A stretch of DNA of 64,000 nucleotides from Leeuwenhoekiella nanhaiensis (GTDB lineage: Bacteria; Bacteroidota; Bacteroidia; Flavobacteriales; Flavobacteriaceae), in contig NZ_KZ319289.1 of assembly GCF_002744755.1 (NCBI RefSeq), positions 248,001 to 312,000 of the forward strand. The letters are read 5' to 3'. Below the pieces are notes generated by a model. It ran no database searches. It was not told the origin of the DNA and was given only the letters and a program-made list of their open reading frames with translations. This document shows, piece after piece, positions 1-64,000 of the stretch; position 1 is the stretch's first letter; each line of letters starts with the position of its first letter. The position numbers and the translations under genes were made by a program.

Positions 1-97
1 ACTCTCTGATGCTCTATCCTAGGCTTTGAGTAGCCTTTGCCTGGGGGATGCTATACTTTTGGCTCGAAACTGATGGTTTTCGGAGCTGATAAAAAGA

Positions 98-105
98 TAT
101 CTTTG
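98..105 (+). promoter_or_regulatory. possible -7 promoter box of the beta-lactamase gene
   Basis: TATCTTTG fits the Bacteroidota -7 box TAnnTTTG and lies 57 bases before the start codon. Seventeen bases upstream there is TTTT instead of the usual TTTG, so the -33 element is imperfect. Confidence 0.35.
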
Positions 106-162
106 CCCCGCTATCTTCGGGTAGCAGTCACTCAAGTTTTACGCTAATTCCCTGCTTTTTCT

Positions 163-912
163 ATGCCTGCCGCTTTTAAATTTGGTTTGTTGTTGTGTTT
201 TGTGTCGCTGTTTGGTTTTCAAAGGGCCTATGCCTCAGATCCCGAAATCATCTATCAATCTGAGCGGCTTGTCATCACCCGTCTTTCCGAAAACGCGTTT
301 TTGCATACCTCCTTTTTACAAACCCGGGATTTTGGCTATGTGGCCTGTAATGGTCTTATAGTTCGTGATGGAAACGAGACCATTGTCTACGACACGCCTA
401 CTGATGATGCGGGTTCGTACGAACTCATCACCTGGATTGAAGACAGCTTACAGGCTAAAGTGAAGGCGGTGATCCCCACGCATTTTCACGCCGATTGCCT
501 GGGTGGATTGCAGGCTTTTCACGAGCAAATGATTCCGTCTTATGCGCACAGCAAAACCATTGCTCTGGCTCAGGAAAAGGATTACGCCGTGCCGCAACAT
601 GCTTTTGAAGATCTGCTGGTTCTGGTAGTTGGAGATCAAAAAGCCACCGCTCGTTTTTTTGGGGAAGGGCATACCACTGATGATGTGGTGGGCTATTTTG
701 CCCGTGAAAACATTCTCTTTGGTGGTTGCCTTATTAAAGCTTTAGATGCCTCAAAAGGCAATCTGGAAGATGCCAATCAGGACAGCTGGTCAGATACGGT
801 ACGCAAGGTAAAAGCCGCCTATCCCGATGTGCAAATCGTGGTACCCGGTCACGGTGATCCCGGTGATAGCGGGTTACTTGATTATACGATAGCGCTTTTT
901 GAAAAGAACTAA
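163..912 (+). CDS. bla: subclass B1 metallo-beta-lactamase
   Basis: Predicted periplasmic zinc hydrolase that would open the beta-lactam ring. A signal peptide (residues 1-24, cut after AYA) precedes one metallo-beta-lactamase fold. All B1 zinc ligands are present: His107 and His109 with Asp111 in HFHAD, His170 in GEGHT, Cys189 in GGC and His230 in PGHG. The HxHxD...H...C...H pattern with a cysteine separates B1 enzymes from B3 enzymes and from glyoxalase-type hydrolases. The 249-residue length is typical of chromosomal flavobacterial B1 enzymes such as the BlaB group. It stands alone, with no regulator or mobility gene beside it, so it is probably an intrinsic chromosomal enzyme. Which drugs it hydrolyses cannot be read from the sequence. 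Confidence 0.88.
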   Translation: MPAAFKFGLLLCFVSLFGFQRAYASDPEIIYQSERLVITRLSENAFLHTSFLQTRDFGYVACNGLIVRDGNETIVYDTPTDDAGSYELITWIEDSLQAKVKAVIPTHFHADCLGGLQAFHEQMIPSYAHSKTIALAQEKDYAVPQHAFEDLLVLVVGDQKATARFFGEGHTTDDVVGYFARENILFGGCLIKALDASKGNLEDANQDSWSDTVRKVKAAYPDVQIVVPGHGDPGDSGLLDYTIALFEKN

Positions 913-929
913 AACAGATTTACGTAAAA

Positions 930-951
930 CCATAACATTCTTATGGCATTT
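930..951 (+). terminator. weak hairpin after the beta-lactamase gene
   Basis: CCATAA and TTATGG pair around a five-base loop and are followed by a short T run (CATTTTT). The stem is short and AT-rich, so this is a tentative intrinsic terminator. Confidence 0.35.
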
Positions 952-1076
952 TTCAGATTATGTCTCTATATTTAAAATTCTAATAAACTTGTAAGAAGTT
1001 AATTCTGAATTAAAAGCATTCCCTACTGTTTTTTGCTGCAAGTTTTGAAACTAGTAATTAAGCAAAAAATCAAATT

Positions 1077-2570
1077 ATGAGAATGTTTGTCTGGATTGCA
1101 GTAATCCTTCCTTTTTTAGCCCAGGCTCAAACCAATACACAAATAGCACTGAATATTGAGAATGCTACCGTCGATCAGGTTTATTTCGCTAACTCAGATT
1201 ATACCAAAGCCGCTGTACTGTTTGGAGAACGGGTTAAAGAAGTTGCACTAGCAGAGGGGAAAGCCACCTGGCAGGATCAGATTTCAAGGCCTCTTTTTAT
1301 CAATGCCGGGTATCATAACAGTGACACTAAAGAATTTTTCACCTACGCATTTTATGTTTCCCCAGGAGATAGCCTGGAGGTTTCGTTTGATGCAAAAAAT
1401 CCGGATTCTACGCTAGTGGTTCAGGGCAAAGGCTATCGCAATAATCAGCCCTTGCTTCAAAAAGTCTTGAGTGACCGGGAATCGTATGAAGCCTATCAAA
1501 AGGATTCTTTGCCCTATAATGTGCTTGAAGCAATTACCTTAAAGAATGCAGAGCATAAACAAATCTTAAAGGATTATAACGAAAAGTACAGTCCTGATCA
1601 ATCCCTTGTTGAAGTTACAGATTTATATGCTGAGTATTTTCCGTTATGGACGTATCTGACATTTAGCGGAGCACAAAAATTCTATGCAGGAGAAGCTTTT
1701 AAAAGAAATGAAAGCAAGTGGCAGGCGGTTGCAGACTCCCTTACGCTTAAATTACCTATGAACAATACCGCGCTTTTTGACATCCCCGATTATGTCTATT
1801 TTCTTCCTTTACATTTAATACGTCTTAAAGAATATGTGTGGAGTCATGATGACCTGCTTCCCTATTACTACGATACAGCTACTCAGGAGGAAGCTCTTGA
1901 ATTATATAATAATGACCGGGAGAACGTATTGAGGGAGAAGATTATCAATAAACATTTTGAAGGAAAGACCGCTGAATTTCTATATGCCACGCTATTTAAA
2001 AGCGCTATTGATGATAAGGAAGACAGCCTGCCCGAGATTTATTCAAGGTTTGTAAAAAAATATCCCAACAGCGCATATATTCCATATCTAGAGCCTGCAA
2101 TAAAAGAGATCGAAGCAAAAAGGGAGCGTAAACTTACCGATAAGATGCAGATTATCGAAAATGCAGATACCTATACAACTTTTGATGAGGTATTGGAGTT
2201 GGTAAAAGGTAAAACCGTACTGCTTGATATGTGGGGAACATGGTGCGGGCCGTGCCCTAAGGAGTTTTCATTAAATTCGGAAGCGATTAAGAAACACTTT
2301 GAAGACCGGGATTTAGAGTATCTGTATATCGCTAATTTCGATCTTGAAAATAAAGAGAAATGGAAAGAACTGATAGCCTATTACAAACTTGAAGGAACGC
2401 ACATTTTGGCTTCAGATGAACTCACCAAAAACATAATGGGAACCCTTGACAGCACCAGCTATCCTACCTACGCCATTCTTAAAAAAGACGGAACTTTCGA
2501 ATTGTCTAAAGCAGGTTATCCTATGGACAGGGAAGTTCTTTTTGATCAGATTGAAAATGCTTTAAAATAG
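1077..2570 (+). CDS. TlpA-like thioredoxin-fold protein with long N-terminal region
   Basis: Exported thiol-disulfide protein. A short signal peptide (residues 1-18, ending AQAQ) leads into about 340 residues without a recognised motif, followed by a thioredoxin-like domain from about residue 360. The active site is Cys390-Gly-Pro-Cys393 in WGTWCGPC, and a cis-proline region (SYPTY) lies near residue 460. This arrangement is common in Bacteroidota, where such proteins are annotated as TlpA-family disulfide reductases with a DUF4369-like N-terminal part. The CxxC and export signal suggest a role in reducing or isomerising periplasmic disulfides. The partner is unknown and it has no operon neighbours. 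Confidence 0.8.
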   Translation: MRMFVWIAVILPFLAQAQTNTQIALNIENATVDQVYFANSDYTKAAVLFGERVKEVALAEGKATWQDQISRPLFINAGYHNSDTKEFFTYAFYVSPGDSLEVSFDAKNPDSTLVVQGKGYRNNQPLLQKVLSDRESYEAYQKDSLPYNVLEAITLKNAEHKQILKDYNEKYSPDQSLVEVTDLYAEYFPLWTYLTFSGAQKFYAGEAFKRNESKWQAVADSLTLKLPMNNTALFDIPDYVYFLPLHLIRLKEYVWSHDDLLPYYYDTATQEEALELYNNDRENVLREKIINKHFEGKTAEFLYATLFKSAIDDKEDSLPEIYSRFVKKYPNSAYIPYLEPAIKEIEAKRERKLTDKMQIIENADTYTTFDEVLELVKGKTVLLDMWGTWCGPCPKEFSLNSEAIKKHFEDRDLEYLYIANFDLENKEKWKELIAYYKLEGTHILASDELTKNIMGTLDSTSYPTYAILKKDGTFELSKAGYPMDREVLFDQIENALK

Positions 2571-3110
2571 CAGTCTTAAGATCATATTTTCTAATACTTT
2601 TTTTGGGGTTTGAGATTTAATAACTTAAAACAAAGCCAGGACTTCAATTAATGTTTCTGTTCTTTTGTCTTGATACAAAAGAACCAAAAGATCAAGGCTT
2701 ACAGAAGGTTCTCTAAATTTTTTGTTCACTGCGCTGCATGCGCTTAACTCGGCCGCTGGCCTCAAACAGAACCGCCTGCCACGCTACGTTCACCGCAAAT
2801 TTAATGAGACCCTTCTGATAGGCCCGTCCTGACGTATTAATTGGCTTTTTCACTGAAAACCTGAATGCTTCTCTTTGTTGCTATGCTTAAACTTGTATTT
2901 CTTCAAGACTATAAATAGCCTTCTTTTTCTTCAGTATAGCACTAAAAAGCAAGCTGTTTTAAAAATTGAGACTGAGAATGCACTTAATTTTTAACCCAAA
3001 ACATCACTTTATTTAAAAAAAGCTAAAGAAAAGTAACAAATTTTCATTTCGCTTACTTTTTGTAAGGAATTCCTCAAAATCAAACGATTAAAATAAACTA
3101 ACTTTAAAAC
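2571..3110. other. intergenic region with one modular repeat copy
   Basis: No gene was found here. Most of the stretch is a copy of the modular repeat described separately at 2641-2960. The last 150 bases are AT-rich and include TAACTTTA at 3099-3106, a near match to the -7 box that could start the RNA predicted just downstream. Confidence 0.6.
2641..2960 (+). repeat. modular intergenic repeat, copy 1
   Basis: It begins with the palindrome TTCTTTTGTCTTGATACAAA and continues through AAGATCAAGGCT. It ends with blocks also present near 14.7 and 15.4 kb: AGGCCCGTCCTGACGTATTA (compare AGGCCGATGCTGACGTCTTA) and AGCCTTCTTTTTCTTCAGTA. The middle (2720-2810) differs from the other copies. No transposase is encoded. 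Confidence 0.7.
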
Positions 3111-3266
3111 GTGCCGGTTAGACCCAACAGAAATAAGTTCCCTCACCCAACTTGATTTCTCCTTTCTGTTTCGCATTTATACGACCGGGTCTGACTGCCC
3201 TTATCTTGCTTTTGCAAGGGCACAAAAAAGCAGAAGTCCGTTAGTTTACGGACTTCTTTGTTTTTT
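3111..3266 (+). ncRNA. candidate structured small RNA (possibly 6S-like), uncharacterised
   Basis: This stretch has no reading frame but folds well by eye. GTTAGACCC (3117-3125) pairs with GGGTCTGAC (3187-3195), and inside it AACAGAAA (3126-3133) pairs with TTTCTGTT (3163-3170). At the tip AAGTT (3135-3139) pairs with AACTT (3149-3153) around the loop CCCTCACCC. This makes a long rod with large one-sided internal loops. A second hairpin (TGCCCTT 3196-3202 with AAGGGCA 3216-3222) and a strong terminator (3232-3266) follow. The next gene has its own promoter after that terminator, so the RNA is probably an independent transcript and not a leader. The rod with a bubble recalls 6S RNA, but this is inference. 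Confidence 0.55.
3232..3266 (+). terminator. strong intrinsic terminator of the small RNA
   Basis: A perfect 10-bp stem (AGAAGTCCGT with ACGGACTTCT) and a six-base loop are followed by TTGTTTTTT. It ends 29 bases before the ATG of the next gene. Confidence 0.85.
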
Positions 3267-3286
3267 AAGTCAATGCCTTAAATTTG
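3257..3286 (+). promoter_or_regulatory. promoter of the membrane-protein gene at 3296
   Basis: TTTG at 3257-3260, an 18-base spacer and TAAATTTG at 3279-3286 match the Bacteroidota -33/-7 consensus. It begins inside the preceding terminator. It shows that a TTG at 3284 cannot be the start codon, which supports ATG 3296. Confidence 0.6.
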
Positions 3287-3295
3287 GGCAAACCA

Positions 3296-3880
3296 ATGAA
3301 AAGAACACCAAAGAAAAATTACCTAAAAGGCAAAACCGTATTTGTAGTTTCGATACTGGTAATTCTGGCTACGTTTCTGACAGTCTGGTTAACCGGAATC
3401 AATTATAATCGCGCAATTACCGCAAATCTTTATCTTTCACTTTCCATAATTGGCTTAATTCTGTTTCTATTTATGGCGTATGGCCTGTATAAAGGCGTGG
3501 GTCTTCAGGATGATTTTCCCAAATACAAGAGCTATAAAGCGGGTGATCTTTTTGCTCACGATATCAATGGAACTTTTAAAACTCCGGACGCTGATGTAGG
3601 AGCGGGTATAGGTGGACTCCTGCTTTCCATTGTTTTATGGATTGTCATGACCCTGGCTTTAATTGTATTGATGCTGCTCTTAGAAGCCTTGTTTTGGTTT
3701 TCGTTGTTTATCATTATCCTGATGCTGTACTGGGTATTCTTTAGAGCCTTAAAACTGGTATTTACCAAATCGAATAAAACCCAGGGAAATCTGCTCCTGT
3801 CAATTTCGTATTCACTTACGTATACCGTACTTTATTTAGGTTGGATTTTTGGAATCGTATTCCTGAGCACGGTGGTGTGA
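3296..3880 (+). CDS. multi-pass membrane protein of unknown function
   Basis: A basic N-terminus (MKRTPKKNYLKGK) is followed by about five hydrophobic segments, near residues 14-34, 45-63, 105-125, 127-150 and 165-192. A hydrophilic stretch between the second and third segments carries no recognised motif. The 194-residue protein belongs to no family I can name. The ATG at 3296 is chosen over the in-frame TTG at 3284 because the TTG lies inside the -7 promoter box. The rhomboid protease gene follows 100 bases later on the same strand. A shared role in the membrane is possible, but nothing in the sequence shows it. Confidence 0.7.
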   Translation: MKRTPKKNYLKGKTVFVVSILVILATFLTVWLTGINYNRAITANLYLSLSIIGLILFLFMAYGLYKGVGLQDDFPKYKSYKAGDLFAHDINGTFKTPDADVGAGIGGLLLSIVLWIVMTLALIVLMLLLEALFWFSLFIIILMLYWVFFRALKLVFTKSNKTQGNLLLSISYSLTYTVLYLGWIFGIVFLSTVV

Positions 3881-3981
3881 AAAACAGATTATTATTTAAG
3901 GATATCAGAAGCTGAATAAAACGAATTCTAAACGGTACAACACTTTAAGCAAACCCTTATTTTGCAGAACCAATAACCTAA

Positions 3982-5526
3982 GTGACATTGAAAGACTTCA
4001 GAATTAAATTAAAGGAGATCTACCTGCCCTTTGTATTAGTATCCATCTGTACTATATTTTTTTATAATCTCTTCAGATGGGTTTTTGATATCAGGCTTGG
4101 CATACTTCCATTAAAGGAAGACCTGCTTGATATCTGGATCCCTTTTATAATTCCGGTGTTGCCCGTATCGATTTGGCTTAGACGCCCAATCAGAATTTTA
4201 AAACTTAAAGATCCAGACAGGGGGCGTACAGCTATTCAGGCTCTAATGATTTTTGCTATAGTTGCTCCTATAGTTATAAGCCAGCAGTATATAAAAAAAG
4301 CTGCATTTGATCTGGTCACCCTAGAAAATGCAAGCGAGATTAAAAGTCTTGGGGCTGAAAAGTATTTTAAAATCAACAATTTTCGGGTAAATAAAGATGC
4401 GCGTGTAGCGTATGCCACTGCACGAACATCGGGAAAGGGAAATGACCGTCTCAATTTCTTTTTGTATTTGGCCTGCCCTTTTGAAAATGCCGAAAATGCC
4501 TGGTATGGCGTTGAATACAACGAGAGTACCGGCAATACGGGCACAACTACGCAGCAGAATGCCTGGTTCAGCAATTTTCTGAAGTATTCGGAAAGGGATT
4601 TTGCCAATTATCCTTTTCAGGATGTATCCTACTTTGAAAAAGTGGCATATTCTGATCATTGGGATGGCTATATGCAAGCGATTAAAAATGAAAGTCCCAG
4701 TGCAGTTGAAAACCAACAAATAATTCTGATTCCTAAAGCGGATGAATTTGAAGAACGATTAGGTGACACTTTACCCTGGGTGTTCGGATCGTTTGGTATT
4801 GGTTGTATGGTAATCCTGTTATCTCTTCTTTATCAAAAAATCGACGAATCTACTTTGAGTAACTTCAAAAAGAATAAACCCCTGGAAGATGACGATCTTA
4901 GAGCTATTTTGAGATTTTTAAACCCGTTAGGATCCAAAGGAGGAACAGCTATTTTAATCTTTGTAAACATTGGAGTTTTTGTAGGGATGATTTTTTCTGG
5001 TATAAGTTTCGTCTCGCCTACAGGAACCGAACTTTTAGAACTTGGAGGGCTTAGAAAAACGGAAGTAGTACAGGGAGAATACTGGAGGCTTTTTACATCT
5101 ATTTTTATTCACTCCGGTTTTATTCATCTCGTTATGAATATGGTGGGACTGGTATTTGGCGCTATCTTACTTGAAGATGTTTTGGGAAAAGTCAGGTTCA
5201 TTCTAAGTTTTATAGCTTGTGGTGTGCTCGCCAGCTTTGCGAGTATTTACTGGCATGAGAATATAGTAAGTGTAGGCGCTTCAGGTGCCATTTTTGGTCT
5301 TTACGGGTTAATTTTAGCTTTTACGGTATTCAGGATTTATTCAACAGGAACACGGACATTAACCTGGGGCCTACTGGTTCTTTATGCGGGAGTAAGTTTG
5401 ATCTTTGGGTTCTTTTCGACAGGTGTTGATAACGCAGCACATGTAGGCGGACTCCTTAGCGGCTTTATTCTGGGAGTTCTACTGATCGCTTTTGATAAAG
5501 AAAACCTTATAAAAACGGCAGGTTAG
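3982..5526 (+). CDS. rhomboid-family intramembrane serine protease
   Basis: The C-terminal 200 residues form a rhomboid domain: HxxxN in transmembrane segment 2 (His382, Asn386), the nucleophile Ser434 in GASG, and the general base His487 in AAHVGG. The serine/histidine dyad is complete, so activity is expected. The N-terminal 300 residues hold two or three membrane segments and a soluble part of about 170 residues between them, an extension seen in larger Bacteroidota rhomboids. It would cleave single-pass membrane proteins inside the bilayer; substrates are unknown. The start is GTG at 3982, and TTG at 3988 would be an alternative. Confidence 0.88.
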   Translation: MTLKDFRIKLKEIYLPFVLVSICTIFFYNLFRWVFDIRLGILPLKEDLLDIWIPFIIPVLPVSIWLRRPIRILKLKDPDRGRTAIQALMIFAIVAPIVISQQYIKKAAFDLVTLENASEIKSLGAEKYFKINNFRVNKDARVAYATARTSGKGNDRLNFFLYLACPFENAENAWYGVEYNESTGNTGTTTQQNAWFSNFLKYSERDFANYPFQDVSYFEKVAYSDHWDGYMQAIKNESPSAVENQQIILIPKADEFEERLGDTLPWVFGSFGIGCMVILLSLLYQKIDESTLSNFKKNKPLEDDDLRAILRFLNPLGSKGGTAILIFVNIGVFVGMIFSGISFVSPTGTELLELGGLRKTEVVQGEYWRLFTSIFIHSGFIHLVMNMVGLVFGAILLEDVLGKVRFILSFIACGVLASFASIYWHENIVSVGASGAIFGLYGLILAFTVFRIYSTGTRTLTWGLLVLYAGVSLIFGFFSTGVDNAAHVGGLLSGFILGVLLIAFDKENLIKTAG

Positions 5527-5707
5527 TATGTGCTATGCTTTAAAGCCTGACTTGCAGATTGAACATAACGAGGTCTGAATGCGGGTGTTTTTCCCCTAAA
5601 TCACATTTAAAACCAGCAAATTGAGGATTTCCTTACTTTTTAATTAGGGGGATTTGGTAGATTTATAATATTAATATAAATGGCTGAGTAACTATAATTG
5701 AAATTTA

Positions 5708-6766
5708 ATGCAACAAGACTACCAACAATTAATATCAAGTGTAAGAGGCAGAATTAATCCCGAAAATTTTGCCTTAAAAAAGTCGTTTTCTGATGAATTA
5801 GCAACAATTTCATATAGTAAGGTCTTAATTTATGTTAGGCTTGCAATGAAAAGTGTTGAACCGGAATATACTCAAAAAAGTAAAAATGCAGGAGAACGGG
5901 TTAAAGAGCACCTTAATAGAGAATTAGAAAATGTTTCCTTTAGATATCAAGGTTCCGTTATGACCAACACACACATAAGGGGATACAGTGACATAGACCT
6001 ATTGACAATTTCAGACAAATTTTATTCATACGATGCAAGTAGAATTAAAGAACTTTTAGCTAGCTCTGAACGACGAGCAAAATATTATAATTCTTCAATT
6101 GAGAAATTAGAAAGAGAAGTAAATACATCACCATATTTAGGTAACTCAATACAAGATTTAAGAGACTTAAGAAATAATAGCGAGAATATTTTAAGGGGGA
6201 TCTATAGCGTCTGTGATACTTCGAAGCCAAAGGCAATTAAGATTAAGAATTTAAGTTTAAACAGAGAAGTTGATATAGTTATTGCAAATTGGTATGATGA
6301 TATTTCTTCAATAATAAACAATAAAGGAGATTATAGAGGTATTCAAATTTATAACAAGGCTTCAAATTCAAAAGAAAATCCTGATTATCCATTTTTAAGC
6401 ATAAAGAGAATAAACGAGAGAAGTTCAGAAACAAATGGAAGATTAAAGAAAATGATTAGATTTCTTAAAAATAGTAAAGCAAATTCTAATCAAGACATCT
6501 CGTTAACAAGTTTTGATATCAATGCTATATGTTATGATATTAGCCCTAATATTTATAAAAGTCTCACATTCTATGAATTAGTGCCGATCATTTATAATCA
6601 AATGAAGGATATTGTTACAAATGATGATAAAGCTAACAATTTAGTCTCTGTTGACGGAAGAGATTATATCTTCAGATATCACCAAACAAAAAGAGATGAC
6701 TTAAGTAAATTGCTCTCAGAAATTGAGGCAATATTTATTGATTTAAAGAAAAGTATAAATGTATGA
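5708..6766 (+). CDS. cdnE: CBASS cyclic-dinucleotide synthase (CD-NTase, CdnE-like)
   Basis: A nucleotidyltransferase of the DncV/cGAS superfamily. The active site is visible as Gly82-Ser83, then Asp95 and Asp97 in GYSDIDL, and the third carboxylate Asp189 in EVDIVIA. The length (352 aa) suits a CD-NTase. Its stop codon overlaps the ATG of the TIR-STING gene (ATGA), so the two are translationally coupled. CD-NTases found next to bacterial STING are of the CdnE clade and make cyclic di-GMP, which binds STING; that product is inferred from the partner. There are no Cap2/Cap3 genes, so this is a minimal type I CBASS. The gene is AT-richer than the chromosome around it, consistent with acquisition by transfer. 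Confidence 0.87.
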   Translation: MQQDYQQLISSVRGRINPENFALKKSFSDELATISYSKVLIYVRLAMKSVEPEYTQKSKNAGERVKEHLNRELENVSFRYQGSVMTNTHIRGYSDIDLLTISDKFYSYDASRIKELLASSERRAKYYNSSIEKLEREVNTSPYLGNSIQDLRDLRNNSENILRGIYSVCDTSKPKAIKIKNLSLNREVDIVIANWYDDISSIINNKGDYRGIQIYNKASNSKENPDYPFLSIKRINERSSETNGRLKKMIRFLKNSKANSNQDISLTSFDINAICYDISPNIYKSLTFYELVPIIYNQMKDIVTNDDKANNLVSVDGRDYIFRYHQTKRDDLSKLLSEIEAIFIDLKKSINV

Positions 6767-7692
6767 TTAGACCAAAAATATTTATCGGTTCTTCAAAGGC
6801 TGGATTAGAAGTTGCAATAAAAGTTAAAGTTCATTTATCAGAGATAGCTGATTGCTTTATTTGGTCTGAACCTGATATTTGGGAACCAAACCGAAGTACA
6901 TTTGATAACCTTATCCGAATGTCAAATTATTTCGATTTTGGAGTTTTCGTTGGGACCGCTGATGATTTGACAGAAACTAATGAAAAATTAGTTATAGAAG
7001 CAAGAGACAACGTCATTCTGGAAATGGCGTTATTTTTAGGAGCAATGGGCCATAATAAGTCTTTTTTATTAGTCGAAAGCGGTATAAAACTTCCATCTGA
7101 CTTCAACGGAATTTATATGCCTCGTTTTGAAAAAAATGATGAAGCTTCAATAAAATCTGCTTGTGAATCTTATATGTTGAAGATAGGAGAGCATTACAAA
7201 TTAGGTCATTTAAGCCTCTATCCTACCACTGCATTAGCAATTGGGTACTATAAAAATTTTATTGCAGATTTAGTAGAAAGTGTTCACACCGCGGAAACTA
7301 TGAAGATTGATGGTGTTGAATACACAGAGTTTAAGCTCAAGGTTGTCATTCCAAATGATTTGAAAGGTTTAATAAGGGAAAAAGCCCACATTTTTTATAA
7401 ACGTAATGGCTTTTCAGCTAACGCGATGAAAGCAAAATTCAGAAAACATCATTTGTGGTTTCAATTAGACCCTAAAAATGCACCAACAGCAATTATGTAT
7501 GATATGCCGAGTACGCTAACTGGGATTGATGATGCTATCGAATTAATACTACAAAAAAACTTTACAGGTAGAACTAGAATACAAGAGTTAATTGAGCAGA
7601 GAGAATTGAATAATTTCAGGAGAGTTTTACAAATGCAAATAGATAATAGTCCTTTCGCTCAACAGACTGTTGAAATAATAGACGAATTCTAA
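6763..7692 (+). CDS. TIR-STING CBASS effector (NADase)
   Basis: The N-terminal domain (about residues 1-140) is the TIR-like nucleotide-binding fold. It opens with KIFIGSS, and RDNVILEMALFLGAMG carries Glu87 in the position of the TIR catalytic glutamate. The C-terminal domain (about 150-309) looks like bacterial STING: ALAIGYYKNFIADLVE (from residue 157) resembles the first STING helix, LAWSYYIGYLRLIL in the human protein. In characterised systems, cyclic di-GMP binding makes TIR-STING form filaments and destroy NAD+, killing the infected cell. Together with the upstream CD-NTase this is a complete two-gene system. The STING assignment rests on motif reading and gene context, not on a profile search. 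Confidence 0.83.
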   Translation: MIRPKIFIGSSKAGLEVAIKVKVHLSEIADCFIWSEPDIWEPNRSTFDNLIRMSNYFDFGVFVGTADDLTETNEKLVIEARDNVILEMALFLGAMGHNKSFLLVESGIKLPSDFNGIYMPRFEKNDEASIKSACESYMLKIGEHYKLGHLSLYPTTALAIGYYKNFIADLVESVHTAETMKIDGVEYTEFKLKVVIPNDLKGLIREKAHIFYKRNGFSANAMKAKFRKHHLWFQLDPKNAPTAIMYDMPSTLTGIDDAIELILQKNFTGRTRIQELIEQRELNNFRRVLQMQIDNSPFAQQTVEIIDEF

Positions 7693-7850
7693 AATTAGTC
7701 TGAGCATAGTAGTAAAAAAGGTATATAGAAATAGCGTATTAATCAATTAATTAACAGAAAATAAATAATTTAAGATCGGTTGTAAGCTTAGAATTTTGTG
7801 CTTGGAACCGCTTCCTTTCATATACAAGACAGTTATAGCGCATTTGATAA

Positions 7851-8894
7851 ATGATAATTGAGAACAAGAAAATATGGCAACAAGCTTGCGGAGATACAGA
7901 CAGAAATTATTCAAGAATCTGTCTGAAATGGGACGTCATTCTTAATGGACCCGGTTATGCAGGAAAATATCCTGAGTGCAATGAAATCTTAAAAAACCAC
8001 GGTTGGAAATCTAAAAAAAGAACTGACTTATGGCGTTTTGCCGAACAAATGGAAAATGGAGATTTAGTTGTTCTTCGATTAGGAACAAATACTGTCCTTG
8101 GAGTTGGTCAAATAATTGGAGACTATGAATGGCTCGAATGTTTTGGAGATGTTGATGGTTGGGATTTACAACACGTCAGACGTGTGAATTGGCTATGGAA
8201 TGGAATTAACACTCCAAAGTACTTTAACACTTACGCTCTGAAACAAGGAGACACAACTCAAGAAATGACTTCTGATGTTGTCAAAGATTGGTTAAGAGAA
8301 CTCAATATTCCTGAAGAACAGTATGACAAGCAGCTAACAGAACTACCTAAAGAAGGACGCTCAATAGACCAAAATGAAATCGCTGAATATCTTTTTGAGC
8401 AAGGAACCTCAAGCAATTCAATTGAAAACTTAACCAAGGAGTTTGACGAACTCAGGAGAATTGCAAAATGGTATGTGGGAAAAGCAACTCCTTCTGAGTT
8501 CGAAACTGTTTCTTATTTGGTTGTTCCAATTTTAAGAGCGTTAGGGTGGACACCACAAAAAATGGCAATTGAATGGCATAAAGTAGATTTAGCTCTTTTT
8601 GACCAGCTTCCAAGAAAGGATGATAATCTATCTGTAGTAGTTGAAGCTAAGAAAAAAGGTAATTCTTGTTTATCTGCAAAAAGTCAGGCACAAGGTTATG
8701 CACAAGGAAAAGAAAACTGCAAAAGACTTATTGTAACTGACGGATTGAGATATGGAACGTATATCAAGTCAGAAAATGAATATAAACTCAAAGCATACTT
8801 CAATCTGACCGATTTACGAGAGAGCTATCCAATTTATGACTGTTTGGGAATTAAGGAGGCATTAAGAATTATGACACCTGAATGGAGACAATAA
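7851..8894 (+). CDS. EVE-like domain fused to a PD-(D/E)xK nuclease domain
   Basis: The N-terminal half (about residues 1-135) resembles an EVE/PUA-like reader of modified bases, with GDLVVLRLGTNTVLGVGQII followed by DYEW. The C-terminal half (about 200-347) resembles the N-terminal nuclease domain of type I restriction HsdR. Its core is visible as Asp246 in KVDLAL and Glu265-Ala-Lys267 in VVVEAKKK. It could therefore recognise modified or foreign DNA and cut it, as in type IV restriction. No methyltransferase or helicase accompanies it. It is the first gene of a tight four-gene operon (11, 17 and 12 bases between genes) with two TIR proteins and a caspase, so it may be part of that system or simply carried along with it. 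Confidence 0.72.
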   Translation: MIIENKKIWQQACGDTDRNYSRICLKWDVILNGPGYAGKYPECNEILKNHGWKSKKRTDLWRFAEQMENGDLVVLRLGTNTVLGVGQIIGDYEWLECFGDVDGWDLQHVRRVNWLWNGINTPKYFNTYALKQGDTTQEMTSDVVKDWLRELNIPEEQYDKQLTELPKEGRSIDQNEIAEYLFEQGTSSNSIENLTKEFDELRRIAKWYVGKATPSEFETVSYLVVPILRALGWTPQKMAIEWHKVDLALFDQLPRKDDNLSVVVEAKKKGNSCLSAKSQAQGYAQGKENCKRLIVTDGLRYGTYIKSENEYKLKAYFNLTDLRESYPIYDCLGIKEALRIMTPEWRQ

Positions 8895-8905
8895 AAAATT
8901 AACGA

Positions 8906-9331
8906 TTGGGAATATTTGATTGGATATTTGGAGAAGAACCTCAAAGGTCAAGGCGAATCTTTATAAGTTTCGCTATTGAAGACTCTATATATAGAGATTA
9001 CTTGATAAGTCAGGTTAAGAACAAAAAATCTCCTTTTGAATTTATGGACATGTCAGCTAAAAAACCTTGGAGACAATCTGAGTGGAAAAAGAAATGTCGC
9101 ACAAAAATTAAAAGAAGTGACGGAGTTATTGTTCTCTTGAGTAAAAATACTTGGCATGCAGGAGGGGCGAGATGGGAAATTAAATGTGCAAGGGAAGAGA
9201 AAAAACCAATAATTGGAATGCACATTAGAAAGAATGACAAAGGGGCAATACCTCCAGAATTAAAAGGTAGAAGAGTTGTGCTTTGGTCATGGACTAATTT
9301 GGAGAAATTCGTAAGTAGTATAAAAATCTAA
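8906..9331 (+). CDS. thsB: ThsB-like TIR protein 1 (MTH538-type TIR domain)
   Basis: A single TIR-like domain of the MTH538/ThsB type fills the 141 residues. RRIFISFAIED is the first strand and loop, FEFMDMSAKKP is typical of ThsB-like proteins, KRSDGVIVLLSKNT is the central strand, and ARWEIKCAREEKKP contains the presumed catalytic Glu91. In Thoeris systems such proteins sense phage and turn NAD+ into a cyclic ADP-ribose-type messenger. The start is the TTG at 8906, giving MGIFDWIFG; no earlier ATG exists and a later one would remove the first strand. It lies 11 bases after the nuclease gene and 17 before its paralogue. Confidence 0.8.
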   Translation: MGIFDWIFGEEPQRSRRIFISFAIEDSIYRDYLISQVKNKKSPFEFMDMSAKKPWRQSEWKKKCRTKIKRSDGVIVLLSKNTWHAGGARWEIKCAREEKKPIIGMHIRKNDKGAIPPELKGRRVVLWSWTNLEKFVSSIKI

Positions 9332-9348
9332 ACATTAAAATATCAGTT

Positions 9349-9720
9349 ATGACTAATAAAAAAGTACTTTTTATTGCTTTTGCAATTGAAGACGAAAGAC
9401 AAAGAGATTTTTTAAAAGGTCAATCTCTATCACCTAGAGCTCCTTATGAATTTGTCGATATGTCTGTAAAACAACCCTATGATTCTGAATGGAAAGAAAG
9501 AGTTCGTACCCGCATTCGAAGATCAGATGGTGTAATTATTTTGGTGAGTGAGAATTCATTGAATTCTAGCGGTCAAAAATGGGAAATTCAATGTGCCAAG
9601 GAAGAGAAAAAGAGAGTTTTGGGAATTTGGGCATACAGATATGATCGGACAAATATAGTTGGAGTAAATACTAAAGTATGGTCTGATAAGAATATTTCAG
9701 ATTTCATAGATAGCCTATAA
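9349..9720 (+). CDS. thsB: ThsB-like TIR protein 2 (tandem paralogue)
   Basis: The same MTH538-type TIR domain as its upstream neighbour, in a compact 123 residues: KVLFIAFAIED, then FVDMSVKQP, RRSDGVIILVSENS and QKWEIQCAKEEKKR with the presumed catalytic Glu79. The core motifs match the first copy closely, while the C-termini and the residues after YEF/FEF differ. Several ThsB copies sharing one effector are known in Thoeris and are thought to widen the range of phages sensed. It is followed after 12 bases by the caspase gene, in the same operon. The N-terminus lacks the IFDWIFG tail of copy 1. Confidence 0.8.
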   Translation: MTNKKVLFIAFAIEDERQRDFLKGQSLSPRAPYEFVDMSVKQPYDSEWKERVRTRIRRSDGVIILVSENSLNSSGQKWEIQCAKEEKKRVLGIWAYRYDRTNIVGVNTKVWSDKNISDFIDSL

Positions 9721-9732
9721 AGACTAAGTATT

Positions 9733-10707
9733 ATGAAAATAGCATTGATTGTAGGAATAGATTATTATCAGCATGGTTCTGAGTTACATGGCTGTGTAAA
9801 CGATGCTTATAATGTGAAATCCGTATTAGAAAGGAATAGTGGCGGAGATGTGAATTTCGATTGTAAATTGATAACAGCTTCAAGCTATAGCGATTCAATC
9901 TCAAGAGCAAGTTTAAAGGATGATATAGAACAACTTTTTACTACTGATTCTGAAATTGCATTATTCTATTTTGCAGGTCATGGCCACATTGAATCAACAG
10001 GTGGCTATTTATTAGCTTCCGACTCCAGTCGGGGAGATGAAGGTGTATCACTTGCTGAGATTTTAATTTTAGCAAACAAATCACCTGCGATAAATAAAGT
10101 GATTATTTTGGATAGCTGTCACTCGGGTATTGCCGGTTCTTCTCCAAGTGGTGACCAGTTAGCCAATCTATCTGAAGGACTTACAGTTTTAACCGCCTCT
10201 ACCAAAGACCAATATGCAACAGAAGCAAATGGTAGCGGAGTATTTACAACTTTACTTGTTGACGCCTTAAATGGAAGTGCGGCAAACTTGACGGGAGATA
10301 TTACTCCAGGAAGTATATACGCTCATATTGATCAATCCTTAGGTGCTTGGGAACAGAGACCAGTATTTAAGACTAATGTAAAAAAGTTCGTTTCACTTCG
10401 AAAAGTTGCACCTTCTATTCCTATTGAAGATTTAAGACGAATTGCTGAATTATTCCCGAAAGCAGGATTTGAATTCTCATTAGACCCAACATTCGAACCT
10501 GAAATAAAAGGTCGTGATGACGAAATGCCTGATCCAATTCCAGAGAACACAAGATTATTTTCGCTTTTGCAAAAATTCAATCGTTTAAACCTTGTTACTC
10601 CTATTGATGCTCCTCATATGTGGCACGCTGCAATGGAATCAAAGTCCTGTAAGCTAACAGTCTTAGGGGAACATTACAGAAAGCTTGTTGAAAAAGGAAG
10701 AATCTAA
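9733..10707 (+). CDS. caspase-like protease, probable type IV Thoeris effector
   Basis: Peptidase C14 (caspase/metacaspase) fold in the N-terminal 220 residues. The first strand is [11 protein letters not shown], the catalytic His83 lies in YFAGHGH, and the nucleophile Cys129 in [18 protein letters not shown] and [12 protein letters not shown] continue the fold. The C-terminal 100 residues form a separate module ending [20 protein letters not shown], which may bind the signal or gate activity. In the TIR-caspase system named type IV Thoeris, a TIR protein makes N7-cADPR, which activates the caspase to degrade cell proteins. Gene order and tight spacing here fit that model. It is the last gene of the operon and lies at the 3' edge of the island. 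Confidence 0.82.
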
Positions 10708-10719
10708 AAAGAAAAATGC

Positions 10720-10860
10720 ACTACAGCAGCACATATAGCTTAAATCGGGTAAACGGATGCTAGGCAATATTTCGCTTCGTAGCCAATTTTGGTTTCGGAG
10801 CGCAGGGCCCGAAAGTGATTCGAAATCGACACAAGCCATATGCAAACCGTTGAACTAAGC
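10720..10860. repeat. attC-like imperfect inverted repeat at the defence-island edge
   Basis: GCACATATAGCTT at 10729-10741 pairs imperfectly with AAGCCATATGC at 10833-10843. The outer flanks (CTACAGCA and CAAACCGTTGAACT) are only loosely complementary. The roughly 90-base interior holds further self-complementary GC-rich words (TTTCGCTTCG, GGTTTCGGAGCG). Nothing here is coding. The shape, a long imperfect palindrome directly behind an acquired gene, resembles integron attC sites, but no integrase is present in the window. Confidence 0.4.
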
Positions 10861-10913
10861 ACTCCCATTTAACCATTAACAATTAATTCTCAAACCCCTA
10901 TTCATCACATAAA

Positions 10914-10947
10914 AAAGCCCTTTCCAAACAGAAAGGGCTTTGTGTTT
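10914..10947. terminator. bidirectional terminator between caspase and msrA
   Basis: AAAGCCCTTTC and GAAAGGGCTTT form a perfect 11-bp stem around CAAACA. A runs lie on the left and T runs on the right, so it can end transcription from both converging genes. Confidence 0.85.
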
Positions 10948-10962
10948 TTTACAAACTATACC

Positions 10963-11667
10963 TTAGTGGCTGTTGGCTTTTAAAAGTTCAGGAAACTTCG
11001 CTTTAAAGCGGTTTAAACGGGGTATCGATACGTTTTGAATATAGGGATTATCGGGGTGCTGTACCTCGTAGTTTTGGTGGTAGGCTTCCGCTTCCCAAAA
11101 CACATCAAAAGGTTTAACCTCTGCGGCTACCGGCTCGCCCAGTTTTTCGGCCAACGCGGCTTTCTTTTGATCTATAATTTCCTTTTCGGCTTCATTCTGG
11201 TAAAAAATAATCGAGCGGTATTGCGAACCGCGATCGGGTCCCTGCCCGTTTACCTGCGTAGGATCTTGCGAACCAAAATACACATCTACCAGCTGGCTAA
11301 AACTCACTTTTGCGGGATCGTAAATCACCTTAACCGCTTCGGCGTGACCGGTGCGGCCGGTGTTGCTTTCTTCATAGGTAGGGTTTTTGGTATGGCCGCC
11401 GGCATATCCGGAAACGGCTTCACGTACGCCTTCCACGCTTTCGTAGATGGCTTCCACACACCAAAAACAGCCGCTGGCAAAGTATGCCGTGGCTTCTTCC
11501 TGAGTGGGCTCGTAAGTAAGGCTGTCTGCCTGTACAGCCTCAGGTGCCTGAGCTTCAAGCTGGGCTTTATCTTTTGCAGTACCGGGTTTATTGGCACACC
11601 CGTTAAACAGGAGGCTCAGGGCCAATGTTCCGGCAATTAAAGCTGCTATGATGATTCTATTTTTCAT
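10963..11667 (-). CDS. msrA: peptide-methionine (S)-S-oxide reductase MsrA, lipoprotein form
   Basis: Repairs methionine-S-sulfoxide in oxidised proteins using reduced thioredoxin. The catalytic motif GCFWC is at residues 66-70 (Cys67 nucleophile), followed by GYAGGHTKNPTYEE, GHAEAV and DPTQVNGQGPDRGSQYRS, all hallmarks of MsrA. The N-terminus is a lipoprotein signal with LFNGC (lipid cysteine Cys24), which places the enzyme in the cell envelope. I start at ATG 11667, since a longer frame from 11703 would place a hydrophilic segment before the signal peptide. It is a single gene converging on the defence operon. Confidence 0.93.
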   Translation of the reverse strand: MKNRIIIAALIAGTLALSLLFNGCANKPGTAKDKAQLEAQAPEAVQADSLTYEPTQEEATAYFASGCFWCVEAIYESVEGVREAVSGYAGGHTKNPTYEESNTGRTGHAEAVKVIYDPAKVSFSQLVDVYFGSQDPTQVNGQGPDRGSQYRSIIFYQNEAEKEIIDQKKAALAEKLGEPVAAEVKPFDVFWEAEAYHQNYEVQHPDNPYIQNVSIPRLNRFKAKFPELLKANSH

Positions 11668-12039
11668 AAAAATCGGGGCTTGGTAATCCATTTTGTAATG
11701 CACGTCTTTCGTTATACAAAGTTCGATTACTGGGACGCAAAATTAAGACCAAACTTTCATAAGATGCTGCTAAAATTCAGGCTATTTTCCCAAAAGTTTC
11801 ACAGCGGCAAACCCCTCCGTTTGTGCGCGATTGTATCGCGTTCCTTGTGGTTTTAATTTCCCATAGATATTTATAGTTTGAAGTATTTTCTTTTCTTTTT
11901 TAGCTCGTGTCATTTGTATTATACGGGAACTCGTGAACCTCGTGCCTCGGTTTGCATCGCCCAAAAAAGAAACTGACTTTAGGAGGCTCATCACCTTCGA
12001 ATCACGATCAATCAAAACTTTAATAATATCGGTTACGAA

Positions 12040-12716
12040 TAAGCTTTCCTTTCTTTTGCCTTGATGCAAAAGAAACAACCCGTCTAGTCAGCCGGGCAAG
12101 AAGATCAAGGCTGAGAAAGGTTTATCTAAATTTATCGTTCTCCTCATCCCCTAGCCCTTCTCCCGCCGGAGAAGGGAGCCTAATCCTAACTGTTTGAGAG
12201 ATTTCATATCTAAATTATTTCAACTCGCGGGATGAAATGACTTAGAGTTTTCCAATAACTGGCAAATAATCTAATGTTTTAGAGTTATTCTTCTTTAGAC
12301 CTCTTTTTCTTTTGTTTCTTTTCTTTGGACAGGCAAAGAAAAGAAAGGAATATTCTTGAGATGTTGAAAATTCGCAAATCGGCGTTAGGAGATTTACAAG
12401 ATCCCTTACCAATTGTGGACACTGATCTAAAAAGAATACTATTATTTCAATGAGTATTCTTGTCCCTTTTTTCCATCGATGAAAAAAGGAACCAACCCCG
12501 AAGCTTCGGGGCTAGGCTTATTTTTACATCCTTGAAAACTACGCAAACCCCTTATCGTGCGGATGGCAAACCGCTGCGCTAAGCCATCCTCTACTGCCCA
12601 TCGCTGCGGTGTTTGCTTGTTTTACTACAAATGTAAAAAGTAGGCCGTTTTAAAAATTGGAACTAGAAATAGTATTCTTTAGTCCTCTCTTTTCTGTATC
12701 GTAAGAATATCAAGGC
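12040..12716 (+). repeat. modular intergenic repeat, composite copy 2
   Basis: Pieces of the family are strung together. They include the opening palindrome TTCTTTTGCCTTGATGCAAA and AAGATCAAGGCTGAGAAAGG, then TAATCTAATGTTTTAGAGTT near 12270. Next come the boundary palindrome TTTCTTTGGACAGGCAAAGA near 12327, the pair TTTTTTCCATCGATGAAAAA, and the perfect palindrome CCCCGAAGCTTCGGGG near 12500. The order and some spacers differ from the other copies. Confidence 0.65.
12142..12178 (-). repeat. REP-like palindromic unit
   Basis: The same 37-base unit occurs in the opposite orientation at 19095-19131, with one base changed. It holds a hairpin of CCCTTCTCC with GGAGAAGGG joined to CCTCATCCCC. Confidence 0.75.
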
Positions 12717-13337
12717 TTATTTCAAGCTTTCTAAATACGTTCTAAAATCAGCGGTATCGTAATTAGCAATACCCATATGGCTCAGGGCGAGGCGGCCCCG
12801 GGCATCAATCACGATGGTAGTGGGCAGGCTGCCGGTGTTGTACATCGCGGGCAAATCATACGCCACGCGGTAAATGGGGAAGTCGTAGCCTTTTTTGGCT
12901 TTAAAGGCTTTGGCCTTTTCAAAATCGGTATCAAACGAAACCAGTACAAAGTTGACGCTGTCTTTTTTATCGGCGTAAAGCTCTGCGATTCCGGGCATTT
13001 CGGCAATGCAGGGCGGGCACCAGGTCGCCCAGAAGTTGATAAAATAAGGCTGCTGCGGCATAGCCTTGAGATTAATGAGTTCGCCCGCTTCATTAAAAAA
13101 CTGCACATCCAGATCAGCCATGTCGCCGGGAACCACTTTGGGCGTATTGGTGCCTTTGACCACGGTTTTGTTGGTGTTGTCGGGCACTTCGTTTAGGCTG
13201 GGATTAAAGATGCCGGTCATCAGCAGGCCGCGTTGTACGGTAGCGGTGATGGGGGTGAGCATACCGCTGAAATACAGCACCAGAATAGCGGCGATTATCA
13301 ACAGGTATTTAAGGCTCTTCTTTTGGTGTGCTTTCAT
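12717..13337 (-). CDS. membrane-anchored TlpA/ResA-type thioredoxin
   Basis: One membrane anchor (about residues 10-30) and a periplasmic thioredoxin fold. The active site Cys107-Pro-Pro-Cys110 in NFWATWCPPC is of the TlpA/ResA type, and the cis-proline motif SLPTT lies near residue 173. It probably reduces disulfides outside the membrane, for example in apocytochromes, but no cytochrome maturation gene adjoins it. It lies 6 bases downstream of the lipoprotein gene on the same strand, so the two form an operon. The 206-residue length is normal for the family. Confidence 0.85.
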   Translation of the reverse strand: MKAHQKKSLKYLLIIAAILVLYFSGMLTPITATVQRGLLMTGIFNPSLNEVPDNTNKTVVKGTNTPKVVPGDMADLDVQFFNEAGELINLKAMPQQPYFINFWATWCPPCIAEMPGIAELYADKKDSVNFVLVSFDTDFEKAKAFKAKKGYDFPIYRVAYDLPAMYNTGSLPTTIVIDARGRLALSHMGIANYDTADFRTYLESLK

Positions 13338-13343
13338 AGCAAA

Positions 13344-14111
13344 TTAGTTTTCCGGTTGCACTATGGATTTTTGGTAAAACGCGTCAGGTTTTGAAGCGGT
13401 ATTCAGGCTAACGTTTTCAAAATTCACCGTTCTCCGCGGATTCATAGGCTTTCCGTTTTCACTGGTGTACCAGGTGATGCTGCGCGGCAATATGACTTCG
13501 CCCACCCTTTGCCAGTCGTTGTAGGCAATATAGGTTATTTGGTCGCCTTTTTCTTCGGCACCAAAGGTAGCGGTATAGCCCAGCCAGCGCATTTGGTAGG
13601 TTTTGGTGTCGTAATATAGGTAATACTCGTCGTTTGCAGAAACCCCGGTCTGCGGCTCAAAACTGATTTGGAGTCCGGCATAAGTGGTGTCGTTTACCAC
13701 AAGGGCTTCGGTTTCCTCATAGATAATTCCGGGATCGGCGAGTACAAAAGGCATCGCGTAGAAATAGAACATCAGGTTGTGGTAAAATTCCGGATTGCCT
13801 GTATAGCTGTTTGCGGGATCGTGCAGCCACACGCTGTTCCCGTCAAAACCCAAAGAAACGCTGTCGCGGTCTACGCGGTCTTTCCGCGAATGCAAATCAA
13901 TCGTATGTATCTCTGAAACCGGCTCCCCGGGAATCGTAAACTCAAGGGTTTTATACGTATCCCAAGTGTCGAGTCCGCCGTGGGCGTTGAGGATGTTTTG
14001 AAGGTTTTGGGGAACCTTTGCTTCGGTCTGAGCTTGTACAGGTTCTTCTGTTTTGGTAGTGGGTTTACAGGCAGCAAAAGCGAGCAAAAGCAGGAATGTA
14101 TATTTCATCAT
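13344..14111 (-). CDS. outer-membrane-type lipoprotein (DUF6503-like)
   Basis: A lipoprotein signal with AFAAC near residue 15 precedes a 235-residue domain rich in beta strands. Sequence features such as ILNAHGGLDTW, YYLYYDTKTYQMRWLGY and ILPRSITWY recall the flavobacterial DUF6503 lipoproteins, which have a LolA-like look. The function is unknown; a carrier or scaffold role for lipids is only a guess from the fold. It is the first gene of a two-gene operon with the thioredoxin. ATG 14108 is an equally possible start. Confidence 0.7.
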   Translation of the reverse strand: MMKYTFLLLLAFAACKPTTKTEEPVQAQTEAKVPQNLQNILNAHGGLDTWDTYKTLEFTIPGEPVSEIHTIDLHSRKDRVDRDSVSLGFDGNSVWLHDPANSYTGNPEFYHNLMFYFYAMPFVLADPGIIYEETEALVVNDTTYAGLQISFEPQTGVSANDEYYLYYDTKTYQMRWLGYTATFGAEEKGDQITYIAYNDWQRVGEVILPRSITWYTSENGKPMNPRRTVNFENVSLNTASKPDAFYQKSIVQPEN

Positions 14112-14395
14112 AGGTTGGTGTCGTTATGGGGTTAATAGTCTGCTTTTTTGAAGATGCATTACAGGATTTGTGTTTTGTGTTTGTTGAATGAAGATTGTGT
14201 CAAAACACTTGTAACATCCATCTAAATCTCCCTTCAAAGGGAGACTTTTATGCTCCTTCCCTTTGAAGGGAAGGCCGGGATGGGATGTACGACAGGTTTG
14301 ATTTCTTTATTATTTAGGGTAAAACAACTTTACAATTTAATTAATAATCGACAACGAGCTAATGCAACGTTGAGATCTGCGAAGACCTTAAATGA

Positions 14396-14880
14396 AACTA
14401 TTACTTCAATGAGTATTTCTGTCCCTTTTTTCCATAGATGAAAAAAGGAACCGACCCCGAAGCTTCGGGGCTAGGCTGACAAAGCTTTATCTAAATTTAT
14501 CATTCGCTCGCTAAATTTTAGAAACTCGCTTGATTACCTCTCTAAAAATCAAAATACGTTTAGCTCAAACAGTCTAAAATTTTTAACGCTCCCTCATTTC
14601 AAATTTCACGATAAACCTTTGTAGGCCGATGCTGACGTCTTAATTGGCTTATGAGATTTATATTTAACCTGTTTAAAAAGTTATGAGGTATTCAAATCCG
14701 AAGGATTAAATGACTTACAATTTTCCAATAACTTGTAAATAATCTAATGTTTTAGAGTTATTCTTCTTTAGCCTTCTTTTTCTTCAGTATAGCAATAAGT
14801 TCCCGTTAAAAATTTTCGAAGCCTTGGAGAAAATTTAGGGGACTTATTGCGGTTTTGCCTCTGAGGGCAAAAATACCTAA
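14396..14880 (+). repeat. modular intergenic repeat, copy 3
   Basis: Near-identical at both ends to the copy at 15085-15575. Shared blocks are the TTTTTTCCAT hairpin, CCCCGAAGCTTCGGGG, GACAAAGCTTTATCTAAATT, AAATTTCACGATAAACCTTT, AGGCCGATGCTGACGTCTTA and AAATTTTCGAAGCCTTGGAG. The centre (14525-14600) differs completely between the two copies. Confidence 0.8.
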
Positions 14881-14969
14881 GAAATGTGCCTGAGAGTAAT
14901 AACAATGTAAAACCCAAATTATCATAGGCACATTATATCTGGCCAAAACCAATAGGCGAGACAGATAAA

Positions 14970-15640
14970 AAAGGCTCCTTTCTTTTGGTTCGTTTTCTTT
15001 GGAGAAGCAAACCGAGGTGCGAGGTTCACGGGGTCCAAAACTAATTATGGGCACTGATCTAAAAAGAATACTAGTTTTTCATTTCGTTTTCCTGTCCCTT
15101 TTTTCCATCGATGAAAAAAGGAACCAACCCCGAAGCTTCGGGGCTAGGCTGACAAAGCTTTATCTAAATTTATCATTCGCTCGCTAAATTTTAGAAACTC
15201 GCTTCTACTTTTAAGTAATGCAGGGCCAACGCGGCAAGCTGGCTCATTCGCTAGAATAGTCCACAGGACTATTCTTTAACGCTCTGCCCTAAATTTCACG
15301 ATAAACCTTTGTAGGCCGATGCTGACGTCTTAATTGGCTTATGAGATTAATATTTAATCTGTTTAAAAAGTTATGAGGTATTCAAATCCGAAGGGTTAAA
15401 TGACTTACAATTTTCCAATAACTGGCAAATAATCTAATGTTTTAGAGTTATTCTTCTTTAGCCTTCTTTTTCTTCAGTATAGCAAAAAGTTCCCGTTAAA
15501 AATTTTCGAAGCCTTGGAGAAAATTTAGGGGGCTTATTGCGGTTTTGCCCCTAAGGGCAAAAATACCTAAGAAAAAGTGTCTTTTCTTTTGTTTCTTTTC
15601 TTTGGACAGGCAAAGAAAAGAAAGGAACAAACTATAGGAA
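14970..15640 (+). repeat. modular intergenic repeat, copy 4
   Basis: It opens with the boundary palindrome around TTTCTTTGGAGAAGCAAACC and then repeats the constant blocks of the copy at 14396-14880 in the same order. It closes with TTTCTTTGGACAGGCAAAGA near 15600. Its variable centre (15205-15285) contains its own short hairpin, AATAGTCCACAGGACTATT. Confidence 0.8.
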
Positions 15641-15714
15641 CTCTAAACTCACAAACCGACTTTAGGAGGTCTGCGAATACTTAGCAAAAAACGCTTTCAA
15701 AAAAAACCGTAACC

Positions 15715-15726
15715 TGACAAAAGTCA
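15715..15726. promoter_or_regulatory. FNR-like operator before the 15793 gene
   Basis: TGAC-AAAA-GTCA is a perfect palindrome of the FNR/CRP type (TGA-N6-TCA core), 66 bases before the start codon. The same arrangement, TGAC-TTTT-GTCA, lies between ccoI and the regulator gene at 28065. Confidence 0.6.
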
Positions 15727-15792
15727 TAAAATACCCTGCAGCTTCCCGGTACTTTTACCTTGTAATTTAATCACTATTTAAATTTTTCAGGT

Positions 15793-16077
15793 ATGACCAC
15801 TTTTTCAAAACTTCAGGACGATTTTACCCATAACATCATCGGCTATTCCGCTATCGGGATCATTTTAAGCACCTGTCTGGGTTCTGCCGCGGTGATGACC
15901 ACCTTAATGCACGGGCACGATTTGGTACAGATGTTTTTTGTAATGCTCAGCGTGGTGGCTTGCAGTATGCATAACGCCTCTATCCTCACCGTACAAAAAC
16001 CGGAACTCATTTTTAAACTTTTGGTTTTTAGTACCGTGTTGAATGTACTTATAATCATGGGCGGACTCCTTATCTAG
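15793..16077 (+). CDS. small membrane protein, probable oxygen-response partner of hemN
   Basis: The 94-residue protein has three hydrophobic segments (about residues 16-36, 43-65 and 70-92) and little else. Histidines and a cysteine lie near the second segment (MHGHDLVQMF, ACSMHNAS). I do not recognise the family. Its promoter region carries an FNR-like palindrome, and hemN follows 92 bases later on the same strand with a second such site. It may therefore belong to the low-oxygen regulon with hemN and the cbb3 oxidase. A direct role is unknown. Confidence 0.7.
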   Translation: MTTFSKLQDDFTHNIIGYSAIGIILSTCLGSAAVMTTLMHGHDLVQMFFVMLSVVACSMHNASILTVQKPELIFKLLVFSTVLNVLIIMGGLLI

Positions 16078-16098
16078 TCGAAAGAAACCCTGCAGGAA

Positions 16099-16112
16099 TT
16101 GACCTTTTTCAA
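16099..16112. promoter_or_regulatory. FNR box before hemN
   Basis: TTGA-CCTTTT-TCAA matches the FNR half-sites TTGA and TCAA with the correct six-base spacing, 57 bases before the hemN start. The oxygen-independent oxidase is a classic FNR target. Confidence 0.65.
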
Positions 16113-16169
16113 GTCTAATCTTACTTCCGGAATCGCTGAGGGTTCCGGAAGTATTTACAGTTTTTAATT

Positions 16170-17537
16170 ATGATTGATACGGCTTTGGTTACCAAATACA
16201 ACGTCCCCGGCCCGCGCTATACCAGTTATCGCACGGTGCCCTATTGGGACCGGGAGCAATTCAGCCTGGCTTTGTGGAAAGAGACGCTGAAGCACAGTTT
16301 TAAAGCGAGTAACAGGACCGAAGGCATAAGTCTGTACATTCACCTGCCTTTTTGCGAGTCGATGTGCACCTTTTGCGGCTGTACCAAACGCATTACCAAA
16401 AATCACAGCGTAGAGACTCCGTATATCAACGCGCTGCTAAAAGAACTTGCCCTGTACCGGTCGTTTTTAGGGGAGCGACCGGTCATACAGCAGGTGCACT
16501 TAGGTGGGGGCACCCCCACCTTTTTTACCGAACACAACCTTAGATTGCTTATCGACGGGATTTTTAAGGTTGCAGACCGCGCGCCGGATTGTGAGATGAG
16601 CTTTGAGGGTCATCCCAACAATACCACGCTGGCACACCTCGAGACCCTGGCGGCCTTGGGTTTTAAACGCGTTTGCTATGGCGTGCAGGATTATAACGAG
16701 ACCGTACAAAAGGCCATCAATCGCATTCAGCCGTTTGCGAATGTGGAGCAGGCAACCGCGCAGGCACGCCGGGCGGGCTATACTTCGGTGGGGCACGATA
16801 TCATTTTTGGACTACCCTTTCAAACGCTTGATCACGTAAAGCATACCATAGAGAAGACCATTCAGTTGTTTCCAGACCGTATCGCTTTTTACAGCTATGC
16901 GCACGTACCCTGGATTAAAGGGAATGGCCAGCGGGGCTATGATGAGGCCAACCTGCCCACCCCCGAAGCTAAGCGGGAGCAGTACGAGACCGGCAAGCGC
17001 TTATTGCTGGAAGCCGGTTATGTGGAGATTGGGATGGATCATTTTGCCTTACCCACAGACGATTTGTATTTCGCCCAGTCAGAAGGGCGTCTGCACCGCA
17101 ATTTTATGGGGTATAATGCTTCGAAAACTAAAGTGATGCTGGGGTTGGGCGTATCGGCCATCAGCGACAGCTGGTACAGTTTTGCCCAAAACGTCAAAGG
17201 TCTGAACGAATACTATCACCTGCTTGAAAACAATATATTGCCCGTTTACCGTGGGCATATTCTAACCGAAGAAGATCTGGTGATCCGTAAGCATATTCTC
17301 AACCTGATGTGTCGTTTTGAAACCCGCTGGGATGCACCCGAACTTTGTTTCGATGGTCTGGCCGAAACCCTCATTCGTCTTGGCGAACTCGAAGCAGACG
17401 GTCTGCTCGAATTTAGACTGAATGGCCTGCGCGTCACCGAAAAGGGAAAAGCCTTTGTACGCAACATCTGCCTGGCTTTTGACCTGCGCCTGCAACGCAA
17501 CAAACCCGAAACCAAACTTTTTTCTATGACTGTTTAA
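16170..17537 (+). CDS. hemN: oxygen-independent coproporphyrinogen III oxidase
   Basis: A radical SAM enzyme of haem synthesis that decarboxylates coproporphyrinogen III to protoporphyrinogen IX without oxygen. The cluster motif is Cys62-x3-Cys66-x2-Cys69 followed by Gly-Cys (CESMCTFCGC), which distinguishes true HemN from HemW-like proteins. The N-terminus VPGPRYTSYRTVP, the SAM motif LGGGTPTF and the C-terminal HemN domain with GRLHRNFMGY are all present. The 455-residue length is standard. An FNR box lies just upstream, fitting induction under low oxygen, when the nearby cbb3 oxidase needs haem. A terminator follows directly. Confidence 0.95.
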   Translation: MIDTALVTKYNVPGPRYTSYRTVPYWDREQFSLALWKETLKHSFKASNRTEGISLYIHLPFCESMCTFCGCTKRITKNHSVETPYINALLKELALYRSFLGERPVIQQVHLGGGTPTFFTEHNLRLLIDGIFKVADRAPDCEMSFEGHPNNTTLAHLETLAALGFKRVCYGVQDYNETVQKAINRIQPFANVEQATAQARRAGYTSVGHDIIFGLPFQTLDHVKHTIEKTIQLFPDRIAFYSYAHVPWIKGNGQRGYDEANLPTPEAKREQYETGKRLLLEAGYVEIGMDHFALPTDDLYFAQSEGRLHRNFMGYNASKTKVMLGLGVSAISDSWYSFAQNVKGLNEYYHLLENNILPVYRGHILTEEDLVIRKHILNLMCRFETRWDAPELCFDGLAETLIRLGELEADGLLEFRLNGLRVTEKGKAFVRNICLAFDLRLQRNKPETKLFSMTV

Positions 17538-17563
17538 GGGTCCCTAGACTCAATTTAGTTGGT

Positions 17564-17608
17564 AACCCGCCTGAATGCTGATTTTTCAGCTTTTTTGGCG
17601 GGTTTTTT
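17564..17608 (+). terminator. intrinsic terminator after hemN
   Basis: AACCCGCC pairs with GGCGGGTT. A nested GCTGA/TCAGC hairpin lies inside, and a TTTTT run follows the outer stem. Confidence 0.8.
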
Positions 17609-17689
17609 CTTTCACTTCATGTTGCTAAATGATTTTTCATCTTATGAATCTCCTATCGTCGATTTGTATATTCGAGTTTGTTTAGAATG

Positions 17690-18015
17690 ATCTGTTCATT
17701 TTCTTTGCTTCTCCAAAGAAAACGAACCAAAAGAAAAGAGTACTAAAGAATAAGATTTCTGGTCCTAAAAAAATATTCGTTTAAGGTTGTGCCAGAGAAA
17801 AGCTAATTAAAACACCAGGACCGGCCTACAAAGATTTAGCGTAAAATTTGAAAATAGGGAGCGTTAAAAATTTTAGACTGTTTGAGCTAAACGTATTTTG
17901 ATTTTTAAGGAGAATAATCAAGCGAGTTTCTAAAATTTAGCGAGCGAATGATAAATTTAGATAAAGCTTTGTCAGTCTTGATCTTTTGGTTCTTTTGTAT
18001 CAAGACAAAAGAACA
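17690..18015 (-). repeat. modular intergenic repeat, inverted copy 5
   Basis: Read on the minus strand, it begins with TTCTTTTGTCTTGATACAAA. It continues through AAGCTTTATCTAAATTTATC and the same central segment as the copy at 14396 (TCAAAATACGTTTAGCTCAA), then a variant of the GGCC...TTAATTGGCTT block. It ends in TTTCTTTGGAGAAGCAAAGA. The shared centre links it to the copy at 14396 and not to the copy at 15085. Confidence 0.75.
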
Positions 18016-18129
18016 GGAAGTCTAATTGAATTTACGATTCCAATTCATAGGAGTGCTCTGTTCATTTTCTTTAGCTCGCTATCGCTTATTGGTTTTGGGG
18101 CTCGAATTATTTTCATTAGTAAAATGTTA

Positions 18130-18161
18130 CTTCGAGCGTGTCACACTGAGCGCAGTCGAAG
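18130..18161. repeat. REP-like palindrome
   Basis: CTTCGA at the left end pairs with TCGAAG at the right end around CACACTGAGCGCAG. The word TTCGACTGCGCTCAGTGTGA on the minus strand is of a kind often dispersed in Bacteroidota genomes; this is from memory and not checked. Confidence 0.5.
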
Positions 18162-18459
18162 TGCAGTCAAGAAAAGTAACATCGAGTGTTGGGAGAGGTC
18201 TAAGACTGAGAGCGGTATATTGAGAAGCCGCGGGGGTAAAGAAAATGAATAATAGATTCGCGCGATGCAATCGCGCGTGAACAATGTTGTATTTATCCCT
18301 ATAACACATTTACTTTAGGTTATCAAAACCATTTCATGTCCACTAGTACTTATTAATTAAAGTTATTAAATGCATTCCCAAACCAATTGTATAAGTATTT
18401 TTACAAACTCCCTGCTGTATTAGGACTAGGGATTATTTGATTAGGAGATACCACAAAAA

Positions 18460-19038
18460 ATGAAAAAAAGTTTCTTTTTATTTAGCTTCATTATATTCGG
18501 CTTTACAAGCCTTATCGCCCAGCAGGAGATAGGGTTTAAGGCGGGTTATACAAGATCTTCAGCCACAATCCCGAATGATAAATTTTATATCGGTGACTTA
18601 GGCGGAAGAGGGAACGATTGGTTTAAATGGAGTAGTGGTTTTCAAGCTGGAATATCTGCACATATGGATGTAGGGTCTGATTTTTTCAATATAGACCTTG
18701 CACCACAATATAGCATCTACGGTTTTGAAACTGAAGATTATAAAATTAGTTTGGATTATTTAGATCTTGATATTGGATTGTCAAATAGGATTAGTCGGAA
18801 TTCTGGTGAAGTATTTGGTAGTTTCGGTTTCACGCCTTCTTTATTGATAGCCTCAAAAAATATTTCTGATGCTAATGATTTTGACTTAAAAGTTTTCTTG
18901 CTAATTGGTTATCGAATTAGTGAATCAATTAGCTTATATGCACAGGGTCGTTTTGGAATTATAGAGTTAATACCTGAATCGGAAATAAATAATGTTCAAC
19001 TGAGTTTAAATCTTGAAGTTTCAATTTTTGAACTTTAA
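18460..19038 (+). CDS. outer-membrane beta-barrel protein (porin-family fold)
   Basis: A signal peptide (residues 1-20, ending LIAQQ) is followed by alternating amphipathic strands: EIGFKAGYTRSSA, KWSSGFQAGISAHM, NIDLAPQYSIYGF and SISLYAQGRFGIIEL. The 192 residues fit a small eight-stranded barrel of the OMP_b-brl_2/PorT-like kind common in this phylum. No ligand or catalytic motif is visible. Codon use is AT-richer than the cco genes downstream. It stands alone between repeat-rich DNA and the convergent SafE-like gene. Confidence 0.7.
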   Translation: MKKSFFLFSFIIFGFTSLIAQQEIGFKAGYTRSSATIPNDKFYIGDLGGRGNDWFKWSSGFQAGISAHMDVGSDFFNIDLAPQYSIYGFETEDYKISLDYLDLDIGLSNRISRNSGEVFGSFGFTPSLLIASKNISDANDFDLKVFLLIGYRISESISLYAQGRFGIIELIPESEINNVQLSLNLEVSIFEL

Positions 19039-19094
19039 GAACATTTTATACTACTGAAAATCATAGTTTCAAATTTGAAAATAGTTGAGTTGAG

Positions 19095-19131
19095 CTCCCT
19101 TCTCCGGCGGGAGAAGGGCAAGGGGATGAGG
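19095..19131 (+). repeat. REP-like palindromic unit
   Basis: Opposite-orientation copy of the unit at 12142-12178. It lies between two convergent genes, where its hairpin could act as a terminator. Confidence 0.75.
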
Positions 19132-19138
19132 CGATCTC

Positions 19139-19846
19139 TCAATGACAACTCTGCCGCGCCTCAACCTGCGCCACAGCAACCTTTTCTGAAGGAGAAACAT
19201 AAGGAATACCTAATCCCAAACCGCGAAGAATAAACAGACAACCCATCAAGATCACCAGTACGGGGATGAGTCTGGTGATTTGTTTTTTGGCTTTGCCTTT
19301 TATAAAATTTCCCAGATACAGGGCTGAAGTCATCAGGGGTACGGTGCCCAGACCAAAGAGCAGCATATACAGGCTGCCATGGAATGCGCCGCCGGTGCCC
19401 AAAGCTCCAAACACCGCCATATAGACGAGTCCGCAAGGGAGTAAACCGTTTAATAAACCCAGGGTAAAAAAAGTACTTTTGCGTTTGCTTTTGAGCTGTT
19501 GACCCAACGCCGATTTGATACGTCCCACCAGTTTATACGCGGGTTTTGAAAGGTTGTAGTGGTTAAAAATACGGGTCGGGATAACCACTGCGGTGATCAT
19601 TAGGACACCTACCGCGATAGAAAGTTGCTGCTGTAAGCCAAAGAGGTTTAAACGTTCGCCCACAGCACCAAACAGAAAGCCGATGAGCGCATAGGTAAGC
19701 AGCCGCCCGCTGTGGTAGCTGAGTATTTGAAAGAACTTTTTCAGTGGATTCCCGTGATCTACCGGCATTAAAAATGCGATAGGCCCGCACATGCCCACGC
19801 AGTGCAAACTGCCCAAAAGTCCGAAAAGAAACGCCGTTACGATCAT
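19139..19846 (-). CDS. SafE/TauE-like (DsbD-type) membrane protein of the cco cluster
   Basis: Six or seven membrane segments with the two motifs of the UreH/DsbD-like branch: HCVGMCGP near residue 15 and NGLLPCGLVY near residue 135. Proteins of this kind are usually annotated sulfite exporter TauE/SafE family. In Bacteroidota cco clusters they occupy the last position, where a role in copper or thiol supply for oxidase assembly is likely. The C-terminus carries a Cys-His pair (RQSCH) that could bind metal. I start at ATG 19846; TTG 19852 would overlap the fixH stop codon. Confidence 0.8.
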   Translation of the reverse strand: MIVTAFLFGLLGSLHCVGMCGPIAFLMPVDHGNPLKKFFQILSYHSGRLLTYALIGFLFGAVGERLNLFGLQQQLSIAVGVLMITAVVIPTRIFNHYNLSKPAYKLVGRIKSALGQQLKSKRKSTFFTLGLLNGLLPCGLVYMAVFGALGTGGAFHGSLYMLLFGLGTVPLMTSALYLGNFIKGKAKKQITRLIPVLVILMGCLFILRGLGLGIPYVSPSEKVAVAQVEARQSCH

Positions 19847-19848
19847 AA

Positions 19849-20295
19849 TCAATAGGTTATTTCATCCTCAAAGCGGTAGTTTTTACCTTCGTATTCCCAG
19901 GTGATGGTAATGTTCCAGCGACCGCCAACCAGGCGTTTGTCAGGTATGAGCAAATTAGAAGATGACAGGCGTATAGGCATGTCAAAATCAAGTTGCCGGG
20001 CAGACGGTCTATACAGGAACACTGAGCCGGTAATGGCTTTAGGATCTAAATTTTCAGGAAATGCAATGAGGTAACCCGCTTCGGTTTTGGTACCGGTTAC
20101 CGGTGTTTCGAGCTGTTTGCTGTTTGCGGTGGCGTCTATGGCGCCCTGCAGGTTCATCTCGTGTTTGTAATAGTCTTCAATAACCAAATCGTAGCTGTAT
20201 TTCCGGTCTGTAGACATGGTGATCACAAAGTACAGGATAAAGCTCATAAAGCCTACCATCCCGATGACGAGTCCGGTTCCCCAATTGAATTTCAT
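19849..20295 (-). CDS. fixH: FixH/CcoH-like cbb3 oxidase assembly protein
   Basis: One N-terminal membrane segment (about residues 8-28) followed by a periplasmic beta-rich domain with YYKHEMNLQGAIDA near the start and RWNITITWEYEGK near the end, both typical of FixH. FixH/CcoH helps assemble or stabilise the cbb3 oxidase together with the CcoI copper pump and CcoG. The 148-residue length is usual. It sits between a 49-residue cysteine protein and the SafE-like protein in the same operon. Confidence 0.88.
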   Translation of the reverse strand: MKFNWGTGLVIGMVGFMSFILYFVITMSTDRKYSYDLVIEDYYKHEMNLQGAIDATANSKQLETPVTGTKTEAGYLIAFPENLDPKAITGSVFLYRPSARQLDFDMPIRLSSSNLLIPDKRLVGGRWNITITWEYEGKNYRFEDEITY

Positions 20296-20340
20296 AGTGG
20301 TGTGTTTTAATTTTTTAAATGAAAAGCTTCTCTGCAGGGA

Positions 20341-20490
20341 TCAGGAATACTTTTTAGCAAGCTCTTCCTGACTCAGGGCTTTTTTCTGTTTGTGCTCTTC
20401 CTTAAGCAGGCGTACCCTGCAGTTTTGATTCTGACCGGGTTTTCCGTTTTTACAGCCCAGGCAGCAGTTGTGTTTTTTTGTAGTTTCCAT
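20341..20490 (-). CDS. 49-residue cysteine-rich protein in the cco operon
   Basis: A short frame from ATG 20490 encodes 49 residues beginning METTKKHNCCLGCKNG. It has four cysteines (9, 10, 13, 24) and a basic, helix-prone C-terminal half (LLKEEHKQKKALSQEELA). It starts 7 bases after the ccoG stop and ends 45 bases before fixH, filling the only sizeable gap in the operon. The cysteine cluster could bind a metal such as copper or iron during oxidase assembly, but that is inference. I know no named family for it. Confidence 0.65.
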   Translation of the reverse strand: METTKKHNCCLGCKNGKPGQNQNCRVRLLKEEHKQKKALSQEELAKKYS

Positions 20491-20497
20491 AATTGTA

Positions 20498-21919
20498 TCA
20501 CTTATAGCTTCGGGGTCCCAAAAAGATGGTGCCGGTGGTCTCTATGAGCCGTTCACCGCTGTAAACCCCTATTTTTAGTTTTTCCTTTTCACCTTCCAGA
20601 TCAGCGCTTTTCACTTCTATAAAAAGTGTGCCTTCCGCAAGTCCCTGTGCCGGTACTTCAAGTCGTTCCTGCGACACCAGCTTAATACTTCCGCTATGCG
20701 AAATCAGCTCAAAATGTACGTCTTCAATTGTTCGTGTGGTTTTATTGATGAGCTTAAAGGTGTACACATTGCTGATGATGTCCTCGGCTTTGTGTTCATA
20801 GAGTTGACCCGGCAGGCGCAGCACGTTTGCTTCCACATCGTTGCGCAAAAAGAGCATCCCGCTTAGCACGCCAATGAGGATGATCAGTACGGCAGTATAG
20901 CCTTTAAGGCGGGGTGTAAACTGAAATTTGGTTTTCTTCTCGATGTTTTCTTCACTGGCATAGCGAATCAAATCCCTGGGCAGGTTTACCGCCTCCATCA
21001 TCTGGTTGCAGGCGTCAATACAGGCAGTGCAGTTTACACACTCAAGTTGGGTGCCGTTGCGGATGTCAATCCCGGTGGGGCACACATTTACGCACTGAAA
21101 GCAATCGATGCAATCTCCCTTACCGGTTGCCTCGCGGTCCTCAGTCTTTTTAAATTTGGCTCTGCCGGCTTCTTTCTCGCCACGTTTGTAATCGTAAGCC
21201 ACCACGATAGATTTGGTGTCGAGCAAAACGCCTTGTAACCTGCCGTAGGGACAAACGATGATACACACCTGCTCGCGAAACCACGCAAAAACAAAGTAAA
21301 ACACGCCGGTGAAAATGAGCAGCGAAATGAGGGTGCTTACGTGATTTGCAGGCCCGTCTATGATGTACTGCAGCAAACGCTCACTGCCTATGAGATAGGC
21401 CAGAAACACATTGGCAATGAGAAACGAGATCACAAAAAAGACTGACCATTTCAGTACCCGCTTTCGTATTTTCTCGGCATTCCAGGGCATGGTGTTCAGA
21501 CTTATTTGTTTCCCGCGGTCACCATCAATCCAGTATTCAATTCTGCGGAAGACCATCTCCATAAAAATGGTCTGGGGGCAAATCCACCCGCAAAAGATTC
21601 GGCCAAAAGCAACCGTAAACAGCACTACAAAGACCACCCCGATGATCATCATCATCACAAAGAGGTGAAAATCCTGCGGCCAGAACGGAAAACCGAAAAT
21701 GTTGAAACGACGCTCCAGCACATTAAACATCAGAAACTGGTTGCCGTTGATGTGTACAAACGGGGCACCGAATAAAAAGAGCAGCAGGGCATAGCTTACC
21801 AGTTTGCGGTACTCGTAGAGTTTGCCCACCGGTTTTTTGGGATACACCCACGCGCGTTTGCCCGCATCGTTGATGGTGCCTATGCTGTCCCTAAAATGTT
21901 CCTGATCCTGTGAAGCCAT
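20498..21919 (-). CDS. ccoG: cbb3 oxidase accessory protein CcoG (polyferredoxin)
   Basis: A membrane protein with about five membrane segments and a cytosolic ferredoxin domain. Two cluster motifs are seen, CIDCFQCVNVCP and CVNCTACIDAC (about residues 270-305). Upstream CGWICPQTIFMEMVFRRIE and CIIVCPYGRLQ complete the CcoG signature, and an Ig-like C-terminal domain follows the last membrane segment. CcoG is a cupric reductase that supplies Cu(I) for CuB insertion. The 473-residue length is standard. It lies 9 bases downstream of ccoP in the operon. Confidence 0.95.
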   Translation of the reverse strand: MASQDQEHFRDSIGTINDAGKRAWVYPKKPVGKLYEYRKLVSYALLLFLFGAPFVHINGNQFLMFNVLERRFNIFGFPFWPQDFHLFVMMMIIGVVFVVLFTVAFGRIFCGWICPQTIFMEMVFRRIEYWIDGDRGKQISLNTMPWNAEKIRKRVLKWSVFFVISFLIANVFLAYLIGSERLLQYIIDGPANHVSTLISLLIFTGVFYFVFAWFREQVCIIVCPYGRLQGVLLDTKSIVVAYDYKRGEKEAGRAKFKKTEDREATGKGDCIDCFQCVNVCPTGIDIRNGTQLECVNCTACIDACNQMMEAVNLPRDLIRYASEENIEKKTKFQFTPRLKGYTAVLIILIGVLSGMLFLRNDVEANVLRLPGQLYEHKAEDIISNVYTFKLINKTTRTIEDVHFELISHSGSIKLVSQERLEVPAQGLAEGTLFIEVKSADLEGEKEKLKIGVYSGERLIETTGTIFLGPRSYK

Positions 21920-21928
21920 GGGTTGTTT

Positions 21929-22912
21929 CTAATTTTCGTTGGTGATGACGTCATCGGTCACCGGTTCCTGTTCTAAAATCACCTCAATGCCGGTAGAATC
22001 CTGTTGTACCTGCACCGCTTCTACATGGGCATTTTCATCAATCCAAATTTCCCCTTCCGGTTCTTTGGCATCTGCCGGGTTGGTGCCGTGCAGGCTCAAT
22101 ACGTAGCTGGCGACCTGTGCAATTTCGCCGGGTTTCAGGTCGGTTTTCCAGGAGATCATGCCTTTCCCGGCGCGTCCTCCTTCGGCGATGGTGTGAAAGA
22201 CATTTTTGATACCACCACCCAGAATCCAATAGTCATCGGTGAGGTTGGGACCTATTCCGCCCGCGCCACCTGCTTTGTGACAAGCGATGCAATTACCGGT
22301 AAAAATCACTTCTCCCGCTTTGATATCAGCCGCATCGGTAAGCAGTTCTACCGTGTTTTCGTCTACTAAATCCTTGGCGGTTTTTTTGTATTCTTCCAGA
22401 TCCAGTTTAGCCTGCGCGACGGCTTCTTCATACTCGTCGATCTGGGTGTAGTCATTCAGCACTTCAAAGCGTATTAAATACACGGCGGCAAACAGAATAG
22501 TAGCGTAAAAACCATACACCCACCACGGCGGCAGACGGTTGTCGAGTTCTTTGATGCCGTCATAATTGTGATCCAGCAAGATTTCTTCTTCCTGCTCTAC
22601 AGGCTTTGCTTTCCAGAGTTTGCCATACAGACCTTTAAACCAGGACGCCATGCGTCTTTTTTTAGCTTCGACTTCAGCCCGGTACTGTTCCTGAGCTTCC
22701 GGTTTAAGGGTTTTAAAAAGGACGGCACGTAAGCTTTCAATACAAATCTCAAAAGCGATGTACATAAAGACGAGCACGGCATAGATGGCCCACAGCCAGT
22801 TTTGGGTGGTAAATACCGAAGCTTCGTTTTCGGGGGTGCCCACATAATTCAAAAAGAGGTAGGCGAAGCCGGCAAATGCTAAAATGCGTAGTATAGATGC
22901 GATACTTCTCAT
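21929..22912 (-). CDS. ccoP: cbb3 oxidase subunit III CcoP (monohaem)
   Basis: Membrane-bound cytochrome c subunit that passes electrons to the catalytic subunit. Two N-terminal hydrophobic segments (about 5-25 and 38-58) and a CcoP N-terminal segment around PPWWVYGFYATILFAAVYLI precede one cytochrome c domain. Only one CxxCH is present, Cys208-x2-Cys211-His212 (CIACH), with a methionine ligand likely in GKGMISW. Proteobacterial CcoP carries two haems; the single-haem form is usual in Bacteroidota. An acidic tail (about 295-327) is of unknown purpose. Its start overlaps the ccoQ stop codon by four bases. Confidence 0.92.
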   Translation of the reverse strand: MRSIASILRILAFAGFAYLFLNYVGTPENEASVFTTQNWLWAIYAVLVFMYIAFEICIESLRAVLFKTLKPEAQEQYRAEVEAKKRRMASWFKGLYGKLWKAKPVEQEEEILLDHNYDGIKELDNRLPPWWVYGFYATILFAAVYLIRFEVLNDYTQIDEYEEAVAQAKLDLEEYKKTAKDLVDENTVELLTDAADIKAGEVIFTGNCIACHKAGGAGGIGPNLTDDYWILGGGIKNVFHTIAEGGRAGKGMISWKTDLKPGEIAQVASYVLSLHGTNPADAKEPEGEIWIDENAHVEAVQVQQDSTGIEVILEQEPVTDDVITNEN

Positions 22913-23100
22913 GGCTGGTCTGATTTTAAAAGGTCTTCTTCAAGCGGAAGTGCACTCACTTCCTGTAAATACTTTTTCTTAGCGGTGATCACCCAGGCAA
23001 ACAGGGCAACAAAAAACACAAAGAAAATGAGCAGGGAGATGATGGGGTAGATGGCTACCCCGTCTATGTTTTCGAGATTTTGTTTAACAAACTTGAGCAT
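22909..23100 (-). CDS. ccoQ: CcoQ-like cbb3 oxidase subunit IV
   Basis: Sixty-three residues with one membrane segment (about 17-42, FFVFFVALFAWVITAKKKYL) and an acidic tail (LPLEEDLLKSDQP). Size, topology and position between ccoNO and ccoP identify it as the small CcoQ-type subunit, which stabilises the complex. Sequence conservation in this family is low, so the call leans on context. Confidence 0.82.
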   Translation of the reverse strand: MLKFVKQNLENIDGVAIYPIISLLIFFVFFVALFAWVITAKKKYLQEVSALPLEEDLLKSDQP

Positions 23101-23102
23101 GG

Positions 23103-25307
23103 TTATTCGGTTTTTGCGGTTGAATTTTCGGCACCGGTTTTAATTTGGATATCGGTTCCCAGGCGTTGCAGGTAGGCGATAAGCGCGACGATCTCGCGGT
23201 TGCGCATTTCGACAAAATCAGCTCCGTTTTGAGCGGCAGCTTTCTTATCAGCCTCATAGGTTTTGGCAAAATCGGGATCGGCATATAGATTCTTTTCGAT
23301 CTGTTCGCCCTGTTCGCTCATCCATTGCTGGGCGCGCTCAATATCTTCAACCGTATAGGGTACGCCCAGTTGCTTCATCGCTTTCATCTTGTCTTCGGTC
23401 TGTGACTTGTCGAGTTCGCTGCGTATCAACCAACTGTAAGACGGCATAATCGAACCGGCTGAGGTGCTCTGCGGATCATACATATGGTTGAGGTGCCAGT
23501 TGTCTGAATATTTTCCGCCTACGCGGAATAAATCGGGCCCCGTGCGCTTGCTTCCCCAGAGGAAGGGATGATCGTAGACATACTCGCCCGACTTGGAGTA
23601 CTCGCCATAGCGCTCTACCTCACTGCGGAAGGGTCTGATCATCTGCGAGTGGCAGCCTACACAACCTTCACGGATGTAGAGGTCACGGCCTTCAAGCTCG
23701 AGTGGGGTGTAGGGTTTTACCGTCGAAATCACGGGTACGTAATCGTCTACAAGAAGCGACGGAATTATCTGCACCATACCGCCAATCAAAATGGCGATGG
23801 TGGCGAAGATGGTGAGTTTTACCGGGCGACGCTCCAGCCAGGTATGATAGCCTTCTTTGGCCGTACGTTTGTTCGTTACTGGAGTAAGCGGTGCAGCTTC
23901 GGCGAGTTCATCGGTTACCTTGCTTCCGCTTCTTACAGTTTTAACGATGTTGTAGAGCATTACAAAGGCACCGGCGATATACAACGAACCACCTATGGCA
24001 CGCATCCAGTACATCGGGATGATTTCAGTCAGGGTCTCCAGAAAGTTTCCGTAGGTAAGGGTTCCGTCAGGATTGAATTGTTTCCACATCGACGCCTGTA
24101 CAAAACCTGCCACATACATAGGCAATGCGTACATAATGATTCCCAAAGTTCCCACCCAGAAGTGAACGTTGGCGAGTTTGGTAGACCAAAGCTGTGTTTT
24201 GAATAATCGCGGTACCAGCCAGTAGACCATCCCAAAAGTCAGGAAGCCGTTCCACGCCAGGGCGCCTACGTGTACGTGCGCGATGATCCAGTCGCTGAAA
24301 TGCGCGATGGCATTTACATTTTTAAGCGAAAGCATCGGCCCTTCAAAAGTGGCCATCCCGTAGCCGGTAATGGCAACTACCATAAATTTTAAAACCGGCT
24401 CGGTACGTACCTTATCCCAGGCGCCACGCAGGGTAAGCAGGCCGTTGATCATACCACCCCAGGACGGCGCGATCAGCATCACCGAAAAGGCAACCCCCAG
24501 GTTTTGCGCCCATCCGGGCAGTGCGGTGTACAGCAAGTGGTGCGGCCCTGCCCAGATGTAAATGAAAATCAGCGACCAGAAGTGTACGATGGAGAGTCGG
24601 TACGAGTAGATAGGCCGGTTTGCGGCTTTAGGAACGAAATAGTACATCAGGCCTAAAAACGGAGTAGTCAGGAAAAATGCCACAGCGTTGTGCCCGTACC
24701 ACCATTGTACCAGTGCATCCTGCACCCCGGCGTAAACCGAATAGCTTTTAAGGGCGCTGATAGGCAACTCAATACTGTTTACAATATGCAACACGGCCAC
24801 GGTTACAAAAGTGCCCAGGTAAAACCAAATAGCCACATAGAGATGGCGCTGTCTGCGTTTGAGGATAGTACCAATGAGGTTGGCCCCAAAAGCTACCCAA
24901 ACCAGCGCGATCATAATGTCTATAGGCCACTCGAGCTCGGCGTATTCTTTAGAGGTGGTGTAGCCCAGCGGCAGGGTGATGGCAGCAGCGACGATAATCG
25001 CCTGCCAGCCCCAGAAGTTGAAATTGCTCAGCCAGTCTTTCCACATACGGGCTTTAAGCAGGCGCTGTGACGAGTAATACACCCCGGCAAAAATGGCGTT
25101 CCCCACAAAGGCAAAGATTACGGCATTGGTGTGCAGCGGGCGCAGGCGGCCAAAGCTCAGCCAGGAAATACCGTCTGTTAGGTTGGGAAATAAAAACATA
25201 AAGGCCAGCAGCAAGCCCACGCTCATCCCGATGAGCCCCCAAAACAGGGTGGCGATGATAAACTTTCTTACGATTTTGTTGTCGTAATAAAACTGTTCTG
25301 TTTGCAT
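23103..25307 (-). CDS. ccoNO: fused cbb3 oxidase subunits I and II (CcoNO)
   Basis: Catalytic core of the high-affinity terminal oxidase. The N-terminal about 470 residues are Cco[13 protein letters not shown] gives the low-spin haem ligand, [11 protein letters not shown] and [10 protein letters not shown] hold the CuB histidines, and [15 protein letters not shown] holds the paired haem histidines. A linker and an extra membrane segment (about 490-520) lead into CcoO, a monohaem cytochrome c with Cys549-x2-Cys552-His553 ([13 protein letters not shown]). The 734-residue fusion is known from Bacteroidota. CcoS, encoded just upstream, helps insert the cofactors. Confidence 0.96.
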
Positions 25308-25309
25308 AA

Positions 25310-25525
25310 TTACTTCGATTTGCGATCTGAATGATTGGTAATAGATTGTTGGTTTTTCTCTGCGGAAGACCCTGTTTTTTTTACGAGTTCGTCTTCAAAC
25401 AGCATACGTACCGAAGGGGTATAGGTGTCATCGTACTGTCCCTTGCGCACCGAGAAAATAAAGGCCGCAAAGAAGACTAAAGCCACAACCACGCTTATCG
25501 CGAGAAGCATATAAATGATACTCAT
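25310..25525 (-). CDS. ccoS: cbb3 oxidase assembly protein CcoS
   Basis: A 71-residue single-pass membrane protein. The N-terminal membrane segment ([20 protein letters not shown]) is followed by [12 protein letters not shown], the conserved CcoS element, and a polar tail. CcoS is needed for insertion of haem and CuB into CcoN. It is two bases upstream of ccoNO and is the first gene behind the FNR-like site at 25576. Confidence 0.9.
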
Positions 25526-25575
25526 ACCTACCTGAATTTGGTTGTAAAATTAGCCGGCTGTGTTTGCTTAAAAGA

Positions 25576-25587
25576 TGACATAAATCA
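25576..25587. promoter_or_regulatory. FNR-like operator of the cco operon
   Basis: TGAC-ATAA-ATCA keeps the TGA-N6-TCA core of the other three sites with one asymmetric base. It lies about 50 bases before the ccoS start, a suitable place for an activator. Confidence 0.55.
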
Positions 25588-25599
25588 GCTTTTGGAAAT

Positions 25600-28005
25600 C
25601 TATTCGACTTCTTCGGGTTTTTTTATACTACTTCCGAAATAATAGGTGCATACTGTGGTAAAGGCCACGATGCTGATAGAGCTTAAAGGCATTAAAATCG
25701 CGGCGTAGACGGGTTTTAAGTTTCCGCTTACGGCCAGCGCAAGACCCACCACATTGTAAAGCAGGGAGAGCACAAAACTCCATTTGATGACGCGTTTACC
25801 AGTACGGGCGAGTTTCATAAAGGCAGGCAATTGTTCAAAACGCGAAGCATCCAAAATCCCGTCGCAGGCCGGGGAAAAGACATTCACATTTTCAGAAATG
25901 GCGATACCCACATCGCTTTGTGCTAAAGCGCCACTGTCGTTAAGTCCGTCACCTATCATCATCACCTTTTTCCCCTGTTGCTGCAGGCTTTTGATAAACT
26001 TCAGCTTGTCTTCGGGTTTTTGATTGAAATGCATCGCCACCGGAACATCGACCAGTCTGTTCAATTTGCTTTGCTCGCTGTCGTTATCGCCCGAAAGAAT
26101 AACGAGTTCGGCATTTTTGCTCAGTTCCCGAAACACCGATTTTAAAGCGCTGCGGTAGGTGCTTTGAAAAGTATAACAGCCTTTATAGCCGGTTTGCGTG
26201 GCGATGTGTACGCTGGTATGATTGTCTGCAAGCTGTTGTCTTTCGGGCGGAAGCGCATTGACAAAGGCATACGAACCCACACGGATTTCCTGTTTTTTAA
26301 GCGTGCCGGTGATCCCCAGTCCCGGTTCCTCTTCAAAATCATCAAGAACCTTGATTCTATAATCCTGAAACATGCTGTACAAACTGCGGCTCAGTGGATG
26401 GTTTGAAGCCCGGAGCGTACTGGTGAGCAGCGATTCTTCATGTTCGGTAAGACTCTCCCCACTGTAGCGTATGGCTTCTTTGGAAGCTGAGGTCAGCGTG
26501 CCTGTTTTGTCAAAAACCACCGTATCAATGGCCGCCAGTTGTTCTAAAACGCCGGCATCCTTTAAATAGAATTTGTGTTTACCCGTGATGCGCAGCAGAT
26601 TGCCCAGGGTAAAGGGAGCAGATAAGGCCAGGGCGCATGGGCAGGCGACAATGAGCACTGCAGTAAAGACATGGAGTATTTTTGAGGGGTCAACAAACCA
26701 CCAAAATAGGGACGAAGCCAGAGCAATCCCAAGGACGCCTAGGGTAAAGTGTTTGCTTATTTTGGTCGTGAGCGAGTCGAGTTCATTTTTTCGTTCCTTT
26801 TGAAAGACTTCGTTGCTCCACAATTGGGTGAGGTAACTTTGTTCGACGGCTTTGGTCACGCTGAGTTCGAGAATGCCGCCCTGTTGTTTTCCACCCGCAA
26901 AGACCGTGTCACCTGTTTTTTTGGATACGGGTTCGGCCTCACCCGTGACAAAACTGTAGTCGATAAGCCCATCTCCTTTAATCAGGATTCCGTCAACCGG
27001 GATGAGTTCGCCATTACGTATGAGTATGCGATCCTGTGGTTTGATCTCATAAACCGGAATCTGGCTTTCCCGTTGGGTTCCTTCGGTTTCCATACGGGTT
27101 ACCGCAATGGGGAAATAGGATTTATAGTCGCGCTCAAAGCTGAGGTAAGCGTAGGTTTTCTGCTGAAAAAACTTTCCGAGTAAAAGAAAGAAAACCAGCC
27201 CCGCCAGACTGTCAAAAAAGCCGGTGCCCGTGTTGGTTATCACCTCGTAACACGAACGCAGAAAAAGAACCAGAATCCCCAAAGTAATGGGAACGTCTAT
27301 ATTCAGCATACGCGAGCGCAGCGATTTAAAGGCCGAAATAAAATAATGCCGGGCTGAGTAAACCACCACCGGAATGGAGAATATCAACATCAAGGCTCTG
27401 AAAACGGGTTTATACCGGTCTAGCCAAAACTCTTCTACCTCAAAATATTCGGGGAAGGAGAGAAACATAATATTCCCAAAGGCAAAGCCGGCGATGCCCA
27501 GTTTGTAGATGAGTGAGCGGTCTTTTTTGCGCTCTTTTTTGTTGAAGTCTTCCAGCGAAATCACCGGTTCGTAACCCAGCATACACAGTAGTTCTACCAC
27601 TTCCTTAAGACTGATTTCTTCGGCATTGTAGGTGATACGAACGCGTTTCTCGGGGAAGTTCACCTGAGTGCTTTTGATAGCCGGGCGCAGTTTGCTCAGG
27701 TTTTCCAACACCCAGATGCAGGAGCTGCAATGTATGGCGGGTATGGTAAACGAGGCGATCTGCGTGGCCTGCTCGTCAAAGTCGAGCAGTTTGGCCTTGA
27801 TTTCCGGGTTGTCCAGATAATCAAACCGACCTTTGAAATCCTTTGGTGTTGTACCCGGACTTTTGTCCAGATCGTAATAATACGACAGGTTGTTTTCGTG
27901 CAGGATGTCGTAAACCGTTTTGCAGCCGTTGCAGCAAAAATACCTGCTGCGATGCGCCAGGGCGTGCTCCCCGCAGGAGTCGCCACAATGATAACATGAT
28001 TCCAT
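25600..28005 (-). CDS. ccoI: CcoI/FixI-type copper-exporting P-type ATPase
   Basis: A heavy-metal P1B ATPase that delivers copper for cbb3 oxidase assembly. In order: an N-terminal cysteine-rich zinc-ribbon-like segment (CYHCGDSCG, CCNGCKTVYD), an HMA domain with AIHCSSCIW, eight membrane segments, the transport motif CPC in IVACPCALALSAP, the phosphorylation motif DKTGTLT and the hinge GDGLNDSGAL. The CPC motif and the unusual N-terminus are those of the FixI/CcoI branch, not of CopA. It is transcribed divergently from the regulator gene, and the cco operon follows 74 bases downstream on the same strand. Confidence 0.94.
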   Translation of the reverse strand: MESCYHCGDSCGEHALAHRSRYFCCNGCKTVYDILHENNLSYYYDLDKSPGTTPKDFKGRFDYLDNPEIKAKLLDFDEQATQIASFTIPAIHCSSCIWVLENLSKLRPAIKSTQVNFPEKRVRITYNAEEISLKEVVELLCMLGYEPVISLEDFNKKERKKDRSLIYKLGIAGFAFGNIMFLSFPEYFEVEEFWLDRYKPVFRALMLIFSIPVVVYSARHYFISAFKSLRSRMLNIDVPITLGILVLFLRSCYEVITNTGTGFFDSLAGLVFFLLLGKFFQQKTYAYLSFERDYKSYFPIAVTRMETEGTQRESQIPVYEIKPQDRILIRNGELIPVDGILIKGDGLIDYSFVTGEAEPVSKKTGDTVFAGGKQQGGILELSVTKAVEQSYLTQLWSNEVFQKERKNELDSLTTKISKHFTLGVLGIALASSLFWWFVDPSKILHVFTAVLIVACPCALALSAPFTLGNLLRITGKHKFYLKDAGVLEQLAAIDTVVFDKTGTLTSASKEAIRYSGESLTEHEESLLTSTLRASNHPLSRSLYSMFQDYRIKVLDDFEEEPGLGITGTLKKQEIRVGSYAFVNALPPERQQLADNHTSVHIATQTGYKGCYTFQSTYRSALKSVFRELSKNAELVILSGDNDSEQSKLNRLVDVPVAMHFNQKPEDKLKFIKSLQQQGKKVMMIGDGLNDSGALAQSDVGIAISENVNVFSPACDGILDASRFEQLPAFMKLARTGKRVIKWSFVLSLLYNVVGLALAVSGNLKPVYAAILMPLSSISIVAFTTVCTYYFGSSIKKPEEVE

Positions 28006-28064
28006 TTGATTCTAATTTGCTAAATACCTGATACAAAGGACTCAAACCTGCCGCCCGAAAAAGA

Positions 28065-28076
28065 TGACTTTTGTCA
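28065..28076. promoter_or_regulatory. FNR-like operator between ccoI and the regulator gene
   Basis: TGAC-TTTT-GTCA is a perfect palindrome 60 bases before ccoI and 84 before the regulator. It can serve both divergent genes, allowing autoregulation. Confidence 0.6.
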
Positions 28077-28159
28077 GTTGCTTTCATTTTTTTTGAAAGT
28101 TTTTGATTTCAGCCTCCCAAAACCTTTTTTTTGGCTGTGCTCTTCGCTAATTTTGAACC

Positions 28160-28861
28160 ATGAACCCACACGAAGAGTCCCGTTGCGAGAACTGTATCAT
28201 CAGAGAACTGAATGCGCTCAGGTCCCTCAAAAAAGAGGAGTTGAAAGCCATTTCAGACTCCAAAGTGAGCCGCACGATTAAAAAAGGGGAATCTATTTTT
28301 AAGGAGGGCGAAAAGCTGAATGGCGTTTTTTGTGTGCGCGACGGAGTGTCCAAGCTTTCTAAGCTGAGCGAAAACGGGAAAGATCAGATTGTAAAGATCG
28401 CTTCTAAAGGAGAAGTGATGGGGCAGCGATCGCTTATCGCCGAAGAAGCCGCAAACCTCAGTGCAGTTGCCTTAAACGATATGCAGCTGTGTTTTATTCC
28501 GAAAGAAAATTTCACCGAAAGCCTCTCTAAAAATCCGGAGTTTATTCAGGCACTGCTGAAGAATATGGCTCACGAACTTAAAATGGCTGATGATGTCATC
28601 GTCAATATGGCGCAGAAAACCGTAAACCAGCGGGTCGCCGGGATTTTGCTCTACCTCGACACCCATTTTGGCACCGATGCAGATGGTTATCTAAGCCTGG
28701 TGCTGTCGCGAAATGATATTGCAGACGTGGTAGGCACCGCCACCGAATTGTGCATACGTACACTCACCAAATTTAAAAAGGAAGGCCTTATCGAAACCGA
28801 AGGCAAACGTATCAAAATCAGTGATCGCGAAGGTTTAGACCAATTGTGGGAAGGGGTATAA
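28160..28861 (+). CDS. fnr: Crp/Fnr-family regulator, candidate oxygen sensor
   Basis: A cyclic-nucleotide-binding-type beta barrel (about 15-130), a long dimer helix (about 130-150) and a winged helix whose recognition region is SRNDIADVVGTATELCIRTL. Cysteines sit at 9 and 12 (SRCENCI), 58 and 111. Cys111 in MQLCFIP is in the same setting as the E. coli FNR ligand Cys122 (MVCEIP). The N-terminus has two cysteines rather than three, so a [4Fe-4S] cluster would need Cys58 or another ligand. Its divergent position beside ccoI and the FNR-like palindromes nearby point to control of the cbb3 and hemN genes. Confidence 0.85.
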   Translation: MNPHEESRCENCIIRELNALRSLKKEELKAISDSKVSRTIKKGESIFKEGEKLNGVFCVRDGVSKLSKLSENGKDQIVKIASKGEVMGQRSLIAEEAANLSAVALNDMQLCFIPKENFTESLSKNPEFIQALLKNMAHELKMADDVIVNMAQKTVNQRVAGILLYLDTHFGTDADGYLSLVLSRNDIADVVGTATELCIRTLTKFKKEGLIETEGKRIKISDREGLDQLWEGV

Positions 28862-29193
28862 CAGATTTCCCGTCTATTCCAAATAAGTTCCCGATTCCTA
28901 ATAAATTTTTTCCGCTGAATTCCTAGTTCCGTTTTCAAGGCAATAGTGTTGTATAATTTAAATACCAAATCTGGTATAATACTACTTTTCTATCGTGGAA
29001 TTAGGTGCTAACTATTCACTTCAGGAATATCATTCTTCAATTATTTACCAAAAAATAAAGCGTATAAAAAACATTTAAGTGATGGTTCGTTGAGCTTTGA
29101 TTTACAGGTGAATGAACAATTTTCGAGAACCTCGTCGTAAGTGCATAAGCGTAAGTAGCGGGGAATTCCACGAACTTCTTTACTCTATTTTTA
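28862..29193. other. intergenic region before the TonB receptor gene
   Basis: No gene seen. It contains the operator-like palindrome ATACCA-AATC-TGGTAT at 28962-28977 of unknown meaning; the rest is AT-rich and featureless. Confidence 0.5.
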
Positions 29194-29224
29194 TTTGGAT
29201 TTAATCTAAATAAATATAAATTTG
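29194..29224 (+). promoter_or_regulatory. promoter of the TonB receptor gene
   Basis: TTTG (29194-29197), a 19-base spacer and TAAATTTG (29217-29224) match the Bacteroidota consensus closely. It fixes the receptor start at ATG 29243, because the TTG at 29222 is part of the -7 box. Confidence 0.75.
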
Positions 29225-29242
29225 TCCGCTCATAACCTAACG

Positions 29243-31651
29243 ATGAAGCAACAACTAACCTGTTTTTTTCTACTTTTTTGCTTTGCGGCAAGTGCGCAAT
29301 TTAACCTTAGCGGTGTGGTAAAAGATGCCAATGGCTATCTGGTGCCTCAGGCGCAGATTAAGCTCAGCGGTTCGGGGATTTCAAAGGAAACCCAAACAAA
29401 TGATGCAGCTGTTTACAGCTTCCGGGATTTGCCATCGGGCACGTATAACCTCGAGATTCTAAGCGGGGATTTTATTGGTTTTGATCAGGTTGTTGTTAAA
29501 AATGCTAACCTGCGACACGATATCCAGCTTGATAATGCTGGAGATTATGAGCTTGATGCAGTAGCCATACGTGCAGAATCCATTAAAACCAAAATGGAAA
29601 AGCAGGGCTTTGCGGTAAACGTGGTAAGTACCGAAGAAGCCGCCCAGCGCAACATTCAGACAAACGAACTTTTAAATACCACGGTTGGTGTAAAAATCAG
29701 GCAGAATGGCGGCTTGGGCTCTAATGTAGAATACAGCCTTAACGGATTATCAGGTAGTGCGGTACGCATTTTTATAGATGGCATTCCCATCTCCACTTTT
29801 GGTTCTGCATTCAATCTCAACAGCATACCGCCTTCTATGATTCAGCAAATTGAGGTGTATAAAGGGGTAGTGCCGGGGTATTTATCAGACGATGTCTTGG
29901 GTGGTGCCATCAATATTGTTTTAGATAAATCTGCCGGGACTAACCTGAATGCTTCGCTGTCTTATGGTTCGTTTAACACGTTTCAGGCCAGTGTAAATGG
30001 ACTCTACCGTTTTGATAAATCGGGTTTTACCGTTAAGGCTTCAGGCTTTCATAACTATTCAGATAACGATTATGAAGTAAGCGGCAGAAGTATAGTGGTT
30101 ACCGGGTTGGGAGGTGTACAAACCCCCATTACCGCGAGACGGTTTAATGATGCCTACCGTTCTACGGGCGGGATTGTACAAATGGGCTATACCGATGTAA
30201 GCTGGGCAGACCAGTTTTATGTAGGCTTTACCGGGTCTGATGACTACAAGGAAGTACAACACGGCGCCTTTATGACCATTATGCCTTACAAAGGAAGGTT
30301 TTATGAGTCTGATGTCGCGCTTGCAAACCTGAGCTACCAAAAAAGCGATTTGTTTGCTGACGGTCTTGACGTCACTGTTAACGGATATTACGGAAGGCGA
30401 AACCGTCAACTCAATGATACTGTAGCCGCGGCCTACAGTTGGAACGGGGAGCGCGCCATTGATTTTAGAGGTGATGAATACGAATACACCTGGGGTTCAC
30501 AGCAGGAAGGCGGCCCCACGCTTTTAAAGATAAGCCGTAACGTAGCATCGGTCCGGTCAGGGATTTCGTATGCCTTTAATGATGCTCATAAAGTTCTATT
30601 TAATCACGTTTACAGCAGTATTGACCGGGAAGATAGCGATGCCTTGCGACCCCTGCTAGAAAATATCTTTGTGGGCACACGGGATTTGCACAAGAACATC
30701 CTGTCTTTAACCTATGAAGTGAATGCCTTTAATGACCGGCTTAAAGCCAGTTTGTTTGGGAAATACTATCAGCAAAAAACGATAAGCAAAGATCCTGAGC
30801 TTGTCACCAATGATGCCGGAAACCGCGTCATCGTTGATGAGGTGGTAAGCAGTAATAAAAAATTTGAAGGCTATGGTTTTGCCGCATCTTATGGGATTAC
30901 CCCTAAGGTCTTTTTGCTGGCTTCGGCCGAAAAAGCCATTCGCCTTCCCAATGAGACCGAAATCTTTGGCAATGACGGCGATAATGTAGTGGCCAACTCC
31001 AGCATTAATCCCGAGCAGAGCAACAACTACAATCTGGGTTTCCGTCTGGGAGCATTCGATTTTAACCGCCATCAACTCACGTTGTCTGCTAATTTTTTCA
31101 CCCGAAACATCAAAGATCGCATAGGATTGCCAATCGAGACCTCGCTTAATGTAAACGATGAGTTGATCGTATATGTCAATCAAGGCAGCGGAACCTCAAA
31201 AGGCTTTGATGCGCAGTTGAATTACAGTTTCAACGACAAGCTCTCGGCCAACTTTAATATTTCAAAATTCGATTTAAAAATTGAAAATCGGGGCACCGAA
31301 GTAGCCGTGCCGAACACCCCCTTCTTAACGATGAATGGCAATCTGCGCTACTCCCTCAAAAACCTGTTTCAAAAACAGTCGCGGCTTGATTTATTCTATA
31401 CGCTCTATTATACCGATGAATTCTCTTACCTGGTTCCGCAGGGATCTAACACCGTGGGAGACGAATTTTTTAAAGTTCCTGAGCAATTGGCGCAGGACCT
31501 GGGTCTGAGCTATTTCTTTCCCGATAAACGCTTTGTGCTCAGTTTTGATGTCAAAAACATTTTTGACAGGCCGGTTTACGATAACCTGTCTGTGCAAAAA
31601 CCGGGAAGAGCCTTTTATTTAAAAATCAACTATTCAATCAATTCTTTTTAA
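29243..31651 (+). CDS. TonB-dependent outer-membrane receptor with carboxypeptidase-like N-domain
   Basis: An active importer across the outer membrane, powered by TonB. A signal peptide (MKQQLTCFFLLFCFAASAQ) precedes a carboxypeptidase-regulatory-like domain (about 20-100), a plug domain with NTTVGVKIRQNGGLGS and VEYSLNGLSGSAVRIFIDG, and a 22-strand barrel to the C-terminus (RAFYLKINYSINSF). The length of 802 residues is usual. The downstream DUF4374 lipoprotein suggests an iron or siderophore-type substrate, since that family often accompanies such receptors; the substrate itself is not encoded visibly. The promoter just upstream decides the start codon. Confidence 0.9.
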   Translation: MKQQLTCFFLLFCFAASAQFNLSGVVKDANGYLVPQAQIKLSGSGISKETQTNDAAVYSFRDLPSGTYNLEILSGDFIGFDQVVVKNANLRHDIQLDNAGDYELDAVAIRAESIKTKMEKQGFAVNVVSTEEAAQRNIQTNELLNTTVGVKIRQNGGLGSNVEYSLNGLSGSAVRIFIDGIPISTFGSAFNLNSIPPSMIQQIEVYKGVVPGYLSDDVLGGAINIVLDKSAGTNLNASLSYGSFNTFQASVNGLYRFDKSGFTVKASGFHNYSDNDYEVSGRSIVVTGLGGVQTPITARRFNDAYRSTGGIVQMGYTDVSWADQFYVGFTGSDDYKEVQHGAFMTIMPYKGRFYESDVALANLSYQKSDLFADGLDVTVNGYYGRRNRQLNDTVAAAYSWNGERAIDFRGDEYEYTWGSQQEGGPTLLKISRNVASVRSGISYAFNDAHKVLFNHVYSSIDREDSDALRPLLENIFVGTRDLHKNILSLTYEVNAFNDRLKASLFGKYYQQKTISKDPELVTNDAGNRVIVDEVVSSNKKFEGYGFAASYGITPKVFLLASAEKAIRLPNETEIFGNDGDNVVANSSINPEQSNNYNLGFRLGAFDFNRHQLTLSANFFTRNIKDRIGLPIETSLNVNDELIVYVNQGSGTSKGFDAQLNYSFNDKLSANFNISKFDLKIENRGTEVAVPNTPFLTMNGNLRYSLKNLFQKQSRLDLFYTLYYTDEFSYLVPQGSNTVGDEFFKVPEQLAQDLGLSYFFPDKRFVLSFDVKNIFDRPVYDNLSVQKPGRAFYLKINYSINSF

Positions 31652-31672
31652 ACTTTAAATACCAAACAAATC

Positions 31673-33037
31673 ATGAAACGAACATTTTTAAGCCTTAAAA
31701 CCCTTGCTTTCGCCGCAATAGGTTCCCTATTTCTGGCATCCTGCAGTACCGACGACGACAACGGGACAACTGTAATCACAGACCCTGACGATACAACCCG
31801 CTGGATTACCGTCGCTGCTGCCCGAATGGGCGACAACCCCGGCGATGGTAACGGAGGAACATTGATCTATGCGTTAAGTAGTCAGGATGCTAAAGATCCC
31901 ACAGTATCTATAGAGCCTTTTGAAAACGGCTTTATTGTCCCTTCAAATCGTACCGCACGATTGCAGGCTTCTGAAGATGGGTCTACGATTTTCAACATCA
32001 GCTATGCCGGTGATACGGGAGGAAATTATACCAAATATGAGGTTCTGGGTGGTCAGAATTTCGAGCAAACAGGATCGGCGATCAGTATAGCGCCTTATGT
32101 GGGTTCTGCTCCACGCTGGATTAAGCTATTTGATGGTGATAAAACCGGAGCTGCGGTTTATGTTTCTACCGAAAATCAATTTAATGATAACAACACGCCC
32201 GACGATGAAACCGATGATTTTTACGAGCGTACCGAAGCGACTATGGGAATTGTTACCTTAGATTTGGTAAACTCTCAGATCTTGGAATTTCAGGAGCATA
32301 GTGTGCCGCTTAGTGCCGAAGAGGAAGCTAAAGGCTATTACATCTCACGTATTGATATGCCCACGCTAAATGCTGCCGGCGATAAATTATACATCGGAGC
32401 CGGTTTAAGCAAAGTAGATCCTGAAACGGGAGAAACAGATGGAGACGGAGAAATTCTGGCTTCAAAATCAATAGTTCTCGATTATCCATCCTTAACCAAT
32501 CCTGAAGTGATCACTTCTGGTGTTGGCATCGGGAATACAAACGGCTACCGAAGCATCAATGCGTTTGAATACAATGGAGCCGTCTATCAGGCCAATCAGG
32601 GAGACCCGCAGGGTTCACACATTTTGAAAATTGGGGCAAATAATGAGTACGATGACTCCTATGTATTCAGTCTCGATGCCGCCTTGGGTGTTGAAGATGC
32701 TTACATCTTAGCCTGGAGACCGGCAGCTAATGGTAAGGCCGTTCTGGCTTACCGTCATGCGGGCTCAGCAGAAGGCGTAGCCGGAGCTCAGGGCTATTTC
32801 GCTTTGGTAGATTTAGAAGCCAAAACAGCTCAGAAAATCTCCGGGATTCCTTACGATCCTGATTTTTATCTATTCCAGTATCAGGGATTTGCCGTAGATG
32901 GAACTGACATCTACGTAACTCAGGCACCCGTTGGGAAAAATGGAAACATCTATGTGGTTGATACCGAAACCGGCGAAGTCACTAAAGGAGCAGAATTAGT
33001 CAATACAACAGGAAGCCATTTTATCGGTGCTTTCTAA
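31673..33037 (+). CDS. DUF4374-like surface lipoprotein
   Basis: A lipoprotein signal with FLASC near residue 24 is followed by an acidic spacer (STDDDNG) and a domain of about 400 residues that looks like a beta propeller, with recurring turns such as ADGTDIYVTQAPVGKNGNIY and GDKLYIGAGLSKVD. This resembles the DUF4374 family, found beside TonB receptors in Bacteroidota. It probably sits on the outer membrane and helps bind the substrate of the receptor encoded 21 bases upstream. A strong terminator follows, so the operon has two genes. Confidence 0.8.
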   Translation: MKRTFLSLKTLAFAAIGSLFLASCSTDDDNGTTVITDPDDTTRWITVAAARMGDNPGDGNGGTLIYALSSQDAKDPTVSIEPFENGFIVPSNRTARLQASEDGSTIFNISYAGDTGGNYTKYEVLGGQNFEQTGSAISIAPYVGSAPRWIKLFDGDKTGAAVYVSTENQFNDNNTPDDETDDFYERTEATMGIVTLDLVNSQILEFQEHSVPLSAEEEAKGYYISRIDMPTLNAAGDKLYIGAGLSKVDPETGETDGDGEILASKSIVLDYPSLTNPEVITSGVGIGNTNGYRSINAFEYNGAVYQANQGDPQGSHILKIGANNEYDDSYVFSLDAALGVEDAYILAWRPAANGKAVLAYRHAGSAEGVAGAQGYFALVDLEAKTAQKISGIPYDPDFYLFQYQGFAVDGTDIYVTQAPVGKNGNIYVVDTETGEVTKGAELVNTTGSHFIGAF

Positions 33038-33063
33038 GGCTCCAGGTGGTTTTATTAAACGAG

Positions 33064-33090
33064 AAAGCTCCCGGCCCGGGAGCTTTTTTT
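33064..33090. terminator. terminator between the DUF4374 and GH43 genes
   Basis: AAAGCTCCCG and CGGGAGCTTT form a perfect 10-bp stem around GCC, followed by a T run. The genes converge here and both could use it. Confidence 0.85.
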
Positions 33091-33117
33091 AGTTATAGAT
33101 ATGCTTAGGCAGAAGTA

Positions 33118-35043
33118 TCAATCCGGAATGGAAACCCCTTCGGTAGTCATTTGTACCCGCTTGATTGTTCCGTCTGCATTATATTCCAGTTTGTCTATAC
33201 AAACCGATCTGCTGTAGCTTCCGCCATCTGTCTGAATGCTGCCGTTGTGGTAGATAAAATACCAGTCGTTTTTAAATTCAATCGGGCTTTGATGGTTGGT
33301 ATTGCTGTTTCCGGCCACTTCATTTAAAATGCCTTTATACTCGTATGGACCATCTACCCGGTCTGCCATCGCGTAGGCGATTTTCTCGGGAAAACCAGTG
33401 GCGTAGGTTAGATAATACGTGCCGTTACGCTCGTGTACCCATGGCGCTTCAGTAAATTCAAAGCCTTCAAAATCTATTTTTTTGATTTCGCCATCAATCT
33501 CAATCATGTTGTCTTTCAGCTTTGCGTAATAACAAACCCCGTTGCCCCAAAAAATCCAGGGCTGATCGTCTTTGTCTATAAAAATCGCGGGGTCGATGCA
33601 GGTCCACGCGTGGCTTGAGGCGAAACAATCTTCATTAGTAAGAAGCGGCTTACCCAGAACGTCTTTGTAGGGTCCCTGAGGTTTATCGGCTACTGCGACG
33701 CCGATTCCATTCCAGTTGGTGCTGATGTACCAGTAGTATTTTCCGTTACGTTTAGCCAAGTGACCGGCATAGGCATCACCGCTGGTCGCCCACGGGAAAT
33801 CGGTGATCTGCATAGGAACGGGATGCTCAGTCCAGTTTTGCATATCGGTGGTTGAAAACACCAGCCAGTCTTTCATTTTATAACCTTTTTGACCGCCTTC
33901 ATAATCGTGGCCAGTAAATAACCATAAAGTATCGTTCTCCACCAGCGCTGCGGGGTCTGCCGTAAACTTATGCGTGATGATGGGATTACCGTTGGATCTG
34001 AATTTATAGGTACCGTCAGCTTCGGTCAATAGGGACTGCGGTACACCACCCCATTGGTTTTCCAGGCGTTTGGCTTCGGTTTTGGTTATGCTGATGACGC
34101 TTCCGTGACGCGGAAAAAAATCTTTGGTAAAGGATTCGGTCTCTTTGGTAAATTCAAACAAATCGGTACTGTGTTGAAACTCATACCTGCCGTTTGAATA
34201 CAGGTCGTACATCAGGAAGTATTCATCTGTCTCATTCAGCTTAAAGACCGAACTGCCCTCAACCACCGTGGGATCTTCTGCGTAGGCATCCAGATATTCA
34301 AAAGATTCGGTATACGGGCCCAGCAGTTTTTTGCTGGTAGCCTGTTTGATTCCGTTTTGGACTTCCTTTCCGTTTTCGTCTTTGGTATTTCCTTTATAAA
34401 ACAAGTGATACAGACCGTCTTTATAAATGATGTCGCCGTCAATCGCCCCGTCTTTGGCACTGTAGAGCAGCTTAGGCGTTGATTCAAAACCTGTAAAATC
34501 GTTGTTGGCATAGGCAGCGTAAAAGTCGAGCTTCAGGTTGTCGTAAGAGCGTACGGTAAAATACACGAGGTATTTGCCTTTTTTAGTGTCGTAAAAGGTT
34601 TGCGGCGCCCAGACCCATTTGGTGTTTTTAAACGATTTGGGATAGGTTTTTTCCAGATTGATGATCGAAGAGTCCCAGTTGATCAAATCGTCGGAATGTA
34701 GCAGTACAATACCCGGATTGGTTTCCCAGCCGTTTTTGACTGTGTACATATCGGTAGCGACCATATAAAAGCCGTCATTTTTCCCGCCTCGTAAAATATG
34801 CGGATCGCGTACCCCGCCGGTAGCGGAGATTTCAGCAGAAGACATGACGGGCTGGTTGTTGTTCAGTGCTTTCCAGTTTACCGCGTCGTCGCTAACGGCA
34901 AAGCGTATTTGCTCCTGTTTTTCGCCGGGGCCACGACCTTCAAAATAGGCAAAAAGATAGCCTTCCATGTTTTCCTGAGCGCTTAGGATTGCTGTTTGGG
35001 CGAAAAGCAGAGCGGTAAGAATAAATTTCAAAGATTTCATCAT
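33118..35043 (-). CDS. bimodular GH43-type glycoside hydrolase
   Basis: An exported carbohydrate-active enzyme with two beta-propeller modules in tandem. After a signal peptide (to about residue 22, LSAQE), the first module (about 25-330) shows GGVRDPHI, AIDGDIIY and AEDPTVVEGSSVF. The second (about 355-641) shows ADPAALVEND, WTCIDPAIF and FTEAPWVHER. These are the acidic triads expected for GH43 arabinosidases and xylosidases. Two GH43 modules in one chain suggest joint attack on arabinose- or xylose-decorated chains, but linkage specificity cannot be read by eye. It is encoded 9 bases downstream of a second GH43 gene. Confidence 0.87.
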   Translation of the reverse strand: MMKSLKFILTALLFAQTAILSAQENMEGYLFAYFEGRGPGEKQEQIRFAVSDDAVNWKALNNNQPVMSSAEISATGGVRDPHILRGGKNDGFYMVATDMYTVKNGWETNPGIVLLHSDDLINWDSSIINLEKTYPKSFKNTKWVWAPQTFYDTKKGKYLVYFTVRSYDNLKLDFYAAYANNDFTGFESTPKLLYSAKDGAIDGDIIYKDGLYHLFYKGNTKDENGKEVQNGIKQATSKKLLGPYTESFEYLDAYAEDPTVVEGSSVFKLNETDEYFLMYDLYSNGRYEFQHSTDLFEFTKETESFTKDFFPRHGSVISITKTEAKRLENQWGGVPQSLLTEADGTYKFRSNGNPIITHKFTADPAALVENDTLWLFTGHDYEGGQKGYKMKDWLVFSTTDMQNWTEHPVPMQITDFPWATSGDAYAGHLAKRNGKYYWYISTNWNGIGVAVADKPQGPYKDVLGKPLLTNEDCFASSHAWTCIDPAIFIDKDDQPWIFWGNGVCYYAKLKDNMIEIDGEIKKIDFEGFEFTEAPWVHERNGTYYLTYATGFPEKIAYAMADRVDGPYEYKGILNEVAGNSNTNHQSPIEFKNDWYFIYHNGSIQTDGGSYSRSVCIDKLEYNADGTIKRVQMTTEGVSIPD

Positions 35044-35052
35044 TATGCGGTA

Positions 35053-36129
35053 TTAAAATTCAAGAGGGCTGTTGTAATGCCCGTCCAGCTTGCGGGCCTC
35101 CTGTTGCGTTAAGGAAATTACCGCGCCGTGTTTGGGAGAAGTGAAATTAGTGGTCTTCATCACCCCTTCATTAAAATGCCCCAGGTTTTTAAAGGTCTTA
35201 AAATCGGTAGTTTCCAGAAACCCGAAATTGTGCGGATTGATACTGAAAATATCGTACATCAAAACCCATTTGTCTTCGCCGTTGCGTTTCCAGATATTGG
35301 GAGCTTCACAGGAGCCGGGTTCCTGATCTATCCATTGTGGGTCGTAGGTATAGCCACCGTTAATGCGGTCTGAGAAAGCCAGTTTGATTCCGCCGGGATT
35401 TTCCTGAGCCACATAGGTCATCACATAGCGGCCGTCTGCCAGTGGAGTAATGTCTGCATCCAAAACCTGCACTTGATGATTGGGATAGTCAAAGAGGAGT
35501 TGAGGTTTGGTAATTATTTCCGTAAAATCTGCATTGGTGTAGGCGTAATACATTTTGGTGAGTCCGTGTCCCAGCCGCATCGTAAAGTACACCATCATCT
35601 TGTCTTCTTTAGGATCGTAAATACTCTGTGGTGCCCAGGCACAACCTATGTTTTTCAGTTCGGGGAAATGCTCGTCAAATAGAAAATTGCTGTGCGTCCA
35701 GTTGATGAGGTCATACGATTTCATCAGGACAAAGCCCCGGTTGTTGCCCCAGTCGTAATCTTCCTGAGGACGTTCCCACTGCGTATCGCGGTAACCTTTT
35801 TCTCTGGCGAAAATATGCAGATCTGTCATCACCACATAAAAAGCACCGTCAGGACCGCGGGTGATATGCGGGTCGCGAATGCCCTTCTGACTGGCGATGG
35901 TGTCACCGGCAACTACGGGTTTACTGTCATTGACGTCAGTAAAGGTGTACCCGTCTGTACTTAGGGCCAGATGCAGACTGTGGTCGTCATCTTTAAAATA
36001 GGTCATCAGGTAAGCATCTTTGGCCGATTCTTGGAGTTGGGCTTCGGTCTTTTTTGAACCACAGGCATTTGCTACCAGCAAGATCACGATGCAAAAACTA
36101 AGCATGCAAAAGGAACAGGAACGGGTCAT
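35053..36129 (-). CDS. GH43-like glycoside hydrolase lipoprotein
   Basis: A lipoprotein signal with LVANAC near residue 23 and a single five-bladed propeller. The acidic residues of GH43 are recognisable in GIRDPHITRG (base), VLDADITPL (modulator) and GSCEAPNIWKRNG (acid). It is closely related to the first module of the downstream enzyme (shared LINWxxS, WAPQxxYD, YFTxR and LTxxEAxxL motifs), so the pair probably arose by duplication and then fusion. Lipid anchoring would keep it on the cell surface. No SusCD pair adjoins these two genes. Confidence 0.83.
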   Translation of the reverse strand: MTRSCSFCMLSFCIVILLVANACGSKKTEAQLQESAKDAYLMTYFKDDDHSLHLALSTDGYTFTDVNDSKPVVAGDTIASQKGIRDPHITRGPDGAFYVVMTDLHIFAREKGYRDTQWERPQEDYDWGNNRGFVLMKSYDLINWTHSNFLFDEHFPELKNIGCAWAPQSIYDPKEDKMMVYFTMRLGHGLTKMYYAYTNADFTEIITKPQLLFDYPNHQVQVLDADITPLADGRYVMTYVAQENPGGIKLAFSDRINGGYTYDPQWIDQEPGSCEAPNIWKRNGEDKWVLMYDIFSINPHNFGFLETTDFKTFKNLGHFNEGVMKTTNFTSPKHGAVISLTQQEARKLDGHYNSPLEF

Positions 36130-36160
36130 TCGGTCTTCATTAACGAGTTAAAGCCTTAAA

Positions 36161-36197
36161 TATACTATTAATTGTATAAATAACATTTATTAGTATA
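36161..36197. promoter_or_regulatory. AT-rich inverted repeat between divergent operons
   Basis: TATACTA (36161-36167) and TAGTATA (36191-36197) form a spaced palindrome between the GH43 operon and the copper-type cluster. It could be an operator for either; the evidence is only its symmetry and place. Confidence 0.3.
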
Positions 36198-36281
36198 ATC
36201 TGAGTATCAAAGGTCTTTTTGATTGATTTATCTGGTTCTTTCCAGATATTCTTAATTTTTATTTAAGTGGAAATAAATCTC

Positions 36282-36310
36282 TTTGGAATTTTGCTTTTGT
36301 CCTATTTTTG
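36282..36310 (+). promoter_or_regulatory. promoter of the MbnP/MbnH-type cluster
   Basis: TTTG (36282-36285), a 17-base spacer and TATTTTTG (36303-36310) fit the Bacteroidota consensus. The box ends only four bases before the proposed GTG start, so the message may be nearly leaderless. Confidence 0.55.
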
Positions 36311-36314
36311 CACC

Positions 36315-36680
36315 GTGAAAAATCTGATCGTTGTATTTGCATTGCTTTTATTCCTGAGACCGGGTTTCCCGTATCTGGAATATGCTTTGGATTACGAATA
36401 CATCAGCACGGTGCTTTGCGAAAACAAAGACAAGCCTAAATTGGAATGCAACGGTAAATGCTATCTTATGAAAGCCCTTGCCGAAGCTTCTGAAAAAGAA
36501 AACTCCCAGAAAAAGAAAAGCAGTACTTCAACTATTGAATTGCTTCCTTTGGTAAATTGGACTACCGAGCAATCTTTAATTATCGGTTTTGAAGAAACTA
36601 CGATAAAGACGTACCCCATATTTAGTATATCCGGCGGACGCCAACACTTGCAAAGCCTTTTCCGCCCGCCCATTATTTAG
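36315..36680 (+). CDS. small cysteine-motif membrane-anchored protein 1
   Basis: About 121 residues. An N-terminal hydrophobic stretch (NLIVVFALLLFLRPGFPYLEY) is followed by YEYISTVLCENKDKPKLECN and GKCYLMKALAE, a lysine-rich linker and a C-terminal FRPPII. The three-cysteine motif LC-x9-C-x3-C is shared with the second copy at 37160. GTG 36315 is preferred over an earlier GTG at 36267 because it aligns with the start of the paralogue and lies just after the promoter box. The function is unknown; the setting beside MbnP/MbnH suggests metal handling. Confidence 0.65.
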   Translation: MKNLIVVFALLLFLRPGFPYLEYALDYEYISTVLCENKDKPKLECNGKCYLMKALAEASEKENSQKKKSSTSTIELLPLVNWTTEQSLIIGFEETTIKTYPIFSISGGRQHLQSLFRPPII

Positions 36681-36721
36681 TTTAACCGACATACTTTTCG
36701 TTTAAATTAAATACCATTACC

Positions 36722-37153
36722 ATGAAAATTCTAAAATACGTTCTCGTGTTTGGGATGGTCTTGAGTACGCTTTTGGCGTGTGATAATCAGTCTGAACAGC
36801 GGGATCAATACAATGCGCTGTTTGCCGAAGTGATCGCTATTCACGACGAACTCATGCCGCAAATGACAACCATTTCTAACATTCAATCCCAATTAAAAGC
36901 CACAGATTCAGTCGCTTTATCGGTTCCTAAGCAAGAATTGCTGGAGCAGGCCAATACAGCCGATAGTGTGATGATGACCTGGATGCACAGTTTTACCGAT
37001 ACCTATGTAAAAAACCGGGTGCCGGTGGCAGAGATGAGCCCGGAGCAATTGAAAGCCGCTGTTAACGGCCTGCAGGAAGAGCTTCAGGAGATCAAAGAAC
37101 TCCGCGATCTTACTCAAAACTGCATAGCAAAATCCAAAGAACTTCTGAAGTAG
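36722..37153 (+). CDS. helical lipoprotein of the MbnP/MbnH-type cluster
   Basis: A lipoprotein signal with TLLAC near residue 20 leads into a mostly alpha-helical, charged domain of about 120 residues rich in methionine (HDELMPQMTTI, SVMMTWMHSF, VAEMSP). A coiled-coil-like C-terminus (LQEELQEIKELRDLTQNC) follows. I do not know a named family. The methionine and histidine content and the neighbours (paralogous cysteine proteins on both sides, then MbnP) make copper binding possible but unproven. It ends six bases before the second cysteine protein gene. Confidence 0.7.
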   Translation: MKILKYVLVFGMVLSTLLACDNQSEQRDQYNALFAEVIAIHDELMPQMTTISNIQSQLKATDSVALSVPKQELLEQANTADSVMMTWMHSFTDTYVKNRVPVAEMSPEQLKAAVNGLQEELQEIKELRDLTQNCIAKSKELLK

Positions 37154-37159
37154 AACCCG

Positions 37160-37537
37160 ATGCTGCGCCTGTTAAGCACCTTATTTGCGCTATTTGTATT
37201 CATACGGCCCATATTGCCGGTGCTTGACTATGCCTTTAACTATGATTATATCGTAGAGGAGTTGTGCGTCAATCGCGACCGGCCGGAGCTGGAGTGCAAT
37301 GGACGCTGTTATTTGATGCAGGCCCTGGCGGAAGAAGCTTCGCGTAAAAAAGATGCCGCTCAACAAAGTCTAAAGAGCAGTCTGCACCTGGGTTTCACTT
37401 TTTTTGCAGAACCCAAAACCAACTATGATTTAGGTCAAAAGCCCGTTCCTACTATTAAGAAACGCTTTTTCAAGTATCTGGTTTTTGCTCCCACAGGCTA
37501 TAATGCCGAAGTCTTTCGCCCACCCATTTGTGTATAG
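37160..37537 (+). CDS. small cysteine-motif membrane-anchored protein 2
   Basis: Paralogue of the protein at 36315. It shares the hydrophobic start (FALFVFIRPILPVLDY), the motif ELCVNRDRPELECNGRCYLM and the C-terminal FRPPI. The LC-x9-C-x3-C pattern with NG before RC is strictly kept in both, while the middle differs. The 125 residues would be anchored by the N-terminal segment with the cysteines outside the membrane. The pair brackets a lipoprotein gene, so a local duplication is likely. Function unknown. Confidence 0.7.
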   Translation: MLRLLSTLFALFVFIRPILPVLDYAFNYDYIVEELCVNRDRPELECNGRCYLMQALAEEASRKKDAAQQSLKSSLHLGFTFFAEPKTNYDLGQKPVPTIKKRFFKYLVFAPTGYNAEVFRPPICV

Positions 37538-37647
37538 TTTTTAATAGCAACATCGGAAACCGCTCCTTGGCGGACCGTGTTTTAAGGTCTGGGGACAAGC
37601 GCCCCAAGGTCTTCTAATGTCTAATATTTTATATAAAAACTATACTG

Positions 37648-38454
37648 ATGAATTTTTTTAAAAAATTAAATTATTTAATACTTACAACAAGCATTATCCT
37701 GGCTTCCTGCTCATCTGATGATGATGCAATCCAAAACCTAAGCGGGGAAAACAATCTGACCATAGAATTTGACAACAGCTTCAATGGGGATGACCTGCTT
37801 TTAGGAACTTCAACCTATGTAAACGGCAATAACGAGACGCTTACCATTAACCGGTTTAACTACATCGTAAGCAATTTTGTACTCATCGATGCCGAAGGAA
37901 ATGAATATACGTATCCTAAAGATGCTGGTTATTTCGTAATCTCTGAAGAGGAGGAAATGACTGAAGTTATGCTTCAAAACATTACTGCAGGAGAATATGT
38001 GTCGGTTCGTTTTGGCGTGGGCGTAGATCGGGAAAAGTACCTTCAGGGAGCTGCGGGTCAGGGCGATTTTCTGCAGGTTGCAGAAGAAACCAATATGATG
38101 TGGTCCTGGCAGGCCGGTTACAAGTTCCTGAATTTTGAAGGCAGCTTCACTTCACCAACAGTTAGCACGGCTACCGACTTTAAAATACATATGGGAAGTC
38201 ACGGCAGCAGTCTGGATAATTATAAGGAAGTAACTGTGAATTTTCCCACAGCAGCGCTGGTGAGTGATGCTTTGAGTCCGGTGGTACATTTTGAGGTAGA
38301 TGCCAATAAAATACTGGACGGAAACACCAAGATTCTCCTTTCCGAAAAAGCGGTGGTGATGGTGGACGAAGTTAAAAGCCCACAGATTGCGGTTAATACT
38401 ACCGGTATGTTTCGGGTAGATCACGTGCATAACGGCGAGAACATAGATCATTAA
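37648..38454 (+). CDS. MbnP-family copper-type lipoprotein
   Basis: A lipoprotein signal with LASC near residue 21 and a beta-rich domain with the MbnP hallmarks: the strand LTINRFNYIVSNFVLID, the motif MMWSWQAGYKFLNFEG, and histidines in KIHMGSHGSS and the C-terminal DHVHNG. In characterised MbnP/MbnH pairs the diheme partner oxidises a conserved tryptophan of MbnP to kynurenine, which helps bind copper. A tryptophan of the MWSW motif is the likely counterpart here. The partner gene follows directly. A possible structured leader of 110 bases precedes the gene. Confidence 0.82.
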   Translation: MNFFKKLNYLILTTSIILASCSSDDDAIQNLSGENNLTIEFDNSFNGDDLLLGTSTYVNGNNETLTINRFNYIVSNFVLIDAEGNEYTYPKDAGYFVISEEEEMTEVMLQNITAGEYVSVRFGVGVDREKYLQGAAGQGDFLQVAEETNMMWSWQAGYKFLNFEGSFTSPTVSTATDFKIHMGSHGSSLDNYKEVTVNFPTAALVSDALSPVVHFEVDANKILDGNTKILLSEKAVVMVDEVKSPQIAVNTTGMFRVDHVHNGENIDH

Positions 38455-38463
38455 GATGTGAGT

Positions 38464-38497
38464 CAGGTGCGGGTAATCTACCCGTGCCTGCTTTTTT
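38464..38497 (+). terminator. terminator/attenuator abutting the mbnH-type start
   Basis: CAGGTGCGGGTA and TACCCGTGCCTG form a 12-bp stem with two G-U pairs and a three-base loop, followed by CTTTTTT. It ends three bases before the ATG of the next gene, so read-through and ribosome loading there must compete. Confidence 0.7.
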
Positions 38498-38500
38498 ACT

Positions 38501-39556
38501 ATGAAAAGAGCGATTATAAAAAGCTTAAGCATGGTGCTGGTAGTGGTAATTGCGATGGCTTGCAGCAACGATGAGGAAGATTACGTGCGCCTTGATGAAA
38601 ATCTCGACGTACGGGTACCGGTAAATTTCCCGGAAATGACTTATGATTTGTCGAAAAATCCGGTGACCCAAAATGGGTTTGAACTGGGAAAGAAGCTGTT
38701 TTACGATGGGAAGCTTTCGGCAAACGGGTTTATCTCTTGCGGATTTTGCCATGAGCAGCGTTTTGCATTTACCCACCACGGGCATCAGTTTAGCCATGGT
38801 ATTGACGATCTGGAAGGCACACGCAATGCGCCTGCTATTCAAAATATGGCTTTTCAGACCGAATTTGCCTGGGACGGTGCGACTTCACATCTCGACTTGT
38901 TTCCCATCATTCCCATTACTAATGAAGTGGAAATGGGAGAAACCATGACCGGGGTGTTGGGAAAATTGCAGGCAGACAGTGAATATCAGCGGCTGTTTGC
39001 TTCCGCATTTGATAATGCTGAAGTGAACAACGAAAACTTCTTAAAAGCACTTTCGCAGTTTATGGTGATGATGATTTCGGCCAATTCCAAATATGACAAA
39101 TACGTCCGCAACGAACCCGGTGGAGATTTTTCAGAACAGGAAAAGACCGGACTGGCCCTTTTTGAGTCTAAATGTGCCACTTGTCATCAAACCGATTTGT
39201 TTACCGATCATTCCTTTAGAAATAATGGTTTGCCACCCTATCCGGGCATCGATGATTTGGGTCGGGCAGAAGTGAGCGGTAGTGCCGCAGATAACTACAA
39301 ATTTAAAGTGCCTAGCCTGCGCAATGTGGCGGTTACTGCTCCTTATATGCACGACGGGCGTTTTGGCAGTTTACAGTCGGTACTCAACTTTTACAACTCC
39401 GGAGTACAGGACTCGCAAACACTCGATCCCATTTTAAAACAAAATAACAGGTTGGGGATTGCTCTTAGTGCAGCCGAGCAGGAAGCCTTGATCGCCTTTT
39501 TAAACACCCTGACTGACGAAGAATATCTAAACGATAAGCGCTTCGCGGAATATTAA
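38501..39556 (+). CDS. MbnH/MauG-like diheme cytochrome c peroxidase family protein
   Basis: A probable lipoprotein (VVIAMACS near residue 21) with two c-type haem sites: Cys80-x2-Cys83-His84 (CGFCHEQ) and Cys225-x2-Cys228-His229 (CATCHQT). Motifs GTRNAPAIQNMAF, WDGATSHLD and VPSLRNVAVTAPYMHDGRFG are typical of the CcpA/MauG superfamily. Next to an MbnP-type gene, the likely job is MbnH-like oxidation of that partner rather than peroxide removal. The 351-residue length fits. A terminator-like hairpin ends just before its start codon. Confidence 0.88.
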   Translation: MKRAIIKSLSMVLVVVIAMACSNDEEDYVRLDENLDVRVPVNFPEMTYDLSKNPVTQNGFELGKKLFYDGKLSANGFISCGFCHEQRFAFTHHGHQFSHGIDDLEGTRNAPAIQNMAFQTEFAWDGATSHLDLFPIIPITNEVEMGETMTGVLGKLQADSEYQRLFASAFDNAEVNNENFLKALSQFMVMMISANSKYDKYVRNEPGGDFSEQEKTGLALFESKCATCHQTDLFTDHSFRNNGLPPYPGIDDLGRAEVSGSAADNYKFKVPSLRNVAVTAPYMHDGRFGSLQSVLNFYNSGVQDSQTLDPILKQNNRLGIALSAAEQEALIAFLNTLTDEEYLNDKRFAEY

Positions 39557-39566
39557 AACAAAACAG

Positions 39567-40553
39567 ATGAAAAATTATAGTTTTTTAATCCTGGTTCTGA
39601 CTATGGGTTTTTATGCCCTGGCGGAAACCGGAAAAATGAATCCCAGAGATCCTGAAATCAATCCGTTTTATAAATACGATTATGAAGATTGCGATTTTTG
39701 CGGTTGCGGAAGCACCGGCGGCGGAATGGGTTACGGTACCGTGGGGAATGAGAATTTTATAGGGCTGCGCTATATCTACCAGAGCTACCGTTCGCGGGAC
39801 GGGATTTTCAACAATTCGCCCTGGGTTGAAGAACATTTCAATACACTACAACTCTGGACAAAACTCCCAATTACTGAAAAGTTGAGCCTCACGGCTCTGG
39901 CACCCTATCAGTTTCACAATCGGGAATTTAATGACGGGCGTACTCAGGACATTTCAGGTCTGGGAGATGTGAGTCTGCTTGCATTTTACACGCTCGTAAA
40001 ACCGAAGATGGACGGAATGTATGCCAATCAACAAACCAAATACAAACACAGTCTGGAAGTGGGTGCCGGTATTAAGCTGCCGGTGGGCGCTTACGACCGT
40101 GCCAATAATGAAGGCAGCGTGAACCCCAGTTTCCAGTTGGGAACCGGCAGCTGGGACTATATAGGCGCAGTTAATTACTCCATAGGTTATAAAAACTGGG
40201 GTCTGGGAGTTATGAGTACCTATACCTTGAAGACTGAAAACAAAAAAGAGTACCATTTTGGGGATCAGTTTACCTATGGCCTTAATTTGTCTAAAGTCTA
40301 TAATACCCTGAAGGTAGATCGAATCATTCCCTTTGTGGGGCTCTCCGGCGAAGTGTATCAGGAAAATGAAAGCTTTGGTCTTCCTGTAGCCGATACTGCG
40401 GGCTCGGTGCTTTTTGGGCGTCTGGGCACTGAGATCAGCATCAAAAAGATAAGCGCAGGAGTAAATTTGATGCTTCCGGTAACGCAGAATTTGAATGACG
40501 GCGGGGTAGAGGCGCGATTCCGTTTGGGTCTGCATTTGAATTATACGCTCTAG
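39567..40553 (+). CDS. outer-membrane barrel protein of the MbnP/MbnH-type cluster
   Basis: A signal peptide (to about residue 20) and a beta-barrel-like domain ending in an aromatic-free LHLNYTL. Near the mature N-terminus the cysteine cluster YEDCDFCGCGSTGGGMGYG (residues about 33-51) stands out and could bind copper at the surface. Strands such as LSLTALAPYQFHNREF, HSLEVGAGIKLPVGAY and GVNLMLPVTQNL alternate in amphipathic fashion. It is the last gene of the cluster, 10 bases after the diheme protein gene, and may move or display the metal at the outer membrane. Confidence 0.7.
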   Translation: MKNYSFLILVLTMGFYALAETGKMNPRDPEINPFYKYDYEDCDFCGCGSTGGGMGYGTVGNENFIGLRYIYQSYRSRDGIFNNSPWVEEHFNTLQLWTKLPITEKLSLTALAPYQFHNREFNDGRTQDISGLGDVSLLAFYTLVKPKMDGMYANQQTKYKHSLEVGAGIKLPVGAYDRANNEGSVNPSFQLGTGSWDYIGAVNYSIGYKNWGLGVMSTYTLKTENKKEYHFGDQFTYGLNLSKVYNTLKVDRIIPFVGLSGEVYQENESFGLPVADTAGSVLFGRLGTEISIKKISAGVNLMLPVTQNLNDGGVEARFRLGLHLNYTL

Positions 40554-41150
40554 TTTTTTTTAATATTTTTAAATACCTCATAAGCCTCTTTTCAATCTGA
40601 AGGGAGGCTTTACTTCAATACAGGTTATCTATTACTTTGAAAATGTGACACACTTCGTTGGTTCTTCAGGCCAAACTCTTAAAATTATTTCCTACGAAAT
40701 CGATTTCTTATAGATTGAAATTCAGTCTTTTGCGATTTATTTAAACTTAAAACATACACGTATTTGACTTCGCTTTTTTAAGAAATTGTTACCAAAAGCC
40801 ATTGGCCTGTCTCAAACAAGTTTTGTTAACATCAAATTTAAAATGCGTAAACAGACTTCAAAGTCTTTCTTCCGGGCTTTTAAACACTTGAATTTAAATA
40901 GTATGTATGTCCTACATATCAGAATTAAATGCTGTCATTCCTTCATCATAAAAGGTTTTAGCAGCCTTATAAGTTTAACGCAGCGGTAACCTTCACGTAA
41001 ATTCCTTCTGAAAGGATTGTGATTATTTAGCGGTCTGAAAGACGTGGTTTAATCAAAAAATAAGTAATACAAATCCACAAAAAAAAAGCGCAGCTGCTAC
41101 CAACAACTGCGCACTCAATTATTAAGCATTGTCCAATCAATAACTTAAAC
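40554..41150. other. intergenic region and SusC leader
   Basis: A hairpin AAGCCTC/GAGGCTT (40582-40610) probably ends the upstream operon. The middle is AT-rich without a gene. The perfect-ended hairpin GCGCAG/CTGCGC at 41088-41112 lies in the presumed susC leader, 38 bases before the ATG, preceded by a run of nine A. Confidence 0.55.
40582..40610 (+). terminator. probable terminator after the barrel-protein gene
   Basis: AAGCCTC pairs with GAGGCTT, with TTCA/TGAA extending the stem inside. The T run after it is weak, which lowers confidence. Confidence 0.45.
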
Positions 41151-44100
41151 ATGAATTTTAAAATTAAGACTATTCGGTCTAAAAGTATGGGTGTTTTCGC
41201 TTCATGTATACTTTTATCCCCTACAATCGAAGCGAAATCCACATTTAGTGCCGCGCTGACCAACGACTTCCGAGTTGTTGCGTTTACTCAACAATCTATC
41301 TCCGGTACGGTGACAGACAACAATGGCGTACTGCTGCCCGGCGCTACCGTAAAAGTACAGGGCACGACGCGTGGGGTGACCACAGATTTTGACGGAAATT
41401 TTACCATTGATGCCGAAGCAGACGAGGTTTTGGAAATTTCTTATGTAGGTTTTCAAACCCAGACGCTAACGGTGGGAGCACAAACCCAATACAACATTCA
41501 GTTAGCAGCAGACACCTCAGAACTTGATGAGGTGGTGATCATTGGTTACGGGACTCAAAAACGATCTGACCTTACCGGTGCGGTAAGTTCGGTGACTTCA
41601 GAAGAGTTTAACCAGGGTGTGGTTTCTAACCCCGGTAACCTGTTACAGGGTAAAGTGGCTGGTCTTAATGTGACTAACGCCAGTGGTGAGCCCGGTGCCG
41701 GTCAGGATATTGTGATCAGAGGGGTGGGAACCCTGCGTTCCGGTACTTCGCCGCTTTATGTGATAGACGGTTTTGTACTGGATAACTCTTCAAACGGAGT
41801 GCCTACAAACCCGCTCAACTTCATCAACTCTCAGGATATCGAATCGATAAACGTGCTTAAAGATGCTTCGGCTTCTGCAATTTACGGTTCGCGTGCTGCA
41901 AACGGGGTGGTGGTCATCACCACTAAGAAAGGTAAGGAAGGCCGTACCCAGATGAATTTTTCGGCCAGTACGGCAATCGCTACTTTAGCCAATAAAATCG
42001 ATGTGTTTTCGGCAGACGAGTTTAGACGCGTGGTACAGGAAATTGACGGCAGTCTTAACGATAACGGGGCAGATACTGACTGGCAGGATGAGCTTACCCG
42101 CACCGCGATCACTAACGACATCAACTTCTCGATGAGCGGCGGTACCGCAAAAACTTCGTATTTCACCTCTTTAGGGGTAAACGATCAGGAAGGTATTTTA
42201 AACAACAGCGGCTTAAAGCGTTATTCTGCACGGGCCAATGTTTCTCAAAAAGGCCTTAACGACCGTCTTAAGGTAGACATCAATCTAAGCGCTACCCGTA
42301 CCGAGTATGACCGTCCCAACATAGGCAACGCGGTAAGCAATATGCTCAGCCTGAATCCAACCACACCGGCCTATACAGACGGAGAGCCTACGGTTTTTGG
42401 TACGGGATTGAATCCGCTTACTTTTGAGCGCATCTATGGAGATTTCGCCACAAATAACCGGATGATAGCAAACATTTCACCTTCCCTTGAGATCCTTGAA
42501 GGGCTTACCTACAAACTCAATCTGGGTGTTGATTACTCCAAGACTGATCGCGATGTACAGTACATTCCGTATGCCGAAGATCCTGATTTCCGTTTGGGGT
42601 CGGTCAATTCGACCTTTACCGTAAACGAAAACCAACTGGTTGAAAACACCTTAAATTACACTAAGGAGTTTGGAGATCACGGCCTGAGTCTTCTTGCCGG
42701 TCATTCCTATCAAAAATTCTTTATCCACGCCAAGGGGTATTATATTGAAGATTTCCCGGATAACGGCATTGAGCCCCGCTATCAGTTGGGCGGGGGTAAA
42801 GGCGAGCAAAGCCAGTATTCTAACGCGACCAAAAACGAACTGCAATCCTTCTTCGGAAGAATCAACTACGATTTTGCAGACAAGTATTTAATTACTGCCA
42901 CCCTGCGTTCAGACGGTTCTACCAAGTTTGGAGACAACAACCGTTATGCGACTTTCCCTTCTGTGGCTTTGGGATGGAATATCTTCAAAGAAGAGTTTAT
43001 GGCAGACAGCGGTTTCAACAACCTGAAGCTTCGTGCCAGCTGGGGTAAATCGGGTAATCAGGAAATCCCGTCGAAACAAACCCGTTTGAGTTATGGTGAA
43101 AGTTTTGCAGATGATGATATCTATCCGCTTAACGATGGCGTGGTCAACCGCGACGACTACAATTACGGTCTTGTTTTTGCCCGTACCGCAAACCCCGATC
43201 TGCGCTGGGAAGAAACCGCACAGACCAATATCGGTTTAGACTTCGGCTTTCTAGACTATGCCCTTACGGGATCGGTAGATTATTTCGCTAAAGAAACTAC
43301 CGATGTATTGCTGTATTTCTCTACTCAGGATCCTGTTGACGAAGTAGGCTTCAAGTGGCAAAACATCCCCGGGATGAAAATCAAAAACAGCGGTATCGAA
43401 GTGGCTTTAGATTACCAGAGTGACCGCAGCCGGGACTTTTCGTTCAATATTGGCGGAAATTTCTCCTACATCAAAAACAAGATCGAAGATTCGCCTTTTA
43501 CCATCGTGACTACCGGTACTGCAAGCGGTTCGGGGCAAACGGGGGCTACCATTAACGGGTACATCAACGGCGAGCCTATTGGTAATTTCTATATGCGCGA
43601 GTTTCTGGGTATTGACGAAGATGGCTTCAATATTTTTAGAGATGTTAATGGTGACGGCCAGATTGATGACAGCGACCGCGTCTCTGCCGGAAGCTCTATC
43701 CCGGACCTGATCTATGCGTTTTACTTCAAATTCAACTACAAAAATTTTGATTTGGCACTCAACTTCAACGGGGTGAGCGGGAATGAAGTGTACAACCATA
43801 CCCGTATGAACCTGTTCAATAAAACCCAAATTTCAAATTCGCTGAACACGACAGATCAGGCTATAGAATTCCCTAACGAAGACCCGAATAATTCAAACAC
43901 CGTGTCTACCCGCTATCTGGAAGACGGCAGTTTCTTAAGACTGAACAACGCCACCCTGGCTTACAATCTGCAACCGGAAGCTTTAGGACTCGAAAACTGG
44001 TTTCAAAACCTGCGCCTTTCGGTCACCGGGCAAAATCTGTTTGTGCTTACAGACTACACCGGCTTTGACCCCGAGATCAACACCGGTTCGTCTTCTGATG

Positions 44101-44177
44101 CCAAGTCTTTTGGTATTGATTACTTCACCTATCCCAGAGCACGCACGGTTGTGTTTGGGCTAAATGTTTCCTTCTAA
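41151..44177 (+). CDS. susC: SusC/RagA-family TonB-linked outer-membrane importer
   Basis: After an N-terminal signal (about 1-30) comes a carboxypeptidase-like domain with SISGTVTDNNGVLLPGATVK. The TonB-box-like segment DEVVIIGYGTQKRSDLTGAV and the SusC plug motifs VSNPGNLLQGKVAGLNV, GTSPLYVIDGF and VLKDASASAIYGSRAANGVV follow, then a barrel of about 750 residues. The length of 1008 fits the family. With the SusD-like lipoprotein encoded 18 bases downstream it forms a lidded importer. The two phosphatase genes that follow suggest phosphorylated organic compounds as cargo, instead of the usual glycans. Confidence 0.95.
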   Translation: MNFKIKTIRSKSMGVFASCILLSPTIEAKSTFSAALTNDFRVVAFTQQSISGTVTDNNGVLLPGATVKVQGTTRGVTTDFDGNFTIDAEADEVLEISYVGFQTQTLTVGAQTQYNIQLAADTSELDEVVIIGYGTQKRSDLTGAVSSVTSEEFNQGVVSNPGNLLQGKVAGLNVTNASGEPGAGQDIVIRGVGTLRSGTSPLYVIDGFVLDNSSNGVPTNPLNFINSQDIESINVLKDASASAIYGSRAANGVVVITTKKGKEGRTQMNFSASTAIATLANKIDVFSADEFRRVVQEIDGSLNDNGADTDWQDELTRTAITNDINFSMSGGTAKTSYFTSLGVNDQEGILNNSGLKRYSARANVSQKGLNDRLKVDINLSATRTEYDRPNIGNAVSNMLSLNPTTPAYTDGEPTVFGTGLNPLTFERIYGDFATNNRMIANISPSLEILEGLTYKLNLGVDYSKTDRDVQYIPYAEDPDFRLGSVNSTFTVNENQLVENTLNYTKEFGDHGLSLLAGHSYQKFFIHAKGYYIEDFPDNGIEPRYQLGGGKGEQSQYSNATKNELQSFFGRINYDFADKYLITATLRSDGSTKFGDNNRYATFPSVALGWNIFKEEFMADSGFNNLKLRASWGKSGNQEIPSKQTRLSYGESFADDDIYPLNDGVVNRDDYNYGLVFARTANPDLRWEETAQTNIGLDFGFLDYALTGSVDYFAKETTDVLLYFSTQDPVDEVGFKWQNIPGMKIKNSGIEVALDYQSDRSRDFSFNIGGNFSYIKNKIEDSPFTIVTTGTASGSGQTGATINGYINGEPIGNFYMREFLGIDEDGFNIFRDVNGDGQIDDSDRVSAGSSIPDLIYAFYFKFNYKNFDLALNFNGVSGNEVYNHTRMNLFNKTQISNSLNTTDQAIEFPNEDPNNSNTVSTRYLEDGSFLRLNNATLAYNLQPEALGLENWFQNLRLSVTGQNLFVLTDYTGFDPEINTGSSSDAKSFGIDYFTYPRARTVVFGLNVSF

Positions 44178-44195
44178 TTTTAAAACTGAATAGTT

Positions 44196-46004
44196 ATGAA
44201 TTTCCATATAAAAACCCTTTTTGTTGGTCTTAGCGCGCTACTGTTGTGGAATTGCACCGACCTTGAAGAAGAAATCATTGACGAATCCCTGACCGGAACA
44301 GACGGCCTTACCGAGCCCATCACCGGTTCGCTTTCTGCCGCTTACGGAATATTACCCAGCACGTTTAGACACACGCGGTATTTTGGGCTGCAGGAAATCG
44401 CTTCAGATGAGGCGATATTACCACCCCGCACCGGTCTGGGCGGTACCCAGTGGGCAGATAACGATACCTATACCACCACACACCGCCACCTTATTTCGGC
44501 AGGAAATGATCTGGTAAGCGGCTCATGGAGCTATCTTACCACGGCATTGTTCAGAACCGTTGCAGCTATAGACGTGTTGAAACCATTGGCTGAAGCCGGT
44601 GATGCCGAGGCTGTTCAGGCATTGGCCGAAATGCGTGCGCTGCGTGCGTATGAGAATATGCTGTTTTTAGACAGCTGGGGACTTGCTTTTAAGAAAGAAG
44701 CGACTTCCGAAACTTCTGTAGTGTTGCGCGGTGCGGAAGCCGTTGACTATATAGAAGCTGAATTTTTAGCATCGCTTGAAAACATCAATACCGATAAAGC
44801 TCCGGGCCGAATGTCTCAGGCCGCGGTACACGGTTTTCTGGCAAAATTATACCTGAACGCCGCAGTATACCGCGATCCCTACGGCACACCTAATTTTACC
44901 GATGCTGATATGGACAAGGTGATTACGCATACTGATGAGGTGATCAACTCGGGCAGCTTTGCCTTGTCTCCGGAATATTTTGACCTGTTTAATGACGACA
45001 ATCACAATAATGCCGAACTTATTTTTGCATTAGACCTGCGCGGGGTTTTGAACAACGATCACAACCGCTGGGCCTATTGGTCTATGTCGGGATCCTTATT
45101 CCCAAGACCGGGCGATAAATACCTGAGTATGGACGGTACTGACGGTCCTGCCGCCACCCCCGATTTCTACCAGACCTGGGTAGATGCTTACGGTTCGGTT
45201 GACCCTGCAGATGCTGATGCCCGTTTTTACCAAAAGAATGCGCAGGTACCCGCAGCGCTTGAAGATATTTCGGGTCTTACGCCGTATTTCAGAGATACGC
45301 TGGGCCTTAAAACCGATAAGGATCATTATTTTCTGGCAGGTGCCGATTTTGAAATCGACCGTGGAATCATTCGGGGTACCATGTGGGCGCCGCGTAAAGA
45401 AAAGTTCAGATCGGGCGATTTTATGACCGGTACAGACGGTTCGGGAGAGACCAAATACCGTATTTATCCATTGGCTGAAGCGCGTGAGAACGGTTCAGAT
45501 CTTGAAGATATCGTGTATTATGTTGACCATACGCTAGACATCAGCATTCAGAATACGAATAGCTACGCCGGGGGTTACCGCTTCGCGAAATGGCAGTTTT
45601 CAAAGACTTCGCCTGACGGAAACAACTTTAGTGATGTTGACCTCATTTTATTACGTCTGGCAGATGTGTATTTGATGCGTGCCGAAGCCAAACTGCGCAA
45701 AGGCGACAACGGCGGTGCTCTGGCCGATGTGAATTTTGTGCGTGCTTCGCGTACGGCAAGACCTGATCAGACACCGAAACCCTGGACGTCGATCACGCTT
45801 GAAACGCTTTTTAGAGAACGCGGTTTTGAGTTTTACTGGGAAATGTCACGACGTACAGACCAGATTCGTTTTGGTAAATACGAAGACACCTGGACTTCAA
45901 AAACCGATGCCGATGTAAAACACCGCCTGTTCCCAATTCCACAGACTGCGATTGACGGAGCTTCAAACACGCCCGGCTATCTGGAACAGAATGAAGGTTA
46001 TTAA
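44196..46004 (+). CDS. susD: SusD/RagB-family nutrient-binding lipoprotein
   Basis: A lipoprotein signal with LLLWNC near residue 20 and a helical TPR-like SusD fold. Recognisable pieces are ALAEMRALRAYENMLFLDSWG, RMSQAAVHGFLAKLYLNAAV, DLILLRLADVYLMRAEAKLR and TLFRERGFEFYWEMSRRTDQ. It acts as the lid of the SusC barrel and binds the incoming ligand at the surface. The 602 residues are slightly above average. A hairpin of ten base pairs after the stop codon separates it from the phosphatase genes, which may be made at lower levels. Confidence 0.95.
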   Translation: MNFHIKTLFVGLSALLLWNCTDLEEEIIDESLTGTDGLTEPITGSLSAAYGILPSTFRHTRYFGLQEIASDEAILPPRTGLGGTQWADNDTYTTTHRHLISAGNDLVSGSWSYLTTALFRTVAAIDVLKPLAEAGDAEAVQALAEMRALRAYENMLFLDSWGLAFKKEATSETSVVLRGAEAVDYIEAEFLASLENINTDKAPGRMSQAAVHGFLAKLYLNAAVYRDPYGTPNFTDADMDKVITHTDEVINSGSFALSPEYFDLFNDDNHNNAELIFALDLRGVLNNDHNRWAYWSMSGSLFPRPGDKYLSMDGTDGPAATPDFYQTWVDAYGSVDPADADARFYQKNAQVPAALEDISGLTPYFRDTLGLKTDKDHYFLAGADFEIDRGIIRGTMWAPRKEKFRSGDFMTGTDGSGETKYRIYPLAEARENGSDLEDIVYYVDHTLDISIQNTNSYAGGYRFAKWQFSKTSPDGNNFSDVDLILLRLADVYLMRAEAKLRKGDNGGALADVNFVRASRTARPDQTPKPWTSITLETLFRERGFEFYWEMSRRTDQIRFGKYEDTWTSKTDADVKHRLFPIPQTAIDGASNTPGYLEQNEGY

Positions 46005-46036
46005 CTAAATAATATGTAGTACATTTAGTTTTGAAG

Positions 46037-46060
46037 ACGGCAGGGAGTAATCCTTGCCGT
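46037..46060 (+). terminator. hairpin between susD and the phosphatase genes
   Basis: ACGGCAGGGA and TCCTTGCCGT form a 10-bp stem with one G-U pair and a GTAA loop. No strong T run follows, so it may act as a partial terminator or an RNA-stabilising hairpin. Confidence 0.55.
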
Positions 46061-46082
46061 TTCAAATTTTAAAAAATACCGA

Positions 46083-47204
46083 ATGATGAATTCTATTAAA
46101 AAAAGTATGGCTGTGCTAAGCGCAGTTTTGGTAAATGCGTGTGCAGTAACGGTTAGTGCTCAGGAAAAACAAACCGAAGAACCCCTGAGTGTAATTTTAA
46201 TGATTGGCGACGGGATGGGAATTCCACAGGTGTCGAGCGCCTTTTATTTTGGTGAGGAGACTCCTAATTTTGAGCGTTTTGAAGAAATAGGCCTGCACAA
46301 ATCCTATTCTACCAGTCATATGATTACCGACTCGGCAGCCGGCGCGACGGCCTTTTCCACAGGGCAAAAAACTTACAAACGCGCGATCGGGGTTTCAAAA
46401 GACACGATTCCGCAGGAAACTATTTTAGAAAAACTGAAGAACGAAGGCTATCAAACCGGACTCATCTCCCTGACTTCGATTACGCACGCCACCCCGGCAT
46501 CTTTTTACGCACACGTAAAAGACCGGGATTTACACGAGGAAATCGCAGAGCAGCTCGCAACAGCAGATGTAGATTTTTTAGCGGGTGGAGGCCGCAAATT
46601 CTTCAGTCAGCGCACCGATGGTAAAAAGCTGTTCAATACCTTACTGGAGCGCGACTACAATCTGGATACCCTTAAACTGAGCAATTCAAAAGTTGGAATG
46701 CGCAACGCCTTTATCATTGAAGACGAAGGGCTTCCGTCTAAATTAGAGGGACGTGGCGATTTCTTAAAAGAGGCCAGTCTTGAGGCGCTGGAGTATTTTG
46801 GCAAAGCCGAAAAGCCTTTTTTCCTGATGATCGAAGGTTCATACATCGACTGGGGCGGACACGATAGGAACCCCGAAATGATGATCAGCGAGGTGGCCGA
46901 TTTTGATAAGACTCTGGGTGCGGTGCTCGATTATGTGGAAAGCCATCCCAATACACTGCTTGTGGTCACTGCCGATCACGAGACCGGCGGAGCCAGCATT
47001 GGCAAGTACTATGAGCTGGATGCGGAAACCGGAAAGAAAACCGAGATACCCGAAAAAGTAGCTGTGTATTTTATCACCGATCAGCACAGTGGCGAACTCA
47101 TTCCTGTTTTTGCGAAAGGAAAGGGAGCCGAAAACTTTAAAGGCATCTATCAAAACTCCGCGATTTACCATAAAATTTTAAAGGCGATTCATGAAAACAA
47201 GTAA
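46083..47204 (+). CDS. PhoA-type alkaline phosphatase
   Basis: A metal-dependent phosphomonoesterase outside the cytoplasm. The first metal site is VILMIGDGMG. The catalytic Ser84 lies in MITDSAAGATAF, followed by GLISLTSITHATPASFYAH, and the second site includes DWGGHDRN and VVTADHETGG with STEHSG-like TDQHSGELIPVFA near the end. The signal at the N-terminus could be a lipobox (VNAC) or a normal cut (TVSAQE). The 373-residue length is at the short end for the family. Its stop overlaps the next phosphatase gene by 14 bases, so the two are co-translated. Confidence 0.93.
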   Translation: MMNSIKKSMAVLSAVLVNACAVTVSAQEKQTEEPLSVILMIGDGMGIPQVSSAFYFGEETPNFERFEEIGLHKSYSTSHMITDSAAGATAFSTGQKTYKRAIGVSKDTIPQETILEKLKNEGYQTGLISLTSITHATPASFYAHVKDRDLHEEIAEQLATADVDFLAGGGRKFFSQRTDGKKLFNTLLERDYNLDTLKLSNSKVGMRNAFIIEDEGLPSKLEGRGDFLKEASLEALEYFGKAEKPFFLMIEGSYIDWGGHDRNPEMMISEVADFDKTLGAVLDYVESHPNTLLVVTADHETGGASIGKYYELDAETGKKTEIPEKVAVYFITDQHSGELIPVFAKGKGAENFKGIYQNSAIYHKILKAIHENK

Positions 47205-48972
47205 GGCTTTCAAATGCGTTTTACTGCTTGCCGTTTTGGTATGGAGTAACGCAATTTTAGCTCAGCAAGCTGAAACGTATCAGGTGCACGCGCACAACGA
47301 TTATGCACAGGAGTTTCCGTTTTGGGGAGCTTATGTGGGTGGCGCGGCAAGCATCGAAGCAGATGTATTCTTAAAGGAAAACAGGCTTTACGTTACGCAC
47401 AGCGAGGCCGAAATTCTTCCGGAAAACACGCTGGAACATTTGTATTTACAGCCTTTAGCCGAACTGGCCCGTACCGGTGATCTGCGAAAGCTTCAGTTGC
47501 TTATCGATATCAAGTCGGAAGCAAAACCTACGCTGAAGGCTTTGGCACAAATCCTTGAAAATTACCCGGCGCTCACGCAGTCTGATAAGTTGGAGTTGGT
47601 GATTTCGGGAAATCGACCACAATCGGAAGATTACGGGAAGCACCCTGATTTTATTCAGTTTGATCACCAAAATACAGATGATTTAAAAAGCATCGACCTG
47701 AGTAAAGTCGCACTCGTGAGCGTAAATTTCAAAAACTACTCGGTGTGGAATGGTCTGGGGCGTATGGTCGCTGCAGATTTACAACGGGTAGAAGCCGTTA
47801 TCAATACCGCGCACGCTAACGGAAAACCGGTTCGCTTCTGGGCAAGTCCCGATACCAAAACAGCCTGGGCTACTTTGGCTAACCTGGGAGTAGATTACAT
47901 CAATACCGACACCCCGGCCCGGGCTACAGATTTTTTGAATCAGTTAAAGCCCAATACCTATACCAATACTGAGCAGATTGATGTTTACAAACCTGCTTTT
48001 GATTTTGATTACAATGCCCGTCCCCAAAACGTGATTTTACTAATAGGGGATGGCAATGGGCTGACGCAGATTACTTCGGCACAAATCGCAAATGGAGGAG
48101 AGTTGAGCTTAACCCAATTGACTGATATCGGGTTTTCAAAAACGGCCTCAGCAGATGATTTGGTAACCGATTCTGCTGCAGGAGGTACCGCGATGGCGAC
48201 CGGTCATAAAACGCATAACCGCGCGATAGGCGTCGACTCATATGATCAACCCCTGCAAAACATCACCGAAATACTCTCACTTCAGGGCTTTAATACGGGC
48301 CTGATGAGTACAGATGCGATTGACGGCGCGACACCGGCATCTTTTTATGCGCATCGTGCGGAGCGGGATGACTCAGAGGGTATTTTAGCCGATTTGAAAG
48401 GGAGCAGACTCAACTTTTTTATCGCAGGCGGCAAGTCAAAAGCCGATCGTATTTCGTCGGCATTCACAATTAAAAGTCTCGACTCGTTTACTGATTTGAC
48501 TGAAAAAACCGCCGTTTTTCTGGGCGAAAGTAAAGTACTCTCGGTAGCTGCCGGGCGTGGGAAGTTGTTTCCGAACAGTTTGACCCGGGCACTCTCGGTA
48601 CTCAATGCTGCTGAAAAACCCTTTTTCCTGATGGCCGAAGCTGCTCAAATAGACAGCAACGGGCATACCAATAACGCCGCCGGCATTATTCAGGAAATGC
48701 TTGATTTTGATGTTGCCATTGCAAGGGCATTACAATTTGCAGACACTCATAAAAATACGCTGGTGGTGATTACGGCAGATCACGAGACTTCAGGTTTTGG
48801 GATTATGGGGGGAGACCTCGATCAAAAAACCGTGCGGGGCGATTTCCTTTCAACAGATCACAGTGGTGTTATGGTCCCGGTTTTTGCCTATGGTCCGGGC
48901 GCCCAACTCTTCCGCGGGGTATATGAGAATACTGAAATTTTTCAGCGTATTCTAAAAGCGCTTGAGCTCTAG
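47191..48972 (+). CDS. GDPD-like domain fused to an alkaline phosphatase
   Basis: Two enzymes in one chain. After a signal peptide (to about residue 25) the first domain (about 28-255) has the PI-PLC/GDPD-type barrel motifs VHAHNDYAQEFPFWGAY, SIEADVFL and THSE, then LLIDIKSE and VRFWASPD. The second domain (about 270-593) is a PhoA-type phosphatase: VILLIGDGNG, catalytic Ser328 in DSAAGGTAMATGHKTHNRAIG, VVITADHETSGFG and STDHSGVMVPVFAYG. The natural reading is that the first domain splits a phosphodiester and the second removes the phosphate, in one exported enzyme. It overlaps the upstream phosphatase gene. Confidence 0.9.
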   Translation: MKTSKAFKCVLLLAVLVWSNAILAQQAETYQVHAHNDYAQEFPFWGAYVGGAASIEADVFLKENRLYVTHSEAEILPENTLEHLYLQPLAELARTGDLRKLQLLIDIKSEAKPTLKALAQILENYPALTQSDKLELVISGNRPQSEDYGKHPDFIQFDHQNTDDLKSIDLSKVALVSVNFKNYSVWNGLGRMVAADLQRVEAVINTAHANGKPVRFWASPDTKTAWATLANLGVDYINTDTPARATDFLNQLKPNTYTNTEQIDVYKPAFDFDYNARPQNVILLIGDGNGLTQITSAQIANGGELSLTQLTDIGFSKTASADDLVTDSAAGGTAMATGHKTHNRAIGVDSYDQPLQNITEILSLQGFNTGLMSTDAIDGATPASFYAHRAERDDSEGILADLKGSRLNFFIAGGKSKADRISSAFTIKSLDSFTDLTEKTAVFLGESKVLSVAAGRGKLFPNSLTRALSVLNAAEKPFFLMAEAAQIDSNGHTNNAAGIIQEMLDFDVAIARALQFADTHKNTLVVITADHETSGFGIMGGDLDQKTVRGDFLSTDHSGVMVPVFAYGPGAQLFRGVYENTEIFQRILKALEL

Positions 48973-48981
48973 TATAAAAGC

Positions 48982-49014
48982 AAATGAGCTTCCGCAAGGA
49001 AGCTCATTTTTTCT
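48982..49014. terminator. bidirectional terminator between the phosphatase and dabA genes
   Basis: AAATGAGCTTCC and GGAAGCTCATTT form a perfect 12-bp stem around GCAA, with a T run on the right. The two operons converge here. Confidence 0.88.
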
Positions 49015-49028
49015 TTTGGGAATTCGGT

Positions 49029-51398
49029 TTAAGCCATTACAGCTTCTTCAGATTTTGATTTGCTTACTGCAAGATCCGTTTCAGCAGATTTCCAGTTTAT
49101 TCCTTTGGCATAGCGGAATACTTCATCTTTTTGCTGCGGATCCATCACCAACAGGTGAATCCATTTGTTGTCAAGCAGACTCTTCAACTGCGGGTTATCG
49201 ATAAGAATCTGCGAAACCCGAGCTACCGGCGCCTGTATCATCACCGAAAGACGAAGCGGCAGGTGGTAGAGCTCGTCATCTGAGCTAAATAGCGACTGCA
49301 GGGGTAAACCTACTTTCAGGTCGCCGCCGTTGCCCTGAACCACACCAAATTTACCGGTAATGTTGTGCGTGATTTTTGAACCGCCACCATACTGCTCGTT
49401 GTCTACCGCAGAGAAGTAGTAGTGGTTGTTGATCCATTGGGTTACGGTCATTGGACCTTTCATAATCGCCTCAAGCGCTTTGCCTTCGGTGTCTGTTTGC
49501 CAGTCATAGGAGTGCAGGAAGCACTGCCCATCCAGATCCATATTTTGAGTAAGGGCTCGCGGACCTACAACAAAACCTGCATTTTTAGACAAGCCCCATT
49601 CTGGGCGGGTTTCACTCCAGTTATGGGCTTTTTTAAGCGCCTTAACCTGAGCGTTTCCGGTAGTTTGAAAGCTTTCGGCATTTGCGGTTTGCTGTGCTTT
49701 TTTCAAGCTTGCTTTAAGCGGCGTCAGGCGTGCCTGTACGTCTGTACTCAAGCTGCTGTCAAACAATTCAATCGCGTTTGTGGTGGTATTGTGTTCTGCA
49801 CCAATAAATACGGTGTCTTGTGGGATAGCGATGCCGTGCTGTTCTTTTAACTGCTGCTTTACTTCGGGCAGGTTGGCCAGTAACGCCAGCATCCGCGCGT
49901 TGTGTCTTCCCGGGCTTGCCGCGCAAGCACCACAATCCAAACTCGAACTAAACGGATTGTTTGCCGAGTGGCTTCCGTGGCCCGCAAAAACAACCACAGG
50001 TGCAAAAGTTTTCCAACCCATAAGGTCAAAGGCATTTTTTACAATCGTTGTCTTTTCGGCAAGACTGATGTTTAGAATAGCCTCATCTCCGTGAACATTT
50101 TTGTGAATATGCGGCTCGCAACAGGACTCCATCTCGCTTGCGTTGCGTTCCTTTCTTTTATACAGGCTGGCCGGAAACAGGGTGCGCCCCAGTAAGGCGA
50201 TTCCGTAGAAAACCCCTGATCCTTCCACAAAACCAAAGGCAGAAGGCAGCATATTTTTCATTCGCTTAAAGGCGTACTCCTTGAAGTTTTTCAGGCGGTT
50301 TTTACGCTCGTATTTTTTGTAGGCTGAAGCCTGTTCTTCACGCGGTTTTTCGGTAACCGTATAAGCCGACTCCACAATAGGAGGGCAGGCTTTACGGGTG
50401 ATGCCGTCGCGGGTGCTTTCATAATCCATCGCGATGCCAAAGAAACCGGCGTAACCAAAAGTCTCATAGTTACCCTGAGCTTCGATGTTGCGGCGTATGG
50501 CTTCTGAGCGGGTATCTATACAGAATACGAGTTGGGCATCAGGTCGAGCGTTTGCTTCCTTTCGCTTTGCGGAACTACCGCTCTGCTTTAAGTTGCTCAC
50601 CAGATTTTTTTGCCAGCTCTGTTCCCAGGCTTTAAGCCACAGGTATTGTAATTGCTGCGCGGTATCTTCAGCTGCCTGTTCTTCTTTTTCCAATAAAAAC
50701 GGAAGGTTGAGCTGGTCGCAGGTCCAGAGGCGTACCGCCAGATACTCTTCCAGATTTATGGGGAATTCCTGTTGCCAGTCGGTCGCGGCGGCAGCGCGCT
50801 GCTTGATGTAGCCCGTCCATCCCGGTAATGCAGCCAAATGGCGTGTGAAAATCTCTTCCTGCTCTGCCGGGCTGTATTCCTGCAACAGATTTTCAAGGGT
50901 TTCTCCCGGAGTTTTAGGAATGTCTTTGAGACTTACTCTTCCTATTTCGGTATCGTAAATGGCAAGATACCTCCAGGCGGTATAAAAACCTTCGGTTTTA
51001 AAAGGCATCGTCCATTCGGCCAGACCTTCATCAAGAAAGGCGGCAAGCCATTTAACCATCACCCGGTCCAGCTCCTGATAGGTGTTTTCGCTAAGCTGTG
51101 GTTTTTGGTTTTCCAGAAGCTTCAGATAGTCTTCCGGAGACTGGTTAAAGCCTTCTTTTTTAAGAGCAGCTTTTAAAAGTTTCGCATCAATGGCACCGTT
51201 TTCCCAGGCCTTACGAAAGGCTTTGGCATTGGGCAAAGCGCGTGCCGAGCGGTATTCTCCTGCCAGACGGCCAGCTTCCTTAAAGCTTTTGTCCTCATAA
51301 CCCGTAAGCGGGTTTGAAGCCACAAAGGTGTAAAGCGGCCAGGTATTACCCACTGCGTGGGATGCCTTAGTAATTTGTTGAGCCAGTTGTTGATTCAT
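49029..51398 (-). CDS. dabA: DabA, cytoplasmic subunit of the inorganic carbon pump (DUF2309)
   Basis: Large soluble subunit with a beta-carbonic-anhydrase-like zinc site that hydrates CO2 as part of a cation-driven uptake complex. The predicted zinc and catalytic residues are Cys293 and Asp295 in VFCIDTRSE, and His474 and Cys489 in FAGHGSHSANNPFSSSLDCG. The H to C spacing of 15 and the C-x-D pair equal those known for DabA. The 789-residue length is typical. It lies two bases from dabB, the membrane partner. In a heterotroph this would feed bicarbonate to carboxylases. Confidence 0.94.
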   Translation of the reverse strand: MNQQLAQQITKASHAVGNTWPLYTFVASNPLTGYEDKSFKEAGRLAGEYRSARALPNAKAFRKAWENGAIDAKLLKAALKKEGFNQSPEDYLKLLENQKPQLSENTYQELDRVMVKWLAAFLDEGLAEWTMPFKTEGFYTAWRYLAIYDTEIGRVSLKDIPKTPGETLENLLQEYSPAEQEEIFTRHLAALPGWTGYIKQRAAAATDWQQEFPINLEEYLAVRLWTCDQLNLPFLLEKEEQAAEDTAQQLQYLWLKAWEQSWQKNLVSNLKQSGSSAKRKEANARPDAQLVFCIDTRSEAIRRNIEAQGNYETFGYAGFFGIAMDYESTRDGITRKACPPIVESAYTVTEKPREEQASAYKKYERKNRLKNFKEYAFKRMKNMLPSAFGFVEGSGVFYGIALLGRTLFPASLYKRKERNASEMESCCEPHIHKNVHGDEAILNISLAEKTTIVKNAFDLMGWKTFAPVVVFAGHGSHSANNPFSSSLDCGACAASPGRHNARMLALLANLPEVKQQLKEQHGIAIPQDTVFIGAEHNTTTNAIELFDSSLSTDVQARLTPLKASLKKAQQTANAESFQTTGNAQVKALKKAHNWSETRPEWGLSKNAGFVVGPRALTQNMDLDGQCFLHSYDWQTDTEGKALEAIMKGPMTVTQWINNHYYFSAVDNEQYGGGSKITHNITGKFGVVQGNGGDLKVGLPLQSLFSSDDELYHLPLRLSVMIQAPVARVSQILIDNPQLKSLLDNKWIHLLVMDPQQKDEVFRYAKGINWKSAETDLAVSKSKSEEAVMA

Positions 51399-51400
51399 AA

Positions 51401-52873
51401 TTATTTAGATTTAGAAAGGAGAACCGTTTTTTTATGGGGCTGCGTCAGGTTAAGCAGCTTGACGTATAGCCAAGGCAATCTGTGGTACAGTCCCAATTTC
51501 ATCGCAAAAAAGCCAATCAGGAAGATGATTCCAAAAATGATCTGTGGCCAGGAAAGGGGGAGTGCCTGCTCAGGTTTCGGTAAATCACGCATCAGGAAGG
51601 TAATGCCGTTGTAGATGAGTGCGTAGGCGCCAATTCCCAGGAAGAACAACACCGGTGGCAAAACGGTTTTTTGCAGGGTGCTCAGGCTTTGTTCTTTTAC
51701 AATGTTATAGGTAGCCTGTCCCACGGTGATGGCGACAATGAGGGTTAAAAATACGCTGCTGTTGAGGTTAAGGCCTTTGCCGGTAAGGATGGCAAAGAGC
51801 ATAGCTCCCAGAACTCCGTAAATCGAAACCACGATAGCCTGCAAAGGTTTTATGTGCAGATGTGGCGCTTTTTCGGGTTTGGTTTGTGCGATTTCCTCTC
51901 CCGAAGACAAAAACAGGTAGGCCTTGTAAAAACCGTGCAGGATGAGGTGGGCAATAGCCGCGTTAAAAAATCCGAGACCACACTGCATAATCATAAAGCC
52001 CATTTGAGCGATGGTAGAGCAGGCCAGTTTTTGTTTGACGTGCACCTGAAGCAGTTTGGCAAACTGCGCGATGATCGCGGTAAGGCCACCTATGATAAAG
52101 AGCAGGGTTAAGGTGTTTGAAGCGAAAAGTACCGTCGCGAAAAGCGTAAGTAAGATACCCGAACCGTTTACAAAACCCGCGTGCATCAGAGCCGAAGCCG
52201 GGGTAGGTGCAGTCATTGCACTCATCAGCCAGCGGTGAAAGGGATAAATCGCAGACTGTACCAAAGCAGCGAGTATAATGAGCAGTGCGGCCGGCAGGGT
52301 GACATACTTTGGCGTAGCAGCCACGGCGGTTGATAGTCCGCTTAGGGTGTGTTGCCCGGTATACAGGGCCAGGCCAATCACAGCAACTCCCAAAAACAGG
52401 CTCCCGGTCAGAAAATAACTCAGGGTAAAACGCGAGGCTTCCCGCGCTTCTGCCCAGTCTTTGTCAATACCTATTAAGCGAGACATTAAAACACCCATAA
52501 GCAACCAGCTAATCACTAAAAGCGCCAGATGATTGGCTACTACCAGAAGCATCACGGTCGCTGTAAAGACAAACGTGAGTGCCATAAAGCGGCTGTGGTA
52601 TCTAAAGCCTTTGAGGTAGTTAGCAGCGTAGGTGCTCACTACGGCTCCAAAGAAAGTAACCGTGGTCCAGATCAAAAGGCTAAAGTGATTAAAGGTAATC
52701 CAGTCGCCGGCCTGAAGGTACAGTCGGGTATTGGCCAGGGCCACCAGACCGGTGAGGTTGGCAGCAAAAAGTAACCACAATAACAGGCTAACCGCACGTG
52801 CCGCAGTGTTAGTACTACCGGCTTCAGAAGCTGAATTTAATTTAAGGGAATACGTGGTTTGTTGCGTGTTCAT
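51401..52873 (-). CDS. dabB: DabB, membrane subunit related to NADH dehydrogenase subunit 5
   Basis: About 13 membrane segments with the proton-translocating antiporter fold (NuoL/MrpA type). Diagnostic pieces are SAIYPFHRWLMSAMTAPTPASALMHAGFVN and STIAQMGFMIMQCGLGFFNAAIAHLILHGFYKAYLFL. It channels H+ or Na+ to drive CO2 capture by DabA, and the adjacent dabA gene identifies it against a true NADH dehydrogenase subunit. ATG 52873 is chosen as start; it follows the stop of the small upstream gene by two bases. An earlier TTG at 52882 overlaps that stop. Confidence 0.93.
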   Translation of the reverse strand: MNTQQTTYSLKLNSASEAGSTNTAARAVSLLLWLLFAANLTGLVALANTRLYLQAGDWITFNHFSLLIWTTVTFFGAVVSTYAANYLKGFRYHSRFMALTFVFTATVMLLVVANHLALLVISWLLMGVLMSRLIGIDKDWAEAREASRFTLSYFLTGSLFLGVAVIGLALYTGQHTLSGLSTAVAATPKYVTLPAALLIILAALVQSAIYPFHRWLMSAMTAPTPASALMHAGFVNGSGILLTLFATVLFASNTLTLLFIIGGLTAIIAQFAKLLQVHVKQKLACSTIAQMGFMIMQCGLGFFNAAIAHLILHGFYKAYLFLSSGEEIAQTKPEKAPHLHIKPLQAIVVSIYGVLGAMLFAILTGKGLNLNSSVFLTLIVAITVGQATYNIVKEQSLSTLQKTVLPPVLFFLGIGAYALIYNGITFLMRDLPKPEQALPLSWPQIIFGIIFLIGFFAMKLGLYHRLPWLYVKLLNLTQPHKKTVLLSKSK

Positions 52874-52875
52874 AC

Positions 52876-53079
52876 TTAACAATTGAGTGATTTTTGGGAG
52901 GTTTCCTTGTTTGAGGAGTCTGTATGTTGAAATTTGATGACTAAAACCATCAGGATGATACCTGCTCCCAAGGTCAGTTTTTCAGAGATAACCGGGTTCT
53001 TGATCAGCTTATCTGCAAAGGCGGCGCTCAGCAGGAGCAGCATGATAAAACCGGCTTGTAAAAGGTGTAGAATCTTCAT
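52876..53079 (-). CDS. small two-pass membrane protein in the dab operon
   Basis: The 67-residue protein has two hydrophobic segments (about 6-24 and 35-52) and a polar tail with a terminal cysteine (SLNC). I know no named family. Its placement directly before dabB, with two bases between stop and start, suggests it is an accessory part of the carbon pump, but nothing more can be said from the sequence. Confidence 0.65.
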   Translation of the reverse strand: MKILHLLQAGFIMLLLLSAAFADKLIKNPVISEKLTLGAGIILMVLVIKFQHTDSSNKETSQKSLNC

Positions 53080-53104
53080 TAAAGTTGTTTTAGGACTAAA
53101 AAAA

Positions 53105-53410
53105 TTACAGCGTGGTGATTTTTATACTTCCATCAATTTTAAGGCGGGTTTTATCCCGTGCGTATTGTTTAAATAGTTTTTGTGCTTTGGCTTTTTCAGC
53201 TTCCAGAGCTTCGATTCGGGCATTGATTTTCTCACTGTCCATCGTATGATCTTTTTCCCAGATCTGTAATTTTCTGATTTTGTGGAAATTGATCTTTTCG
53301 TCAAGCAAATTAAGAATCACAGTAGAGGCCTCGGCAGCGGTAAATTCTCCGTCAATAAGCTGAAGCGTCTCTGTTTTAGGGGATGTAGCGGTGTTCTGTT
53401 CGTTTTTCAT
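53105..53410 (-). CDS. small coiled-coil protein, first gene of the dab operon
   Basis: A 101-residue soluble protein. The N-terminal 15 residues are polar and disordered-looking, a compact segment (LQLIDGEFTAAEASTVILNLLDEKINFHKI) follows, and a charged helix (MDSEKINARIEALEAEKAKA) forms a probable coiled coil before a short C-terminal strand. The family is not one I can name. It heads the operon, divergent from the LysR gene, and is 25 bases from the small membrane protein. Confidence 0.65.
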   Translation of the reverse strand: MKNEQNTATSPKTETLQLIDGEFTAAEASTVILNLLDEKINFHKIRKLQIWEKDHTMDSEKINARIEALEAEKAKAQKLFKQYARDKTRLKIDGSIKITTL

Positions 53411-53459
53411 ACTTGAGATTTAAGCGTTTTAGTTTGAGTTCGGGTGCAAAGTTTAAACA

Positions 53460-53488
53460 TTTGATGCATTAATTTTTATTTATATTTG
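53460..53488 (+). promoter_or_regulatory. promoter of the LysR gene
   Basis: TTTG (53460-53463), a 17-base spacer and TATATTTG (53481-53488) fit the Bacteroidota consensus. The TTG at 53486 is part of the box, so translation starts at ATG 53513. Confidence 0.6.
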
Positions 53489-53512
53489 TTATCAGACACA
53501 TTAAAATATTTT

Positions 53513-54430
53513 ATGAATTACACTTTGCATCAGCTTCAGATATTCCAAAAGATTGCAGAATTGAAGAGTATTACGAAGGCTTCAGAGGAGCTGCACCTCA
53601 CGCAACCTGCTGTTTCTATTCAACTTAAAAACTTTCAGGACAAGTTTCCCATACCCCTTACCGAAGTGGTAGGCAGGCAACTTTACATCACGGATTTTGG
53701 GATGGAGATCGCACGCACCGTTACGAAAATTTTAACAGAAGTAGAGGCGATTAATTACAAAACGCGGGCATTTCAGGGCGAAATTTCGGGCAGATTGACC
53801 ATCTCGGTGGCGTCAACCGGTAAATATGTGTTGCCGTATTTTCTTTCCGGATTTATGCGGAAAAACCCCGGAGTCGATCTGGTGATGGATGTGACCAATA
53901 AGTCTCTGGTGGTTGAAAGTCTGGAGCGCAACGCGGTAGATTTTGCATTGGTATCGGTACTTCCCGATAAGCTGAAGATCAACACGATCTCGCTGATGCA
54001 AAACAGCCTGCATTATGTCGCGAGCAGTGATTTTGACATTGCCGACGGGGAATCGGGAGAAGTGCTCTTTGAGAAAATGCCGCTCATTTACCGGGAGCCG
54101 GGATCGGCCACGCGTAATGCCATGGAAAATTTTATTGCCCAGCGTAAATTCAGCATTACTAAAAAAATGGAATTAACCTCAAATGAAGCGGTCAAACAGG
54201 CTGTAATTGCCGGATTGGGCTGCTCTATTATGCCCATTATAGGTCTGCGCAACGAACTTAAAAGCCAGAAACTGAAAATTGTTCCGGTGACGGGTTTACC
54301 CATCAATACCTTTTGGAATCTGGTGTGGCTGCAAGCCAAAAACCTTTCGCCTGTGGCTAAAGCTTTTGTAGAATACCTTGAAGCCGAAAAGGAGGCTGTT
54401 ATTGCAAAGCATTTTGATTATCTCAGCTAA
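53513..54430 (+). CDS. LysR-family regulator, probable control of dabAB
   Basis: An N-terminal winged helix (about 1-62: LHQLQIFQKIAELKSITKAS, then LHLTQPAVSIQLKNFQ) and a C-terminal type 2 periplasmic-like ligand domain (about 90-300). It is related in layout to CbbR/CmpR regulators, which respond to metabolites of carbon fixation and control carbon uptake. It is divergent from the dab operon, the usual arrangement for an LysR protein and its target. Its stop overlaps the end of the SLC13 gene on the other strand by four bases. Confidence 0.87.
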   Translation: MNYTLHQLQIFQKIAELKSITKASEELHLTQPAVSIQLKNFQDKFPIPLTEVVGRQLYITDFGMEIARTVTKILTEVEAINYKTRAFQGEISGRLTISVASTGKYVLPYFLSGFMRKNPGVDLVMDVTNKSLVVESLERNAVDFALVSVLPDKLKINTISLMQNSLHYVASSDFDIADGESGEVLFEKMPLIYREPGSATRNAMENFIAQRKFSITKKMELTSNEAVKQAVIAGLGCSIMPIIGLRNELKSQKLKIVPVTGLPINTFWNLVWLQAKNLSPVAKAFVEYLEAEKEAVIAKHFDYLS

Positions 54431-55905
54431 GGTTTCTCCAGCAAAAATTTCTGACTGAATCCGAAAGGATCAAAATCCCACAGGAGCGGAAGGGCGAAAT
54501 ACACCATAGCCGTAAGCAAGATGATCGAGATGAGGTTCATCCAAATCCCGGTTTTGACCATATCCGGGATGCGTAAATACCCGGAGCCAAAGACCACCGC
54601 GTTCGGAGGCGTTGCCACCGGCAGCATAAACGCGCAGGAAGCTGCAACCGTAGTCGCAACCAGCAGCATATAGGGATTCAAATCCAGTTTTAAGGCAATA
54701 GGTGCCAAAATGGGGAGCAGCATAGCTGTTGTAGCCAGATTGGAGGTGAGTTCGGTGATAAAATTCACGCTAAAGATCACAATCAAGATAAGCAGCAATA
54801 GGGGTAAGGTGTCGAGCAAGGTGATTTTTACACCGAACCATTCCGCAAGACCGGTTACCTCAAATCCCGATGCCAAAGCCATCCCGCCACCGAAGAGCAA
54901 AATAATGCCCCAGGGCATTTTTACGGCTTCCTTCCAGTGAATGATGCGCTTTCCTTTTTGGCTTGTGCCTAAGGTAAATAAGGTGATTCCGGCAATCATT
55001 GCGATGATGGTGTCATCTATACCCGGCAGTATTTTTTCCAGTAAAAATGAACGCGAAATCCAGCAAAGTGCGGTAATCACAAAAACGGAGAGTACAATTT
55101 TCTCCTCCCGTTTCATCGGTCCCAGTTCTACCAGGAGTTTTTGGATTTCGCTTTTTCCACCCGGAAATTCCTTTTGCTCAAACTTAAACGCGATGTTGAC
55201 CAGGTAATACCAGGAAACCAAAAGCAGGATAATTGAAATGGGTAAACCAAAAGTAAGCCACTGTAAAAAGGAGATTTCAATATTGTAAACTTCCTGAATG
55301 TAGCCGGCAAAAACCAGGTTAGGCGGGGTACCAATGAGCGTTGCAATTCCCCCGATTGAGGCGCTGTATGCAATGCTGAGCATAAGAGCTTCCCCAAAAA
55401 GTTTATTCTCATCCTGCCTGGTCGCGGGATTGTCTTTTAGTTGAGAAACAATAGACATCCCAATGGGTAACATCATAACCGAAGTAGCCGTGTTTGAAAT
55501 CCACATCGACAAAAAGGCCGTTGCTACCATAAAGCCCAGAATGATGTTTTTGACGTTAGTACCTATAAGCTTTATGATATGCAGGGCTATGCGCTTGTGT
55601 AAATTCCATTTTTCGATTGCAATGGCGAGAATAAAACCGCCCATATACAGAAAGATGTATTTATGCCCGTAAGACGCCGTTGTGGTTGATAAATCGAGTG
55701 CTCCCGTAAGCGGAAAGAGCACGATGGGTAACAACGCGGTTACTGCAATAGGCACGGCTTCGGTGACCCACCATAAGGCAATCCAGATGGTTGCGCTAAG
55801 CACATCATAGGCCGGCTCAGGCATTCCTTCGGGAGCACCTAAAAGCTGAAGAATTACAAACAGCAGCGGACCTGCAATCAGGAAAATACGCTTATCGACT
55901 TTCAC
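54427..55905 (-). CDS. SLC13/DASS-family sodium-coupled anion transporter
   Basis: About 12 membrane segments with the two repeated SNT motifs of the DASS family: WISNTATSVMMLPIGMSIV (about residue 155) and the paired NFITELTSNLATTAMLLPIL near residue 385, plus GTPPNLVFAGY and ATPPNAVVFGSGY. It imports dicarboxylates such as succinate, or sulfate, together with sodium; the exact anion cannot be decided by eye. The 492-residue length is standard. It is a single gene convergent with the LysR gene. Confidence 0.9.
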   Translation of the reverse strand: MKVDKRIFLIAGPLLFVILQLLGAPEGMPEPAYDVLSATIWIALWWVTEAVPIAVTALLPIVLFPLTGALDLSTTTASYGHKYIFLYMGGFILAIAIEKWNLHKRIALHIIKLIGTNVKNIILGFMVATAFLSMWISNTATSVMMLPIGMSIVSQLKDNPATRQDENKLFGEALMLSIAYSASIGGIATLIGTPPNLVFAGYIQEVYNIEISFLQWLTFGLPISIILLLVSWYYLVNIAFKFEQKEFPGGKSEIQKLLVELGPMKREEKIVLSVFVITALCWISRSFLLEKILPGIDDTIIAMIAGITLFTLGTSQKGKRIIHWKEAVKMPWGIILLFGGGMALASGFEVTGLAEWFGVKITLLDTLPLLLLILIVIFSVNFITELTSNLATTAMLLPILAPIALKLDLNPYMLLVATTVAASCAFMLPVATPPNAVVFGSGYLRIPDMVKTGIWMNLISIILLTAMVYFALPLLWDFDPFGFSQKFLLEKP

Positions 55906-56224
55906 GAATTTTTTATTTATAAATGGATAACACGAAGATCTAACTAAATTTTATCATCGGAAGTTACAGATTATCATCCATATTTTAAGGTCAGTAGCAT
56001 TTAGCAAATTTTGTGTTCTGAATACTATTAATACCGAAAGTAATCTCCTTTGCGCTTTCAACATCGCTCTGCAATTCAATTTTACCGTTTTACAAGCTCA
56101 AGATCTGCTTGCTGAGACTTAGGCCTATGTCCTCCTTCAAAATAGAACCAGCTTAAATCTCTTTACAGACTGAATTCCCAATCAAAAAAAGTATCTTGGA
56201 GTTGTTGGTTTTTCAGATCTAGCT
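55906..56224. other. intergenic region with a kinase remnant
   Basis: Apart from the decayed kinase fragment at 56036-56152, no feature stands out. The last 70 bases presumably hold the promoter of the bisphosphatase gene, but I see no clear consensus. Confidence 0.5.
56036..56152 (-). pseudogene. decayed fragment of a histidine-kinase ATPase domain
   Basis: The minus strand reads [13 protein letters not shown], a stop codon, then NGKIELQSDVESAKEITF. This lines up with [20 protein letters not shown] and the following residues of the intact kinase encoded at 62215-63558. The glycine-rich loop before it is damaged. No start or rest of the gene remains. Confidence 0.72.
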
Positions 56225-58198
56225 ATGCAAAACGATATTAAATATTTAAAACTGCTTTCTGAGCAGTACCCCAATACAGCAGCAGCGGCAAAAGAGATTG
56301 TCTTGCTGGAGGCCCTGCTTTCGCTGCCCAAAAGTCCCGAATTGTTTATAAGCGACATACACGGGGAACACGAGTCTTTTCGGCATATGCTTAAGAATGC
56401 ATCCGGTCGTATTCGCCACGAACTTTTGACGCTTTTTAAGGACGAACTCACCGAAGATTCCCTGCGTAGCCTGGCTACCTTGATTTATTATCCGCAGGAA
56501 AAACTGGATATTTTGAAATCGAAAAATTCGGATCTCGAAGAATTTTACACAGTCGCGGTAAAGCGCCTGTTGAAAGTCGCGCATCGGTTTACCGCAATTT
56601 ATACCATACGCAAACTCGATCTGTTGTTGCCGGTAAATTATAAATTAGTAATTCGTGAACTGCTTGACGGGGAATCTGCCCCGGAACAGAAATTTGCTTA
56701 CCGTCAAAATTTGTTGCGCTCCATCATCGCGATTGGTGAGGGTGATCAATTGATCATAGCCCTTGCAGAATTCATACAGCGGCTGGCTATTGCCAAAATA
56801 CACGTGATCGGAGATATTTATGACCGCGGTCCCGGTGCAGAACAGGTTATGGACAGTCTGATCGCATACCATTCGGTAGACATACAATGGGGCAATCACG
56901 ACATTGTGTGGATGGGTGCCGCATCAGGTTCCCGCGCCTGTATGGCTAATGTGATTCGACTTTCGCTACGATATGGCAACACCCAAACCCTGGAGAATGG
57001 GTATGGCATCAATTTGTTGCCTTTGGCGTCGTTTGCACTTGAGCATTACCGCGATGATAGCAGCCTGGCGTTTAATCCTAAAGTTGCTCCGGAGGAACTG
57101 CTCAACGAAAGTGAGGGCTGGCTCAACCGCATCATGCATAAGGCGATCAGTATTATTCAGTTTAAGCTGGAAGAGCAGCTGATAAGCAGAAGGCCGGAAT
57201 TGCGGATGGAGCATCGCAAAATGCTGGAATGTATAGATTTTTCAAAGAGTGAACTCACAGTTGAAGGTGAAACCTATGCGATGAAAGATGATTTCTTCCC
57301 TACCATCGATCCGGAAAATCCTACCGGGCTTTCTAAAGGGGAGCAGGAGCTGATGCAGCAACTTGCCGAATCGTTTGAACAGAGTGTACGTCTTCAGGAA
57401 CATGTACAGTTCTTATATGAAAAGGGAAGTATGTACCACATCGCAAATGATTGCCTGCTGTTTCACGGGTGTATTCCTATAGACAAAGACGGCAATCTGG
57501 CTGCAATAGAACTTTTGGGTAAAAAAAGAACTGGCAGGGAGTACATGGATTTTTTAGATAAACTTGCGCGCGAGGCCTATTCCGGGGTTTCAGGCACACG
57601 CGAAAATGAACTGGCAAAAGATATGATGTGGTATCTATGGGCAGGTCCGGACTCACCTTTATTCGGAAAAGATAAAATGGCCACTTTTGAACGGTATTTT
57701 GTAACCGATGAAAAACTGCATAAAGAAACCAAGAGTCCGTATTACCAGTACAGGGATTTGCCCGAAACAGCCGATAAAATCCTTAAGAATTTTGGTCTTG
57801 ATCCTGCAAACAGCCTGATTATAAACGGTCATGTGCCTGTGGCTGTCAAAAAAGGGGAGAGTCCGGTTAAAGCTGAAGGTAAGCTACTGGTGATCGACGG
57901 GGGGTTTGCAAAAGCCTATCAGGAACAAACAGGTATCGCGGGTTATACGCTCATTTTTGATCACATCGGGAAAAAAATCATCGCCCATCTTCCTTTTGAA
58001 TCTACGGAAAAGGCAATTACTGAGGAGCTGGATATTTTGGAGGCCGAAACCATCTATTCGTATGAAGACAAGCCCTTAAAAGTGGAAGATATCCGGGACG
58101 GCAACAAGATAAAGGAACAGATAGCAGATCTCAAAGACTTATTAAATTCGTACCGCCTTGGCTTGCTTACCGAACGTTTTCCACGAACGAGCAACTAG
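56225..58198 (+). CDS. fbp: class III fructose-1,6-bisphosphatase
   Basis: A gluconeogenic enzyme that removes the 1-phosphate from fructose 1,6-bisphosphate, with a metallophosphoesterase core. Metal motifs are seen in LFISDIHGEHESFRHML (about residues 38-54), IHVIGDIYDRGPGAEQVMD (about 195-213) and VDIQWGNHDIVWMG (about 218-231), with late histidines in IINGHVPV. The 657-residue length is typical of the class III (FBPase_2) family of Firmicutes and Bacteroidota and unlike the short class I enzyme. It stands alone. Pieces of a dead histidine kinase lie on both sides. Confidence 0.95.
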   Translation: MQNDIKYLKLLSEQYPNTAAAAKEIVLLEALLSLPKSPELFISDIHGEHESFRHMLKNASGRIRHELLTLFKDELTEDSLRSLATLIYYPQEKLDILKSKNSDLEEFYTVAVKRLLKVAHRFTAIYTIRKLDLLLPVNYKLVIRELLDGESAPEQKFAYRQNLLRSIIAIGEGDQLIIALAEFIQRLAIAKIHVIGDIYDRGPGAEQVMDSLIAYHSVDIQWGNHDIVWMGAASGSRACMANVIRLSLRYGNTQTLENGYGINLLPLASFALEHYRDDSSLAFNPKVAPEELLNESEGWLNRIMHKAISIIQFKLEEQLISRRPELRMEHRKMLECIDFSKSELTVEGETYAMKDDFFPTIDPENPTGLSKGEQELMQQLAESFEQSVRLQEHVQFLYEKGSMYHIANDCLLFHGCIPIDKDGNLAAIELLGKKRTGREYMDFLDKLAREAYSGVSGTRENELAKDMMWYLWAGPDSPLFGKDKMATFERYFVTDEKLHKETKSPYYQYRDLPETADKILKNFGLDPANSLIINGHVPVAVKKGESPVKAEGKLLVIDGGFAKAYQEQTGIAGYTLIFDHIGKKIIAHLPFESTEKAITEELDILEAETIYSYEDKPLKVEDIRDGNKIKEQIADLKDLLNSYRLGLLTERFPRTSN

Positions 58199-58243
58199 TG
58201 CATTTTGCAGTTCTGGGTTTGAGTGAAATTAGCGGTTTTGACC

Positions 58244-58309
58244 CTAAAACCGCAGCGTAAACTCTGTCCCGTTTTCAGCGCCATCCTGCGACTTAATATT
58301 CGGTTTATG
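58244..58309 (-). pseudogene. second decayed fragment of a histidine-kinase C-terminus
   Basis: The minus strand reads [20 protein letters not shown] followed by F and a stop. The intact kinase ends [21 protein letters not shown], stop. The nucleotide match is also clear: GCAGCGTAAACTC and TCAGC occur in both on the plus strand. The reading frame breaks upstream. Confidence 0.75.
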
Positions 58310-58480
58310 CTAATTTATTGCAGCGTTCAGGGACAGTTCAGGGCACTTAGGAATTGAAATTAACTGTCTTCATATCCTCATATTTTACTCAATCGATTTC
58401 TCTTAAAAAAAGGTGAATAGGACCCTGGATTCAGACTTAACAGGTCTTAAAACCATACTTTTGCCGAAAAGAAACTGATT

Positions 58481-60442
58481 TTGGAGAAAATACTAACAAA
58501 ATTAGGAATGTTCCGTTTGTCCCTTTCCATTTCAAAAGCACCTGGATTTAGGCTTTTCTGCTGCCTGGTATTCTTCTGCAATCTGGGTTTTGCACAGCAG
58601 ATTTACAATGGGGATTACGAGATTTTAGGTGTTGCGGGTGAGGCCACTTACACCTATAGGCTTAAAGAGGGCGATACCTTAAAAAATGGCCCTTTTTTAT
58701 TTCAGCACAGCTCTCAGAATAATCTGGACCCCGTAGCGATTAAAGGCAGCTTCAAAAATGATATTCCTGTAGGTCTTTGGCACTATTCAAGTGGTAATTA
58801 CGTGCCACAAAAGGAAAAGGAGTTTGTTGATTTTTCTTTTGTAACCAGGCTTGACGGAATAAAAAAAGCCGTTGAAGGGAGTTACTACGAAGGTTTGCCA
58901 GACAGTACCTGGACAATCACACGAGACAGCATCGGAGATTCTAAAGTGTCTTCCAATCAGTTTAAGAGTGAAATCACTTATAAAGAAGGAATACCTCAGT
59001 TATCTTTTACCATTGAAACAACCGAAAACCTGCTCATAGGCAGGCTTTTGCGCAATGCCTCTGCCCACGACACGTGGACGCTTTTTACTAAAGATGGCAT
59101 TAATGAGATTGAAAACTGGGTTTTTGATAATGGGGTACTCAGAGAAGTAAGAATACGAGTCAATGATAGTGTAGAGAAAGTACTGTCATTTAATCAAGAC
59201 AAGCAGGAAGATGCAGAGCTTATTTATCTGGATGAAAACTACCTGACCATAATGGAGTTTGGCCTGCAAAAGCAGGATACTACACACGTATTTGATCACG
59301 GTTTAAGCAGTTTACTTAAAGAGAATGCCACTTATCAACATCAGGTAGAGACTATGATGTCTGACCTTGGTTCACCGGTCAAATTGGCTGTGATGAAGGT
59401 AAAGGTACCCCGGTACGACCTCTCAAAAGAAGAAGAAAAGAATCTGACTGCGATAACTGAACACTATGAAAAGTCCCGGTCTCTAGCCGGTATTGTACTT
59501 ACAGATACCCAACTTATTTTAAAAAAACTTACAGATCAAAAAGTCGCTTTGCTGTATAACGCAGTTGAAAATATAGAGCAGACTTATCTCAAAAAGCTTG
59601 AAAAACTAAACGGATATCGCAAGGATGAGGTAATCCGTTTTATAAAGCGTGACGCTTTAATAGAAGGGCTATGGCCATCAGGATTGCCTCCCCGTGAGGT
59701 TGTAGGTAAGGATACCTCTGGATTGCAGGTTGCTTACCCTGTAAAGACTGGTCTCACCTATTCAAGATCAACAAATAAGCTGCAGGATGTAGAAGATATG
59801 GCTCATTTTGTAGAATCGGTTCTCACTGAAATACAGGATGATTTGGGACTTTCTTTAAAGAATTTGAAGCCTCAAAAACAGGTTGATACTAAAGAGGAAG
59901 CATTAGTTCAGCAAGCAGGCCAACTCAAAATACGCATTGATTCTCTTGCGCCGTCACAGCCTGATGATCTTAGAAAGGCTTTATTGGCGTTGAAAGGGCG
60001 TGCAGATCAGCAATTGCAGCAGTATGCCCTGATTGATCAGGATAGTCTTGAAACTAAAAACAGAAGGGCCGGTGAGCTCAAAATCTGTTTTGCTGAACAA
60101 CAGGAGTTGGTAGATCTTTTAATACAAATACCCGACGAGCAAGAAGAGCTTAAAGAGGCATATACAGAGGAAGTATACGTGATATTTACGGCCACAATAA
60201 TGGATGAACAGGTTAAAAAACACATCATAAACGCTTACGAGAAACAGGTACTGCCTTACTTATTGAAACAGGTGCAGGAAGGTTTGTCCTGTGAAGAGAT
60301 TCAGGACTGGATGACCACCTATAGAAATATTCAGGACCGCCTGCTCCAACTGCGTAACGAAGATACCCGTCGCCTGGAGCGGAAGTTAAAACGAGAAGAC
60401 AACCCTCAGGAAGTTCTTAAACTTTTGGGCGTTGCCTTATAA
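58481..60442 (+). CDS. exported protein of unknown function, first of a three-gene operon
   Basis: A signal sequence (FCCLVFFCNLGFAQQ, ending near residue 40) precedes about 200 residues with MORN-like toxin-antidote-type turns (IKGSFKNDIPVGLWHYSSGN, VEGSYYEGLPDSTWTI). A long, mainly helical and charged part to the end looks like coiled coil (EEEKNLTAITEHYEKSRSL, LRNEDTRRLERKLKREDN). I recognise no enzyme motif. The start at TTG 58481 is uncertain; ATG 58508 would still give a complete signal peptide. The operon continues with a DUF2490 protein 9 bases later and a MORN-repeat protein. Confidence 0.68.
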   Translation: MEKILTKLGMFRLSLSISKAPGFRLFCCLVFFCNLGFAQQIYNGDYEILGVAGEATYTYRLKEGDTLKNGPFLFQHSSQNNLDPVAIKGSFKNDIPVGLWHYSSGNYVPQKEKEFVDFSFVTRLDGIKKAVEGSYYEGLPDSTWTITRDSIGDSKVSSNQFKSEITYKEGIPQLSFTIETTENLLIGRLLRNASAHDTWTLFTKDGINEIENWVFDNGVLREVRIRVNDSVEKVLSFNQDKQEDAELIYLDENYLTIMEFGLQKQDTTHVFDHGLSSLLKENATYQHQVETMMSDLGSPVKLAVMKVKVPRYDLSKEEEKNLTAITEHYEKSRSLAGIVLTDTQLILKKLTDQKVALLYNAVENIEQTYLKKLEKLNGYRKDEVIRFIKRDALIEGLWPSGLPPREVVGKDTSGLQVAYPVKTGLTYSRSTNKLQDVEDMAHFVESVLTEIQDDLGLSLKNLKPQKQVDTKEEALVQQAGQLKIRIDSLAPSQPDDLRKALLALKGRADQQLQQYALIDQDSLETKNRRAGELKICFAEQQELVDLLIQIPDEQEELKEAYTEEVYVIFTATIMDEQVKKHIINAYEKQVLPYLLKQVQEGLSCEEIQDWMTTYRNIQDRLLQLRNEDTRRLERKLKREDNPQEVLKLLGVAL

Positions 60443-60451
60443 AGACCAGCT

Positions 60452-61291
60452 ATGCCATCACATAAGATAATTTCACTTTTCTTGTTAGCACTCACGCTGG
60501 CCTTTGTTAATCCGGCAAGGGGTCAGGATAAGCCTGATATAGACTCTGAAACCGAAACCAGAGCATCTAAGTATAAGGATGTCAAGAGGAAATTCTGGTT
60601 TAATACGTACGGAAATATACGCATCTCCAAACGCTTATTCTGGATCGCGCAAACGCATCTTAGATTTGAGGAAACAGCCGGTACTCCCTATGTGGGTCAA
60701 ATTGGCCAGATTTACAACCGGCACGCCATAGGGTACATTTACGATAAAAAAACCAATTTCGCCCTGGGCGGCGTGTTGCGACTTAATTTTAATACAGACC
60801 CTGACAGCGACGGCCCTGATTTACTGCCGGAATACCGAATATGGCATCAATACCAGTTTGCAATGCCGCTGTACAATGCGATGGCCTATCACAGGATTCG
60901 CATTGAACACCGTTGGTCAAAAAGTTTTGGGGAAGAGGATGAATATATTTTCAGGAATCGGTATCGCTATATGTTCAGGCTCAAAGTGCCTTTAAATAAA
61001 CCCGGTCTGCAGCCTGGCGCACTGTACATAGCTCCGGAATCAGAAGTGATCTTACAAAGCGGAAAGCAGGTTGTTGACAGTCCATTAGAAGATGTACGTT
61101 TAAACGCAACTTTAGGTTACATTATAAATCCCCGACTCACTGTAGCAGGCGGGTTTATGTACAGTTTTGGCCAGACTCTCGATGACGGTTCGGTTTATAA
61201 TCAAAATTATACCTTTAGGATTCACCTGTATTTCTCACCAGATCTACGCAAGGTTAAGAACAAACTGCCTTCTGTACATTTTAGAGATTAG
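60452..61291 (+). CDS. DUF2490-family outer-membrane protein
   Basis: A signal peptide (to about residue 24, ARGQD) and a barrel-like domain with the DUF2490 features RKFWFNTYGNIRISKRLFWI, LLPEYRIWHQYQFAM, YHRIRIEHRWSKSF and IFRNRYRYMFRLKVPLN. The chain ends in FRIHLYFSPDL followed by a short polar tail. Proteins of this family are abundant in Bacteroidota and have no assigned activity. It lies between the large unknown exported protein and the MORN protein. Confidence 0.82.
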   Translation: MPSHKIISLFLLALTLAFVNPARGQDKPDIDSETETRASKYKDVKRKFWFNTYGNIRISKRLFWIAQTHLRFEETAGTPYVGQIGQIYNRHAIGYIYDKKTNFALGGVLRLNFNTDPDSDGPDLLPEYRIWHQYQFAMPLYNAMAYHRIRIEHRWSKSFGEEDEYIFRNRYRYMFRLKVPLNKPGLQPGALYIAPESEVILQSGKQVVDSPLEDVRLNATLGYIINPRLTVAGGFMYSFGQTLDDGSVYNQNYTFRIHLYFSPDLRKVKNKLPSVHFRD

Positions 61292-61365
61292 AATACTGAA
61301 GTTAATGAGCTGAAAAAGAGCGGTGACCTAAACCGGTCTGTTTTACCAAAAAGTTTAGTGAACTT

Positions 61366-62196
61366 ATGAAAAAGATTTTGCCCTATATCCTCACAGGTCT
61401 CGTCACGGCCATAGCCGTGTATCTTTTTATAGAAAATCAACAGCTGAAAAGTAATGCAGAAACAGAAGGCGATGCAGATACATCAGGTTTTTCTGTTGAG
61501 CAGCGCAACGAGATTGCCCGTGCAGATTCGTTGCTTCTGGCGGGATCGTATGAAGAAGCACAAAGCGCCTACGACAACTTACCCGAAAACGTGGGGCTTG
61601 AAAAGGAGTTGAGACGCAAGATTTCCACAAAAATCCGCAATCTGGATAATCAATTGCGCTATGCAACTAGTAAGAGACCGGGCAATACTAAGGCAGATAC
61701 TGCAAATCTGAATACTACAGATTTTGATTTACAGCAAATGGATTCTTTGAGTTTTGCCCTGACTAAAGCCCAACTGGAACTCAAGAATATCAGAATGCAG
61801 ATGCAACAAAAAGTCTTTGGTGAATACCTGACTTTTAAGAGCAAAAAAGGAAACAGACTGCATTATGTAGGCGAGGTAAAAAACAAAAAAGCTAACGGAT
61901 TGGGAATTGCCATTCTAGACACCGGTAGCCGCTATGAAGGGGAATGGCGCGATGGAATGCGACACGGTAAAGGCACGTTTTACTGGATAGATGGGGAGCA
62001 TTATGAGGGGAATTACGTAAACGATATGCGTAGCGGTACAGGTACCTATTATTGGCCTAACGGCGAAAAATTTACAGGTGAATGGAAGGATGACCTGCGC
62101 AACGGAGCGGGCGTTTTTTATGGTAAAGATGGTGAAGTAATCGCCAGCGGTATCTGGAAAGATGATAAACTGGTAGAACAGAATAAAGACAAATAG
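61366..62196 (+). CDS. membrane-anchored MORN-repeat protein
   Basis: One N-terminal membrane anchor (about 5-23), a helical linker (about 40-155) and four MORN repeats near the end: YVGEVKNKKANGLGIAI, YEGEWRDGMRHGKGTFYW, YEGNYVNDMRSGTGTYYW and FTGEWKDDLRNGAGVFYG, with a partial fifth (ASGIWKDDKL). MORN repeats form elongated sheets that bind proteins or lipids. Facing the periplasm, it may act as a scaffold. It is the last gene of the operon and converges on the kinase gene 18 bases away. Confidence 0.8.
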   Translation: MKKILPYILTGLVTAIAVYLFIENQQLKSNAETEGDADTSGFSVEQRNEIARADSLLLAGSYEEAQSAYDNLPENVGLEKELRRKISTKIRNLDNQLRYATSKRPGNTKADTANLNTTDFDLQQMDSLSFALTKAQLELKNIRMQMQQKVFGEYLTFKSKKGNRLHYVGEVKNKKANGLGIAILDTGSRYEGEWRDGMRHGKGTFYWIDGEHYEGNYVNDMRSGTGTYYWPNGEKFTGEWKDDLRNGAGVFYGKDGEVIASGIWKDDKLVEQNKDK

Positions 62197-62214
62197 ATTT
62201 TTAGTCCGTGGACT

Positions 62215-63558
62215 TTAAAACTGCAGCGTAAACTCCGTTCCGTTCTCAGCATCGCTTTTGAGCTGTATTTTACCTTTATGCAGCGTCATAATCTGCTTGC
62301 TGAGGCTGAGGCCAATGCCGCTTCCGGTTTTTTTGGTGCTAAAAAACGGAATAAAAATACTTTCCCGTATTTCTTCAGGGATGCCGCTGCCGTTGTCGCG
62401 TACCTTGATTTGTACCCTGCCTTTGCTGTTTTGAGATGCGGTAACCACAATCTTCGGCTTTTCGGCCTCACGCGTAGCATCAATCGCATTCAGGATCAGG
62501 TTGATCAACACCTGTTCAATCAGATAACTGTCAATCTCGAAAGCCATTTCCGGGTTTTCGGTTTTAAAATGAAGCGCCACAGGCTTGTCTGCCAGTGAAG
62601 GTTGCATCAGGTCGCTGATGCTTTTAAAGAGTTCGCCCACCTTGACGGGCTCCAGATTGAGGTGGGTGACTTTACTGAGGCTGCGGTAGGTTTTGGCAAA
62701 TTTCATCAGGCCTTCGCTGCGTTTTTTAATGCTGCTGATGCCCGCGTTGAGGTCATCCAATTCCAGCGGATGTAATTCTGCATTTTGCTGGTTGTTTTGA
62801 ATGTGGTTTTGTAGCGTTTCGGCGAGCGACGAGATGGGCGCGATGCTGTTCATAATCTCATGCGTCATTACACTTAGGAGTTTTTTCCAGGCGTCAGACT
62901 CGTTTTGGTTGAGCGTATTTTCAATATTCTGCAGCACCACGAGCTTAAAGGCATCTTCTTCCACCTGAAAAACCGTTTCTGAAATCAGCACTTTTAACTG
63001 TTCGTTTCGCAGTGTGATTTCTACCGAAACCGCTTCAGTGCGGTAGGTGTCAAACAATTCGGTGTACAGTTGCGGCCTGCGCTTTTCAACAAAGCCAATG
63101 TTTTTAAAGTTGGGCAAATCGAGCGTGTTGAGCAGCGATTCATTAGTCCACAGCACTTCGCCGGTATCCAGATTGTAGGCGATGATTCCCACGTCAACCA
63201 TTTCGAGAATTTTCTGCAGGTATACAAACTGCGCCTGCCGCTCGTTGTTGATGGCCTTGATGGTTTTGTTGACGTTATTAAAGCCCTTATGCAGGTTTCG
63301 TAAATCTTGCGGACCGTGTTTTTCCGAAAACCAGCGGGAGAAATCCCGGTATTTTACGGCTTCAAAAAAGTCGTCCATCGCGACAAACCGCCGTGTCAAA
63401 AATCGGTAGAGATTGAATAACAAGATAAGTGTTAGTGCCGCGCCACCCGTAATAAAATAGACATTGCCGCTTACGATACCCCAGGCGATGCCCGTAAGTG
63501 CGGCCAGTAAAAGCAACACCCGCAGCAAAAGGCCGGCGATGTAGCTTTTATAGATCAT
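62215..63558 (-). CDS. NtrY-like sensor histidine kinase
   Basis: Two membrane segments at the N-terminus (about 10-50), a linker, a PAS-like domain (about 110-200, with [20 protein letters not shown]), a HisKA dimerisation helix with the phosphorylated His233 in [21 protein letters not shown], and a HATPase domain with [24 protein letters not shown] and [11 protein letters not shown]. There is no large periplasmic sensor, so it probably senses membrane or internal signals. It overlaps the upstream NtrC-like gene by 11 bases, identifying its partner. Two decayed copies of its C-terminus lie 4-6 kb away. Confidence 0.92.
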
Positions 63559-64000
63559 ACTTGTTGAGTCTGCGGTAGAGGGCAGTGCGGGTGATGCCCA
63601 GTTCTTTAGCTGATTTGGAAATATTGCCTTTATTCTTTTCGATCACTCTTAGAATCGTATTCTTCTCTACCGCATCCAGATTGGTGGTCTTGAGTTTGTG
63701 CTCGGTTTCCGTTTGTTGTTCTATGGGCGAAAAGGCTAAATCTTCAGCGACTAGAATGGAACCTTCGGCCATAATGACGGCACGTTCTAGGGCATATTGC
63801 AGTTCGCGAACGTTGCCCGGAAACGCATGTTCTTTCAATTTTTTGATGAAGCCGGGATCAAGGCTGAAAGCTTGTTTGCCATACTTCTCGGCATACAGCT
63901 TTACAAAATACTGAGCCAGCAGGCTCAGGTCAGTACCGCGGTCCCGCAGCGGCGGAATCATCAGATCTACGGTATTGATGCGGTAAATCAAATCTTTCCG
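63548..64000 (-). CDS. NtrC-like sigma-54-dependent regulator, truncated by the window edge
   Basis: Only the C-terminal 150 residues lie in the window, and the frame stays open to the last base. RKDLIYRINTVDLMIPPLRDR is the end of the AAA+ sigma-54 activator domain, with LKEHAFPGNVRELQYALERA as its conserved last helix region. A Fis-type helix-turn-helix closes the chain (GNISKSAKELGITRTALYRR). The receiver domain and the sigma-54 contact loop must lie outside. It is the partner of the overlapping kinase gene. Confidence 0.93.
   Translation of the reverse strand, partial: RKDLIYRINTVDLMIPPLRDRGTDLSLLAQYFVKLYAEKYGKQAFSLDPGFIKKLKEHAFPGNVRELQYALERAVIMAEGSILVAEDLAFSPIEQQTETEHKLKTTNLDAVEKNTILRVIEKNKGNISKSAKELGITRTALYRRLNKYDL

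Follow-up and report, generated by a model that had tools for sequence, protein, structure and literature searches.

Does the DNA between positions 7851 and 10707 of the Leeuwenhoekiella nanhaiensis window (the whole analysed stretch of 64,000 nucleotides, from a genome of 4.37 Mb in 49 contigs) encode a TIR-caspase defence system, which of its four genes belong to that system, and why would a single caspase be accompanied by two TIR proteins? The initial annotation had read the four genes, for a nuclease, two TIR proteins and a caspase-like protease, as one operon resembling type IV Thoeris. All four open reading frames are present, and with their surroundings they are arranged as follows (positions in the window).

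3982-5526: rhomboid gene, 5' flank of the six-gene block
5708-6766, plus strand: CBASS CD-NTase (PADLOC cyclase, 1e-152), a neighbouring, separate system
6763-7692, plus strand: TIR-STING effector of the CBASS (PADLOC TIR effector, 1.9e-118; Pfam prok_STING, 6.9e-38, and CAP12 TIR, 1.4e-25)
7851-8894, plus strand: nuclease-like neighbour gene with an HSDR_N-like PD-(D/E)XK C-terminus, probably no part of the system
8906-9331, plus strand: TIR1, 141 residues, TTG start, catalytic Glu91; ThsB-type, of an accessory clade named accA
9349-9720, plus strand: TIR2, 123 residues, catalytic Glu79; core ThsB-type, presumed NAD+ cyclase
9733-10707, plus strand: caspase-like protease, 324 residues, His83/Cys129, C-terminal module at residues 225-324
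10405-10704, plus strand: C-terminal caspase module, a candidate sensor of the signal
10914-10941, no strand assigned: terminator-like two-way hairpin in the interval between caspase and msrA, from a consensus scan
10963-11703, minus strand: msrA-like gene, named by eye, 3' flank of the block

Between the rhomboid and msrA-like genes, six genes follow each other on the same strand: CD-NTase, TIR-STING, nuclease-like gene, TIR1, TIR2 and caspase. The intergenic gaps are 11 bases between nuclease and TIR1, 17 between TIR1 and TIR2 and, as initially annotated, 12 between TIR2 and the caspase. Immediately 5' of the TIR-caspase block lies a second, separate defence system, a CBASS that the initial annotation of the operon had left unmentioned and whose TIR-STING gene also matches the NCBIfam Cap12 models, below their cut-offs.

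Both TIR proteins belong to the ThsB family, as had been proposed. The Pfam model PF08937 (ThsB_TIR, curated cut-off 21.2 bits) matches TIR1 with 55.1 bits (1e-14) and TIR2 with 38.8 bits (1.3e-9), while the PADLOC ThsB models give weak matches (best 8e-8 and 1.5e-6). Glu91 of TIR1 and Glu79 of TIR2 share one alignment column, which holds glutamate in 99 of 100 TIR rows; the sole exception is a fragment of a frame-broken gene at locus L091. An AlphaFold2 model of TIR1 (pLDDT 87) has among its PDB matches the B. cereus TIR 8fz9, EcThsB (8wcf), EcThsB2 (8v6t) and ThsB (9b7d and 6lhy).

The protease matches Pfam PF00656 (Peptidase_C14) at 3.2e-18 and scores 97.5 bits against the NCBIfam model NF047832 (caspase_w_EACC1), under the curated cut-off of 140. 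The dyad is intact: His83 and Cys129 are invariant in all 85 aligned rows of the caspase family, which represent 84 distinct loci, since L002 and L047 are one contig. Among 84,980 species genomes, 231 relatives were recovered, the best 80 of which are 53-77% identical with near end-to-end cover and come from many phyla. In a fold search with the AlphaFold2 model (pLDDT 88), all 50 matches listed have the caspase fold, the top PDB match being the MALT1 paracaspase (3.6e-13); within the family itself no solved structure was found in the PDB, which returned distant caspases only. The fold and the His/Cys dyad are common to MALT1, the metacaspases and the window caspase, but the latter bears its own C-terminal module.

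The initial annotation had left its reading open to refutation by TIR and caspase genes that never occur together elsewhere. They do occur together: at 77 of 80 loci (the best 80 of the 231 caspase relatives) at least one TIR gene lies in the same-strand run, defined by gaps of no more than 350 bases, and the remaining three, like a distant caspase (L161 in G428), have no TIR in the run. A TIR was also present at all 13 plasmid loci, hand-picked from 52 records, and at all nine caspase loci on viral contigs. At least two TIRs were counted at 14 of the 80 loci (again the best 80 of 231). Three of the plasmid loci have two TIRs and none of the viral ones truly does. In these counts, taken over all samples, one frame-broken TIR appears as two open frames at both L091 and L188 (two TIRs and one TIR, respectively, after correction), L108 enters through its 980-residue TIR protein, and L212, with a further annotated TIR gene past the gap limit, is taken as a one-TIR locus. 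When ten second TIRs were compared with Pfam, all matched a TIR model and nine reached the curated cut-off, that of L083 staying below it. Two TIRs with one caspase, initially regarded as an unfamiliar variant, are thus present here but are a recurring minority layout among caspase loci, not a peculiarity of the window.

At the gene level, the identity of a TIR-caspase system is close to certain. The founding study of type IV Thoeris is reportedly that of Rousset et al. (2025, Science), and it may already mention two-TIR loci. As outlined in the accessible passages of a further source, the TIR protein of this system makes N7-cADPR, which activates a caspase-like protease (PMC12847820). By its architecture the locus is type IV Thoeris, with a TIR gene and a caspase gene in one operon and predicted catalytic residues kept in both, a likeness judged on the published description of the system. 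What the window adds to the type IV layout is the second, distinct TIR1.

Two TIRs with one effector are already known, as far as the passages seen of the sources go, from type I and type II Thoeris. In the type I system of S. aureus, the capsid protein is bound by ThsB1, which brings in the catalytic ThsB2, whereas in the related S. equinus-type system ThsB1, not ThsB2, is catalytic and ThsB1 suffices for one phage (PMC12578639, in excerpt). The S. aureus system shares with the window the two TIRs per effector and offers a precedent for a split between recognition and catalysis, but its effector is, by the same excerpt, the NAD+-degrading ThsA and not a caspase. In the type II (TM-macro) Thoeris of E. 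coli CFT073, EcThsA is found with EcThsB1 and EcThsB2 (PMC11204291, in excerpt); here, too, there are two ThsB per effector, and EcThsB2 and EcThsB are among the structures that the model of TIR1 resembles, while the TM-macro effector and the signal, as that excerpt describes them, differ from those of the window system. For caspase systems, an accessory TIR was not found in the titles, abstract openings and passages of the open-access literature searched.

The new element relative to these layouts appears to be that TIR1 and TIR2 are not equals. The initial annotation had called them two ThsB copies, which holds for their family but not for their relationship: they are 44% identical and fall into separate clades. 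In a tree of 100 TIRs, TIR2 lies within a large class whose members mostly stand beside their caspase without another TIR, while TIR1 belongs to accA, a clade of five rows (support 99/99) that all come from two-TIR loci. In a second accessory clade, accB (11 rows, support 97/90), every row likewise comes from a locus that has at least two TIRs, and the second TIRs on plasmids all have their best match in accB (3/3). As core we denote every row outside accA and accB, a definition that takes in a few TIRs that come second or third at their locus (L055, L057). The tree was built on 133 columns from same-strand TIR open frames of less than 400 residues near a caspase, leaving out opposite-strand TIRs (L063, L065, L091, L106), the 980-residue L108 protein and the duplicate contig L002; long branches are present in it, and the bootstrap had yet to settle.

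Searched with TIR1, 395 genomes from the phylum and 326 from the order yielded three further accA loci (G132, G645 and G464). Of the eight accA loci now at hand, six carry a caspase (the window, G284, L044, L053, L066 and G464) and two a TIR-8xMP membrane protein (G132 and G645). The sample is small and one of its loci, G284, is broken, but a core TIR is present at all eight, and in a new tree the eight accA rows form one exclusive clade (FastTree support 0.99). We favour the interpretation that TIR1, as judged from this distribution, is a dedicated partner and not a spare sensor.

With moderate confidence, we explain positions 8906-10707 as a type IV Thoeris-like TIR-caspase system of abortive infection with an accessory TIR. 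The signal, the activation, the killing and the split of tasks between TIR1 and TIR2 we infer from published work on Thoeris of types IV and I. When a phage infects the cell, the core TIR2 would assemble with its accessory partner TIR1, the latter contributing recognition and/or the completion of a composite TIR active site, and TIR2 would cyclise NAD+ to cyclic ADP-ribose, presumably N7-cADPR. The signal would then bind the caspase, most likely via the C-terminal module, and the activated protease would cut cell proteins, which would stop phage growth. TIR1 may itself make signal, as its catalytic glutamate and fold are kept.

A different reading, which we regard as unlikely although it fares best among the alternatives, is that TIR1 and TIR2 are equivalent, redundant sensors, each responding to its own phages and both producing one common signal for the caspase. 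This continues the initial picture of two TIR sensors that feed one caspase. It agrees with the conservation of both catalytic glutamates, with the ThsB_TIR match of both proteins and with the usual description of Thoeris, in an excerpt of one study, as a single ThsA accompanied by one ThsB or several (PMC11204291). A self-sufficient TIR of the TIR1 class should, however, sometimes be the sole TIR of its locus, and this was the case at none of the eight accA loci, which argues against redundancy. In a second sample, the TIR at all 20 loci counted as one-TIR, L212 among them, was by best match of the core class.

TIR1 could also be a separate effector or regulator, for example an NAD+ hydrolase or a membrane-bound brake, that happens to be encoded in the operon. 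A membrane role would fit the hydrophobic N-terminal segment seen in six other accA proteins (L044, L053, L066, G464, G645 and G132; mean hydropathy 1.7-2.1 over 17 or 19 residues, the broken G284 copy being left out of the scoring), and some TIRs, according to an excerpt of the source, deplete NAD+ as effectors (PMC12847820). We nevertheless consider this explanation improbable, since accA keeps its core TIR when the effector changes and so appears to follow the cyclase rather than to act alone.

The change of effector is best seen in two genomes. G464 encodes accA, an accB-like TIR, a caspase and a core TIR, while G645, like G132, encodes accA, the TIR-8xMP protein and a core TIR and has no caspase match. 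Between G464 and G645 the core TIRs share 97.5% identity across 122 residues and the accA proteins 87.5%; at the DNA level both TIR genes can be aligned (88% and 80%), whereas the DNA between them gave no blastn match. The TIR pair thus seems to stay together while the killer changes, which suggests that accA and the core TIR form an exchangeable pair. Core-like TIRs adjoin 8xMP genes also without accA (L197, L198). Tentatively, and with rather less confidence than in the overall explanation, we propose that accA joins the core TIR in an obligate two-protein sensor-cyclase cassette that plugs into either a caspase or TIR-8xMP. As the core TIRs of G464 and G645 are nearly identical, the same messenger would be predicted for both effectors, with TIR-8xMP as a second receptor of the type IV signal. 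If this is true, TIR-8xMP would be an undescribed receptor for that signal and hence a new type of Thoeris effector; among the matches listed from the literature since 2021 on TIR and phage, none mentioned 8xMP, which is weak evidence that a link of TIR to 8xMP has yet to be published. A TIR class that is restricted to loci with a core TIR, yet occurs with varied effectors, separates recognition from killing and bears on how TIR systems recognise phages and on why many of them hold more than one TIR. Two loci in which a near-identical core TIR goes with different effectors make a ready test system. The finding also offers a way into the question of which part of the caspase reads the signal.

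The TIR1 of the window differs from the six accA proteins above in that it has no hydrophobic segment at its N-terminus; it starts with the TTG at 8906, 11 bases past the stop codon of the nuclease gene. The arrival of the nuclease may have clipped the N-terminus of TIR1, and, given the missing segment and this start, the protein might be impaired.

That nuclease, TIR1, TIR2 and caspase constitute a single functional operon, as first annotated, we now regard as very improbable. The genes share a strand, and the nuclease gene adjoins a TIR1 that has a shorter N-terminus than its relatives. Against this, no nuclease relative turned up among 107 caspase loci, some on short contigs. Nuclease relatives occur in 15 of 395 genomes, the own genome included, and in the neighbourhoods in six of the 14 others neither a TIR, by profile, nor a relative of the window TIR, caspase or CBASS genes, by tblastn, was detected. 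By eye, restriction-modification genes adjoin the nuclease in some of these neighbourhoods and an integrase in one. On these grounds we rejected the nuclease as a fourth component. The protein itself is weakly recognisable (Pfam HSDR_N 0.015, below the cut-off; PADLOC PDC-S02 5e-9), with an N-terminus that we take to resemble PUA/EVE, and is probably encoded by a separate restriction-type gene. It and the CBASS genes are probably defence-island neighbours outside the TIR-caspase system. A caspase that responds to the CBASS cyclase instead of the TIRs is hardly credible and was rejected, for although 158 bases separate the CBASS pair from the nuclease gene, none of the 107 caspase loci has a CD-NTase relative, TIR-STING-like matches near caspase loci are few and partial (L065, and L050 and L052 by open-frame blastp), and the CBASS here owns a TIR-STING effector.

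The C-terminal module of the caspase, suggested from the outset as a signal-binding domain, proved to be real and strongly conserved, with 17 invariant columns across 33 sequences and many invariant positions at residues 241-318 in the 85-row alignment. No credible solved relative of it was found in the PDB, where the single match was at chance level (E 0.67). Six of the 395 genomes of the phylum gave a match to the module, five of them to the same caspase family and the sixth to a 32-residue open frame (E 0.006). Among 72,556 plasmids there were 40 records, of which 36 have a caspase annotation, one a hypothetical protein only and three no annotation. As neither set held an example on other effectors, we rejected the idea of a widespread sensor. 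Being conserved and so far found only in this caspase family, the module is the natural candidate for the part that would read the signal.

Scans for transcription signals stayed at the background level in the window. A consensus search for terminator-like hairpins, which include the one downstream of the caspase gene, found three sites against 2.7 expected in shuffled sequence, and a sigma-70 promoter scan showed no excess (20 found, 20.2 expected).

The defence block is probably an acquisition, at a site where the cargo varies. Full-length relatives of the caspase are absent from 12 other genomes of the genus; three of them show partial caspase matches inside large proteins. G398 and the window share collinear DNA that runs through the rhomboid gene and stops at window position 5685, 22 bases short of the CD-NTase gene. 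Beyond this breakpoint follow a different, 864-residue gene (by eye a PHP-ATPase) and then a 127-column match to window positions 10861-10984; msrA was not found in this contig piece. In G397, a rhomboid remnant and msrA (71%) are separated by approximately 5.4 kb that hold other genes.

Directly 3' of the caspase gene, 28 of the 107 loci carry a gene whose product, about 90 residues long, has an RyR-like domain; none was seen in the window. The loci are the following.

RyR-like gene just 3' of the caspase gene: L052, L069, L074, L079, L082, L084, L087-L091, L093-L098, L100-L103, L105-L107, L204-L207

A match to PF02026 at E ≤0.01 was obtained for 10 of 18 members of this gene set, and the search against the PDB returned 11 matches, all of them weak (best 0.0023), the top ten being ryanodine receptor domains. 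Since a phage RyR-domain protein is described as degrading cADPR signals (PMC13232231), the gene behind the caspase could, by analogy, act as a built-in off switch or as a reader of the signal.

At four loci from other genomes, 8xMP membrane proteins adjoin genes for core-like TIRs, that is, TIRs resembling the second TIR of the window.

L221:5089-5967, 8xMP gene beside a core-like TIR gene
L196:5494-6165, the same
L197:4679-5488, the same
L198:5421-5969, the same

In two of these four a TIR-like domain is fused to the 8xMP protein. These membrane proteins look like an alternative effector.

On Rhizobium binae plasmid p4 (L212:3963-4948), a DUF1273 gene and an additional TIR gene lie 3' of the caspase gene. 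A full-length, more distant caspase relative (L161:4906-5856) comes from a genome that belongs, like the window's organism, to the same order; the run of genes around it lacks a TIR gene. In nine enterobacterial plasmid records (H116-H124; L223), caspase codons 1-128 alone are matched, the match stopping just short of the catalytic cysteine. The TIR is also matched in at least eight of the nine, and in the one such plasmid examined its gene lies 3' of aadA1.

In the window, a CBASS CD-NTase and TIR-STING effector (5708-7692) lie directly upstream of the nuclease, TIR and caspase genes. The site next to the rhomboid gene holds changing cargo (window 5686-10860; L150:4350-7212; L152:5170-10636): one sister species has a single large protein there, a PHP-ATPase as judged by eye only, and in another, other genes separate a rhomboid remnant from msrA. 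Pieces common to the window and sister genomes of the genus, at window positions 14764-14992, 15454-15574, 2570-2941 and 17953-18033, look like parts of an intergenic repeat family.
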